From: Acidobacteriota bacterium
GTDB taxonomy: Bacteria > Acidobacteriota > Thermoanaerobaculia > Multivoradales > JBCCEF01
NCBI GenBank assembly: GCA_039028635.1
Contig: JBCCHV010000054.1
Coordinates: forward strand, 1 to 45,949
DNA length: 45,949 nt
Direction of reading: 5' to 3'
The translations under genes were made by a program, and so were the position numbers. The notes beneath the pieces were generated by a model that was not told the origin of the DNA, ran no database searches, and was given only the letters and a program-made list of their open reading frames with translations. Shown here piece after piece: positions 1 to 45,949 of this stretch; position 1 is the stretch's first letter; each line of letters begins with the position of its first letter.

Positions 1-35
1 CCGGGGGGCGGCACGGCCGCCGCGACGGGAGAGGA

Positions 36-161
36 GGCCCAAGAACCACGCTTCTTGGGCCGGAGAGGGGCGCGTAGCCCCTCTCGGAACGAATAGCTAG
101 CAGCGCTGGAAAATCCGCGAAGCGGACTTTTTCAGCAGCCTGCTAGCAGGTTGCTGAAAAA
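36..161. repeat. Cluster of four intergenic hairpins (REP-like)
   Basis: Four inverted repeats lie back to back. GGCCCAAGAA (36-45) pairs with 52-61. GAGAGGGGC (63-71) pairs with 77-85. TCCGC (114-118) pairs with 122-126. The longest is a 34-bp near-palindrome at 128-161, with arms TTTTTCAGCAGCCTGCT and AGCAGGTTGCTGAAAAA that pair throughout in RNA, with one G-U pair. The last reads as a bidirectional terminator because it has U-runs on both strands. The hairpin at 63-85, read on the minus strand, has a GGGGCTA...GCGCCCC core resembling the repeat at 9905 and 33833. I see no gene here. Confidence 0.6.
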
Positions 162-582
162 CTCATGGCCATCTGCTCCCGGGTCCTAGGGGGCTCGGCT
201 GCGACGCCGTGAGATGGGGTGAGGCCCTGCGCGGGCCGCCGAGAATCTGCCCTGATTTCGGGACGAGCCGGCGAAGGGGTGCCCAGCCCCTCGCCGGGCG
301 CCCCTGAAGTGACAGGCTCTGCAGAGCCGTCAGAACAGAGCACAAAGACAGCGCTCCTCCCGCGCCACTTTTCTGGAGCTCAATTCCTTCATCGAGGAGA
401 GCCTCGCAGCTCCCAAGCTTGTGGCCCGCGAAATGCTGTCGTGGGAAGGGCCAAACGGCGCCCGCTCCCAAAGCCGAGCAGCGAACCCATCGATCGGTTT
501 CGTTGGACAACTCCCTGAGAATTTCCGCACGGATGTCCGACTAACCCTCCAGAACCTCTTCATCAACTTCTGGGGGACGGAA
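162..582. other. Gene-poor interval upstream of the 583 gene
   Basis: No credible coding sequence is visible; the open frames here lack ribosome sites and look like high-GC shadows. The interval has two more inverted repeats. One is a stem around CCGGCGA...TCGCCGG with an inner GGGG/CCCC at about 267-301. The other is the 14-bp palindrome GGCTCTGCAGAGCC at 315-328. The frame of the next gene is open back to 421, but the ribosome site and signal peptide point to the start at 583. Confidence 0.5.
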
Positions 583-2214
583 ATGACCACCATCGCCGCT
601 CGCGTTGTGAGCATCTCGTACCAACGATTTCGACCCTTACTACTGTCGACGCTCTTGACCGGGATCCTTGCGTCTTCTCTTGATGCGCAGGGCATTGGTG
701 TCACCGTGTCGATTCCCGACGAGCCGATCCCGGTCGGCGCACGAATCGATGATGCGCTGCAGGTTCAGTTGGTCGACAGCCAGGGACAACCCCTTTCAGA
801 CCGTAATCGAGTCTTGGAAGTCGAAGGGCTCAAGGCCATTCGGTTCTTCACGAACGGCATGGTTCATAAAAAGGTCAACGCCCCTGCATCGAGCAAGCTG
901 GGAGTGGGCATCGACCTTACCGGCCAATCTCCCCAGACCGAGGTCGCAGTCTTCGCAGTCCGAGTCTGGAGCGCAGGAACCGTGCAATTGGAGGAAGTTC
1001 ACACGCTCTCCCTCACCCAGGTGCAGGTGAAGGCCACCTTCGTGCCTAGCGGGCTTGCCGCCGGGCAACGACACGTCGACGCGCTGAAGCTGCAACTCGT
1101 GGGCGATGAGCTCTCGAGTTCCCTTCCAACCGAGCTGCTGAAACACTCACAATTCGTCATTCGGGCCCAGGGAAACGGCCGGCTCTTCACCGGCGCCACC
1201 GATGCCCCGAGGAAAACCGTCACCGTTGACGCCTCGGATCTCGGGACCGCCCATGTCTCTTTGGACCTCACGGCCCTCGATTCGAACTCTCCACCTGGTC
1301 CCGTGATCCTCGAAGTACGGGCGGTGCGCAACAACACACCGCTCACCACGGATCCCCTGATGGTGACCGTCAACGTCACCACCGACCTCGCCGAAAACCT
1401 GCGTAGCGACCGCGTCGCCTCCGAGCTCTTCCTCGGAAGCACGTTTCGCTTTGAATACAACGAAGAGGGCGACAGTGAGGGCTTCGGCACCGCGGATCCG
1501 GTGGTGCGTCTCAACGTCGATCACATGTGGGGAATCGACAAACCTTGGAAGCTTCATGGCTCATTTCGCGCTTTGACCAGCAGCTTCGCCAGCCAACTCG
1601 GCGAGATGGAGATGCCGCCGATGATGCCAGAGGACGGGATGAACGGTGACGATGGCATGATGGAAGGCGACGACATGATGGAGGAGACGCCGCAAGATGG
1701 AGAGGATGACTCTGAGGCCGTAGAGTTTGTCGACTTCTACTCCGGAACCCTCAACCTTCTATGGCAGCCCGCCCGGCTGACCCGAATCAAGCCCACTTCT
1801 CGGGATTCGGACCGGCCGTTTGACGCCACCCGCCTCGGGTTCTTTACGCGCGCAGGCTTCATCACCCGCGACAGCGTCGACAGCAACACGGACACTTCCA
1901 TTTCATTCTTCAACGCCGGTGTCGCCTTCACCCTCAATCAAACCGCTGCGGCGACCAAGGAGCACGACAACGTCAACTCTTTCCCTGTGCTCTTCACCGA
2001 GATCTCGGGGGCCTATTACGAAGAGTTCGGCAACGAAGACGACCGACACTGGCGCCTCGTGGTCGATGCCGGATTTCGACTCGCCAACACCGCAAACGGA
2101 ATCGCACCGTTTTACGTCGGCTTGCACCTCAACGCAGGCGAGGGGGTCGACGACCACCGGATCTATGCCGGCTTCCTACTTCAGCTCGATCGTCTTCGCC
2201 AGCTCGTCAAATGA
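583..2214 (+). CDS. Secreted protein with Met/Asp-rich insert, probable outer-membrane C-terminus
   Basis: I do not recognise a family. The ATG at 583 was chosen because GGGGGACGG precedes it and a signal-like segment follows (hydrophobic stretch about residues 17-35, ending near SLDAQG), giving 543 residues. The middle has beta-rich, Ig-like character. The last 200 residues alternate polar and aromatic positions (FRFEYNE, VVRLNVDH, YVGLHLNAG, YAGFLLQLD) and end in strand-like segments, consistent with an outer-membrane barrel. A loop at about residues 341-375 is almost entirely Met, Asp and Glu with several DGM/DDMM groups, and could bind metal. The DNA is less GC-rich than most neighbours, which may mean acquisition. 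It is convergent with the gene ending at 2311. Confidence 0.75.
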   Translation: MTTIAARVVSISYQRFRPLLLSTLLTGILASSLDAQGIGVTVSIPDEPIPVGARIDDALQVQLVDSQGQPLSDRNRVLEVEGLKAIRFFTNGMVHKKVNAPASSKLGVGIDLTGQSPQTEVAVFAVRVWSAGTVQLEEVHTLSLTQVQVKATFVPSGLAAGQRHVDALKLQLVGDELSSSLPTELLKHSQFVIRAQGNGRLFTGATDAPRKTVTVDASDLGTAHVSLDLTALDSNSPPGPVILEVRAVRNNTPLTTDPLMVTVNVTTDLAENLRSDRVASELFLGSTFRFEYNEEGDSEGFGTADPVVRLNVDHMWGIDKPWKLHGSFRALTSSFASQLGEMEMPPMMPEDGMNGDDGMMEGDDMMEETPQDGEDDSEAVEFVDFYSGTLNLLWQPARLTRIKPTSRDSDRPFDATRLGFFTRAGFITRDSVDSNTDTSISFFNAGVAFTLNQTAAATKEHDNVNSFPVLFTEISGAYYEEFGNEDDRHWRLVVDAGFRLANTANGIAPFYVGLHLNAGEGVDDHRIYAGFLLQLDRLRQLVK

Positions 2215-2310
2215 GGACCGGGGAGAGGCAGGAGGCGAGCCGATGACGACCCCCAGAAACGCCTCGCAGGACGACGCGCTCGCCGATCTCCGCCTCGGGT
2301 TCCTGGGCGA

Positions 2311-2901
2311 TCAGCTTCCGGGGCTTTGGAGACAGCAGAAGAAGGCGCTCTGGAAGAGGTAGCAGCGAGGCTCGAGGTTACCGCCTCGAGCCGGACACGC
2401 GGGCGCCTCGGCACCGCAGCCGGCGAGCTCACAGGTCGGCGGCAAGGAGGGGGTTTCGACGCCGAACTCACCGCCCTGGGTGAGGGTCTGCCCGAAGGCG
2501 TTCGAGATCCGCAGGAGGAGCGGGGCGGCGCCGGTCCAGGAACCGGCGAGGGGCGCCGTCAAAGTAATCGGCAGGCGAAAGCTGACGGTTTCGAAGACGC
2601 CGGGAGCGATCGCCCCCTCGGGCACCGCCAACCGCCATCGGACCTTGCCGACGTCGAGGCCCGGGAGCACCGCCGGTGGCGCCGCCAGAACTTCTAGCGG
2701 CCCAGTGACCGTAGCCCCCGGTGCAAAATCGAGGTCGAAGGCCGTGCCGGCGGTGACGTTGAAGATTTCAAAAGTGATGGGCACGCCGTTGGCGACCGGT
2801 CCATCCACCGCCTCGAGTTGAGCCTGGGCCGCGAGGGCCGGCAAGAGCGAGACGAGCAGGCAGAGTAGCGAGCGAAGGGCGAAGGGGCGGACGTTCGGCA
2901 C
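2311..2901 (-). CDS. Secreted hypothetical protein
   Basis: This is a 196-residue protein starting at a GTG (2901-2899). GAGGAG sits seven bases upstream, and a clear signal peptide follows (RSLLCLLVSLLPALAAQAQ). An in-frame ATG at 2934 gives a poorer start with no hydrophobic N-terminus. The body is beta-rich (ITFEIFNVTAGTAFDLDFAPG, VSFRLPITLT), like a single immunoglobulin or cohesin-like fold, but I see no diagnostic motif. The C-terminus has several Cys (CELAGCGAEAPAC), possibly disulfides. An inverted repeat GGCTCGAGG/CCTCGAGCC around 2369-2392 lies in its 3' coding part. It is downstream of the DUF1028-amidase gene on the same strand, with about 30 bp between, so co-transcription is likely. 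Function unknown. Confidence 0.7.
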   Translation of the reverse strand: MPNVRPFALRSLLCLLVSLLPALAAQAQLEAVDGPVANGVPITFEIFNVTAGTAFDLDFAPGATVTGPLEVLAAPPAVLPGLDVGKVRWRLAVPEGAIAPGVFETVSFRLPITLTAPLAGSWTGAAPLLLRISNAFGQTLTQGGEFGVETPSLPPTCELAGCGAEAPACPARGGNLEPRCYLFQSAFFCCLQSPGS

Positions 2902-2930
2902 GGGATTCTCCTCTGCGGTCGGATGGAACC

Positions 2931-5213
2931 TCACAACGGCGGCGTTGCGGCCGGCGGCCGACGGTGACGAGTGGCCTGCTCGTAGGCATAGGCCAAGGCG
3001 AGGAGCTTGGCTTCGCTCCAGGCATCGCCCAAGAAGGTCATCCCCACCGGCAGAGAGCCCTGCACCAAGCCCATCGGCACGGTCACCGCCGGGAAACCGC
3101 TGTGCGGCGAGAGGTCTTGGCTATTGTCGCCATGGGGCGTGTTGAGGTCGCCGATGCGCCGCGGCGGATTGCTCCAGGTGGGATAGATCAAGGCATCGAG
3201 GCGCTGTTCCTCGAACCGTTCCCGAAGCTCCGCCGCCAGCGCCTCGCCGTGGGCCCAGGCCTGTCGGCAGGTCGGGTTCTCTTCCGGCGATCCCTCGATG
3301 CCCAGGAAATAGCGGATCCCGGAGGCGACCGAAGGGTGGAACTTGCCGGAAGCTTCGATGGCGGCCAGGCTGTCGAAGGGCGCCGCCTCCCCCAGGCTCT
3401 CTAGATAGCGGTCGAGATCCCACCGAAAGCGCGGACACCAGCGCTCGTCCGGTGGCGTCTGATCGAGCCATGAAATCGTCACCGGGTCAACGATCTCGGC
3501 GCCCTCGGCGCGCAGCACGGCGAGGGCCTCTTCGAACCGCCGTCGCACCTCCGGATCGCCTTCGTCACGGTCGGCGAGCTGGCGAACCACCCCCATGCGC
3601 TGGCCCTGCAAGGCCTCGCCATCGAGCAGCGCGGCATAGGCGATCGGGTAGCGATTGCGCGCCTTCGCGGTCACCGGATCCGCCGGATCGTAGCCGGCGA
3701 TGACATCGAGGAGACGCGCCGCATCCTCCACCGTGCGCGCCATCGGGCCGCCGATGTCGTGATCGAAGTAGAGGGGGACGATGCCGTCCCGGCTGGTCAG
3801 GCCCATGGTCGATCGGACACCGACCAACAGGTTGTGGGAGGACGGACCACGAATCGAGTTGCCCGTATCGGTGCCGAGGCCGACGGTACCGAGGTTGGCA
3901 GCGATGGCGGCGGCCGTGCCGCCGCTCGAGCCCGCCGGCACGCGATCCAGGGCGTAGGGGTTCTTGGTGTGACCGGGCAGCGCCGAACCCACCGTCTGGT
4001 AGGGCGAGAAAGCCCACTCCGCCATGTTCGACTTGGCCAGCACGATGGCACCGGCGGCGCGCAGCTTGCGCACCTGGGTGGCATCGTCCGGCGGCAGCGA
4101 GCCGGCGAGGGCCGAAGAGCCGGCGGTGGTCGGCAGGTCGTGGGTGTCGTAGTTGTCCTTGACGACCACCGGAATGCCGTGCAGCGGGCCGCTCATCTGT
4201 CCCGATTCGGCGAGCTCTCGATCGAGCGCCTCCGCCCGCTCGAGAGCCTTCGGATTGAGGCTGACCAGGCTGTTGAGGGCCGGCCCCTGCTGATCGTAGG
4301 CAGCGATGCGATCCAGGTACTGTTGCACCAACGACCGGGCGGTCAGGCGGCCGGACCGCATCGCCGCGTGGATTTGGGCGATGGTGGTCTCTTCGAGACG
4401 CCACTCGCCCGGCGCCCCCGCCGCCGCCTGCTGTGAGGCGGCGCGCGGCACAGCGGCGCGCGGCATAGCGGCGCGCGGCACAGCGATGGTCGCCCGACGC
4501 TGCCATTCGACGGACTTCTCGACCAGCCGACGCAGCTCCACCAGGGGCTCCGGATCGTCGTCGACCTGCAGCCGCAGCACGACATCGTTGTTGAGCCAGA
4601 CGCCACCTTCGGGCCGCACCACCAGCAACGCCGCCGACTGCATACCGCGCTTGTCGCCGCCAGCCACCTGCCCGGCCTCGAGAGCCGCCAGCAGGCGCTC
4701 GGCGAGGGAGCCGGTCGTGCTCTCGAAGGCCGCAACCATCGCCCGCGGCACCGCTTCCCCGGCGAGCAGGTTGCCCTGGGCGGTACAGAATCGGCCGCTC
4801 TCGTGGCCGGCCCAGTCACTGGCCTGGGCGCCGGTGTGGGCGACATAGGCACCGCGGCCATCCATCACCGCAAACTGGCGACCGGCCTTCGGCCAGTCCT
4901 GCGGCAGGGGATCCGGATCCTCCGCCAGCAGGCGTTCCGCCACCGCCGCCGGCGACAGCCCCTCGCTGAGTAGCTCGATGCCCCGCGGGCCGTAGCTGAC
5001 GTCGACCCAGGCCTGGGTCGCCACCACCCCGACCCCGGCCTCGGCCCAGAGCACGCCGTTGCCGACCGCGAAGACTCTCGACTGCACCGCCCCACCGACC
5101 TCGCCGGTCTGCGGGTCGTAGCCGAGGATCGAGTAGGTCGCGGCGGCCGGACCGCCCACCAGGACGAGGGCGATCATCAACAGCGAGGAAAGAGCGAGTA
5201 CGCGTTGGGCCAT
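2931..5213 (-). CDS. DUF1028 domain fused to amidase-signature hydrolase, secreted
   Basis: The 760-residue product joins two enzymes. Residues 1-25 are a signal peptide. Residues 26-235 match DUF1028, an Ntn-hydrolase-like family (ATYSILGYDPQTGEVGGAVQSR, then ATQAWVDVSYG). Residues 270-755 are an amidase-signature domain with all catalytic parts: Lys352 (VVVKDNYDT), Ser429 in AGSSGG and nucleophile Ser453 in GTDTGNSIRGP. The GGS of many members is GNS here, a known variant. The start at 5213 has GGAG eight bases upstream; an in-frame ATG at 5240 does not. A TAGAAT box lies at 5262-5257. The domains are joined by a linker made of three A-(V/M)-P-R-A units. It probably hydrolyses an amide in the periplasm or outside the cell; the substrate cannot be read from sequence. 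Confidence 0.85.
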   Translation of the reverse strand: MAQRVLALSSLLMIALVLVGGPAAATYSILGYDPQTGEVGGAVQSRVFAVGNGVLWAEAGVGVVATQAWVDVSYGPRGIELLSEGLSPAAVAERLLAEDPDPLPQDWPKAGRQFAVMDGRGAYVAHTGAQASDWAGHESGRFCTAQGNLLAGEAVPRAMVAAFESTTGSLAERLLAALEAGQVAGGDKRGMQSAALLVVRPEGGVWLNNDVVLRLQVDDDPEPLVELRRLVEKSVEWQRRATIAVPRAAMPRAAVPRAASQQAAAGAPGEWRLEETTIAQIHAAMRSGRLTARSLVQQYLDRIAAYDQQGPALNSLVSLNPKALERAEALDRELAESGQMSGPLHGIPVVVKDNYDTHDLPTTAGSSALAGSLPPDDATQVRKLRAAGAIVLAKSNMAEWAFSPYQTVGSALPGHTKNPYALDRVPAGSSGGTAAAIAANLGTVGLGTDTGNSIRGPSSHNLLVGVRSTMGLTSRDGIVPLYFDHDIGGPMARTVEDAARLLDVIAGYDPADPVTAKARNRYPIAYAALLDGEALQGQRMGVVRQLADRDEGDPEVRRRFEEALAVLRAEGAEIVDPVTISWLDQTPPDERWCPRFRWDLDRYLESLGEAAPFDSLAAIEASGKFHPSVASGIRYFLGIEGSPEENPTCRQAWAHGEALAAELRERFEEQRLDALIYPTWSNPPRRIGDLNTPHGDNSQDLSPHSGFPAVTVPMGLVQGSLPVGMTFLGDAWSEAKLLALAYAYEQATRHRRPPAATPPL
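4438..4482 (-). repeat. Three 15-bp tandem repeats encoding a domain linker
   Basis: GCGGCGCGCGGCAYA is repeated three times without gaps (4438-4452, 4453-4467, 4468-4482). On the minus strand it encodes A-V/M-P-R-A units exactly at the junction between the DUF1028 and amidase domains. Being in frame and at the domain boundary, it is likely to vary in copy number between strains. Confidence 0.85.
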
Positions 5214-5256
5214 GGCTGTTCTCCGGAAAGCTCCCCGCATCGCGGGGCTGCTCCAG

Positions 5257-5262
5257 ATTCTA
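5257..5262 (-). promoter_or_regulatory. Candidate -10 box TAGAAT for the DUF1028-amidase gene
   Basis: TAGAAT reads on the minus strand about 43 bases before the chosen start. No good -35 hexamer is seen. A CCCCGC-atc-GCGGGG hairpin (5233-5247) would lie in the leader between this box and the ribosome site. The same CTAGA-N-T pattern precedes several other genes in the window. Confidence 0.4.
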
Positions 5263-5476
5263 GCCCGAGCCTCTCACCCCGATACTTCGGCCATCGCTCT
5301 CAAAGTGCAGAGCATCCGCCGACGCTACGACGTTCGGTAAGAGCCCCGGAGTCCAACCTTCTGCGATCGCAGGGCGACGCCAGGAGAGCTGTCTCCGGGT
5401 CGGCCTCTGCGCCGGACAGCGGGTCAGCCCAGTGGCAGGCCGAAGGCCCCACCCGCTGCCGGCGCAGACTCCGGCT

Positions 5477-5722
5477 TCACGGCCGAGAGCGGATGGTCCC
5501 GCGGGCCCCGTCGTCGGAACGCTCGTCGGGCTCCTGACAGTCCTCTTGCTCGGACTCGCCAGGGAGGGATCCCGGCGACGCTGCCGACGGCGAGGACTCG
5601 ACGGGCAGCGCCGCCGCCAAGGACGACGCGTCGGCCGGTGGAGATGTCAGGGCGGCGAGCAGAAAGATGGCCGCCAGCACCAGGATGGCGAGTAGCAGCG
5701 GCAGAACGATTTGCTTCTTCAT
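5477..5722 (-). CDS. Small membrane-anchored protein
   Basis: An 81-residue protein with an N-terminal MKKQ followed by a hydrophobic helix (residues 5-26). The rest is a low-complexity Ser/Pro/Ala/Glu tail. The ATG at 5722 was chosen over an in-frame ATG at 5773 because the helix then follows immediately and CGGAGAG lies about nine bases upstream. It could be an uncleaved signal anchor with a short periplasmic tail. No family is recognised. It lies about 260 bp upstream of the DUF1028-amidase gene on the same strand. It could be spurious. Confidence 0.45.
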   Translation of the reverse strand: MKKQIVLPLLLAILVLAAIFLLAALTSPPADASSLAAALPVESSPSAASPGSLPGESEQEDCQEPDERSDDGARGTIRSRP

Positions 5723-5847
5723 CGACAGGGCTCTCCGGGAGGTTGAAATCGACGCCGCCAGTCTCGCCGTCATCGGGAAGAGGCGAAACTGGCAGAAGAG
5801 TCATTTTGCGCAACGAAAATGCCACCCTCCTCACATGCCACCGCGCA

Positions 5848-5853
5848 TAGAAT
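5848..5853 (+). promoter_or_regulatory. Candidate -10 box TAGAAT close to a start codon
   Basis: TAGAAT ends seven bases before the ATG at 5861, and no Shine-Dalgarno sequence lies between. If it is a real -10, the mRNA would be leaderless or nearly so. No -35 match was found. Confidence 0.4.
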
Positions 5854-5860
5854 CGTAGCC

Positions 5861-7630
5861 ATGAGCCACTTCTTGCGTGCCTTGATCATCCTCCTCGGAT
5901 TACCCAATGCCCTCTGGGCCGCCGATGCCGTCATCGCCGGCGCGATTCGGGTCGACGCCACCTACGAGAATCTGGGAGTCCGGTGGTCGATTGGCGGCGA
6001 CGACGACGGCGACAGCCGGCTCACCCTCGAGCTCCGGCGCGCCGGCACCACTCTCTGGCGAGCCGCCGCCCCTGCCCTCGGAGCGCGCCCGGAGCTGGTG
6101 GTCAACGGCTCTCCCCTCGGCCTGCACTACTGGGCCGCCAGCGCCCTGTTTCTGGAGCCCGACACCGCCTACGAGCTCCGCCTACGGCTCGAAGACCCGG
6201 ATGGCGGCAGCACGACTCGTGTCCTCACCGCCAGCACCCGGCGACCGATCCCGGACCCGCCCCCGGGCCGGTTGCGCTACGCAGTTCCGGGTACCGGCGG
6301 CGGCAGCGGCAGCCTCGGCGATCCCTTTCGCGGCCTCCAGGCCGCCGCCGATGGCGTCGTCGCCGGCGATGTGGTGTTGGTGGATGCCGGCCTCTACGAA
6401 CCCTTCGCCATCGCCACCAGCGGCAGTGCAGGGGCGGTGATCGCCTTCGTCGGCCCGCCGGACGGATCGGCCATCGTCGACGGCGGCGGGACCGACCGCG
6501 GTGTCGTCACCCTCGGCACCGGTGGCTCGGCCCCGGTGTCCCACCTGCTGGTGCAGGGACTGACCATCCAGAACGGTCGCTGGGGTGTCGACCTCCAACA
6601 CTCGAGCGACATCGTCCTGCGGCGTAACCGCATCCGCGATGTCGACTTCGGCGTCCTCAACCGCCGCGCGGCGGACCTCGAACGGCGCCAAACGGTGTGC
6701 GACAACGTCATCCTCGGACGGACCCCCTGGCCCGGCAGCGGCATCCCCGCCGAGCGAGGCATCGACCTGCGCGGCCATGGGCACGTGGTCTGCCACAACC
6801 TCGTGCGCGACTTTGGCGACTGCATCTCGGTGCAGCCCTTCACCGGCGACTCCTTCGGCAACGACGTCTTCGGCAACGACGTCGCTCGCTGCGTCGACGA
6901 TGGCATCGAGATCGACTACAACCAATCGAACGTCCGAGTGTGGCGCAACCGGGTCTACAACGCTCGCATGGGAGTCAGCGTGCAGCCGATCGCCGGCGGC
7001 CCGGCCTACATCCTGCGCAACGAGCTGTTCAATCTCGAAGACAAGCCGATCAAGCTCCACAACTCTCCGGCGGGCCTGTGGGTGGCCCACAACACCGGCG
7101 CCAAGCGCGGCAATGCCGTCCACGACACCGGCAGCTCCAACTGGCGCAATGCGGTCTTTCGCAACAATCTCTGGCTGGGCACCGAGTACGCCTTCGAGTT
7201 CATCAACATCTCGTCCGATGGTTTCCGGGACTTCGACTACAACGGCTGGGGCACCACCCGCGGCGGTTCCCTTCCCCACTTCAAATGGAACAACGTGCGT
7301 TACGACACCCTCGGCGACCTGCAGGGTGCGGTCGGAATCGAGCTCCGGGGCGTCACCGTCGCCTTCGACGACCTGGTCGACGCCACCCTACCGGCGAGCT
7401 GGGATGTCGAGGTGGCACCGGCCAGCCGGGACCTGCGCCTCGCCAGTGCCCTGCCCCGCGACCGCGGAGAGGCTCTCCCGAACCTCAACGAACCCTTCGT
7501 CTTCGATGGTCGGCCCGACCTCGGAGCCTTCGAGGTCGGTAGCGCTCCACCGGCCTACGGGCCGCGGCGGTTCATCTTCCGAGACGGCTTCGAGTCCGGC
7601 GACACCGACGCCTGGCAAACCGGCCCCTAG
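5861..7630 (+). CDS. Secreted right-handed beta-helix protein with DGFESGD motif
   Basis: A 589-residue protein. Residues 1-20 are a signal peptide (FLRALIILLGLPNALWAAD). Residues 20-135 look like a fibronectin/Ig-type domain. Residues 145-480 carry parallel beta-helix repeats with the usual G-V-x-L-x-x-S-x-x-I-V-L-R-x-N-x-I cadence (LLVQGLTIQNGRWGVDL, SDIVLRRNRIRD, NVRVWRNRVYN). The extreme C-terminus is FRDGFESGDTDAWQT, a motif repeated near the N-terminus of the giant protein at 42647. Such helices usually bind or cleave polysaccharide, but no catalytic residues can be assigned. The start at 5861 was chosen over 5819 because the signal peptide begins there and TAGAAT lies just upstream. 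Confidence 0.8.
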   Translation: MSHFLRALIILLGLPNALWAADAVIAGAIRVDATYENLGVRWSIGGDDDGDSRLTLELRRAGTTLWRAAAPALGARPELVVNGSPLGLHYWAASALFLEPDTAYELRLRLEDPDGGSTTRVLTASTRRPIPDPPPGRLRYAVPGTGGGSGSLGDPFRGLQAAADGVVAGDVVLVDAGLYEPFAIATSGSAGAVIAFVGPPDGSAIVDGGGTDRGVVTLGTGGSAPVSHLLVQGLTIQNGRWGVDLQHSSDIVLRRNRIRDVDFGVLNRRAADLERRQTVCDNVILGRTPWPGSGIPAERGIDLRGHGHVVCHNLVRDFGDCISVQPFTGDSFGNDVFGNDVARCVDDGIEIDYNQSNVRVWRNRVYNARMGVSVQPIAGGPAYILRNELFNLEDKPIKLHNSPAGLWVAHNTGAKRGNAVHDTGSSNWRNAVFRNNLWLGTEYAFEFINISSDGFRDFDYNGWGTTRGGSLPHFKWNNVRYDTLGDLQGAVGIELRGVTVAFDDLVDATLPASWDVEVAPASRDLRLASALPRDRGEALPNLNEPFVFDGRPDLGAFEVGSAPPAYGPRRFIFRDGFESGDTDAWQTGP

Positions 7631-7684
7631 GCCGAGCTTCTCGCCAGATCTCTCGGCGGAAGTTCCGGCGAGCCCGATCGCCGG

Positions 7685-8302
7685 TCAGGAATCCGGCACC
7701 GGTGTCGGGTAAAGAGCCAGAATCAACTGGAACTCCACCGCATCGGCGCACTCATCGGCATCCTCGGTCGCCTTGCGCTCCTCCGACTCGGCACCGAGCT
7801 GATCGATCAGCCTCTCGAGCTCACCCTGCAGCCACTCCAGTCGGGACCGCGGCACGCTCGCCTTGAGCTGCGCGATCATCGGTAGGACTCCCTCCAGATC
7901 TCGCCCCTCGAGGGCGCGAATGTCCTCCGCACCGCGGCTGAGGAGCTCGCTGCCCATCTTGGTCCAACCGCCGGCGTCGGGGTCCGACAGCAGAAGCTCG
8001 TCATCGACTCGAAAGGCCCGTGCCACGCCCAGAAAGTACTTTTCCAGGGTGCCGCGATTGGGACGGGTGGCGTGCAGCTCGATCAGGCCTGCCTTCTCCA
8101 AGGTCTCGACGTGGTGGTAGAGCTTGGTGGTCTTTTCCCCCAGCTTCTCGGCGACCTGCTTGGTGGTGGCGGGGCCGACACAGAAGACCTCGAGAATCCT
8201 CATCCGCAGCGGGTCCGCCAGGGCCTTGAGCTGGGCGACGTCTCGGATCGTGAAGTACGCCAGGGACGGCGGCTCCGGGGCGATGGATGGATCGTCTGCC
8301 AT
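7685..8302 (-). CDS. ArsR-type winged-helix transcriptional regulator
   Basis: A 205-residue protein. Residues 25-90 form an ArsR/HTH_20 winged helix (ALADPLRMRILEVF, then TTKQVAEKLGEKTTKLYHHV as recognition region, then LEKAGLIEL). The C-terminal half is helical and Glu-rich, probably for dimerisation. No CxC metal site of classical ArsR/SmtB sensors is present, so metal sensing is unlikely. It is transcribed divergently from the CPBP protease at 8434 across a 131-bp AT-rich gap, the usual arrangement for a regulator controlling its neighbour and itself. TAGGCT eight bases before the start may be its -10, which suggests a short or absent leader. Confidence 0.85.
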   Translation of the reverse strand: MADDPSIAPEPPSLAYFTIRDVAQLKALADPLRMRILEVFCVGPATTKQVAEKLGEKTTKLYHHVETLEKAGLIELHATRPNRGTLEKYFLGVARAFRVDDELLLSDPDAGGWTKMGSELLSRGAEDIRALEGRDLEGVLPMIAQLKASVPRSRLEWLQGELERLIDQLGAESEERKATEDADECADAVEFQLILALYPTPVPDS

Positions 8303-8433
8303 GGCCGGAGCCTAGCATGGAAAATTCCCATTAATAGGAAAAATTTGAATAATAGGAAAAACCCTGCTACGGTGAATTCAGCTCCGGTGCCGTGCACCGC
8401 GACATCACCTCAGATCTTCGGGAGACAAACCCC
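8303..8433. promoter_or_regulatory. Divergent promoter region with AATAGGAAAAA direct repeats
   Basis: The gap between the ArsR-type gene and the CPBP gene has an AT-rich core unlike its surroundings. AATAGGAAAAA occurs at 8333-8343 and again at 8351-8361, 18 bp apart. Near-symmetric GGAAAATTCCC lies just to the left (8319-8329). These are the best candidates for the regulator's operator. A ribosome site GGAG (8421-8424) precedes the CPBP start. Operator function is inference. Confidence 0.5.
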
Positions 8434-9144
8434 ATGAGCCTGGTTATCGAACTGATCCTGATCGGCGGTTTCTTCGTCCTCTACCCCATCTTCGGCGGCC
8501 TCACCTATCGCGGCCAGCAGCGCGCCATCCGTGCCGGTCGCATAAGCCGCTGGCGCCTCTACAACGAAATCCTCCTCGCCGAGTGGGCGGCGACCCTGCT
8601 GGTGGTTGGCTACTGGATCTTGGAGGGGCTCTCCTGGCGCGAGCTCGGCCTGACCGGCCCCTGGAATCGCGCCACCGCCATCGCCTGGGTGCTGGCTCTG
8701 GTCGCCGTCGGCGCTCTCGCCGCCCAGGTGCTGATCGGTCGTCACAAGGATGAGTGGCGACGCCAGGTCCGCAGCCAGCTCGACGCCGTCGACGGGCTGA
8801 TGCCGACCAGCCGCTCGGAGAGCCTCGGCTTCACCGCCGTGGCCTTCACCGCCGGTTTCTGTGAGGAGGTGCTCTACCGCGGCTTCCTGTTCTGGTGGTT
8901 GCAACACCTCGGCCTCGGCACGATCGCCGCCGCCGCCGGCACGGTGATCTTCTTCGGCGCCGCTCACCTCTACCAAGGCTGGCTGGGCGGTTTGCGGGCG
9001 GCCGCCGCCGGGGTCTTCCTGATCGCCTTGACGGTGCTCGCCGGATCCCTCTGGCCGGCCATCGTGCTGCATGTCCTGGGCGACCTGGTGTCCGGCTGGA
9101 CGGCACGGGTGGCGCGCGCCGAGCCGACGCCGTCGCCCGCCTGA
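8434..9144 (+). CDS. CPBP-family intramembrane metalloprotease (CAAX/Abi type)
   Basis: A 236-residue membrane protein with about six to seven hydrophobic helices. The three CPBP motifs are intact: E144-E145-x-x-x-R149 (CEEVLYRG), F-x-x-x-H178 (FFGAAH) and H213-x-x-x-D217 (HVLGD). Members cleave prenylated or membrane-embedded substrates, and in bacteria they often act in bacteriocin self-immunity or regulated proteolysis; the substrate here is unknown. The ATG at 8434 has GGAG nine bases upstream, so the in-frame ATG at 8392 is rejected. It is divergent from the ArsR-type regulator, which probably controls it. Confidence 0.9.
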   Translation: MSLVIELILIGGFFVLYPIFGGLTYRGQQRAIRAGRISRWRLYNEILLAEWAATLLVVGYWILEGLSWRELGLTGPWNRATAIAWVLALVAVGALAAQVLIGRHKDEWRRQVRSQLDAVDGLMPTSRSESLGFTAVAFTAGFCEEVLYRGFLFWWLQHLGLGTIAAAAGTVIFFGAAHLYQGWLGGLRAAAAGVFLIALTVLAGSLWPAIVLHVLGDLVSGWTARVARAEPTPSPA

Positions 9145-9272
9145 CGCCAGCCGGAGGGCGGTTGGAATCCTTTCGGCCGCCAGTTCGTAGGAGTGATCAG
9201 AAGGGGCGTGGGTGCCGGCCACCGATCCGGCGTCCACGCTCGTCACCCCGGCACAAGGAGATCCACGGCGCA

Positions 9273-9296
9273 GGTGAAATATTCACCACCGTGGTG
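9273..9296. promoter_or_regulatory. Overlapping inverted repeats upstream of the 9355 gene
   Basis: GGTGAAATATTCACC (9273-9287) is a perfect inverted repeat with a 3-base centre. Its right arm overlaps a second one, CACCAC-C-GTGGTG (9284-9296). The two would be mutually exclusive as RNA hairpins and could also serve as protein operators. They lie 58 bp before the start of the secreted protein gene. Role unknown. Confidence 0.35.
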
Positions 9297-9354
9297 CGTT
9301 TCTCGGGGGAGAACTCGGCACCAGGACCGGCACCATCCAAGGAGACTCCGCAGC

Positions 9355-9900
9355 ATGTCACGACCGCGCAAGCACCTCATAATCTGGTTCGTACTCGTCG
9401 CCCTTTCGCTTCCGCTGACGGCCTGGGCGCAGGGCGCAGGGCCACGCACCATGGGCAACTCCGGGTTGACCCTCGACGCTGCCAGCATTGGCGATCAGCT
9501 CACCATCAGTAGCTCCGACAAGACCACCCAGAAGATGGATCTCCTGCGCGAGCTGTCCTATCTCGAGCCCAACCGCTGGCAGGCCTCGTCGGTGACCTGG
9601 TTCCGCTTTCAGAAGAACGACGACGGCTCGATGATGATCACCGAAGAAGGGTCCGGCATCGTCGGCGACCTTTCGGCGTCCAAGAAGTGGACCGTCGAGG
9701 CCCTCGAGGACGGCGGCTGGAAAGCGACGCCCAAGAAATCCGGCGGCAAGATTGATCTCTACCTGGCCACCAAGTATCGCGGCGAAGACTACTCCGTCGG
9801 CGCCGTGGTGCCGAAGTTCGACGAGGAGGCCTATGGCGCCGTCTATCGCGGCACCGACTTCCTCTTCTTCGTCGTCCAGAAGAAGCACCCCGGGGCTTAG
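9355..9900 (+). CDS. Secreted hypothetical protein
   Basis: A 181-residue protein. Residues 1-26 are a signal peptide (HLIIWFVLVALSLPLTAWAQG). The mature part is mixed alpha/beta, with no Cys and no motif I can assign. The segment around residues 60-110 (NRWQASSVTWFRFQKNDDGSMMITEEG) and the C-terminal FDEEAYGAVYRGTDFLFFVVQKK give it a compact, lipocalin-like or hypothetical-DUF look, but this is not a call. The ATG at 9355 follows AAGGAG by several bases; the frame is open back to 9193 without a better start. The dispersed repeat at 9905 begins just after its stop. Confidence 0.75.
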   Translation: MSRPRKHLIIWFVLVALSLPLTAWAQGAGPRTMGNSGLTLDAASIGDQLTISSSDKTTQKMDLLRELSYLEPNRWQASSVTWFRFQKNDDGSMMITEEGSGIVGDLSASKKWTVEALEDGGWKATPKKSGGKIDLYLATKYRGEDYSVGAVVPKFDEEAYGAVYRGTDFLFFVVQKKHPGA

Positions 9901-9904
9901 TTTC

Positions 9905-9967
9905 CAGGGGGGCTAAAGGCGCCTCCCTCAGCTTGCGCGGCTCGGCCCGCACGCATATGTCGTGCGG
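9905..9967 (+). repeat. Dispersed intergenic repeat, copy 1
   Basis: AGGGGGGCTAAAGGCGCC followed by a GC-rich hairpin (CCGCAC at 9947-9952 with GTGCGG at 9962-9967, enclosing a GCATATGTC loop). The same order, GGCTAAAGGCGCC-x-CCCTC then a hairpin with GCATGTCG in its loop, recurs at 33833-33890. Its left end recurs at 32546-32561, where the IS element has split it. Both copies sit directly 3' of plus-strand genes. Confidence 0.65.
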
Positions 9968-10013
9968 CTCGCGGCCAGCCAGGCCTCAATCCAATTCAGG
10001 GCTCCTCGAGAGG

Positions 10014-11612
10014 TCACTCCAGGCTCAGCGCCACCGCTTCGGCGACTTTGATGCCATCGATCGCCGCCGACAGGATGCCGCCCGCATAGCCGGCCCCTTC
10101 CCCCGCCGGGAAGAGGCCGGCGGTGTTGAGGCTCTGCAGGTCGTCGCCGCGCTCGAGGCGCAGCGGCGAGGAGGTGCGGCTCTCGACGGCGCTGAGCACC
10201 GCGTCGTCCATGGCGAAGCCCGGCAGCTTGCGATCGAAGACCGGCAGCGCTTCGCGAATCGCCGCCACCGCGAACTCCGGCAAGGCCTGTGAGAGATCCC
10301 CCAGCCGCACTCCCGGCGTGTAGGACGGAGTCACCGAACCGAGACGGGTCGAGGGTCGGCCGGCGAGGAAGTCACCCACTAGCTGCCCAGGGGCTCGATA
10401 GTCGCGGCCGCCGAGTTCGAAGGCGCGCTCTTCCCAGAAACGCTGCAAGGCGATGCCGGCGAGCGGCCCCCCGGGGTAATCCTCCGGATCGATCCCGACC
10501 ACGATGCCGGCATTGGCGTTGCGCTCGGCGCGGTCGTACTGACTCATGCCGTTGGTCACCACCCTGCCCTCTTCGGAGGTCGCCGCCACCACCGTGCCAC
10601 CGGGACACATGCAGAAGCTGTAAACCGACCGACCGCTCGCACCGTGGTGCACCAGCTTGTAATCGGCGGCGCCGAGGATCGGGTGCCCGGCCTGGCGACC
10701 GAAGCGGCGCTGGTCGATCAAGGCCTGGGGATGCTCGATGCGGAAGCCGATCGAGAATGGCTTCGGCACCATGTGCACGCCCCGCCGATGCAGCATCGCG
10801 AAGCTGTCGCGAGCGCTGTGCCCGAGAGCGAGCACCACCCGCTCGGCGGCCATCCGCTCACCGCCGGCGAGACGCAGCCCGATCACTCGATGCTGCGCGT
10901 CGAGCTCGAGGTCTTCGACCTTGTGGCGAAAGCGGATCTCGCCTCCCAGGCCTTCGATCTTGGCGCGCATGCGCTCGACCATCTTGACCAGTCGGAAGGT
11001 CCCGATGTGGGGCTTGCCGACGTAGAGAATCTCGGCCGGAGCACCGGCCTCGACGAATTCCTCGAGCACCTTGCGGCCGCGATGGCCCGGATCCTTGACT
11101 TGGCTGTAGAGCTTGCCGTCCGAAAAGGTGCCCGCACCGCCCTCCCCGAACTGGGCATTGGATTCCGGATCGAGGCGCCCCTTGCGCCACAGGCCGAAGG
11201 TGTCGACGGTGCGCTCGCGCACCGCCTTGCCGCGTTCGAGAACCAGCGGCCGATAGCCCATCTGAGCCAGAACCAGGGCAGCGAAGAGGCCGCACGGTCC
11301 CATGCCGACCACCACCGGCCGCTGAGCCAGCCGCGGCGGGGCCTGAGCAACGAAGCGGTAGGTCGCGTCCGGCGTCGGCCCGATCTCGCTCTGGCCGGCG
11401 TGGAGCGCCAGCAGCTCCGCTTCGCGCGCGCTCTCGACGTCGACGCTATAGATCAGCCGCACGGCGCCTCGCCGGCGGGCGTCGGCACTGCGCTTGAAGA
11501 CCTTCAGGGAGCGCAAATCGCCTTCTCGAACCCGCAGCCGCGACGCCACGGCGGCGCGCAGCTCGGCGTCCGAGTGTTCCAGCGGTAAACGGAGGTTGCG
11601 AACTCGAATCAT
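10014..11612 (-). CDS. FAD-dependent dehydrogenase (COG2509-type)
   Basis: A 532-residue protein. Residues 1-90 form the small alpha/beta domain typical of this family (MIRVRNLRLPLEHSDAEL, then ADARRRGAVRLIYSVDVE). Residues 98-130 hold the dinucleotide-binding G-M-G-P-C-G motif and the terminal acidic ribose-binding Glu (LVLERG). The family-specific QFGEGGAGTFSDGKL, GKPHIGT and CMCPGG segments are present. A C-terminal FAD contact (AGLFPAGEGAGYAGGILSAAIDG) closes the fold. Members are annotated as uncharacterised FAD-dependent dehydrogenases; the substrate is not known. It starts at ATG 11612, with TAGAGT about 40 bases upstream as a possible -10. It lies downstream of the M36 protease, separated by a strong hairpin. 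Confidence 0.9.
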   Translation of the reverse strand: MIRVRNLRLPLEHSDAELRAAVASRLRVREGDLRSLKVFKRSADARRRGAVRLIYSVDVESAREAELLALHAGQSEIGPTPDATYRFVAQAPPRLAQRPVVVGMGPCGLFAALVLAQMGYRPLVLERGKAVRERTVDTFGLWRKGRLDPESNAQFGEGGAGTFSDGKLYSQVKDPGHRGRKVLEEFVEAGAPAEILYVGKPHIGTFRLVKMVERMRAKIEGLGGEIRFRHKVEDLELDAQHRVIGLRLAGGERMAAERVVLALGHSARDSFAMLHRRGVHMVPKPFSIGFRIEHPQALIDQRRFGRQAGHPILGAADYKLVHHGASGRSVYSFCMCPGGTVVAATSEEGRVVTNGMSQYDRAERNANAGIVVGIDPEDYPGGPLAGIALQRFWEERAFELGGRDYRAPGQLVGDFLAGRPSTRLGSVTPSYTPGVRLGDLSQALPEFAVAAIREALPVFDRKLPGFAMDDAVLSAVESRTSSPLRLERGDDLQSLNTAGLFPAGEGAGYAGGILSAAIDGIKVAEAVALSLE

Positions 11613-11654
11613 GGGCCTTTCCCTCGACTCACCGCCGACGGCGACGATCTGCGA

Positions 11655-11660
11655 ACTCTA
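11655..11660 (-). promoter_or_regulatory. Candidate -10 box TAGAGT
   Basis: TAGAGT reads on the minus strand 42 bases upstream of the FAD-dehydrogenase start. It matches the CTAGA-N-T boxes before other genes here. It also lies after the terminator hairpin of the preceding gene, which fits an independent promoter. Confidence 0.35.
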
Positions 11661-11689
11661 GCCCATGCCTCGACCGACCGAAATGCAAC

Positions 11690-11711
11690 GGGCCCGGCCG
11701 AAGCCGGGCCC
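11690..11711 (-). terminator. UUCG-tetraloop hairpin after the M36 protease
   Basis: The arms GGGCCCGGC and GCCGGGCCC pair perfectly over 9 bp. Read on the minus strand the loop is C(UUCG)G, the very stable tetraloop class. It lies 56 bp after the protease stop. The U-tract is weak (GTTGCATTT), so it may act as a terminator or as an mRNA 3'-end stabiliser. Confidence 0.7.
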
Positions 11712-11766
11712 GAAGGGTCCTCACGAGGCGAGCCGGGATCCCCGCGGGAATCCTGGCTTCATCGCC

Positions 11767-14700
11767 TTACGGTTGGCAGATCGACAGATCGTCGATGCCC
11801 GCTTCCACCAGATCCCCCTCGGAAGGACCATCGGCCACCTGCACCCGCAGGCGAACCGTCGAGCCGGCGGGAATACTGGCGGTCGCCTGGGTCCAGGCGG
11901 CGTTGATCTGGATGTCGCCGAGGGAGACCACCGGCGAGTAGGTAGCACCATCGTTGGTGGAGACCTCGAGCAAGAAGAAGTCACCACTGTCGTCTCCAGC
12001 ATCGCGCTGGCCGTGGAAGTACCAGACGGCGAGATCCGAAGCCTGCGCCACCGAGTACGGCGGCGAGGTCAGAATGCAGGTGCCGCCATCGACGTCGGCA
12101 TTGCCGGCGCTGGTGTTGCTGGCGGTGAACAACGCCGTCCCCGAACCGGTGGTGTGATCGCCGCCCACCTGGGTGGTGACCCCACTGTTGGTCTGCTGCG
12201 TCGGCGTGCCGGCAACGAACGTACCCGTCGTGCAGTTGCCGCTGGTCTGCCAGCCGGCCGTGCTGCCTTCGAAGTTGTCGTTGACGGCGCAGCCCACGGG
12301 CACGTCCTCGTACACCCGCACATTGCGGAAGCGGCTGTCGTTGGTCAACGCACCAGCGTCCTTGTCGTTGACCAGCACCAGGAACATCGAGCTGCCGGTG
12401 TAGTACTGACCGACCGGGATGGTGTAGCTGGTGAAGTTACCGCTGCCATCGTAGTTGTCGAAGTCGTGGTTGGCGCTGCCCCAGTTCTGGGTGCCGTGCA
12501 CCTGGAACACCCGGACGGCGTTGCTGATGTTGTCGTCCTCGTCGAAACCGATGCCGTGGATCTCACCCTCGGAGGAGGACGAGAACTCGAACTCGATCAC
12601 CGTGTTCGGCGTGACCGTGAAGGTCTGCGAGGTACGACGCCAGGTGTTCTGCTCGAGCAGGATGGTGTCGCCACCGTCCTCGACGGTGACGTCACTGCTG
12701 TTGTCCTGGCCCGAGTAGGACACCGTGCCGGTGGCGCTCCAGTCGATGCAATCGGTGCAACCGCCACCGATGGCGTTGACCGTCACGGTCACCGTGTCGG
12801 AGCCGGAAGCCCCACCGCTGTCGGTCACCGAGGCGGTCACCGTGTGGGTGCCCACCGACAGGGACGTCGTGCTGAAGGTGCCGCCGGAACCGATGGTGCC
12901 GTCCAGGTTCGAGCTCCAGGACAGCGAGCCCGTCAGCGTGCCGTCCTCGGTGTCCGTCGCCGTGCCGGTGAAGGTCACCGAGTCACCGTCCGTCACCGTC
13001 GTCGGATCGGCCGGCGACGAGATGTTGACGTTCGGAACATCGTTGGTCGGCGCGTTGACCGTCACCGTCACCGAATCGGATCCGGAAAGGCCACCGCTGT
13101 CGGTCACCGAGGCGGTCACCGTGTGGGTGCCCACCGACAGGGACGACGTGCTGAAGGAGCCGCCGGAACCGATGGCGCCGTCCAGGTTCGAGCTCCAGGA
13201 CAAAGAGCCCGTCAGCGAGCCGTCCTCGGCATCCGTCGCCGTCCCGGTGAAGGTCACCGAATCGCCCTGGGTCACCGTCGTCGAGCCCGAGGGCGCCGAG
13301 ATGTTGACCGTCGGAGCGGTGTTGGTCGGCGTGCAGGTGGAGTTGCCGCTGACCACCACATCGTCGATGAACCATCCGATCTGGTCGTTGTCGGTGTTGT
13401 CGACGGTGTTGAAGGTGAAACGCACCTGGATGCTCTGGCCGGCGAAGGCCGAGAGCGAGATGGCGCCGCTCGACTCCCAAACGGAGGTCGAAGCGTCCGA
13501 CGCATCGAGAGCGAACACGGAAGTGGCGCCGCTGCCGGTGACGATCTCGACCACCGTGGTGTCGAAGGCACCGTTGAAGCTCTCCACCTGACGCAGATAC
13601 TGGAAGGTCAGGGTCGAGGACGCCGTGACGCCGGAGATCACCGGCGACGTCAGGCTTCCCGTGTTGGGCGAGCCGGCGTTGTAGTCGCAGGACGAATCGA
13701 TGCCGTAGTAGAAGGCATTCACCGGCGAGGTGTAGCCGTTCTGCGGGCTGGCGCAGGTCGAGTTGGCCGTCAAGTGCCACAGGCCGGTGGCGGTCCAACC
13801 GCTGGCGCCGCTCTCGAAGTCGTCCGTCAAGCCACCGCCGGAACCGTCGTCGACCACCACCGTGGCCGAATCCTGGTCCGTACCGCAGGAGGTGGTCGCC
13901 GTCACCGTGTAGGTGGTGGTCGCCGTCGGGCTGACGCTGATCTGGGCCGAGGTCTGACCGCCCGGCGACCAGCTATAGGTGTGGTTGGCGAGGGCCGCTG
14001 TACCGACCGTCGCCGAATCACCGAGGCAGATGGTCTGATCCGCACCGGCATCGGCCACCGCCGTCGGCTGACAGGCGCAGGAGGCCGGCACCGCGAAGCC
14101 GTTGGTCGGGTTGGTCGAGCCGGAGCCGCCGGAGACCGCATCCTCACCGAGACCGAAGGCCGCGAAGGTCTCCCAGATCAGGCAGACGTCGGCACCGCCG
14201 TAGTTGTCCGTGGCGGCCTGGATGATGCCGTCGCGGTTGTTGACGAAGGTCGGCGAGCAGGCGGTGTTCTTGAAGCCCTCGTTGAGGTAGAGCATCGCCC
14301 GGTGATTGCCGGCGCCAGCCGTGCTGTTGGCCAAGTCCTCATCGAAGCCATGGCGATCGACGAGGGCCCAGAAGACCTCCCAATAGGCCTGCGCCCAAAC
14401 CTCACCGACACCGTGGGGAATCGCCATTCCCTGGATCGACTCGTAGGTGTGGGTGTTGACTGCCGGGTTCGTCGAGTAGCGCTGGGTCCGAATCCCGGAG
14501 CCGCTGGTGGGCTGGTTGAGGGCGTAGGTCCCGATACCGCGCGGGTCGCTGCCCTGGTCGCCGGTTTCGGCGCTGTAGATCAGCGACATCAGGTCGCTCC
14601 AGCCCTCACCGGCCTGCTGGTTGTTGTTCAGGCAGCTCGAGTTCGACGGGCCACCGACCTGGCGGGTGGAGATGCCGTGGCCGTACTCGTGGGCCATGAT

Positions 14701-16125
14701 GCCGTTGTCGAGGTCACCGTCCAGATCCGGATTGGGCGACGTCCACAGGCACATCAGCATGGCGCCGTTGCCGCCGTCCGGCGGCGTCGAGAAGAAGGCG
14801 TTGTTGGGGCAGCGGAAGTTGCCCGACTGCACCGAGACGTTGACGTAGTCGCCACCGGCACCGCCATTGCCGAAGTTGTTCTGCTGGAAGTTGCCGGCCG
14901 CCTCATCGAAGCCGTAGAGGTACTGGATGTCGTGGATGATGTTGTTCCAGTAGAAGGCGTTGGCCGTCGCCGCCGGCTGATACTGACTCGGCGCCTGGTT
15001 GAGGTTGATCGGGAAATCACAATCGAGGGAACCACCGCAACTGGTCTCCGATCCTGGCGGAGCGCCGTTGCCGTCCGTGTCCGGGAAGGCGTGGACGTTG
15101 TTGCCGCGCATGATCGTGTAGCTGGTCGAGCCGGTGTCGTGCCAGCCCAGGGGCGAGGTCGACAGGGCCGGATCGCTCACCAGGGTCCGGCCGTCGCCGG
15201 GCGGTACCGGCGTGGTGTGGATCGGCGACTCGAGGGGCCGCGGGTAGACGCGGTAGCTGTCGTTCTTGGTCCAGTCGAAGCGGGTCCAGATCTTGCCGCT
15301 GTGGGCGTCGACGTTGATGTCGTAGTGGTGCACTCCATCCGGCGTCCTGACGTTGAAGTTCCACACCAGACGAGCCTCACCGCGGCGCACCGGCAACCAC
15401 ATCAGGCCGGCCTCGATCTCGTCGAGGGAGAGGCCGCGGGCCTGCAGGCGGGTGGTGCGACGGACGCCATCGGGCCGGCTGAGCTCCCGCACCGCACCGA
15501 TCGCCAGGCCGAGATGCTCGGCGGCGAGCTCGATAGCCTGGGCGGCCCGCAGCGTCGGCTGGGAGCGATTGGCGGCACTCGCCATCTTGGGCAGGAAGGC
15601 GTTGTTCACGCCCATGATGCGCCCCGCACGGTTGACGTTGACGTGCAGCTGGCCGTTGTAGACCGGAATGCCGGCGTGGACCTGACGCAGGTAGATGTGG
15701 GTCGCGCCGGTGACCTTGCTCGGCACCTCGTCGGTGACCTCGTGGTTGGCGAAATCGGCCGCATCGAGGCCCAGCAGAGGGAGCTGCGAGTCGAGATAGT
15801 CCTTGGCGATGGACATCGCCTCGCCCGCCTTCGGGGCGGTCAAATAGCCCGTCTTGTTGTACAAGGTGCGCGTCGCACCGGTCGTTCCCTCGAAGGTGAC
15901 CGCGAGCTCCGGCAGAAGGGCCTCCATGACCCCGATACGCTGCTGCTGGAGGGGCTGCGGATCGACCTTGAAGGTCTGGTTGTAGCGCACCCGGGCGTCG
16001 AAATCGTTATGGGCATGTCCATCATCGGCGACCGGACCGATCGCCAGGGCCGCTCCCGTCCACAGGAGAGCGGCCCCCACGAGGGCCAGGATCAGGGTCC
16101 TACCAAGACGAGTGCTCGACTGCAT
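11767..16125 (-). CDS. Secreted M36 (fungalysin-type) metalloprotease with Ig-like repeats
   Basis: A 1452-residue secreted protease. Residues 1-29 are a signal peptide. Residues 30-280 are the fungalysin/thermolysin propeptide with a PepSY-like part (GIPVYNGQLHVNVNRAGRIMGV). The M36 catalytic domain spans about 330-690, with zinc motif HEYGH at 479-483 and the third zinc ligand Glu507 in GEGWSDLMS. After it come a PKD/gliding-type domain (about 715-795), a D-FESG-x-x-GW beta-sandwich module (about 800-970), two 93-residue Ig-like repeats, a carbohydrate-binding-like beta domain and a second FE-G-x-x-GW module. The ATG at 16125 has AAGGAGG four bases upstream; the in-frame extension to 16299 is rejected. 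It likely digests extracellular protein for nutrition. The complementary strand is open for 1507 codons; this is a shadow. Confidence 0.95.
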   Translation of the reverse strand: MQSSTRLGRTLILALVGAALLWTGAALAIGPVADDGHAHNDFDARVRYNQTFKVDPQPLQQQRIGVMEALLPELAVTFEGTTGATRTLYNKTGYLTAPKAGEAMSIAKDYLDSQLPLLGLDAADFANHEVTDEVPSKVTGATHIYLRQVHAGIPVYNGQLHVNVNRAGRIMGVNNAFLPKMASAANRSQPTLRAAQAIELAAEHLGLAIGAVRELSRPDGVRRTTRLQARGLSLDEIEAGLMWLPVRRGEARLVWNFNVRTPDGVHHYDINVDAHSGKIWTRFDWTKNDSYRVYPRPLESPIHTTPVPPGDGRTLVSDPALSTSPLGWHDTGSTSYTIMRGNNVHAFPDTDGNGAPPGSETSCGGSLDCDFPINLNQAPSQYQPAATANAFYWNNIIHDIQYLYGFDEAAGNFQQNNFGNGGAGGDYVNVSVQSGNFRCPNNAFFSTPPDGGNGAMLMCLWTSPNPDLDGDLDNGIMAHEYGHGISTRQVGGPSNSSCLNNNQQAGEGWSDLMSLIYSAETGDQGSDPRGIGTYALNQPTSGSGIRTQRYSTNPAVNTHTYESIQGMAIPHGVGEVWAQAYWEVFWALVDRHGFDEDLANSTAGAGNHRAMLYLNEGFKNTACSPTFVNNRDGIIQAATDNYGGADVCLIWETFAAFGLGEDAVSGGSGSTNPTNGFAVPASCACQPTAVADAGADQTICLGDSATVGTAALANHTYSWSPGGQTSAQISVSPTATTTYTVTATTSCGTDQDSATVVVDDGSGGGLTDDFESGASGWTATGLWHLTANSTCASPQNGYTSPVNAFYYGIDSSCDYNAGSPNTGSLTSPVISGVTASSTLTFQYLRQVESFNGAFDTTVVEIVTGSGATSVFALDASDASTSVWESSGAISLSAFAGQSIQVRFTFNTVDNTDNDQIGWFIDDVVVSGNSTCTPTNTAPTVNISAPSGSTTVTQGDSVTFTGTATDAEDGSLTGSLSWSSNLDGAIGSGGSFSTSSLSVGTHTVTASVTDSGGLSGSDSVTVTVNAPTNDVPNVNISSPADPTTVTDGDSVTFTGTATDTEDGTLTGSLSWSSNLDGTIGSGGTFSTTSLSVGTHTVTASVTDSGGASGSDTVTVTVNAIGGGCTDCIDWSATGTVSYSGQDNSSDVTVEDGGDTILLEQNTWRRTSQTFTVTPNTVIEFEFSSSSEGEIHGIGFDEDDNISNAVRVFQVHGTQNWGSANHDFDNYDGSGNFTSYTIPVGQYYTGSSMFLVLVNDKDAGALTNDSRFRNVRVYEDVPVGCAVNDNFEGSTAGWQTSGNCTTGTFVAGTPTQQTNSGVTTQVGGDHTTGSGTALFTASNTSAGNADVDGGTCILTSPPYSVAQASDLAVWYFHGQRDAGDDSGDFFLLEVSTNDGATYSPVVSLGDIQINAAWTQATASIPAGSTVRLRVQVADGPSEGDLVEAGIDDLSICQP
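12773..13330 (-). repeat. Tandem 279-bp repeat encoding two Ig-like domains
   Basis: Copies at 12773-13051 and 13052-13330 are nearly identical over long stretches, with a period of exactly 279 bp (93 codons). Each encodes the pattern TVT-x-GDSVTFTGTAT-D followed by SLSWSSNLDG and SVGTHTVTASVTDSGG. The very high DNA identity points to a recent duplication or ongoing gene conversion. Confidence 0.9.
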
Positions 16126-16477
16126 ACTTCCTCCTTGCAAAATCGACGGCGTTCCGAACTCCCGAAGCCGCCGAATCATCGGGCGTAGAGCGCCCCGAAA
16201 CGCCCATGCGTTTCGCGACAGCTCTCGCAAAACGAATACTGAAGCACGCATAGGTCTTCGAGGCGAAGACTCGATGCGCACCGGGTCCTCAAGGGCCATC
16301 CCCCCGGTCGCCCTCTTGAGTTATTCAAGAGATCTACTGATTCTCTAATTGAACTGACGCGGATGGTACCAGGCTGAACGTCAGGACGCAATGACGTACT
16401 GCCATCTCAGCAATCGCAACAACTTCGGCGCTTCCGGTTCCCTCGGCGACCTTCCGGTTTGCGGTTAGTCTTCGGCC
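16126..16477. promoter_or_regulatory. 352-bp intergenic region, upstream of two diverging genes
   Basis: No gene is visible. It should hold the M36 protease promoter (minus) and the start of the 16478 gene (plus). It has two perfect inverted repeats: CTCTTGA-gttat-TCAAGAG (16313-16331) and GTCTTCG-agg-CGAAGAC (16254-16270). The stretch around 16310-16365 is AT-rich for this genome and is the likeliest minus-strand promoter zone, which would give the protease a long leader of roughly 200 bases. TAGTCT at 16466-16471 lies six bases before the GTG at 16478. Confidence 0.45.
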
Positions 16478-16876
16478 GTGAGCACGATTCTCTGGTTGAT
16501 TCTCGGCCTCCTTCTGGCGCTGCCTTTCGTGGCCTACGGCCGCTCTCGCGGGCGCATCGTCTTCGCCCAGGGCTTGGTCGTCGCAGCGCTGGTCTACGTC
16601 CTCTTCGCCTTGCGAGCCCCCGACCCTCCCCTCTGGCTGGCGATCGAGATCGCCGGCGTCGGCCTCTACGGCGCCTTGGCCTGGCTCGGCCTGCGCGGCT
16701 CTCGCTACTGGCTGGTCGCGGGATGGGCTCTCCATCCGCTGTGGGACGTCGGATTGCACCTCTCGGCCGGCGGCCGTCACTTCGCCCCTCTTTGGTACAC
16801 CCTGCCCTGCCTGAGCTTCGACCTGCTGGTGGCCGTCGCGCTGCTGGCTCCCAGCGCTCGCGAGCGCCGGCCATGA
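16478..16876 (+). CDS. Small integral membrane protein (DUF6010-like)
   Basis: A 132-residue protein with four hydrophobic helices (about residues 2-20, 27-46, 50-68 and 105-124). Between helices 3 and 4 it has the segment GWALHPLWDVGLHL, with the Leu-His-Pro-Leu-Trp-Asp pattern seen in small membrane families such as DUF6010; that name is a tentative call. It starts with GTG. TAGTCT (16466-16471) lies six bases before it with no ribosome site between, so the transcript may be leaderless. Its stop overlaps the start of the Nudix gene (ATGA), so the two are translationally coupled. Confidence 0.75.
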   Translation: MSTILWLILGLLLALPFVAYGRSRGRIVFAQGLVVAALVYVLFALRAPDPPLWLAIEIAGVGLYGALAWLGLRGSRYWLVAGWALHPLWDVGLHLSAGGRHFAPLWYTLPCLSFDLLVAVALLAPSARERRP

Positions 16877-17442
16877 TCGCTACAATCGTCGAGGACTACT
16901 TCGCGGTCTACCCACGGGAGCGGGATGAGCTCGAGCCCCTGAGTCGCTTGATCGCACAGTTCCCCCGCGACGCCGATCTCAAGTCCCGTCACAACTTCGT
17001 CGGCCACCTCACCGCTAGCGGCATCGTTCTCTCGGCCGATGGCGCCCAGGTGCTACTCCTGTTTCACAAGAATCTGCGGAAATTCATCCAACCCGGGGGT
17101 CACTTCGACTGCGGCGAGGAATCCCCGATTGCGGCAGCCCGTCGGGAGGTCGCGGAGGAGACCTCCCTCGAAGACCTCGAGCTGCTCGATCTGCCGGGTG
17201 CCGAAAGTCTGCCCTTCGACATCAACGTTCACGCCATCCCGGCCAATCCGCGCAAGGGCGAGCCGGCACACTTCCACCACGATCTACGCTTTCTCTTCCG
17301 CTGCCGCCGATCGAACGCCGCGGTGGTCATCGACCTCGAAGAATCAGAAGACTGGCGCTGGGTCTCGCGAGCCGACTTCCTGCAAATGGCCGATTTCGCC
17401 CATCTCGGAGACAAGCTCCAAGCGGCCCTCGCAGCCCGGTGA
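16873..17442 (+). CDS. Nudix hydrolase
   Basis: A 189-residue protein. The Nudix box runs from PGGHFDCGEESPIAAA to RREVAEETSL and has one residue more than the standard G-x5-E-x7-RE-U-x-EE spacing. The same insertion occurs in the PGGHVE-x-DD subfamily, which also shares the N-terminal HVTAS-like strand (HLTASGIVLS) and the later DINVHAIPANP and PAHFHHDLRFLF segments. The Glu residues that bind metal (RE-x-x-EE) are kept. Nudix enzymes hydrolyse nucleoside diphosphate derivatives; the substrate is unknown. The ATG overlaps the previous stop (ATGA). The frame extends upstream to 16459, but that part only shadows the membrane gene. Confidence 0.9.
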   Translation: MIATIVEDYFAVYPRERDELEPLSRLIAQFPRDADLKSRHNFVGHLTASGIVLSADGAQVLLLFHKNLRKFIQPGGHFDCGEESPIAAARREVAEETSLEDLELLDLPGAESLPFDINVHAIPANPRKGEPAHFHHDLRFLFRCRRSNAAVVIDLEESEDWRWVSRADFLQMADFAHLGDKLQAALAAR

Positions 17443-17511
17443 CTCCACTCTCGGTCGAGCCGCCAGCAAACCCGCGAGGGAGGGCCAGGCGCCCTCCATT
17501 CCGCTGAGAAT

Positions 17512-17534
17512 CACCGCCGTCAGAGACGGCGGTG
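17512..17534. terminator. Perfect hairpin between convergent genes
   Basis: CACCGCCGTC (17512-17521) and GACGGCGGTG (17525-17534) pair over 10 bp with an AGA loop. A second, weaker stem with GAGGGC and GCCCTC arms precedes it at about 17477-17496. They lie between the Nudix stop (17442) and the convergent membrane gene ending at 17612, where a bidirectional terminator is expected. There is no U-run. Confidence 0.5.
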
Positions 17535-17611
17535 TCGCTGCGCCGACCGCCGCCTTGCATCTTCAGCAACCCACGACCTTGCGCCCGAAAGAGCCGAAGA
17601 GGAGCTACCGA

Positions 17612-18058
17612 CTAGGACCACTGTCCCAGCGCCAGGTGCACTCGCTGAACGAGGATCAGAGCGTTTTCGAGCAGGGTTCCGGCGACCAAGACGAGAGTCG
17701 CCATCAGGTGCAGTCGGCTGGGATGACGCGCTGCCCGCCACAGCCCTGGGAGGGCCCCGAAGGTCGGAATGAGCACGCTGACCGCGATCACCGTGGCGTG
17801 GAGCACCGCCGCGGCGAAGAAGTCGGCAACCCGCTCGAAGGAACTGTGACCGAGGGCCCACCAGCGCAGGTAGTGATTGGCCTGCAGGGCCCAAATCCAC
17901 CACGGCAGCAGCCAGAGTCCAGGACCAGTGCTGCGCCGGCGACCGGGGCGCGCCACCAGCAGGGACCAGACCAGGCTCGCCACGAGGGTCGGCCAGAAAA
18001 AGCCCAACATCTCGTCCGAGATCAGCCGCGGATCGAGCCAAGAGCTGTAGAGAGGCAT
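17612..18058 (-). CDS. Hypothetical membrane protein
   Basis: A 148-residue protein with four predicted membrane helices: GFFWPTLVASLVWSLLV (about 18-35), WLLPWWIWALQANHYLRWW (about 47-66), AAAVLHATVIAVSVLIPTFG (about 80-100) and LMATLVLVAGTLLENALILV (about 115-137). The second is Trp-rich. I chose ATG 18058, where the helix pattern starts; the frame is open to 18112, and the true start could be either because no clear ribosome site is present. No family is recognised. It is convergent with the Nudix gene and divergent from the diguanylate cyclase. Confidence 0.6.
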   Translation of the reverse strand: MPLYSSWLDPRLISDEMLGFFWPTLVASLVWSLLVARPGRRRSTGPGLWLLPWWIWALQANHYLRWWALGHSSFERVADFFAAAVLHATVIAVSVLIPTFGALPGLWRAARHPSRLHLMATLVLVAGTLLENALILVQRVHLALGQWS

Positions 18059-18170
18059 ACCGACTCTGACCGCCGTTCCGGCCCTTCGGTTCCCGAAGAC
18101 TGAAGGGCACACACTCCGGGTCTGTAAGTTCTCAGCAGCGCCGGGCCAAGACCCTCGGGTCCCCAGCCCT

Positions 18171-18176
18171 TAGAAT
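18171..18176 (+). promoter_or_regulatory. Candidate -10 box TAGAAT upstream of the diguanylate cyclase
   Basis: TAGAAT ends 14 bases before the ATG at 18191, implying a 5' leader of about 5-9 bases and no room for a Shine-Dalgarno site. No TTGACA-like -35 is visible at normal spacing. Confidence 0.4.
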
Positions 18177-18190
18177 CTAGAGCCACCGCC

Positions 18191-19630
18191 ATGATCAGCT
18201 CGGCTTCCATGCACAACGATCTCTCGCCCCGTGGCCCCGGCTGGTGGAGCCTGGGCGAGCTGCGCTCCGCCGACTCGGTGCGGCGCCTGCGCTGGGTGTT
18301 GGTGTTCTGGCTGGCGATCATCGCCGTCAGTCTGGCCTTCGGCATCGCCAATGTGCTGATGAGCTGGAACGGCTCCGAGCTCGCACTCTTCGGCTTGCCT
18401 CTGCAGGTCACCCTCTATCCACCCTTTCTGCTCTCGGTGTTGGTGGCCCTCTGGATCGGCCCCGGTTGGGCGATAGTGCCGATCTACCTCGCCAATCTCG
18501 CCAGCGCCCTGGCCAGCGGCATGGACTGGCCGATGGCCTTGATCTTCGCCCTCGCCGGCGCCATCGAGACCCTCATCCTGTGGGGCGCCCTGGTGGCCCT
18601 GCGGGTCGATCCGGACCTCCGCCGCGGCCGCGACCTGGCCTGGTTCGTCGCCGCCGGCCTGGTGGCGGCGGTGACTGGCTCCTTGGCGGCGATCCTGTGG
18701 AACTCCAGTCATCAGCTCGACCCCACCATGGGGCAGCGCATTTGGCGCGGCTGGGTGACCGGCGATTTCCTCCAGCTGGTGGTCGTCGCCATTCCCTTGT
18801 TGCGCTTCGTCGGTCCCCATGCCCGCCCCTGGATCGATCGTCAGTTCGTCAATCCGCCGCGGCGCGAGTTCAACGCCACCCACGGCGTCGCCCTCACGGT
18901 TCTGGCCTTCGCGATTCTGGGGCTGGTGGTGTTCCTCGGCGTCTACCAGGCCCTCGGCTCGATCGAGGTGGCCCTCGACGCCCGCACCACCGACGGCGAG
19001 CTGCTGCTCCCCAAGCTGCGCGAGATCGTCCTCGCCATGGGCCTGCTCTCGACCGCCCTGATCCTGGCGACGGGCATCTTCTCCACCGCCCTCGCCCGCA
19101 TCGGCGAGCGGCAGCGGCGCGAAGCTCTGATCGACGGGCTCACCGGCTGCTGGAACCGCCGCGCCTTCGGCGAAGCCTTCGCCCGCGAAGCCGAGCGCAG
19201 CCGCCGACTGGATCTCGGCCTGGGCCTGATGTTCGTCGACCTCGACCACTTCAAGCGCGTCAACGACCAGTACGGCCACGAGGTCGGTGATCTGGCCCTC
19301 GCCCGCTCCGCCCGCCGCATCGAGGGCTCCCTGCGGGAGACCGATTTGCTGTTCCGCTGGGGTGGCGAGGAGTTCGTCGTCCTGGTCGCCCACAGCGCGG
19401 CGGACGAAGTCCGGGCGATCGCCGAGCGCATTCGCCAAGCCCTCGAGGAAGCACCGCTGGCGCCCCTTCCCGGCGGTGACAGTCTGTCCCTGACGGCCAG
19501 CGTCGGCGGCATCGTGACGCGCACTCTGCCGCAAGATCCAGCGAAGCTCCTGCGCCGCGCCGACGAGGCTTGCTATCGCGCCAAGGCGGCCGGTCGCAAT
19601 CGCGTCGAGCTGGTCTCGGACCCACCCTAG
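18191..19630 (+). CDS. Membrane diguanylate cyclase (MASE1-like sensor plus GGDEF)
   Basis: A 479-residue protein. Residues 35-315 hold about eight membrane helices resembling a MASE1-type integral sensor. Residues 316-475 are a GGDEF domain with the active loop GGEEF at 391-395, the DxLTGCWNRRAF start motif and the metal-binding FVDLDHFKRVND segment. An inhibitory I-site, RETD (382-385), lies exactly five residues before GGEEF, so product feedback is likely. It makes cyclic di-GMP, controlling surface attachment or motility; the input signal is not known. An alternative start is the ATG at 18209. The leu promoter lies 92 bp beyond its stop. Confidence 0.92.
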   Translation: MISSASMHNDLSPRGPGWWSLGELRSADSVRRLRWVLVFWLAIIAVSLAFGIANVLMSWNGSELALFGLPLQVTLYPPFLLSVLVALWIGPGWAIVPIYLANLASALASGMDWPMALIFALAGAIETLILWGALVALRVDPDLRRGRDLAWFVAAGLVAAVTGSLAAILWNSSHQLDPTMGQRIWRGWVTGDFLQLVVVAIPLLRFVGPHARPWIDRQFVNPPRREFNATHGVALTVLAFAILGLVVFLGVYQALGSIEVALDARTTDGELLLPKLREIVLAMGLLSTALILATGIFSTALARIGERQRREALIDGLTGCWNRRAFGEAFAREAERSRRLDLGLGLMFVDLDHFKRVNDQYGHEVGDLALARSARRIEGSLRETDLLFRWGGEEFVVLVAHSAADEVRAIAERIRQALEEAPLAPLPGGDSLSLTASVGGIVTRTLPQDPAKLLRRADEACYRAKAAGRNRVELVSDPP

Positions 19631-19722
19631 AAAACGACTAGCGGGCCCGGCGCCGGAGCAAGCCCCGGACGAGGAACCCGGCAACCGAGCCGCGGTAGAA
19701 CTGCGAGAATCGGCGGATCGCC

Positions 19723-19751
19723 TTGACACGCCTCCACAGCGCCCCTACACT
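19723..19751 (+). promoter_or_regulatory. Promoter of the leu operon
   Basis: TTGACA (19723-19728), a 17-bp spacer and TACACT (19746-19751) give a near-consensus sigma-70 promoter, the best in the window. The expected start of transcription is about 19757-19760, only two to five bases before the leader-peptide ATG, so the leader would be almost leaderless. Confidence 0.85.
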
Positions 19752-19761
19752 CCGCCGTCAA

Positions 19762-19896
19762 ATGCATTCGACCGGTCGCCTTCCGTCCCGCTCCCTGCCG
19801 CAGCCCGCTGCGCTGTTGGCGGATCTCTGCCTGGCGGCCGCCAGCCTCGTTCTTCTTCTGGTCCTTATTCGCGACATCTCGCCGGGGGCAACCTAG
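19762..19896 (+). CDS. leuL: leu operon leader peptide (attenuator control peptide)
   Basis: A 44-codon open frame right after the promoter. Codons 29-36 read Leu-Val-Leu-Leu-Leu-Val-Leu-Ile, eight branched-chain codons in a row, and Leu also occurs at codons 7, 12, 18, 19, 22 and 24. It ends with TAG at 19894-19896. A run of codons for the pathway's own end products between a promoter and a terminator is the hallmark of amino-acid attenuators. The sequence directly before the stop (19881-19889) is the antiterminator arm, so a ribosome that finishes the peptide covers it, and one stalled at codons 29-35 leaves it free. It probably has no function as a protein. The symbol is by analogy. Confidence 0.85.
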   Translation: MHSTGRLPSRSLPQPAALLADLCLAAASLVLLLVLIRDISPGAT

Positions 19897-19957
19897 CGCC
19901 GTCGATCCCACCAGATCTGAACGATGCAAAGCCCCCGGCGAAAGCCGGGGGCTTTTT
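19881..19957 (+). promoter_or_regulatory. Transcription attenuator of the leu operon
   Basis: The segment GCCGGGGGC occurs twice, at 19881-19889 and 19944-19952. Between them, GCCCCCGGC at 19931-19939 can pair perfectly with either copy over 9 bp. Pairing with the first gives an antiterminator; pairing with the second gives the terminator. The geometry relative to the leader peptide favours read-through when Leu (also Val or Ile) tRNA charging is low. Sequence shows the arms; the mechanism follows the established attenuation model. Confidence 0.85.
19928..19957 (+). terminator. Intrinsic terminator inside the leu leader
   Basis: AAAGCCCCCGGC-gaaa-GCCGGGGGCTTTTT forms a 12-bp stem with a GAAA tetraloop and a U5 tract. 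It ends 38 bp before the leuA start and so would stop transcription before leuA unless the antiterminator forms. Confidence 0.92.
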
Positions 19958-19995
19958 CGTTTTCTGGGGCCGAGCTCAAACGAAAGGGCAATGCC

Positions 19996-21588
19996 ATGAC
20001 CAACGAAAGCTGCCGGATCGAAATCTTCGACACCACCCTGCGGGATGGGGAGCAATGCCCCGGCGCTTCCCTCAACCAGGCTGAGAAGCTCGGCGTGGCT
20101 CGTCAGCTCGCCCGCCTGCGGGTCGACGTCATCGAGGCCGGTTTTCCGGCCGCCAGCCGTGACGATCTCGCCGCCGTCCAGGCCATCTCCGAGGAGATCG
20201 GAGGGCAGCCCGACATCACCATCGCCGCCCTGGCGCGAGCCCAGGAGAAAGACATCGCCGCGGCCTGGCGGGGAGTCGCCGGAGCGGCCCGGCCGCGTAT
20301 CCACACCTTCCTGGCCACCTCCCCCCTGCACATGGAGCACAAGCTCTGTATGACCCCGGCCCAGGTTCTCGAGCGGGTCGTCGCGGCGGTCGAGCAGGCC
20401 CGGGAGCTGGGGGCCGAGGTCGAGTTCAGCCCCGAGGACGCCACCCGCTCGGACCCCGCCTTCCTCGCCGAGGTGCTCGCCGCCGCGGTGGCCGCCGGAG
20501 CGCGGGTTCTCAACCTCCCGGACACCGTCGGCTACGCCCTACCGCAGGACTATGGCGATCTCATTGCGACCCTGCGCGAACAGATTCCCGCCCCGGCCGT
20601 GACCTGGTCCGTCCACTGCCACGACGACCTCGGCCTGGCCACCGCCAACAGCCTCGCCGGCATCGCCGCCGGCGCCCGTCAGGCCGAGGTCACCCTCAAC
20701 GGCATCGGCGAGCGGGCCGGCAACTGCGCCCTCGAAGAGCTGGTGATGGCGCTTCGCACCCGCCGCGATGCCCTGCCCTGGCACACCACCGTGGTCACCG
20801 AAGAGCTCGCCCGCAGCAGCCGACTGGCGAGCCAGCTCACCGGCTTCGCGGTGGCACCCAACAAGGCCGTCGTCGGCGACAACGCCTTCGCCCACGAAGC
20901 CGGCATCCACCAGGACGGCATGCTCAAGCACCGCCAGACCTACGAGATCATGACGCCCCAGACGGTGGGTCGCCAACGCAGCGAGCTGGTGCTCGGCAAG
21001 CACAGCGGCCGCCATGCCTTCCGGCAGCGCCTCGAGGAGCTCGGATTCCATCTCGAGGGCCGCGCCTTGGACGACGCCTTCGCGCGCTTCAAGGACCTCG
21101 CGGATCGCAAGAAGACCCTCACCGCCGGCGACCTCGAAGCCCTCGCGGCGGACGAGATCGGTGCCCCGGAGGGGGTCTTCGAGCTGGTCCATTTGCATGT
21201 CGTCTGCGGCCAGCCGGAGACCGCCAGCGCCACCGTGCGGCTGCGCGACCGGGAAGGCACCGAAACCGCCGCCGCCGCCGTCGGTCCGGGCCCCGTAGAC
21301 GCCCTGTTCCGCGCCATGGGTAGCTTGATCACGCCGGCGGCGCGGCTCGCCGACTACCGGGTGCTGAGCAGCGGGGCCGGGGCCGACGCCGTCGGCGAGG
21401 TTTCGGTACATCTCCACGGCGCCGACGCCGAGCACCGGTTCTCCGGCTACGGCGCCGATATCGACATCGTCGTCGCCACCGCCCGCGCCCTGCTCTCGGC
21501 CTTCAATCGCCTCCTGGCGGCCACCCCAGCCCGCCGCAAAGATCCTGCCGCGACGTCGTCCCGAGTAGAACGCTCGGAGGCCTGCTGA
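19996..21588 (+). CDS. leuA: 2-isopropylmalate synthase
   Basis: A 530-residue enzyme condensing acetyl-CoA with 2-oxoisovalerate, the first committed step of leucine synthesis. The HMGL-like barrel starts at residue 8 (EIFDTTLRDGEQCPG, with the catalytic Arg-Asp). The metal-binding H207-x-H209 is in VHCHDDLG, followed by NGIGERAGN. The flexible region around EAGIHQDGMLKH and the C-terminal leucine-feedback domain (about 390-510) are present, so allosteric control is likely besides attenuation. The ATG at 19996 was chosen because the upstream in-frame extension to 19924 runs through the terminator. It leads leuA-leuC-leuD-leuB, four genes with gaps or overlaps of only a few bases. Confidence 0.97.
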   Translation: MTNESCRIEIFDTTLRDGEQCPGASLNQAEKLGVARQLARLRVDVIEAGFPAASRDDLAAVQAISEEIGGQPDITIAALARAQEKDIAAAWRGVAGAARPRIHTFLATSPLHMEHKLCMTPAQVLERVVAAVEQARELGAEVEFSPEDATRSDPAFLAEVLAAAVAAGARVLNLPDTVGYALPQDYGDLIATLREQIPAPAVTWSVHCHDDLGLATANSLAGIAAGARQAEVTLNGIGERAGNCALEELVMALRTRRDALPWHTTVVTEELARSSRLASQLTGFAVAPNKAVVGDNAFAHEAGIHQDGMLKHRQTYEIMTPQTVGRQRSELVLGKHSGRHAFRQRLEELGFHLEGRALDDAFARFKDLADRKKTLTAGDLEALAADEIGAPEGVFELVHLHVVCGQPETASATVRLRDREGTETAAAAVGPGPVDALFRAMGSLITPAARLADYRVLSSGAGADAVGEVSVHLHGADAEHRFSGYGADIDIVVATARALLSAFNRLLAATPARRKDPAATSSRVERSEAC

Positions 21589-21591
21589 GCC

Positions 21592-23019
21592 ATGGCGACG
21601 CCTGCCACCCTGCTCGACAAGATCTGGCACGGTCACACTCTGCCGGGCGAGGCGACGGCCGGTTTGCCGGACGCGCTGGCCATCGACCTCCATCTGATCC
21701 ACGAAGTGACCTCACCTCAGGCCTTCGCCCAGCTCGCCGAGCGCGATCTGCCGGTCGCCCGACCGCGTCAGACCGTCGCCACCATGGATCACTCCACTCC
21801 GACCAACCCGCAGCTCGACGCCGGCCGCTTCGCGCTGCTCGATCCCCAGGCCCACCGGCAGCTCGAAACGCTGCGCGAAAACTGCCGCCGGCACCGCATT
21901 CCCCTCTTCGACCTCGACGACCCGCGCCAGGGCATCGTCCACGTCATCGGCCCGGAGCTCGGCCTGACCCAACCGGGCATGACAGTGGTCTGCGGCGACA
22001 GCCACACCTCGACCCATGGCGCTTTCGGCGCCTTGGCCTTCGGCATCGGGACCAGCCAGGTGGCCCAGGTGCTGGCGACCCAGACCCTGCTGATGCACCG
22101 CCCCAAGGCCTTCGAGCTCCGCCTCGAGGGCCGGCTCGCGGATGGCGTGACGGCGAAGGATCTGATCCTCGCCGTGCTCGCCAGGATCGGCTTCGCCGGC
22201 GGCACCGGCCACGTCTTCGAGTACCGCGGCCGGGCGATCCGCCATCTCTCCATGGAGGGCCGCATGACGGTGTGCAACATGTCGATCGAGGGCGGCGCCC
22301 GAGCGGGCCTGATCGCCCCCGACGAGACCACCTTCGACTACCTCGCGGGCCGTCCCGGCACACCCCGTGACGGCCGCTGGCGAGAAGCCGTCGCCCGCTG
22401 GTGCGAGCTGCGCAGCGATCCCGGGGCGCGCTTCGACCGACGCCTCGAGCTCGACGCCGGCAGCGTCGCCCCGATGGTGACCTTTGGCACCCATCCCGGA
22501 ACCGCCGTTGCCATCGATGGCCAGATCCCGGCGGCTGACAGCGTCGCTCCGGCGGAGCGGCCGGCCTTCGACCGGGCGCTGCGCTACATGGGCTTCGAAG
22601 CCGGCCAGCCGGTCGCCGGTCAGCCCATCGACACCGTCTTCCTGGGCAGCTGCACCAACGGTCGCCTGCCCGACCTGCGGGCCGCCGCGGCACTGCTCCG
22701 CGGCCGGCGCTTGGCTCCGGGGGTCCGCATGCTGGTGGTGCCCGGCTCGCAGCAGGTCCAGCGCGCCGCCGAGGAAGAAGGTCTCGACGACGTCTTTCGC
22801 CGCGCCGGTGCCGAATGGCGCCGGCCGGGATGCTCCATGTGCCTGGCCATGAACGGCGACCGGGTGGCCCCCGGCGAGCTCGCCGTCAGCACCAGCAACC
22901 GCAATTTCGAAGGTCGCCAGGGCCCCGCCAGCCGCACCGTGCTGGCGAGCCCGTTGACCGCTGCAGCCGCCGCCCTGCGCGGCGTCCTCTGCGACCCCCG
23001 GGAGGTTCTCCATGCGTAG
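21592..23019 (+). CDS. leuC: 3-isopropylmalate dehydratase large subunit
   Basis: A 475-residue aconitase-superfamily protein which, with LeuD, isomerises 2- to 3-isopropylmalate. The three [4Fe-4S] ligands are visible: Cys354 (GSCTNGR), Cys414 and Cys417 (GCSMCLAMN). Other family marks are DHSTPTN near residue 65, [23 protein letters not shown] near 135-157 and [10 protein letters not shown] near 225. Length is normal. It starts three bases after the leuA stop with GGAGG about ten bases upstream, and its last eight bases overlap leuD. Confidence 0.97.
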
Positions 23020-23641
23020 ACTGGAAGTCCACCGCGACCGCGCCATTCCGCTGCCGCAACCCAACGTCGACACCGACCAGCTGGTGCCGGCGCGGTTTCT
23101 CAAGACCACCGAGAAGGCGGGCCTGGACCGCGCCCTGCTCGCCGATTGGCGCTTCCGAGAGGATGGCTCGGCGCGTCCCGACAGCCCCTTCGATCATCCG
23201 CCCCACGGCGGCGGCAGCATTCTGCTGGCGGGTGAGAATTTCGGCAGCGGCAGCTCTCGGGAGCACGCCGTCTGGGCCCTGATGGCCTACGGCATCCGCG
23301 TCGTGCTGGCGCCGCGACTGGCCGACATCTTCCGCCACAACGCCCTCGAGAACGGTCTGCTGGCGGTCGAGATCGAGGTCCCCTTCCACGACCGGGCGGT
23401 GCGCACCGTTCAGCAGCATCCGGAGGAGCAGATCGAGGTCGATCTGCGGCAACAGCATGTGCGCTATGGCGACAGCGTAACGAGCTTCGAGATCTCCCCG
23501 CTGGCGCGCCACCGGCTGCTCCTCGGCATCGACTCCCTCGACTACCTGCTGGCCCGCCGCAAGGAGTACGAGCGCTGGGAACGGATTCACCCGTCGCCGG
23601 TCGACACCCACGCCCTCGAGGGCTTCGGAAGGCGGCCATGA
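23012..23641 (+). CDS. leuD: 3-isopropylmalate dehydratase small subunit
   Basis: A 209-residue swivel-domain subunit of isopropylmalate isomerase. Family motifs are seen: [18 protein letters not shown] at the N-terminus, the [17 protein letters not shown] substrate loop near residues 72-89, and [14 protein letters not shown] near 107-120. It overlaps leuC by 8 bp and leuB by 4 bp (ATGA), so the subunits are translationally coupled. Confidence 0.97.
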
Positions 23642-24747
23642 GCGCCGGCGCCCGCATCACCCTGCTCCCCGGAGACGGCATCGGTCCGGAGGTCACGGCG
23701 GCGGCCCAGCGCGCCCTCGAGAGCCTGTCGCGGGTCAGCGGCCTCGGCCTCGAGCTCGATGTCGCAGAGATCGGCGCCGCCGCCCTGCGGAGCCACGGCA
23801 CCGCCTTGCCGCCGGCCACCCTCGCGGCCTGCGAGTCGTCCGACGCCATCTTTCTGGGGGCGGTCGGCAGCCCGTCGGCTCCGACGGCGACCGAGGGTCT
23901 GACTCCGGAACAGGCTCTGCTCACCCTGCGCCGCCACTTCGAGCTTTTCGCCAACCTGCGGCCGGTGCCGCGGTTCGAGGCCCTGACCTCCCTCGCCCCG
24001 CTCAAGGCCGAGCGCCTGGACGGTGTCGACCTGCTCTTCGTGCGCGAGCTCAATGGCGGCCTCTACTACGGCCGACGGGCCGAGCAGAGCGCCGACGGTG
24101 ACGCCTTCGACACCCTGTCCTACAGCGATCGCGAGATTCACCGCATCGCCAAGGTCGCCTTCGAGCTCGCCGGCGGTCGGCGCCAGCGCGTCACTTCCGT
24201 CGACAAGGCCAACGTGCTGGCCTCGATGCGCCAGTGGCGCCGCGCGGTGACCGCCGTCGGCAGCGCCTATCCGGCGGTCCAGCTCGAGCACTGCTATGTC
24301 GATCGCCTGGCGATGGACCTGCTGCACCGGCCGGCCGACCTCGACGTCGTGCTGACGGGCAATCTGTTCGGAGACATCCTGAGCGACGAAGCCGCCGCCA
24401 TCGCCGGTTCCCTCGGCCTATTGCCATCGGCCTCCCTGGGGGCGTCGACCTTCGGTCTCTACGAGCCGGTCCACGGCTCGGCGCCGGACATCGCTGGAGC
24501 CGGGCTGGCGAATCCCATCGGTGCGCTCCTCAGCGTCGCACTGCTGGCGCGCCACAGTCTCGGTCTCGAAGAGCTCGCCGTGCGCCTGGAAAGCGCCGTC
24601 GACGAGGTTCTGGCGGAGGGTCTGCGCACTCCGGACATCGCCGAGGAGGACTCCGTGATCCTCTCCAGCACCGAGCTCGCGGCGGAGGTGACGGGCCGCT
24701 TCGAGGAAGCCTGGTGGCAAAGCCGGGTGCCCCTGATGGTGGTGTGA
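23638..24747 (+). CDS. leuB: 3-isopropylmalate dehydrogenase
   Basis: A 369-residue NAD-dependent oxidative decarboxylase making 2-oxoisocaproate. It shows the N-terminal LLPGDGIGPEV, the substrate-binding RELNGGLYYGRR loop near residue 135-147, VDKANVLASMRQWRR with the catalytic Lys, and the metal and NAD regions LTGNLFGDILSDEAA and EPVHGSAPDIAG-x-x-x-NP. Length is normal. It overlaps leuD by 4 bp. It is followed by a symmetric hairpin and then ilvE. Confidence 0.97.
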   Translation: MSAGARITLLPGDGIGPEVTAAAQRALESLSRVSGLGLELDVAEIGAAALRSHGTALPPATLAACESSDAIFLGAVGSPSAPTATEGLTPEQALLTLRRHFELFANLRPVPRFEALTSLAPLKAERLDGVDLLFVRELNGGLYYGRRAEQSADGDAFDTLSYSDREIHRIAKVAFELAGGRRQRVTSVDKANVLASMRQWRRAVTAVGSAYPAVQLEHCYVDRLAMDLLHRPADLDVVLTGNLFGDILSDEAAAIAGSLGLLPSASLGASTFGLYEPVHGSAPDIAGAGLANPIGALLSVALLARHSLGLEELAVRLESAVDEVLAEGLRTPDIAEEDSVILSSTELAAEVTGRFEEAWWQSRVPLMVV

Positions 24748-24779
24748 CGAGTTCTCTCCCGAAGCCTGACTCCAGGGGA

Positions 24780-24806
24780 CCGGGAATCGGTTATCCTGAT
24801 ACCCGG
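24780..24806. promoter_or_regulatory. Symmetric inverted repeat between leuB and ilvE
   Basis: CCGGGAATC-N9-GATACCCGG is symmetric apart from one A-A pair. It lies 33 bp after leuB and 48 bp before ilvE. It could be an operator or an inefficient terminator that lowers ilvE expression relative to leuABCD; it has no U-run. Confidence 0.4.
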
Positions 24807-24853
24807 CCTTGGTTATTCCACCAACTTCGCAGCGCGTGGGTGAAAGAGCAGCG

Positions 24854-25789
24854 ATGAGCAAGCGAGCAGATTGGATCTGGCACAACGGTGAGCTGGTGCC
24901 GTGGGAGCAGGCCACGGTGCACGTCATGACCCATGGCCTGCACTACGGAACCTCCGTCTTCGAGGGGATTCGCGCCTACCGCAGTCATCTCGGACCCTCG
25001 ATCTTTCGCCTCGAGGATCACATCCACCGGCTCTTCGCGTCGGCCCGCATCTATCGTTTCGAGATGCCCTACTCGGTGGCGCAGATCGAGGAGGCCTGCC
25101 GCCAGGTGGTCGCCGCAAATCATCTCGAGGAGGCCTACCTGCGACCGATCGCCTACCTCGGCGCCGGCGGTCTCGGCCTCACCGGTCAGGGTTGCGACGT
25201 CGAGGTGTCGATCGCCGCCTTCGAGTGGGGGGCCTACCTGGGAGCCGACTCCCACGAGCAGGGCATCGAGGTCGGTTTTTCGTCCTGGGTGCGCCCGCCG
25301 TCCCACAGCACTCCGCTGATGGCCAAGGCCGGCGGCCACTACCTGAGCTCCCGCCTGATCTCTCAGGAGGCGCGCCGTCACGGCTACACCGAGGGTCTCG
25401 CCCTCAGCACCGCCGGCTTCGTCAGCGAAGGCGCCGGCGAGAACATCTTCGTGGTCGAGAACGGCGCCCTGGTGACCCCGCCCCTCGCCGCTTCGGTGCT
25501 CGAGGGCATCACCCGCGACACCGTCATCGCCCTCGCCGCCGACCTCGGAGTGGCGGTGCGCGAGGATCAGCTCACCCGTGAGCGGGTGTACGCCGCCGAC
25601 GAGATGTTCCTCACCGGCACCGCCGCCGAGATCGTGCCCGTCGGGCGAGTCGATGGCCTCGCCCTTGGCGATGGCCGGCCGGGCCCGCTGACCCGTGACC
25701 TGCAGCAGCGCTTCCGCGGCATCTTCGACGGCAGCAGCCCGCAGCACGACCACTGGCTCGCCCCGATAGCCGTCGGCTCGACCGTCTAG
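24854..25789 (+). CDS. ilvE: Branched-chain amino-acid aminotransferase
   Basis: A 311-residue class IV PLP aminotransferase, the last step to leucine, isoleucine and valine. The PLP lysine is Lys158 in MAKAGGHYLSSRL. Other marks are HGLHYGTSVFEGIRAY near residues 27-42 and SEGAGENIFVVENGALVTPP near 193-212, followed by SVLEGITRDTVI. Length and spacing match E. coli IlvE. It stands 106 bp after leuB, separated by a symmetric hairpin, and probably belongs to the same regulatory unit, which completes the leucine pathway from 2-oxoisovalerate. Confidence 0.93.
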   Translation: MSKRADWIWHNGELVPWEQATVHVMTHGLHYGTSVFEGIRAYRSHLGPSIFRLEDHIHRLFASARIYRFEMPYSVAQIEEACRQVVAANHLEEAYLRPIAYLGAGGLGLTGQGCDVEVSIAAFEWGAYLGADSHEQGIEVGFSSWVRPPSHSTPLMAKAGGHYLSSRLISQEARRHGYTEGLALSTAGFVSEGAGENIFVVENGALVTPPLAASVLEGITRDTVIALAADLGVAVREDQLTRERVYAADEMFLTGTAAEIVPVGRVDGLALGDGRPGPLTRDLQQRFRGIFDGSSPQHDHWLAPIAVGSTV

Positions 25790-26000
25790 CGCCCGCCGCC
25801 GCCCTGCCCTCCTCGGGCGCAACGCCCCGGGCCAAGGCGGCGGCCGTGCTTCTGCTTCCTATCCAAGGCGGCCCGTTCACGCCGGGTCGGGCGCGGCACC
25901 GCCACAGGTCACGCCGCGTAAGGCGGGCGCTACGGGTTCCCTCTCCCGGCGCACAGCGCTAGACTCGCCGCAATCCAGTTCCGACTCCAAGGAGCACTGC
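25790..26000. other. Intergenic region before the efflux operon
   Basis: A GC-rich stretch with complementary GCCGCCGCC/GGCGGCGGC arms (about 25795-25855), possibly a terminator or degenerate repeat, follows ilvE. TAGACT at 25970-25975 is a candidate -10 for the efflux operon, and AAGGAG (25989-25994) is its ribosome site. No gene is seen. Confidence 0.4.
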
Positions 26001-28334
26001 GTGCCTAGAATCATCGCCTACTGGCTGCTGCCCCTCCTGCTCGCTCTGCCCGCCGTCGCCGAACCCATCGGCGTCGCTCTGATCGGCGACGGGCCCCAAC
26101 CTCAGGAAGACGTCGCCTCGAAGAACCTGCGCCAGGAGATCGACGCTCTGCTCGCCGACGAGTTCGAGGTCGAGTACCTCGTCTGGGAAGGCGATTGGAC
26201 CGCCGACGGAATCAATCGGGCCCTCGAAGAGGCCTACGCCGACCCGCGCGTGGACGCCGTCGTCGTGACCGGCGTGCTGGCCAATCAGATCCTCGGCAAG
26301 CGCGAGCGGTTCACCAAGCCCACCCTGCTGCCGATCGTCTTCGATGCCAGCCTGCTCGGCCTGCCGCGCCAGGGGGTGGGCTCGGGCAAGGCCAATCTCG
26401 CCTATCTGACCGGCACCACCGACTTCTCCGTCGACCTCGAGTCCTTCCGTCGGGTCACCGACTTCGACACCCTCGGAGTGCTGGTCGACGCCGTCGTTCT
26501 CGGTGCGGTGGCGGATGTCGCCGAGCAGGCGACCCGGATCGCCAAGGGGGCCGGCGTCGAGATCGTCCTGCTGCCTTTCTCGGACCCGGAAGGCGACCTC
26601 GTCGGGATGATTCCGCCGCAGGTCGACGCCGTGATGATCGGCGGCGCCGATCGCCTCAGCGATGCCGCCCTCGAGCGCCTGGTCGAGGGATTGATCGAGC
26701 GCGGGCTACCGAGCTTCAGCTTCGATGGCGACGACATGGTCGAGCGCGGCATGCTGGTGGCCGATACGCGACGCTCCAACTGGCAGCGCATCGGCCGCAA
26801 GACAGCGTTGCAGTTGCAGGGGGCTCTCCTCGGCGAGGACGTGTCGCGCCTGCCGGTCGACTTTCTCGAAAAGCGCCGCTTGTTCCTCAACATGGCCACG
26901 GCCCGGGCCCTCGGAATCTGGCCGACCTACTCGGTCTTGATCGAGGCCGAGCTGGTCAACGCCGAGCCACCCACCGACGGCGCCCCCTGGACCCTCGCCG
27001 AGGTCGCCCGCGAGGCGGTGCGCAACAATCTCGCCTATCTCGCCCAGAGCTACGACACCAGCGCCCAGGAGGAGAACATCACCCAGGCGCGGGCCAACTG
27101 GCGTCCCCAGGTCTCTTCCAGCCTGCAGGGCAATCAACTGCGCTCCGGCAGCTCGGCGGTCGAGTCCGGTGCGGTCGCCGAACGCAGCTTGACGGCCGCC
27201 CTGTCCTTGCAGCAGCTCCTGTGGTCGGAATCGGCCCGCGCCGGCGTCGAGATTCAACAGCTCGCCTTCGACGGCGCCCGCGACGACCTCGAGGCCTTCC
27301 GCCTCGACACCATCCAGCAAGCCACCCTGGCGTTCCTCAATGTACAGCTCGCCGAAACCCAGTGGCAGGTGCAACGCAACAACCTCGAGGTCACCCGCGC
27401 CAACCTCGACCTGGCGCGGGACCGGGTCCGCATCGGCGCTTCCAACCCCTCCGACGTCTATCGCTGGGAGAGCGAGCTGGCGGGGGCGCGGCAGACCGCC
27501 ATCGACGCCGTCACCGACCGCGACCGGGCCTACGAAAGCCTCAACGGCGTGCTCAATCGCCCGCTCACGGAACGGCGCCCGATCACCCCATCGACCCTCG
27601 ACGACCCGGAGCTTCTCGACCCGGAGAACGAGATCGGCGAGCTGATCGACAACCCCGGCTCCTTCCAGGCCTTCGCCGAGCAACTGGTTCAGGACGGCCT
27701 CGAGCGAGCGCCGGAGATCCGTGCCTTGGAGAGCAGCCTGGCGGTCCTCGAACGGCAGCTCACCTCCGAGCGGCGCTCCTACTACTCGCCGGAAGTCTCC
27801 CTCCAGGGGCAGGCCAGCGACGTGGTCAGCGAGAGCCGCTCCGGGCCACCGGGCCTCGAGGGCGAGGAGGACTGGTCGGTGGCGGTCTCCGCCACGCTGC
27901 CCCTCTACACCGGTGGCGCCCGCAAGAGCCGTCAGCTTCAGCGGCGCCTCGAGATCGAGGCCGTCGAGCACCGCCTGGCCTCGCTGCGCGAGCAGATCGA
28001 GCTCGGCATTCGCTCCAATCTGCACCTCGCCAACGCCTCCTACAACAACATTCCCCTCGCCGAGCAGGCTGCCGAGGCCTCACGACGCAACCTCGAGCTG
28101 GTCACCGCCTCCTATCGCGAAGGGGCCACCGGCATTCTTGATCTGCTCGATGCCCAGAATGCCTCCTTGCGCGCCGAGCTCGGCGCCGCCAGCACGGTCT
28201 ACGAGTTCCTCATCGACCTGATGAACGTGCAGCGAGCCGTTGGTCAGTTCGATTTCTTCCTCGATCCGGAAGAACGCCGCCAAACCCTCGAAGACATCAA
28301 ACGCAGCCTGACCCAAGGAGAGGAATCGCCATGA
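26001..28334 (+). CDS. TolC-family channel fused to an ABC-type substrate-binding-like domain
   Basis: A 777-residue protein starting at GTG, with AAGGAG six bases upstream. Residues 1-20 are a signal peptide. Residues 21-315 resemble the periplasmic ABC substrate-binding family with a two-lobed Rossmann-like pattern (PIGVALIGDG, VDAVVVTGVLANQ, LGVLVDAVVLG, VDAVMIGGADRLS). Residues 330-765 are an outer-membrane efflux protein with the usual two TolC repeats (LAEVAREAVRNNLAYLAQ, QATLAFLNVQLAETQ, VAVSATLPLYTGGARKSRQ, VTASYREGATGILDLLDAQ). TolC N-termini face the periplasm, so the binding lobe would sit at the periplasmic side. It is the first gene of a three-gene RND operon and overlaps the adaptor by 4 bp. 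A ligand-capture role is inference. Confidence 0.88.
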   Translation: MPRIIAYWLLPLLLALPAVAEPIGVALIGDGPQPQEDVASKNLRQEIDALLADEFEVEYLVWEGDWTADGINRALEEAYADPRVDAVVVTGVLANQILGKRERFTKPTLLPIVFDASLLGLPRQGVGSGKANLAYLTGTTDFSVDLESFRRVTDFDTLGVLVDAVVLGAVADVAEQATRIAKGAGVEIVLLPFSDPEGDLVGMIPPQVDAVMIGGADRLSDAALERLVEGLIERGLPSFSFDGDDMVERGMLVADTRRSNWQRIGRKTALQLQGALLGEDVSRLPVDFLEKRRLFLNMATARALGIWPTYSVLIEAELVNAEPPTDGAPWTLAEVAREAVRNNLAYLAQSYDTSAQEENITQARANWRPQVSSSLQGNQLRSGSSAVESGAVAERSLTAALSLQQLLWSESARAGVEIQQLAFDGARDDLEAFRLDTIQQATLAFLNVQLAETQWQVQRNNLEVTRANLDLARDRVRIGASNPSDVYRWESELAGARQTAIDAVTDRDRAYESLNGVLNRPLTERRPITPSTLDDPELLDPENEIGELIDNPGSFQAFAEQLVQDGLERAPEIRALESSLAVLERQLTSERRSYYSPEVSLQGQASDVVSESRSGPPGLEGEEDWSVAVSATLPLYTGGARKSRQLQRRLEIEAVEHRLASLREQIELGIRSNLHLANASYNNIPLAEQAAEASRRNLELVTASYREGATGILDLLDAQNASLRAELGAASTVYEFLIDLMNVQRAVGQFDFFLDPEERRQTLEDIKRSLTQGEESP

Positions 28335-29413
28335 CCCACCTCCGCCGCCTGCTCGCCCCGACGCTTCTTCTCCTGGGCGCCTGCGCCGCCGAGGAAATGG
28401 TGACCGAGGAAGCTCCGCGCAGCGTACGCACGGTGACCGTCGAAGCCAGCGACGGCAGTCGCACCCGCACCTTCTCCGGCACCTCCCGAGCCCGTCAGAC
28501 CTCGCGCCTGAGCTTCAAGGTCGGCGGCACCCTGGTGGCCTTGCCGGTCGAGGTCGGTCAAGAGCTGGGCCGCGGCGAGCTGGTGGCGCGCCTCGACCCT
28601 TTCCCGTTCGAGCTCCAGGCGGAGCAGGCCCAGGCCAGCTTGGCCCAGGCCAAGGCCGCCGAGCGCAACGCTTCGGCGACCTATGAGCGCACCAAGGACC
28701 TCTACGCCGACAACAACGCCTCGCGCACCGATCTCGATGGCGCCCGCGCCAACGCCGAGTCGGCCCGGGCCCAGGTGCGCGCCGCCGAGAAAGAGCTCGA
28801 GCTCGCCAGCCTCAACGTCTCCTACACCCGTCTCACCGCCTCGACGGACTGCTCCGTCGCCTCCATCGACGTCGAAATCAACGAGAACGTCAGCACCGGC
28901 GGCACCGTCGCCACAGTCAACTGCGGCGAGGGTCTGGAGGTCGACCTGTCGGTACCGGAAAGCCTGATCGCTTCGCTCACACCGGGAATGGCCGCTGAAG
29001 TGCAGTTCGACGCCCAGCCGGGGCAGGCCTACTCGGGACGCCTCACCGAGGTCGGCGTCGCCGCCCGTCAGGGCGCCACCTTTCCGGCCACCGTCACCCT
29101 CGAAGGGGAGCACCCGGAGCTGCGCGCCGGCCTCGCCGCCGAGGTGCGCTTCGAGCTCGCCAACAGCACCCGCGGTGAGCGCTTCCTGATCCCCCTCTCG
29201 GCGCTGATCGAGAGCGATGGCGAAACCTACGTCTTCCTCGCCGAGGGTGAGGGCTCCGGCAGCGGGGTCGTCCGCCGCCGCTCGGTGAGCGTCGGCGAGC
29301 TGACTGCCGACGGCGCCGAGATCACCGCCGGCCTGGCTCCCGGAGAACGGGTGATCACCGCCGGCGTGTCGGTGATCCGGGATGGACTCGAAGTCCTCCT
29401 CGAGGAGGGCTGA
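28331..29413 (+). CDS. RND efflux periplasmic adaptor, lipoprotein
   Basis: A 360-residue membrane-fusion protein. The signal ends in a lipobox with Cys18 (LLLLGAC), so it is lipid-anchored. Residues 45-85 and 160-200 form the split lipoyl domain (LSFKVGGTLVALPVEVGQELGRGELVARLD, then STGGTVATV). Residues 90-155 are an Ala/Glu-rich alpha-hairpin that would dock to the TolC partner. A beta-barrel domain and membrane-proximal domain follow (LIPLSALIESDGETYVFL). ATGA overlap with the upstream channel gene, and five bases to the pump gene, show tight co-expression. Confidence 0.93.
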   Translation: MTHLRRLLAPTLLLLGACAAEEMVTEEAPRSVRTVTVEASDGSRTRTFSGTSRARQTSRLSFKVGGTLVALPVEVGQELGRGELVARLDPFPFELQAEQAQASLAQAKAAERNASATYERTKDLYADNNASRTDLDGARANAESARAQVRAAEKELELASLNVSYTRLTASTDCSVASIDVEINENVSTGGTVATVNCGEGLEVDLSVPESLIASLTPGMAAEVQFDAQPGQAYSGRLTEVGVAARQGATFPATVTLEGEHPELRAGLAAEVRFELANSTRGERFLIPLSALIESDGETYVFLAEGEGSGSGVVRRRSVSVGELTADGAEITAGLAPGERVITAGVSVIRDGLEVLLEEG

Positions 29414-29417
29414 CGGC

Positions 29418-32400
29418 GTGTCCCTGACCGAAGTCGCCATTCGCCGCAACCGGGTCACCTTGACGGTGGTCGGCCTGCTGCTCTTCGCCGGCATGCTCGC
29501 CTATGTCGCCCTGCCGAAGGCGCAGGATCCCGGCTTCATCGTGCGCACGGCGGTGATCACCACCCAGTTCCCGGGTGCCAGCCCCGAGCGCGTCGAGCAG
29601 TTGGTGACGGACAAGATCGAGAAGAAGGCCCAGGAGATGCCGGAGGTCGACTTCATCACCTCGGAGTCGCGCACCGGCATCTCCATCGTCTTCGTCAACT
29701 TCCTCGAGAGCTACAAGAACATGCGCCCGATCTTCGACGATCTGCGGCGCAAGGTGCAGGATGTCGAAGGCGACCTGCCGCAAGGCATCGAGGGTCCCTT
29801 CGTCAACGACGAGTTCGGTGACGTCTTCGGTAGCGTCTACACCCTCACCGGCGATGGTTACGAGTACGCCGAGCTCGAGGACATCGCAGACGAGATCCGC
29901 GACAGCCTGCTCAAGATCCCCGAGGTCGCCAAGGTCTCGCTACACGGCACCCAGCAGGAGGTCGTCTACGTCGAGTACAACAACGCCCGCCTGCGCGAGC
30001 TCGGCCTGTCGCCGCAGCAGCTCTCGGGAGCTCTGGCGAGCGCCAACATCCTGTCCTCCGGCGGCAACGTCCTGAGCGGCCGCGAGCGCATTGTGCTCGA
30101 GCCCACCGGTAACTTCGAGTCGGTCGAGGATCTGCGCCGCACGGTGCTCCAGCTGCCCTCCGGCAGCGTCGTCTATCTCGAGGACATCGCCCACGTCTAC
30201 CGCGACACCATCGATCCGCCGTCGAGCGTCGCCCGCATCAACGGTACGCCGGCGATCGCCATCGCCGTCTCGATGCGCGAGGGCGGCGACATCCTCAAGC
30301 TCGGCGCCATTCTCGATCGCGAAATTCCCCAGATACAGGCGCGCTATCCCTGGGGCATCGAGCTCGAAAAGGTTTGGTTCCAGGCCGAGCTGGTCGAGGC
30401 CAATATCGACGATTTCGTCTCCAGCCTGCTGCAGGCCATCGGCATCGTCATCCTGGTGATGATCTTCACCCTCGGCCTGCGCACCGGCATGGTGGTGGCG
30501 ACGCTGATTCCCAGCGCCATGATCATCACCTTCTACGTCATGCAGGCCGTCGGCATCACCATCAATCAGATCTCGCTGGCGGCGCTGATCATCGCCCTCG
30601 GCCTATTGGTCGACAACGCCATCGTCATGGTCGAGTCGGTGCTGGTAAAACGGGAGCGCGGCATGGCCGCCATCCCGGCCGCTGTCGAGTCCGGCAAGGA
30701 GCTGATCACGCCGCTGCTGATCTCCTCCCTGACCACCGCCGCCGCCTTCATGCCCATCGCCTTGGCGGAATCCGCCGTCGGCGAGTACACGGCCGACATC
30801 TTCTACGTCGTCACCATCACTCTGCTGGCTTCGTGGCTGCTGGCGATGACCTTCATTCCGCTCCTCACCACCGTCGCCCTGAAGCTCAAGAAGGGTGCCG
30901 TGAAGAGCGACGATGAGGAGGTCTTCAGCGGCCGCTGGTACCGCCTCTACCGCGGCCTGCTGGTGCGCGCCCTGCGCTTCAAGGCGCTCAGCGGCCTGGT
31001 CGTCCTGGCCGCCTTCGTGCTGGCGATCTTCGGCCTCGGCTGGGTGCCGCAGATCTTCATCGCCCCATCCGAGGACCCGGTGTTCTCGGGCAAGCTCGAG
31101 ATGCCCCTCGGCACGTCGATCGAAACCACCCAGGAGGTGATGGCGGACATCGACGACTACCTCGATCGCACCTTCCACCAAAGCGCCGACGGCGTCACCA
31201 AGCTGACCCACTGGCTGACCTTCATCGGCGAAGGGGGACCGCGCTTCACCCTCGTCCTCGATCCGCCCAACGCCAATCCTGCCAACACCTTCCTGATCGG
31301 CAAGACCTCCGAGGGACGGTACGTCGACGAGATCATCTCGAGCCTCGAGAGCTATATCCGAGAGCAGCACCCGGACCTCCAGACGCAGATTGCGCGCCTC
31401 GAGAACGGGCCGCCGGTGGGCTATCCGATCCAGATCCGGATCAGCGGTTCGGAGCTGGCGCCGCTCTATCGGCTAGCCGACCAGATCACCGCCCGCCTGT
31501 ACGAGATTCCCACCGTCGCTTCGGTCAAGAACACCTGGGGCGTCAAAACCAAGAAGCTGGTGGTCGAGGTCGACCAGGAGCGCGCCCGCCTTGCCGGCGT
31601 CACCAGCGACGACGTCGCCTACTCGCTGAACGCCAGCTTGGCGGGCATCGAGATGACCGAGTATCGCGAGGGCGACAAGCTGATTCCGGTCACTCTGCGC
31701 TCGGTCGCCGCCGATCGCCAGGACCTCGGCAAGATCGACGCCCTCTCGGTCTACTCCCAGGCCACCGGCAGCACCGTGCCCCTCAAGCAGGTGGCCGACG
31801 TCCGCCTGGCCTTCGAGCCCGGGGTCGTCGAGCGGCGAGACCGCGAGCGCACCATGACCCTGCAAGTGACCCTCGATCCCGGCATCACCGCCGCCGAGGT
31901 CAACGCCGAGCTCTCCCCCTGGCTGGCCCAGGCCAGCGACGAATGGCCCTCCGGCTATCGCTACGAGGAGGGCGGCGAGTCGGAGAGCTCCGACGAGGCC
32001 AACGCTTCGATCGGCGCCAAGCTGCCCCTCGCCGGCATGGCCATCCTGCTGCTGCTGGTCGGCCAGTTCAACTCCTTCCGGCGCCCGGTCATCATCCTGG
32101 CGACCATTCCCCTGGGATTGATCGGGGTCACCTTCGGCTTGCTGGTGGCGCGCTCGTCCTTCGGCTTCTTCACCCTGCTGGGCCTGATCTCCCTGTCGGG
32201 CATCATCATCAACAATGCCATCGTGCTGCTCGATCGCATCAAGATCGAACGCGAGGAGCTCGGCAAAGAACCGGCCCAGGCCGTGGTCGACGCCTGTCAG
32301 CAGCGCCTGCGGCCGATCCTCCTCACCACCGCCACCACCGTCCTCGGCCTGATGCCGCTGTGGTGGGGCGGCACGGCGATGTTCCAACCGATGGCGGTAA

Positions 32401-32492
32401 CCATCATCTTCGGTCTCGCCTTCGCCACCGTGCTGACGCTGTTCGTGGTACCGCTGCTGTACTCGGTCCTCTTCCGGGTGCGCTTCCGCTAG
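29418..32492 (+). CDS. RND-family efflux pump
   Basis: A 1024-residue inner-membrane pump with the AcrB-type layout: one helix (about 14-34), a large periplasmic porter domain, six helices (about 335-530), a second porter domain, and five final helices (about 855-1020). In helix 4 the proton relay reads LLVD399-N400-AIVMVE. AcrB has DD here; the second Asp is Asn, a variant seen in other RND subgroups. The GTG at 29418 was chosen because GAGG lies ten bases upstream and the helix pattern fits; the frame is open to 29382 inside the adaptor gene. Substrate class (drug, lipid or metabolite) is not evident. Confidence 0.93.
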   Translation: MSLTEVAIRRNRVTLTVVGLLLFAGMLAYVALPKAQDPGFIVRTAVITTQFPGASPERVEQLVTDKIEKKAQEMPEVDFITSESRTGISIVFVNFLESYKNMRPIFDDLRRKVQDVEGDLPQGIEGPFVNDEFGDVFGSVYTLTGDGYEYAELEDIADEIRDSLLKIPEVAKVSLHGTQQEVVYVEYNNARLRELGLSPQQLSGALASANILSSGGNVLSGRERIVLEPTGNFESVEDLRRTVLQLPSGSVVYLEDIAHVYRDTIDPPSSVARINGTPAIAIAVSMREGGDILKLGAILDREIPQIQARYPWGIELEKVWFQAELVEANIDDFVSSLLQAIGIVILVMIFTLGLRTGMVVATLIPSAMIITFYVMQAVGITINQISLAALIIALGLLVDNAIVMVESVLVKRERGMAAIPAAVESGKELITPLLISSLTTAAAFMPIALAESAVGEYTADIFYVVTITLLASWLLAMTFIPLLTTVALKLKKGAVKSDDEEVFSGRWYRLYRGLLVRALRFKALSGLVVLAAFVLAIFGLGWVPQIFIAPSEDPVFSGKLEMPLGTSIETTQEVMADIDDYLDRTFHQSADGVTKLTHWLTFIGEGGPRFTLVLDPPNANPANTFLIGKTSEGRYVDEIISSLESYIREQHPDLQTQIARLENGPPVGYPIQIRISGSELAPLYRLADQITARLYEIPTVASVKNTWGVKTKKLVVEVDQERARLAGVTSDDVAYSLNASLAGIEMTEYREGDKLIPVTLRSVAADRQDLGKIDALSVYSQATGSTVPLKQVADVRLAFEPGVVERRDRERTMTLQVTLDPGITAAEVNAELSPWLAQASDEWPSGYRYEEGGESESSDEANASIGAKLPLAGMAILLLLVGQFNSFRRPVIILATIPLGLIGVTFGLLVARSSFGFFTLLGLISLSGIIINNAIVLLDRIKIEREELGKEPAQAVVDACQQRLRPILLTTATTVLGLMPLWWGGTAMFQPMAVTIIFGLAFATVLTLFVVPLLYSVLFRVRFR

Positions 32493-32498
32493 CAGGAT

Positions 32499-32530
32499 GC
32501 AGAAGCAGCCGCATTCGCGGCTTCTTCTGC
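32499..32530 (+). terminator. Hairpin ending the efflux operon
   Basis: GCAGAAGCAGCCGC (32499-32512) pairs with GCGGCTTCTTCTGC (32517-32530), 14 bp with one mismatch and an ATTC loop, seven bases after the pump stop. There is no U-tract, so a Rho-independent terminator or a protective 3' stem are both possible. Confidence 0.55.
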
Positions 32531-32545
32531 CCCTGCGGTTCGTTT

Positions 32546-32561
32546 CAGGGGGGCTAGAGGC
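32546..32561 (+). repeat. Dispersed intergenic repeat, copy 2 left end
   Basis: CAGGGGGGCTAGAGGC matches the start of copy 1 at 9905, apart from one base. The rest of the copy resumes at 33833 on the other side of the IS element. Confidence 0.6.
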
Positions 32562-32597
32562 CACTGCTGTCCCACAAACTGGGAGGGTAGAGGCAAG

Positions 32598-32674
32598 AAG
32601 GCCTGGTTTCTGAGTCCGTTGTTACAATGAAGGTGCGACCCAAACCATTGAAACAACGAAGGAAACCAGGCCTT
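32598..32674 (+). promoter_or_regulatory. Long hairpin covering the transposase start
   Basis: AAGGCCTGGTTTC (32598-32610) is perfectly complementary to GAAACCAGGCCTT (32662-32674). Inside it, CGTTGTT (32617-32623) pairs with AACAACG (32652-32658), and CAATG (32625-32629) with CATTG (32646-32650). The right arm runs into the TTG start codon (32673-32675) and encloses the ribosome site AAGGA. TACAAT (32623-32628), a good -10, lies in the left arm, so the element's own transcript would lack that arm and be translated, while read-through transcripts would fold shut. Confidence 0.75.
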
Positions 32675-33812
32675 GGCTCACAATTCTACCGTTCTCAGCC
32701 AGCTGCTCAAGCTGATTCCTCGACATGAATTCGAATCGGCGGCTCGTCGCCACCACCGAGGTCGTCGTTTGCGGTCGATTCGTCGCTGGGATCAGCTGGT
32801 GGCTCTGGCGACTGCGCAGTTGACCCGGCGAGCCAGCCTTCGGGACTTGGTCTCGAATCTCCGGGCTCAGAGCCACAAGCTCTACCACGTCGGGGCTCGA
32901 CCGGTGAGTCGTTCTTCGCTGGCTCGGGTTAATCGGGATCAGCCGGCCAGTTTGTACCAGGAGATCTACGAGAAGCTCCTGGCCCGAACCTCTCCGCACG
33001 CTCCTCGCCACCAATTCAAGTTTCAGGGCAAGCTGTTCTCGCTGGATGCGACCTTCTTGAAGCTGACGGCCTCGATGTTTCCGTGGGCCAAATTCAACAC
33101 CGCCAAAGGGGCCGCCAAGCTGCATATCGGCTTGGATCACGATGGCTACTTACCGCGATTCGTGGAGCTGACGGACGGCCAGAGCTACGACGGGGATTGG
33201 GCGAGAACCTTGGACCTTCCGGCCGGAAGCGTGGTGGTTTTCGACCGCGGATACGTCGACTTCAAGCTGTTCAAACGCTTGATAAGCCGAGAGATCCGCT
33301 TCGTGACCCGGCACCGTCGCGATCTGCGCTACACCGTCTTGGAGCGTCGCCCGGTCGAGCCCGACACTGGCTTGACGAGTGACCAGCTCATCCGCATGCA
33401 AGGCAAGAGCGGCTTGGTTCTGCGACGCATCGGTTATCGCGATCCCGAGTCCGGCAAGCACTACGTCTTCCTCACCAACGCCGAGGATCTGCCAGCCCTC
33501 ACCATCACTCAGATCTACAAGGAGCGCTGGAAGATCGAGATCTTCTTCAAGTGGATCAAGCAGAACCTTCGGGTCTTGAACTTCCTCGGCACCAGTCCCA
33601 ACGCCGTGCTCTCTCAGATCTGGGTCGCCCTCATCGTCTACCTCCTCCTCCAGCAACTCAAACTCAGAGCCAAGGTCGAAGGCTCTCTCCAGAAGATCCT
33701 CAGGCTCCTCCAGCTCAACCTCTTCGACCGAAGAAACCTCCTACAGCTCCTCAGACCACCGCCCAAACAACCCCCAGAGGAACAGCTCCAACTCCCGATC
33801 AACGCTCTCTGA
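32673..33812 (+). CDS. IS4-family transposase (DUF4372-type N-terminus)
   Basis: A 379-residue DDE transposase starting at TTG. The N-terminal 70 residues (LLKLIPRHEFESAARRHH, then WDQLVALATAQLTRRASLRDL) match the DUF4372 domain of some IS4-family enzymes. The catalytic triad is visible: Asp125 (SLDATFL), Asp191 (VFDRGYVD) and Glu289. The last lies in the exact IS4 signature Y282-x2-R285-x3-E289-x6-K296. No frameshift or stop interrupts it. Translation is probably held down by the hairpin over its start. Confidence 0.95.
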   Translation: MAHNSTVLSQLLKLIPRHEFESAARRHHRGRRLRSIRRWDQLVALATAQLTRRASLRDLVSNLRAQSHKLYHVGARPVSRSSLARVNRDQPASLYQEIYEKLLARTSPHAPRHQFKFQGKLFSLDATFLKLTASMFPWAKFNTAKGAAKLHIGLDHDGYLPRFVELTDGQSYDGDWARTLDLPAGSVVVFDRGYVDFKLFKRLISREIRFVTRHRRDLRYTVLERRPVEPDTGLTSDQLIRMQGKSGLVLRRIGYRDPESGKHYVFLTNAEDLPALTITQIYKERWKIEIFFKWIKQNLRVLNFLGTSPNAVLSQIWVALIVYLLLQQLKLRAKVEGSLQKILRLLQLNLFDRRNLLQLLRPPPKQPPEEQLQLPINAL

Positions 33813-33832
33813 AAACTTTGTGGGACAGCAAT

Positions 33833-33963
33833 GGCTAAAGGCGCCCCCCTCGGGCGCGCGGCCCGGCTTCGCGCATGTCGCGCGCCCTCACCCCCATCCT
33901 CGGCGGCCTACGCCGCCGCCTCGCCCGGTGGGCTCGGGAGCCGCCTGCTGGTTAGCAGGCGGC
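33833..33963 (+). repeat. Dispersed intergenic repeat, copy 2 right part, with three hairpins
   Basis: GGCTAAAGGCGCC (33833-33845) continues the repeat split by the IS. Three stems follow: GGGCGCGC/GCGCGCCC (33852-33887), CGGCGGC/GCCGCCG (33901-33918) and AGCCGCCTGCT/AGCAGGCGGCT (33939-33964). Up to 34080 nothing else is seen besides the ribosome site of the next gene. Confidence 0.6.
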
Positions 33964-34103
33964 TGCTCCTGTCAACCCGATTTCCGGTCGTCCCTTGGGC
34001 CGGGGCCGCTCGCTGAAGGCCGGCGGCGCGTCCGAAACGTTTCCTCCTCCGGCGGCACCTACGAGCGAAGCCCCTTCGTTAATTCGAACCTGAGGAGGTA
34101 ACG

Positions 34104-34547
34104 ATGCTTCGTAAGTGCGCTCTCTTTGCCGCCGCCGCCCTGGTCAGCGCCCTGCCGCTGGCAGCCCACGTCACGATTCAGTGTCCGGCCGCCGACACGG
34201 TGGTCGTCCACGCCATCCCGCACTCCGTCAACTCCTACTTCACGGCCAAGTCCGATGGCGTCGAGTTCGGCGGCTTCGGGGCCGGCTGGATTCCGTCCTT
34301 CGCCCTGCTGCAGGCCAGCATCGTGGTTTCCGACGGCTCCTTCGCTCTGCGCTGCAACTACGGCACGCGAAAATTCTTCGAGACCCTCGAGAGCGGCACC
34401 TCGGCGAACTTCCAGGCCTGCTCTTTCCCTGACGGCGGCAAGACCTGCGTCGGCTCCCTGGATCAGTGCGCCCTCGACTGCCCGGAGCAGCCCGAGGACA
34501 ACGCCGCCGACTTCCCGCACCAATCCGCGGCTCAACCCAGCCGATAA
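34104..34547 (+). CDS. Small secreted Cys-containing protein
   Basis: A 147-residue protein with a strong ribosome site (GAGGAGGT, five bases before the ATG). Residues 1-20 are a signal peptide. The mature part has six to seven Cys (TIQCPAAD, ALRCNYG, QACSFPDGGKTCVG, QCALDCPEQ) that could form disulfides. The segment DGSFALRCNYGTRKFFETLESGTSANFQACSF is typical of small secreted beta proteins, but no family is recognised. It is convergent with the SRPBCC gene. It lies just downstream of the repeat and IS region and shows no sign of disruption. Confidence 0.75.
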   Translation: MLRKCALFAAAALVSALPLAAHVTIQCPAADTVVVHAIPHSVNSYFTAKSDGVEFGGFGAGWIPSFALLQASIVVSDGSFALRCNYGTRKFFETLESGTSANFQACSFPDGGKTCVGSLDQCALDCPEQPEDNAADFPHQSAAQPSR

Positions 34548-34643
34548 CGCGGTCGGGCCGCTCGGGAAGGACCCTCGAGCAGCCCCAGCCCGCTGCCACA
34601 GCGCTGGCGCCAGTCTGGCCGGGCTCTCAGCAAGAGATTCGGA

Positions 34644-35255
34644 CTAGAAAACGACCCAGTAGAGAAGCGCCAGCACCAGCAGAACGACGCCGATCAGCCA
34701 GACCGGCTTCGGAATCACGTCCTTGGCGACGTCCTTCGCCACCCGCGCCGCGAACTCGGCCTGCGTCGGAGCCTCCGCAGGGGGCGCCGCCTCGGACGCC
34801 CCATCCTGCCCTCCCTCCCGGACTCCAAGGGAAGCTCCGAGCCCTTCCAGGCTCTGGCGCACGATGGACTTCGCGGAGCTCTCCACCAAGCGCTGGCCGA
34901 CGCTCGCCACCCGCCCTCCGACCTGCGCTTCGCCTTCATAGCGGAGATGGGTCTTGCCGTCGCGATCCTCCAGCCGAACGGCGCCGGTGGCCTTGACGAA
35001 CCCGGGAGCTCCCCGGCCATCGACCTGCATGGTGTAGCCGTTGGGGGGATCGATGTCGACGAGGGCGACCTTGCCCTGGAACTTGCCCTGCACCGGCCCG
35101 ACCTTGAGGTTGAGGATGCCTTGATAGGCCCCTTCGCCGGTCTGTTCCAGCTTGTCGCAGCCCGGCAGCACCGAGGCCAGCACGACAGGATCCTGCAGCG
35201 CTTCCCAGACCGCTGCGCGGTCGGCGTCGAACGTGTACTCTCCGGCGATCTTCAT
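34644..35255 (-). CDS. CoxG/SRPBCC-family protein with C-terminal membrane anchor
   Basis: A 203-residue protein. Residues 1-145 are a CoxG-type START/SRPBCC fold (GEYTFDADRAAVWEALQDPVVLASVLPGCDKLE, then YEGEAQVGGRVASVGQRLVESSAK). A Glu/Pro/Ala linker leads to a single C-terminal helix (PVWLIGVVLLVLALLYWVVF) that would anchor it with the domain in the cytoplasm. CoxG proteins are linked to CO-dehydrogenase maturation and more widely to quinone binding, but no cox genes are near. The ATG at 35255 has AAGGAGG nine bases upstream; the frame is open to 35384. It is divergent from the avidin gene. Confidence 0.85.
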   Translation of the reverse strand: MKIAGEYTFDADRAAVWEALQDPVVLASVLPGCDKLEQTGEGAYQGILNLKVGPVQGKFQGKVALVDIDPPNGYTMQVDGRGAPGFVKATGAVRLEDRDGKTHLRYEGEAQVGGRVASVGQRLVESSAKSIVRQSLEGLGASLGVREGGQDGASEAAPPAEAPTQAEFAARVAKDVAKDVIPKPVWLIGVVLLVLALLYWVVF

Positions 35256-35372
35256 CCGCGAGCCTCCTTGTCTTGGCGAGGCTCCATCATAGCGGTAGTG
35301 ACGGCAAAAGGCCTCGCCACCGGGAGCCGGGAGGAGATAGAGTCCACGGCGACCGATGGGAGATCCGACACG

Positions 35373-35891
35373 ATGAGCCACCACCGCAAGCCGCCCGTCC
35401 GCCGCCTGACGATCCTTTTCCCGCTCTGTCTCCTCCTCACCGTGGGCTGCGTCAGTGGACAGGCCGCTCCAGCTTCTGCGACGGCTTCCGCAGCGTCAGC
35501 GGCGGGACCTTCCGACACCGACTGCGAGCGCCTCGCCGGCGAGTGGGTCAACGAGCTCGACTCGGTGCTCGCCATCGACTCCATCGACAGCACCAGCGGA
35601 CGCATCGAGGGGCGGTATATCTCATCGACCTCGACCGATGGTCGAACTTTCCCGATGATCGGCTGGAGCAACGACCGCGAACCGGAGGCGGAGGGACATC
35701 ACGCCCGAGTCGTCACCTTCACGGTCCACTGGGGCGACTACGGCAGCCTCACCGCCTGGACCGGCTACTGCTTCGCCGACGACGGGCGCCCGACGCTGCG
35801 CACCAACTGGAATCTGGTTCGCCCCAACAGCGAGTTCCGCTGGGACCACATTCACTCCGACAGCTCGGTCTTCGTGCCCCGCTCGCAGTAA
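35373..35891 (+). CDS. Avidin-family biotin-binding lipoprotein
   Basis: A 172-residue protein. The signal ends in a lipobox with Cys26 (LLLTVGC), and a Ser/Ala-rich linker leads to an avidin barrel at 51-170. Against streptavidin, all biotin contacts have counterparts: Asn60, Ser64 (GEWVNELDS), Tyr82, Ser84 (GRYISS), Trp120 (TVHW), Ser125, Thr127, Trp129 (GSLTAWTG), Trp146 (TNWNL), Trp157 and Asp163. Trp157 is the residue that reaches into the neighbouring subunit. Cys51 and Cys133 may form a disulfide. Known avidins bind biotin very tightly and are thought to starve competitors or predators. Being lipid-anchored is unusual and suggests retention on the cell. The ATG at 35373 is preferred to the open frame back to 34947. 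Confidence 0.9.
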   Translation: MSHHRKPPVRRLTILFPLCLLLTVGCVSGQAAPASATASAASAAGPSDTDCERLAGEWVNELDSVLAIDSIDSTSGRIEGRYISSTSTDGRTFPMIGWSNDREPEAEGHHARVVTFTVHWGDYGSLTAWTGYCFADDGRPTLRTNWNLVRPNSEFRWDHIHSDSSVFVPRSQ

Positions 35892-35902
35892 CGGCCACGA
35901 AA

Positions 35903-35928
35903 AAAGGGGACCGCCACGGGTCCCCTTT
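35903..35928. terminator. Bidirectional terminator between convergent genes
   Basis: AAAGGGGACC-N6-GGTCCCCTTT forms a 10-bp stem between the avidin stop (35891) and the PDZ gene end (35981). A-rich and T-rich ends on both sides make it work in either direction. Confidence 0.85.
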
Positions 35929-35980
35929 CCAAACGGCTCGCGACCGCAGGTTGCGAGCTCTTCTGACCGCCGAGCCTCCC

Positions 35981-36832
35981 TCAGTCGCCGAGGTCGAGGC
36001 TGAGGGCGCTGCAGTCCGCGTCGTCGCCATTGAGGGTGCAGGAGCAGTCGCCACCGTCACAGTTGACCTCGATCTGGCAGGCCTCGTCACCGCAGTCGAA
36101 GTCGAAATCGAAGTCGAAATTTCCACCCGAGGTCGCGATCTCGGGGCAATCGCCCTCGTCGCAATCGAGAACCACCACCTTGCGGTTCTCCCGCACGATG
36201 TGATGACGGTCGCCATCGCCACTGCCGAGCACGAAGATGTTGGCGTCGCCGGAGTCGAAGCCCTCGCATTCGCCGTCTTCGCAGCGGAAAGCAAAGCTCG
36301 ACAGGCCGCTTCCCTTGCGCTCTTCGACCGCCACCGAAAGAACCTCCTGACGGCCATCCCGCCACAGCTCGATGGCCGCTGCCTCGCCTTCTTCGAGCCC
36401 CCGCACCTTCTTCGACAGGCCAAAGGCGCTCGCGACACCCTCGCCATCGATACCGGTGATGATGTCGCCGACCTCGATGCCGGCCGTCTCCGCCGGGCTG
36501 TCGGCCATCACCTGCGAGACGATGACGCCGAAGTCGCCGGAAACGCCGAAGTGCTCGCGCAGCTCGGGCGACAGCTCGGTCAGAGCCACCCCCAGGAAGC
36601 CGCCACCGTGGACCCAGCTCAGCGGGCCGCCTCCGAGACCGACGTGATGGCCGTCCTCACCGATGAAGAGGGCCCGAACGTCGTCCGAAGAGGGGCAGTC
36701 GTCGCCCTCGCAGGGGCTCATGAATTTACGGATTTCTACGCGCTGGGCGTCGTCGCCGGCGGACGCCACCAGCGAGACTCCAACGGCGATCAAAAGGGCA
36801 GACAGACCGAGGACCAGAGACTTCTTCATCAT
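35981..36832 (-). CDS. Secreted PDZ-domain protein with Asp/Cys-rich tail
   Basis: A 283-residue protein. Residues 1-25 are a signal peptide. Residues 75-175 are a PDZ domain of the bacterial protease/regulator type (GGGFLGVALTELSPELREHFG, then GVIVSQVMADSPAETAGIEVGDIITGIDGEGV). No protease domain follows. Residues 185-283 are rich in Asp, Glu and Cys, with GDC/GEC pairs and an alternating Phe-Asp run (FDFDFDFD), which may bind Ca2+ or form disulfides. The first of two adjacent ATGs (36832) fits GGAG ten bases upstream. It lies 97 bp downstream of the VWFA-related gene on the same strand. Confidence 0.85.
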   Translation of the reverse strand: MMKKSLVLGLSALLIAVGVSLVASAGDDAQRVEIRKFMSPCEGDDCPSSDDVRALFIGEDGHHVGLGGGPLSWVHGGGFLGVALTELSPELREHFGVSGDFGVIVSQVMADSPAETAGIEVGDIITGIDGEGVASAFGLSKKVRGLEEGEAAAIELWRDGRQEVLSVAVEERKGSGLSSFAFRCEDGECEGFDSGDANIFVLGSGDGDRHHIVRENRKVVVLDCDEGDCPEIATSGGNFDFDFDFDCGDEACQIEVNCDGGDCSCTLNGDDADCSALSLDLGD

Positions 36833-36929
36833 GTTGAGTTTCTCCACCTGTGTTGTGAGATCGACAGGAGCTCCCGCCCCGCTTTCGACCCTTACAACCC
36901 CGCAACGGGAGAAAGGTTCCCGCGCCCCG

Positions 36930-38645
36930 TCAGCCGACCTGAACCACCCGACGAATGAAGGACGTCTTGCCGGAGAACTCATCGCGTAAGCCAACCGCGA
37001 CTTCCTGCGACCCGGCCCGCATCAGCAGCTCCGCCTCGTAAGTGATGTGCTGCTGCTGGGCGCGCTCGAACTCGGCGGCGGGAATCACCAGCGGAATCGG
37101 CTTCTGCTCCGGCACGGACGTGCCGCCATCGCGGTTGATCGCCGCCACCACCACCACCAGCCGACCATGGTAGGCGTCGCCCTGCGGCACCATGGCGATG
37201 GAACCGATCGGGATCTCGACTTCGACGGGCACCTGGTAGAAGCGATCGCGCCGGGCCTTCGGCTTCGCCGTCTTCACCCGCAGCCCGTGCGGGTTGACCC
37301 CAACCCCGTGATGGAGGGACGCCAGCACGCCCTCGTTGAGGCGCGTTTCGAGGGTCTTGTCGCGATAGCCGGCGCGGTGGCGCAGCTCGTAACCCCTGAC
37401 CTTGTTCTTGAGCTTGACCTCGATCGAGTGGTACCGCCCGTCCCCGTTGTGGGCCGGCAGGTAGCCGAGGGAGTAGTAGTCGTCGAAGTCCGTCGCCATC
37501 TGGTCGAAGGCGAGCTTGAAGTTGTTGGTGTTGAACACCGAGCGGCCACCGGTGTCGCGGGCGATCATCTGCAGGGGCTCGCTCATGTTCGATTGCTCGA
37601 TGAAGTCGAGCTCGATCTGGGAGCCGCCTCGCGCGGCGCCGCGATTCACCGCCGACACCGAGGAGCGTGACTTCAGGCCCGCCGCGTCGAGGGTGTAGAA
37701 GGTCACCCGATTGGCATTGGCGTGGGAGATCAGCTCGCGATACTGGGGTCGGGCGTTGTAGCGCTGGGCACGGAGCTGGCCTCCGACCCCCTCGACCTGG
37801 CCGAACTCGATGTCGAGCAGGCGAAAGAGGTCCTCCGCGGCGGTCATCGGCATGCCTTCGCTGACGTGGAGAATCGCCTTGCGACCGGGCAGCCCACCGA
37901 GGGAGCTGATCAGCTCTTTGAGGCCACGAATGCTGGTGCGAACGTCCTGGAATGCGGAGCCGGCGTAGCTCTCCACCGCCACTTCCGCCGTCTGCAGGCT
38001 ATCGCTCGCCTCGATGCGCTGAATCACCTGCCGACGCTCTTGCTCGTTCTGGACCGCGAAGGCGGTGAGCTTCTCGGTCTCGCGCAGGGCCTTGGCGATG
38101 GCGGCGCGGTCCGCCGTGAAGGGCTGACGGATGTTCAGCGAACGCTCGAAGGTCGCCACCAGAACCCGATCTTCGGGACCGACATAGGAATCGAGGAAAG
38201 ATTGCACCTCGCGCGACACCTTGTTGCGGCCAAAGGGCTTGAGGTAGAGATTGTCCAAGTAGACGATGAGGTGAAGGCGCTGGTCCTCCGAGACCTGCGG
38301 CTGCTCCACCGCGATCGACTCCGGAACCTCGCCCTCGGGCACCGGCAGGTTGGGAACCCCCAGGGCCCGCGGTCGCTTGCCTTCGCTGCTGACGGCAGTG
38401 AAGTTGCTCACCAATTGACGCCGGCCGTCTTCGTAGACCTCGAAGTCGTCCTTGGTCAAGCCGCGCACCGGGTTGCCCTGCCGGTCGGTGACGTAGACCT
38501 CGACATTCACCAGGTTGACGTCGAGGGACTCGAAGAAGACTTGCGAGCCGGCGGAATCGTCACTCGCGGCCGGATCCTGGGCGGAGGCATAGAAGCCGGC
38601 GGCGAGCAGGAGGGTCAGGATGAGCAGAGCGGATCGGGTTTTCAT
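36930..38645 (-). CDS. Secreted VWFA-related domain protein (acidobacterial type)
   Basis: A 571-residue protein. Residues 1-23 are a signal peptide. Residues 35-75 are the characteristic VNLVNVEVYVTDRQGNPVRGLTKDDFEVYEDG region of the VWFA-related family common in Acidobacteriota. Residues 110-390 are the von Willebrand factor A-like domain. Its first metal site reads YLDNLYL instead of DxSxS, so a typical MIDAS is not formed. The C-terminal part is beta-rich. Role unknown; presumably adhesion or complex formation outside the cytoplasm. The ATG at 38645 was taken because the signal peptide starts there; ATGs at 38657 and 38672 are possible. It is divergent from the TPR gene and likely co-transcribed with the PDZ gene. 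Confidence 0.85.
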   Translation of the reverse strand: MKTRSALLILTLLLAAGFYASAQDPAASDDSAGSQVFFESLDVNLVNVEVYVTDRQGNPVRGLTKDDFEVYEDGRRQLVSNFTAVSSEGKRPRALGVPNLPVPEGEVPESIAVEQPQVSEDQRLHLIVYLDNLYLKPFGRNKVSREVQSFLDSYVGPEDRVLVATFERSLNIRQPFTADRAAIAKALRETEKLTAFAVQNEQERRQVIQRIEASDSLQTAEVAVESYAGSAFQDVRTSIRGLKELISSLGGLPGRKAILHVSEGMPMTAAEDLFRLLDIEFGQVEGVGGQLRAQRYNARPQYRELISHANANRVTFYTLDAAGLKSRSSVSAVNRGAARGGSQIELDFIEQSNMSEPLQMIARDTGGRSVFNTNNFKLAFDQMATDFDDYYSLGYLPAHNGDGRYHSIEVKLKNKVRGYELRHRAGYRDKTLETRLNEGVLASLHHGVGVNPHGLRVKTAKPKARRDRFYQVPVEVEIPIGSIAMVPQGDAYHGRLVVVVAAINRDGGTSVPEQKPIPLVIPAAEFERAQQQHITYEAELLMRAGSQEVAVGLRDEFSGKTSFIRRVVQVG

Positions 38646-38749
38646 GGCGGTCGTCATTCTCCTCGCGGGCAAGATCTCGCTTCCTGCCAGATGCTAGCAG
38701 CAGTGGCCGTCGGTCGGCCCGCGAACCCATCCTTGGTAAGCTCTCAGCC

Positions 38750-39547
38750 ATGAGACGCCTGCTTTTCCTCGCCATGATCGTGCTCCTCGCCGCGACTCCC
38801 CCGACCCTCGCCCAGACCGAAGCGAAACGCGCCGGAGAGCTCCTCGAAGGGGCCCAAAAGGATCTCGAAGCGGGACGCGTAGACGAGGCCCGCGGACGCC
38901 TCCTGCGGGTCATCGAGATCGGCGGCAGCCGGCGCCAGCAGGCCGACGCCCACGTCGGCCTGGCCCTCATCGCCCAACGCCTCGGCGACCTCCCGGAGTC
39001 GGCGAGCCGCTTCCAGGAAGCGCTCCGCCTGATCCCCACCCACCGGCAAGCCCTGCGCGGCCTCGCCGGCCTGATGGGCCAGTCCGGCTCCTACACGGAA
39101 GCGGCCTCGACCTACGGCTTGATCCTGCAGCAGGCACCGGACGACGTCTCGGCCCGCCTCGGCCAGGTGACCGCGCTGATCTTCGCCGGCGAGCATCGCC
39201 AAGCCCTGGCGAGTATCGAAGCCGGCCTCGAGGCCTCTCCCGAAAGTCTCGATCTCAAGGACGTGCTGGCCCGACACCTCGCCGGCTGCCCCGATCTCGA
39301 GGTGCGGGACGGCGACCGTGCCCTCACCCTGGCCCTCGAAGTGGCACGCCAGGTACCGACGCCACAGAGCCTCGAGACCCTCGCCATGGCCTATGCCGAG
39401 ACCGGCCGCTTCGAGCAAGCCGTCGAAGAGCAAGACCGCCTGCTCGAGGCCTACGGTGACAAGGCCGGCAGCGAGCTGGTGGCGCAATGGCGACGCAACC
39501 GCGAGCTCTACTCCGCCGGCAAGCGCTGCTGCGCTGATTCCTCCTAG
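38750..39547 (+). CDS. Secreted TPR-repeat protein
   Basis: A 265-residue protein. Residues 1-21 are a signal peptide (LLFLAMIVLLAATPPTLAQ). At least five TPR units follow from residue 27 (AGELLEGAQKDLEAGRVDEARGRL, ADAHVGLALIAQRLGDLPESA, HRQALRGLAGLMGQSGSYTEAA, and later SLETLAMAYAETGRFEQAV). It ends with a CC pair. TPR scaffolds mediate protein contacts; the partner is unknown. TAAGCT seven bases before the ATG and no ribosome site suggest a leaderless transcript. It is divergent from the VWFA-related gene and 78 bp before the histidine kinase. Confidence 0.85.
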   Translation: MRRLLFLAMIVLLAATPPTLAQTEAKRAGELLEGAQKDLEAGRVDEARGRLLRVIEIGGSRRQQADAHVGLALIAQRLGDLPESASRFQEALRLIPTHRQALRGLAGLMGQSGSYTEAASTYGLILQQAPDDVSARLGQVTALIFAGEHRQALASIEAGLEASPESLDLKDVLARHLAGCPDLEVRDGDRALTLALEVARQVPTPQSLETLAMAYAETGRFEQAVEEQDRLLEAYGDKAGSELVAQWRRNRELYSAGKRCCADSS

Positions 39548-39605
39548 CCTTCGCCAGGCTGCCGTCCCTGACTAAGGTGGGTGGTCCCCGAGGTAGGGCG
39601 ACCGC

Positions 39606-39611
39606 TAGACT
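39606..39611 (+). promoter_or_regulatory. Candidate -10 box TAGACT before the histidine kinase
   Basis: TAGACT ends 14 bases before the ATG at 39626, with no Shine-Dalgarno between, implying a very short leader. The -35 region has no clear match. Confidence 0.4.
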
Positions 39612-39625
39612 GCTGCGCGAACGTC

Positions 39626-41413
39626 ATGGGCCTGCAAGAAGACAGCAACCTCGGGGTCGAGCGCCTCCTCAGCCAACAGGAAGCGCTGCGCCAGGTGATC
39701 GAGGAGATCAGCAGCGAGCTCGAGTTGCGCCCTCTCCTCACCAGCATCGTGCGCCAAGCCTGCGAGCTGCTGGTCGCCCACGACGGCAGCATCGGTCTCT
39801 ATGACCACGATCGCGGTGTGCTGCGCATCGCCGCCGTCTATCGCATGCCCGAAGGCGAGCTCGGTTCCGAGGTCGCCGTCGGCCAGGGACTCGCCGGCCA
39901 GGTTCTGCTGCGCCGTGAGCCAGTCGTTCTGGAGCGCTACGGCGACGTCCCGGAGCCGGTCCTGCCAGAGCTCGCCGAGAACGCCGTTCTGGGGGTGCCG
40001 ATCTTCTGGCATGGCGACCTGATCGGATTCTTCGGTATCGGCGCCCAGCCGCCACGCCGCTTCGATCGCAGCGACGTCGACATCCTCAGTCTGTTCGCCC
40101 GCCACGCCGCGGTGGCGATCGTCAACGCCGAGCGCTACCAGCGCGAGAAGGAGCGCGCCGAGCGCCTCGACCTGCTCGCCCAGGTCGCCCGCATCATCGC
40201 TGCCGGCCTCGACCTCGACGATCTTCTAGACAACGCCGCCGAGGCGATCCACCGACTCCTCGGCTATGCCAACGTCGCCATCCCGGTGATCGACCCGGCA
40301 GAACCCGAAACCCTCGTCCTGCGCGCCGTCGGCGGCAGCTACCGCAACCTGATCCAGGAGGTCTACCGGCTTCCCGTCGCCCAGGGCATCATGGGAGCCG
40401 CCGTCCGCGAGCGCCGGACGATGCTGGTCCAGGACGTCCATCGCGACTCGCGCTATGTGCCGACACCCGGCTCCGAGGCGATTCAGGCGGAGCTCGCCGT
40501 GCCGATCCTCCTCGCTGGCGAAGTCCTCGGCGTCCTCAACGTCGAGACCTCCGGAACGCTGACCTCGGAAGACGCGGCGAGCCTGGAGATCGTCGCCGAT
40601 CACCTGGCGGTGGCGATCAAGAACGCCTCCCTGTTCGCCCAGGCCCAGCGCCTGGCGGTGCTCGAAGAGCGCCAGCGGCTGGCGCGGGAGCTCCACGACT
40701 CGGTCACTCAGATGCTGTTCAGCGCCACCCTCATCGCCCAGGCCGTCCCGCAGGCCTACCAGCGGGATCCGCAGGAGGGCGAGCGCCGACTGGCGCGCCT
40801 GCTCGAGCTCAACCGCTCCGCCCTCGGCGAGATGCGCGCCCTGCTGCGCGAGCTGCGACCGGCCGAAGAACCCATGCCCCTCAACAGCGGCGAGTTCCCT
40901 CGACCGACGATCTTCCGAGTGCGGCGCGATGGACTCCTGCCGGTGATCGACGACCTGCTGGCGGAGCTCGAGCGCGATGGTCTCGAGGTGACCCGCCAGT
41001 GGTCCGACTACAGCCGCCAGTCGGCGGACCTCGAGGAAACCCTCTTCCGGGTCACCCAGGAGTGCCTCAACAACATCTCGAAGCACGCTCGAGCGAAAAA
41101 GGTCACCCTCACCCTGCAAGCGAGCGACTCCCAGGTTCGGCTGGCGGTCGAGGACGACGGACTCGGCTTCGACGCCCGGCAGGCCCTGGCGCGACCCGCC
41201 TCCGAGTCCGGTATGGGCGTGCTGTCGATGCGCGAACGGATTCGCGCCCTCGGAGGAGACTTTCGCCTCGAGAGCTTCGTCGGCCTCGGCACCCGGGTGG
41301 CCGCGCGCCTGCCCAAGGAATCGCCGGCGGACGATCCGCCGGTACCCCAGTCGGAGGGCACCTCGCCCTTCGGCCCGCGGCAGGAGCCAAGAAAAGCCAA
41401 GGAGACGCGATGA
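39626..41413 (+). CDS. GAF-GAF histidine kinase, NarL/LuxR-partner type
   Basis: A 595-residue soluble kinase without membrane helices. A short coiled coil (residues 8-30) precedes GAF 1 (about 30-170), a second coil, and GAF 2 (about 195-345). The HisKA_3 dimerisation helix has phospho-acceptor His357 (ARELHDSVTQMLFSA). The HATPase domain shows the N box (ECLNNISKHARAKKV), G1 (EDDGLGFD) and G2 (GMGVLSMRERIRALGG). Cytoplasmic GAF sensing of a small molecule, redox state or gas is likely; the ligand is unknown. The start is uncertain: a GTG at 39581 with AAGGTGG next to it gives 15 more residues. It overlaps the response regulator by 4 bp (ATGA). Confidence 0.92.
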   Translation: MGLQEDSNLGVERLLSQQEALRQVIEEISSELELRPLLTSIVRQACELLVAHDGSIGLYDHDRGVLRIAAVYRMPEGELGSEVAVGQGLAGQVLLRREPVVLERYGDVPEPVLPELAENAVLGVPIFWHGDLIGFFGIGAQPPRRFDRSDVDILSLFARHAAVAIVNAERYQREKERAERLDLLAQVARIIAAGLDLDDLLDNAAEAIHRLLGYANVAIPVIDPAEPETLVLRAVGGSYRNLIQEVYRLPVAQGIMGAAVRERRTMLVQDVHRDSRYVPTPGSEAIQAELAVPILLAGEVLGVLNVETSGTLTSEDAASLEIVADHLAVAIKNASLFAQAQRLAVLEERQRLARELHDSVTQMLFSATLIAQAVPQAYQRDPQEGERRLARLLELNRSALGEMRALLRELRPAEEPMPLNSGEFPRPTIFRVRRDGLLPVIDDLLAELERDGLEVTRQWSDYSRQSADLEETLFRVTQECLNNISKHARAKKVTLTLQASDSQVRLAVEDDGLGFDARQALARPASESGMGVLSMRERIRALGGDFRLESFVGLGTRVAARLPKESPADDPPVPQSEGTSPFGPRQEPRKAKETR

Positions 41414-42048
41414 GCCACAACATCTCCATCTTGATCGTCGACGACCATCAGATCGTGCGCGAAGGGCTGCGGACACTGCTCGGTGAGTTCGACGATCTCA
41501 CCGTCGTCGGCGAGGCGGGTAGCGGAGTGGAAGCCCTGGAGCAGGTCGCGAGCCTCGACCCGGACGTCGTCTTGATGGATCTGGTGATGCCCGAGATGGG
41601 CGGCCTCGAGGCGATCGCCGAGCTCGGCAACCGTCAAGCCCGCGCCCGCATCCTGGTGCTGAGCAGCTTCATCGAAGACCACATGGTGCGCCAGGCGGTG
41701 GAGGCCGGTGCCCTCGGCTACCTGCTCAAGGACGCTTCGAAGGGCGACCTGGTGAGCGCCATTCGGGGAGCCGCCGCCGGCCGACCGGCACTCCATCCGG
41801 AGGCGCAGCGCATCCTCATGCAGCGCGTCCAGCAACCCTCCCCCTTCGACGAGCTGACGCCGCGGGAGAAAACCGTCCTCGAGCTCATCGCCCACGGCCG
41901 CAGCAACAAGCAAATCGCCTCGGCCCTCCACCTCAGCGAAGGAACCGTCAAAGGCTACGTCAGCATCATCCTGTCGAAGCTCGCCGTCGACGATCGCACC
42001 CAGGCCGCACTCCTGGCGGTGCGCGAGGGCTTCGTCACCAACGCCTGA
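41410..42048 (+). CDS. NarL/FixJ-family response regulator
   Basis: A 212-residue regulator. Residues 5-120 are a receiver with acidic pocket DD (VDDH), phospho-acceptor Asp57 (VVLMDLVMP) and Lys in LLKDAS. Residues 145-208 are a LuxR-type helix-turn-helix (LTPREKTVLELIAHGRSNKQIASALHLSEGTVKGYVS). AGGAGA lies upstream of the ATG, which overlaps the kinase stop, so both are one two-component system. Targets are unknown; the repeat array starting at 42267 is a candidate binding region. Confidence 0.95.
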   Translation: MSHNISILIVDDHQIVREGLRTLLGEFDDLTVVGEAGSGVEALEQVASLDPDVVLMDLVMPEMGGLEAIAELGNRQARARILVLSSFIEDHMVRQAVEAGALGYLLKDASKGDLVSAIRGAAAGRPALHPEAQRILMQRVQQPSPFDELTPREKTVLELIAHGRSNKQIASALHLSEGTVKGYVSIILSKLAVDDRTQAALLAVREGFVTNA

Positions 42049-42070
42049 CGTCGGCCGAGACCTGAGACGG

Positions 42071-42100
42071 GGCTCTCAGCCACCACGGGAGCCGAGAGCC
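42071..42100 (+). terminator. Hairpin after the two-component operon
   Basis: GGCTCTC (42071-42077) pairs with GAGAGCC (42094-42100), with further pairing possible inside. It begins 23 bases after the regulator stop and is followed by GGGGCC rather than U's. A second stem, CTTCACC/GGTGAAG, lies at 42182-42201. Confidence 0.5.
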
Positions 42101-42266
42101 TGGGGCCAACGCGGGCTCCCTCCAAACATCAGCGGCAGAATTGGTTCGTTGGCCGGGCGCAGCCATCGGTCTCTGTCGCGACTTCACCAGCGCAGGTGAA
42201 GCCCACCGGGTCCGCCTCCGATCGAGAGTCGGCGCGAGAGGCCCGGTCACCCCTTCTCGAGGCAGC

Positions 42267-42331
42267 GGACATTTGTCCGGACATCTTTCGGACATCTTCC
42301 GGACATCTTTTGCACAGAAACCTGTGCAAAA
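42267..42331. promoter_or_regulatory. Array of 11-bp direct repeats plus a perfect inverted repeat
   Basis: Four units follow each other: GGACATTTGTCC (42267-42278), GGACATCTTTC (42279-42289), GGACATCTTCC (42290-42300) and GGACATCTTTT (42301-42311). The period is 11 bp, about one helical turn, so all sites face the same side of the DNA. The first unit is itself near-symmetric (GGACA-TT-TGTCC). TTTTGCACAG-aaac-CTGTGCAAAA (42308-42331), a 10-bp perfect inverted repeat, overlaps the end of the array. The rest of the 308-bp gap after the response regulator shows no gene. The array suggests cooperative binding of a regulator controlling the genes to the right. Confidence 0.65.
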
Positions 42332-42356
42332 AGGCCACTTTCGGCCGGCATGATCC

Positions 42357-42650
42357 TTGCCCTATGGGTTGATGACCCGGACAAACGGCTCGAGGAGTGC
42401 TCCGGGATGGAGTGATGACTTTTTGTCTTCCCAACGCCCCCACCGCCTGCCTCCGTCGACCTCGACTGATGGGCCGGGCAAGCCCTGCCGCGACCGAGCG
42501 ATGTCGCCGCGCACCTGGGGTCTGGCGGACTTGATCTGGGCGGCGGAACGAGCAGCCCAGAAGGCGCGACGGGAAGACGAAGCAACGGAACGATCGACCG
42601 CCAAAGAGCTCGAGGCCCCACCCCGAGCCGACGAGGAGCAAACCGAATGA
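42357..42650 (+). CDS. Small hypothetical protein coupled to the giant protein gene
   Basis: A 97-codon frame starting at TTG; an ATG at 42372 is an equally possible start. Its TGA overlaps the ATG of the giant secreted protein (ATGA), the same coupling seen in other gene pairs here, which is the main reason to keep it. The C-terminal half is charged and probably helical (WAAERAAQKARREDEATERSTAKELE). No signal peptide, no family. It may be spurious. Confidence 0.35.
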   Translation: MPYGLMTRTNGSRSAPGWSDDFLSSQRPHRLPPSTSTDGPGKPCRDRAMSPRTWGLADLIWAAERAAQKARREDEATERSTAKELEAPPRADEEQTE

Positions 42651-45600
42651 CTCACCGCAGTGCAGGCCGAATCTGGAAGACCTGGGGTTTGACGACGCTA
42701 CTGGCTCTCCTCCTCGCGACTGGCGCTCACCTGGCCCAGGAACCGCCCCCCGGCAGCGTGATCTTCGTCGACGGTTTCGAAACCGGAGACACCTCTTCCT
42801 GGAGCGACCGCTTCCCGCGACTGACGATCGGATTCCTCGAGCCCCTTCCCGGCGGCTGCCTGGGCGAACTGCGGCCGGATGTCGCCCTTTCTTATAGCGG
42901 TCCCGGGGACCTCGAGCCGGACGTCGCCACGCTGATGCTGTCGGCCAACGACGATCCGCTGGCGGTGCGTTGCGGCGCCGCCGGTGGGCGCATCGACTGC
43001 ACTCTGCTCGAAGACCTTCCGGAAGGCTCGGTGGTGCTGGCCGCCAGCGTTACCGACGACGCCAGCCACTTCGCTTCGAGCGCCTCGGTGAGCTTCTCCG
43101 TCGACGCGGGCGCACCCCTGGCGGTGGACACCGCGCGCGTCACGCTCACCTTCGATGGCTCTCAAGTGAGCGTTTCCGGTGGCCCGGAAGCTGCGGAGTC
43201 TGGGGCATCGGTCAGCGCCATCGGTCCCGGTGGGGGCGGCAACACCACCGCAAACCTCGACGGCTCCTTCCTCCTCAAGCTCGGTGCCGGAGCCGGCGAC
43301 AGCCTCTCCCTGCGCCAAACCGACTGCGCCGGCAACACCGGCCCGTCCGCCCTGGTTACGGTTCCCGGCCAGGGGGAGGACCTGCCGCCCAACCCGGCGG
43401 AAGTCGCCCCGCCAATCGATCCCACCGTCGCCACCGACTTCGCCACCGAGATCGAGTTTCTTACCGAGGGCCCCAACCCGATCCAGACCGGCGTCGCCCC
43501 CGGCGCCCTCGACGATGACCGCACCATCGCCGTGCTGAGGGGGCGAGTGCTCTCGCGGGCCGGCGCGCCCTTGCCGGGGGTCAAGATCACTTGCCACGGC
43601 CATCCCGAGCTGGGTGAGACCAAGACCCGCGCCGACGGCATCTTCGACCTCGCCGTCTCCGGCGGCGGTCCTCGGGTGGTGGTCTACGAGAAAGACGGCT
43701 ACTTGCCCCTGCAGCGGCGCCTCGACGTCCCCTGGCGCGACTTCGCCTGGGCCCCGGACGTGGTCATGACGCCTCTCGACCCCGCGGTCACCGCCATCGC
43801 CGCCAATGCCGGGTCGATGCAGGTGATGGTCGGCACCGAGGTGACCGACGAGGACGGCACTCGCTGCCCGGTGGTGCTGGCGCCGGCCGGCACCGACATC
43901 GAGATGGAGCTTCCCGATGGCTCGATGCAGAGCCTCGGCACCGCCAGCCTGCGGGTCAGCGAGTTCACCCTCGGCGCGATGGGGCCCGACGCCATGCCGG
44001 CCGATCTGCCGCCGGCCTCGGCCTACACCTGGGCGGCGGAGATCTCCGCCGACGAAGCGAACGCCGCCGGCGCCACCGAGGTGCGCTTCAGCCAGCCCTT
44101 GGTCCTGCACCAGGAGAACTTCCTGGGCTTCCCCATCGGCGAACCGGTACCCACCGGCTACTACGACCGCGAGAAGGCGGCCTGGGTGGGAGTCGAAGAC
44201 GGCCGCGTGATCGAGATTTTGTCGGTCGATGGACAGGGCCGCGCCGAGCTCGACCTCGACGGTTCCGGCCAAGCGGCGGACGCCGCGGCACTCGCGGACC
44301 TCGGAGTGACCGAGGCGGAGCGCATTGAGTTGGCGAGCCGCTATGCGATCGGCACCAGCCTGTGGCGAGTGCCGATTCCTCACTTGACGCCCTACGACTG
44401 CAACTGGCCCTTCCAGCCGCCGGGCGATGTCGAGCTGCCACCGGCAGACGACAACGAAGAAGGCGACGACTCGGACGATTCGGACCCCTCGGATCCCGAT
44501 GGCGAGGAGGATGCCGATCGCGACGACCCGATGCAAGACGAACCGGACTGTACCGGCGGCTCGGTGATCGAGTGTCAGAACCAGATCCTCGGTGAGGCGG
44601 TCTCCATTCCCGGTACCGGTCTGGCCTTGCACTATCGCTCAGACCGAACGCCGGGGCGCCGTGAAGGCAAAACCCTGAGCGTGCGAGTCACCGGCCCCAC
44701 CGTTCCGGCGTCCTTGCAGCGCGCCGAAGTCATCGTCGAGGTCGCCGGCCAGAGGATCTACGAGACCTTCGAACCGCTACCGAACCAGTTTCTGCAGCTC
44801 TCCTGGGATGGTCGCGACGGCTGGGGCCGAAACACCAACGGCCGCACCCAAGCGCGCATCGCCAAGCGCTTCTGCTATCAGCTCGAGTACAACCCCTCCG
44901 TCGGGCCCGAGTCGCGTCGCTCCTGGGGGCGGTTCGGTGAGGTCGGTGGCATCTTCCCGAGTCAAGTCCGCACCGCCGGCGTGGTCTGCACCGAACGGGT
45001 GCGGCGCACCAACCTCTCGGAGCTCGGCGCTCCGCTCACCCAGTGGGATGCCCGCAACACCGGCCTCGGAGGCTGGACCCTGTCGCCGCACCACACCTAC
45101 GACCCGGACTCCCGCTCCCTCTACCTCGGCACGGGCGATCGGCGCACGCCAAGGCCCTTCGGCGTCGCATCGAAGCGCGCCGTCGGCACCGGCGAGTACA
45201 GCTCGAATGGCGACTTCGGACCGGCCGAGCAAGCCGCCGTCCGGCGGCCCTGGAGCATCGCCGTGGCTCCCAACGGCACCCTCTACCTCGCCGACGTCTC
45301 GAGCGGTCGGGTCCGTCAGGTTTCGCCCGATGGCATCATCACCACCTTTGCCGGCGGCGGCGGGCAGTGCACCGAGCAAACGATCGGCGACACCGCCACC
45401 GAGTGCGGCAACGGTGGGCCGGCTCACCTCGCCAAGCTTTCCCATCCGGCATCCGTGGCGGTGGAAGAAAACGGCGGCGTGCTGATTGGTGACATCGGTA
45501 CCGACTGCGTACGCCGCGTCGCTCCCGACGGCACCATCTCGACCGTCGCCGGCGACTGCTTCTTCAACTTCCTCGATCTCGCGGTCGAAGGTCTCCCCAG

Positions 45601-45949
45601 CGGCCGAGCGACGCCCGACCTCGAAACCTCGGCCTTAGGCTGCGACGGCTGTCCGGCAACCTCTGTCAGCCTGCGCTGGCCGGGAGCCGTTCTGGCGACC
45701 CCCGGCGGCGGCTTCTGGGTTGCGGATACCAACAACCACCAAGTTCTCCGGGTCACTCCGGACGGCATGATCGAGCGCGAGGTCGGAGATCCCACGGCCA
45801 CGGGCCTGGGCGACGGCGGCATGGCTCGCTCGGCTCGGCTGTCGAACCCCACCGGCCTTGCGAGGGACGCCGAAGGCAACCTCTACATCGCCGATCGCGG
45901 CCACGACCGCATTCGTCGGGTGACGCCTGCGGGAGTTATCACCACCGTC
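42647..45949 (+). CDS. Giant secreted teneurin-like protein (YD-repeat type), 5' part
   Basis: The frame runs open from ATG 42647 (GAGGAG about nine bases upstream) off the right edge, 1101 codons. A signal peptide covers about residues 10-34, followed directly by SVIFVDGFETGDTSSWSDRF, near the mature N-terminus. Ig/FN-like domains follow. Residues 296-360 are a carboxypeptidase-regulatory-like domain (LRGRVLSRAGAPLPGVKITCHG). A Glu/Asp-rich linker lies at about 599-640. Residues 645-720 carry the ECQNQILGEAVSIPGTGLALHYRSDRTPG block that opens the core of RHS/teneurin-like proteins. NHL repeats run from about 865 to the edge (WSIAVAPNGTLYLADVSSGRVRQVSPDGIITTFAGG and repeats). YD repeats and a variable C-terminal toxin are expected beyond the window but are not seen here. 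Confidence 0.85.
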   Translation, partial: MTHRSAGRIWKTWGLTTLLALLLATGAHLAQEPPPGSVIFVDGFETGDTSSWSDRFPRLTIGFLEPLPGGCLGELRPDVALSYSGPGDLEPDVATLMLSANDDPLAVRCGAAGGRIDCTLLEDLPEGSVVLAASVTDDASHFASSASVSFSVDAGAPLAVDTARVTLTFDGSQVSVSGGPEAAESGASVSAIGPGGGGNTTANLDGSFLLKLGAGAGDSLSLRQTDCAGNTGPSALVTVPGQGEDLPPNPAEVAPPIDPTVATDFATEIEFLTEGPNPIQTGVAPGALDDDRTIAVLRGRVLSRAGAPLPGVKITCHGHPELGETKTRADGIFDLAVSGGGPRVVVYEKDGYLPLQRRLDVPWRDFAWAPDVVMTPLDPAVTAIAANAGSMQVMVGTEVTDEDGTRCPVVLAPAGTDIEMELPDGSMQSLGTASLRVSEFTLGAMGPDAMPADLPPASAYTWAAEISADEANAAGATEVRFSQPLVLHQENFLGFPIGEPVPTGYYDREKAAWVGVEDGRVIEILSVDGQGRAELDLDGSGQAADAAALADLGVTEAERIELASRYAIGTSLWRVPIPHLTPYDCNWPFQPPGDVELPPADDNEEGDDSDDSDPSDPDGEEDADRDDPMQDEPDCTGGSVIECQNQILGEAVSIPGTGLALHYRSDRTPGRREGKTLSVRVTGPTVPASLQRAEVIVEVAGQRIYETFEPLPNQFLQLSWDGRDGWGRNTNGRTQARIAKRFCYQLEYNPSVGPESRRSWGRFGEVGGIFPSQVRTAGVVCTERVRRTNLSELGAPLTQWDARNTGLGGWTLSPHHTYDPDSRSLYLGTGDRRTPRPFGVASKRAVGTGEYSSNGDFGPAEQAAVRRPWSIAVAPNGTLYLADVSSGRVRQVSPDGIITTFAGGGGQCTEQTIGDTATECGNGGPAHLAKLSHPASVAVEENGGVLIGDIGTDCVRRVAPDGTISTVAGDCFFNFLDLAVEGLPSGRATPDLETSALGCDGCPATSVSLRWPGAVLATPGGGFWVADTNNHQVLRVTPDGMIEREVGDPTATGLGDGGMARSARLSNPTGLARDAEGNLYIADRGHDRIRRVTPAGVITTV

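Follow-up and report, generated by a model that had tools for sequence, protein, structure and literature searches.

Streptavidin and chicken avidin are secreted soluble proteins with which the protein described here shares its predicted barrel fold; chicken avidin carries a disulfide, and its cysteine pair resembles the one found here. The protein departs from both in having Ser165 at the position held by Asp128 in streptavidin and Asn118 in chicken avidin, and in a lipobox-like cysteine and a linker that occur in neither of them. Among the bacterial avidins covered by a survey, about half have a signal peptide, and the roles proposed for such proteins are mostly competition, defence and pathogenesis (PMC8033661, in the part of the paper available); the word 'lipoprotein' is absent from its main text. 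In a literature search of mainly open-access papers, judged on titles and the first lines of abstracts, no natural lipid-anchored avidin stood among the papers listed. A lipid-anchored barrel for small ligands is described for the calycin-fold lipoproteins YxeF and Blc (PMC3367933, available portion), which are lipocalin-like and not avidins, and which are set beside the present protein by description only.

The protein is encoded in the window, that is, in the whole stretch of 45,949 nucleotides analysed here. Its best explanation, to which we give roughly even credence, is an exported, lipid-anchored avidin held at the cell envelope, with biotin binding that is probably weaker than that of streptavidin.

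The gene and its predicted fold

The gene (35373..35891, + strand) encodes 172 residues plus a stop from an ATG start, preceded at a distance of 10 bases by GGGAG (35358..35362, +), a probable ribosome-binding site judging by its sequence. Residues 54-167 of the product match the Pfam family PF01382 (Avidin) at 2.5e-25, scoring 89.5 bits where the cut-off is 24, and the product matches avidins of the PDB from 1.3e-12 by sequence; the open reading frame is thus real and encodes a true member of the avidin family, as the earlier note had proposed. It is the sole PF01382 match within its own genome (6.28 Mb, 95% complete). Its GC content of 0.669, compared with 0.674 for a sample of the genome, lends no support to a recent transfer judged by composition.

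The AlphaFold2 model, built from an alignment of ten sequences (the window protein and nine relatives, one of them a fragment), places eight strands in the span from residue 56 to residue 169, with a mean pLDDT of 75.6 and a pTM of 0.62; pLDDT stays near 50 across residues 1-50. For the structure alignment the broken sequences L025 and L026 were omitted, and L024, which lacks a start, was retained as a fragment. The top PDB matches of the model are all avidins: xenavidin comes first (4.7e-8 by Foldseek; by VIA-align Z 16.6, with 112 residues at an rmsd of 1.9), and streptavidin (1luq) aligns with Z 16.1 over 113 residues. The fold is thus predicted to have eight strands and to be the avidin barrel that the earlier note had read from the sequence, formed by residues 54-169 (35532..35879, +) on the combined basis of Pfam, model and structure matches.

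Two cysteines have likely counterparts in chicken avidin: Cys51 (35523..35525, +), which aligns one column off Cys4 of chicken avidin, and Cys133 (35769..35771, +), which aligns with its Cys83. A disulfide between them is likely from these positions and would fit an exported protein. Among ten relatives with the same kind of barrel (the eight nearer ones, from Saprospiraceae, Desulfobacteraceae, Paracidovorax, Paraburkholderia, Burkholderia and, three times, Xanthomonas, together with those of genomes G015 and G399), nine have both cysteines and the Desulfobacteraceae protein has neither.

Leader, linker and probable anchor

The leader ends in LLTVG-C26, followed by VSGQAAPASATASAASAAGPSDTD up to Cys51. 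Read as that of a lipoprotein, the signal peptide would comprise residues 1-25 (35373..35447, +), and Cys26 (35448..35450, +) would be the lipidation site; the stretch that follows (residues 27-50; 35451..35522, +) is a linker of 24 residues, Ala/Ser-rich with Gly and Pro, modelled at low confidence and longer than in the relatives examined. The motif LLTVGC fits the looser of two lipobox patterns, one of the PROSITE type, and fails the stricter one, [LVI][ASTVI][GAS]C, because of the Thr at -3, not a usual residue there; leaders ending in LFTAG-C and LSVG-C occur in the same genome, so that Thr or Ser at this position is attested in it. The lipobox named in the earlier note is therefore present in its looser form only, and it stands next to a rival: five residues beyond Cys26 lies GQA/AP, by its sequence an acceptable site for signal peptidase I, which would extend the signal peptide to residue 31 (35373..35465, +).

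If this second site were used, signal peptidase I would cut after Ala31, Cys26 would be lost along with the cleaved leader, and the mature avidin would be soluble, either secreted or periplasmic, with a disordered tail of 19 residues before Cys51; it would sequester biotin in the periplasm or the medium, a role that has been put forward for other avidins from bacteria. We regard this as possible, if doubtful. It draws on the GQA/AP site itself and on the leader-bearing relatives, which by eye resemble signal peptidase I substrates. A lipobox-like Cys is found in seven of 39 rows of the family, namely in the window protein, in five proteins of Xanthomonas and Paracidovorax, where LLGSC or LLGGC is followed by SLAQA, and in L036, where the Cys lies upstream of AQA; such a residue can thus occur in leaders with the appearance of signal peptidase I substrates, where a soluble protein would carry it by chance or history. 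A soluble form leaves unexplained why 24 residues of linker, a usual tether of lipoproteins, follow Cys26. In most relatives whose leaders fit signal peptidase I, 3-5 residues (by eye) separate the likely cleavage site from the first Cys. This holds for those of Xanthomonas, Paracidovorax, Burkholderia, Paraburkholderia, Saprospiraceae and G399; the distance is about 10 residues in G015, and the Desulfobacteraceae relative has about 15 residues before the barrel, again by eye.

A control within the same genome bears on both readings. In 60 stretches of the genome, with home-made, crude calling of open reading frames (910, or 939 with the window included), Cys occupies 12 of 225 N-terminal lipobox-like contexts with a linker-like continuation and 14 of 809 without one; the corresponding counts for internal hydrophobic contexts are 7/179 and 22/2282. 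The N-terminal, linker-like class is enriched relative to all internal hydrophobic contexts (29/2461; p 8e-5), and shows no enrichment over internal contexts with a linker-like continuation of their own (p 0.64), a negative outcome that counts in favor of a soluble protein; two of the seven internal Cys (L081 and L112) resemble, by eye, true lipoprotein starts in over-extended frames. A looser version of the control gave 24/908 versus 18/1484. Overall, the control provides moderate, partly negative support for lipidation.

The lipid anchor is thus favored by Cys26 in combination with the 24-residue linker, and weakened by GQA/AP and by the two other avidin lineages with a lipobox-like Cys before AQA; on balance, we judge lipidation of Cys26 probable from these sequence features. 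The residue at +2 after Cys26 is Val and not Asp; under the E. coli rule, by which a residue other than Asp at this position directs a lipoprotein to the outer membrane, the lipidated form would be expected there. For a lipid-anchored avidin, signal peptidase II would cut the leader, Cys26 would be lipidated, and the protein would be carried to the outer membrane, where the flexible linker would keep the barrel away from the membrane; the barrel would bind biotin, with a looser grip than that of streptavidin owing to Ser165, and would hold or capture it at the producer's own envelope instead of being spread as a soluble agent.

The biotin pocket

Ten of the eleven biotin contacts listed in the earlier note are identical to streptavidin at aligned positions, in an alignment that includes chicken avidin: N23, S27, Y43, S45, W79, S88, T90, W92, W108 and W120 of streptavidin correspond to N60, S64, Y82, S84, W120, S125, T127, W129, W146 and W157. 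All four Trp are kept, among them the inter-subunit Trp157, whose retention, from which the earlier note had suggested a possible dimer or tetramer, had been correctly noted. The claim of a full set fails at the eleventh, Asp163 (35859..35861, +), which had been taken for the counterpart of Asp128 and is excluded from this role by the sequence alignments and the structural register. Ser165 (35865..35867, +) follows W157 by eight residues, as D128 follows W120 in streptavidin, and the structural alignment places residues 53..171 of the model on residues 16..134 of streptavidin, the numbering differing by 37 at each end; together with the equivalence of W157 and W120, this puts Ser165 on position 128 and Asp163 on position 126, which is Gly in streptavidin. 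At other pocket positions, V47 is replaced by T86, N49 by T88, and L110 is conserved as L148.

Asp or Asn at position 128/118 is usual in tight biotin binders and is not needed for family membership; among the eight nearer relatives the residue is Asp in seven and Ser in the Desulfobacteraceae one. In streptavidin, the D128A substitution costs 4.4 kcal/mol by calorimetry (PMC4888747, in the part available), which by our arithmetic is about a thousandfold loss of affinity; Ser differs from Ala, so this cost may not transfer to Ser165. With ten contacts in place, the protein probably binds biotin, and the replacement of Asp128 by Ser165 perhaps makes its grip looser than that of streptavidin; the high affinity that the earlier note had suggested is too strong a claim. 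Ser165 may also abolish tight binding instead of weakening it, and Asp163, which lies on the same strand two residues away, may partly compensate.

That the barrel has given up tight biotin binding, or binds another small molecule, is improbable: Ser165, the Thr residues at the V47 and N49 positions, the loss of most pocket residues in two proteins of the same order (L005 and L008), by which drift off biotin does happen, and the binding and neutralization of acidomycin by streptavidin (reported in 2026; PMC13336041, available portion), from which it follows that avidins can have further ligands, have to be set against the retention of ten of the eleven listed contacts, all four Trp among them, and against the Desulfobacteraceae relative, whose same contacts and same Ser argue against simple decay.

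Relatives, neighborhood and biotin economy

Matches to PF01382 near the lineage of the window are rare: they occur in five of 396 genomes of the host phylum, one of them with internal stops, and in six of 148 genomes of the host class, one of them a short partial match; at L053, 35 of the 116 positions of the profile are matched. The count is 16/398 for the phylum to which the Xanthomonas relative belongs, the genome at the center of the sample included, and 1/395, which is the central genome itself, for that of the Saprospiraceae relative. A first scan of genome contigs gave no loci and a second, with alignment A3, gave 11; L009 and L010 were rejected as avidins, their open reading frames resembling by eye other proteins with lipoprotein-like leaders. 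The viral contigs and phage records searched contained no relatives of the window avidin. Broken genes are seen in G044 (L004, two internal stops) and, as fragments, in Candidatus Burkholderia pumila (L026).

In a tree of 26 rows, from which 16 loci (window repeats, broken or partial rows, distant groups) and also identical barrels were omitted, good support is reached by five of the 23 inner branches, and the grouping of the window protein with L016 and L019 (82/88) is not one of them. L016, from a Saprospiraceae MAG, is 52% identical over query residues 51-170, and L019, from a Desulfobacteraceae MAG, 48% over residues 49-172; both have the listed contacts, and both differ from the window protein in lacking a lipobox-like Cys and in a shorter stretch between leader and barrel. 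At the position of Asp128, L019 has Ser like the window protein, and L016 has Asp. The Xanthomonas plasmid avidins (for example WP_022557741.1; 44.7% identity over residues 51-172) share the Cys pair, the listed contacts and a leader Cys (LLGSC) with the window protein, and are unlike it in having Asp at the Asp128 position and a clear AQA site, and in lacking a long linker. Their plasmids are in many cases conjugative; at L011 the avidin follows traG on a Xanthomonas plasmid, and at L016 its neighbors are a T4SS coupling protein, a nuclease and another avidin, so that avidins of this group stand among conjugation genes in two phyla.

The proteins L005 (1423-1959, -) and L008 (1375-1932, -), from G015 and G399 of the same order, score above the Pfam cut-off and retain Asp128 and Trp120, and have lost most of the residues that contact biotin (N23 to Thr, S27 to Ala, W79 to Phe, S88 to Gly, W108 to Asp); by sequence they are perhaps avidin barrels with another ligand. 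In the longer avidins L040, L041, L044 and L052, the C-terminal part is a candidate for a second avidin barrel in degenerate form: it matches their own first barrel in a profile comparison (probability 89%, E 2.2e-6, 108 columns), while against alignment A3 the probability is 1.3% and none of the four has a Pfam match in this part. The bacterial-avidin survey describes C-terminal extensions in which it found no domain (PMC8033661).

Upstream of the window gene lies a divergent CoxG-type gene (34644 to about 35255), followed by a hypothetical open reading frame, an insertion sequence (32560-33835, at a distance of 1.5 kb from the avidin gene, with 19-base inverted repeats at 95% and a DUF4372/DDE_Tnp_1 transposase) and an efflux set of three genes; a gene for a PDZ protein follows downstream on the opposite strand. 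None of the named neighbors is a biotin gene.

In the 95% complete genome, bioB, bioD and BioY gave no match at E 0.001 and BirA is present, so that biotin is probably used by the cell but not produced, and would have to come from outside. The lack of matches to the synthesis genes bioB and bioD is compatible with capture or storage of biotin by the avidin, and equally so with defence. Within the class, bioB is above cut-off in 14/148 genomes and, among the six genomes with an avidin match, in G015 alone; the lack of a match is thus common in the class, and these counts do not support a connection of avidin with lost biotin synthesis. Biotin auxotrophy may be common across the class. The lack of such a link, together with the lack of a biotin gene nearby, counts against an envelope-held avidin in the role proposed here. 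A more specific version of the lipid-anchored reading, in which the change from Asp128 to Ser loosens the grip so that an auxotroph without BioY could capture biotin reversibly at its surface, is rather unlikely; if true, it would mean that the avidin serves acquisition and not the starving of others.

The correction at Ser165 matters to anyone treating the protein as a high-affinity surface binder, and the naturally occurring Ser in place of Asp128 makes it possible to test the extent of affinity tuning in nature. How bacterial avidins benefit their owners is an unsettled question; if anchored to the cell that makes it, an avidin would be of direct benefit to that cell.
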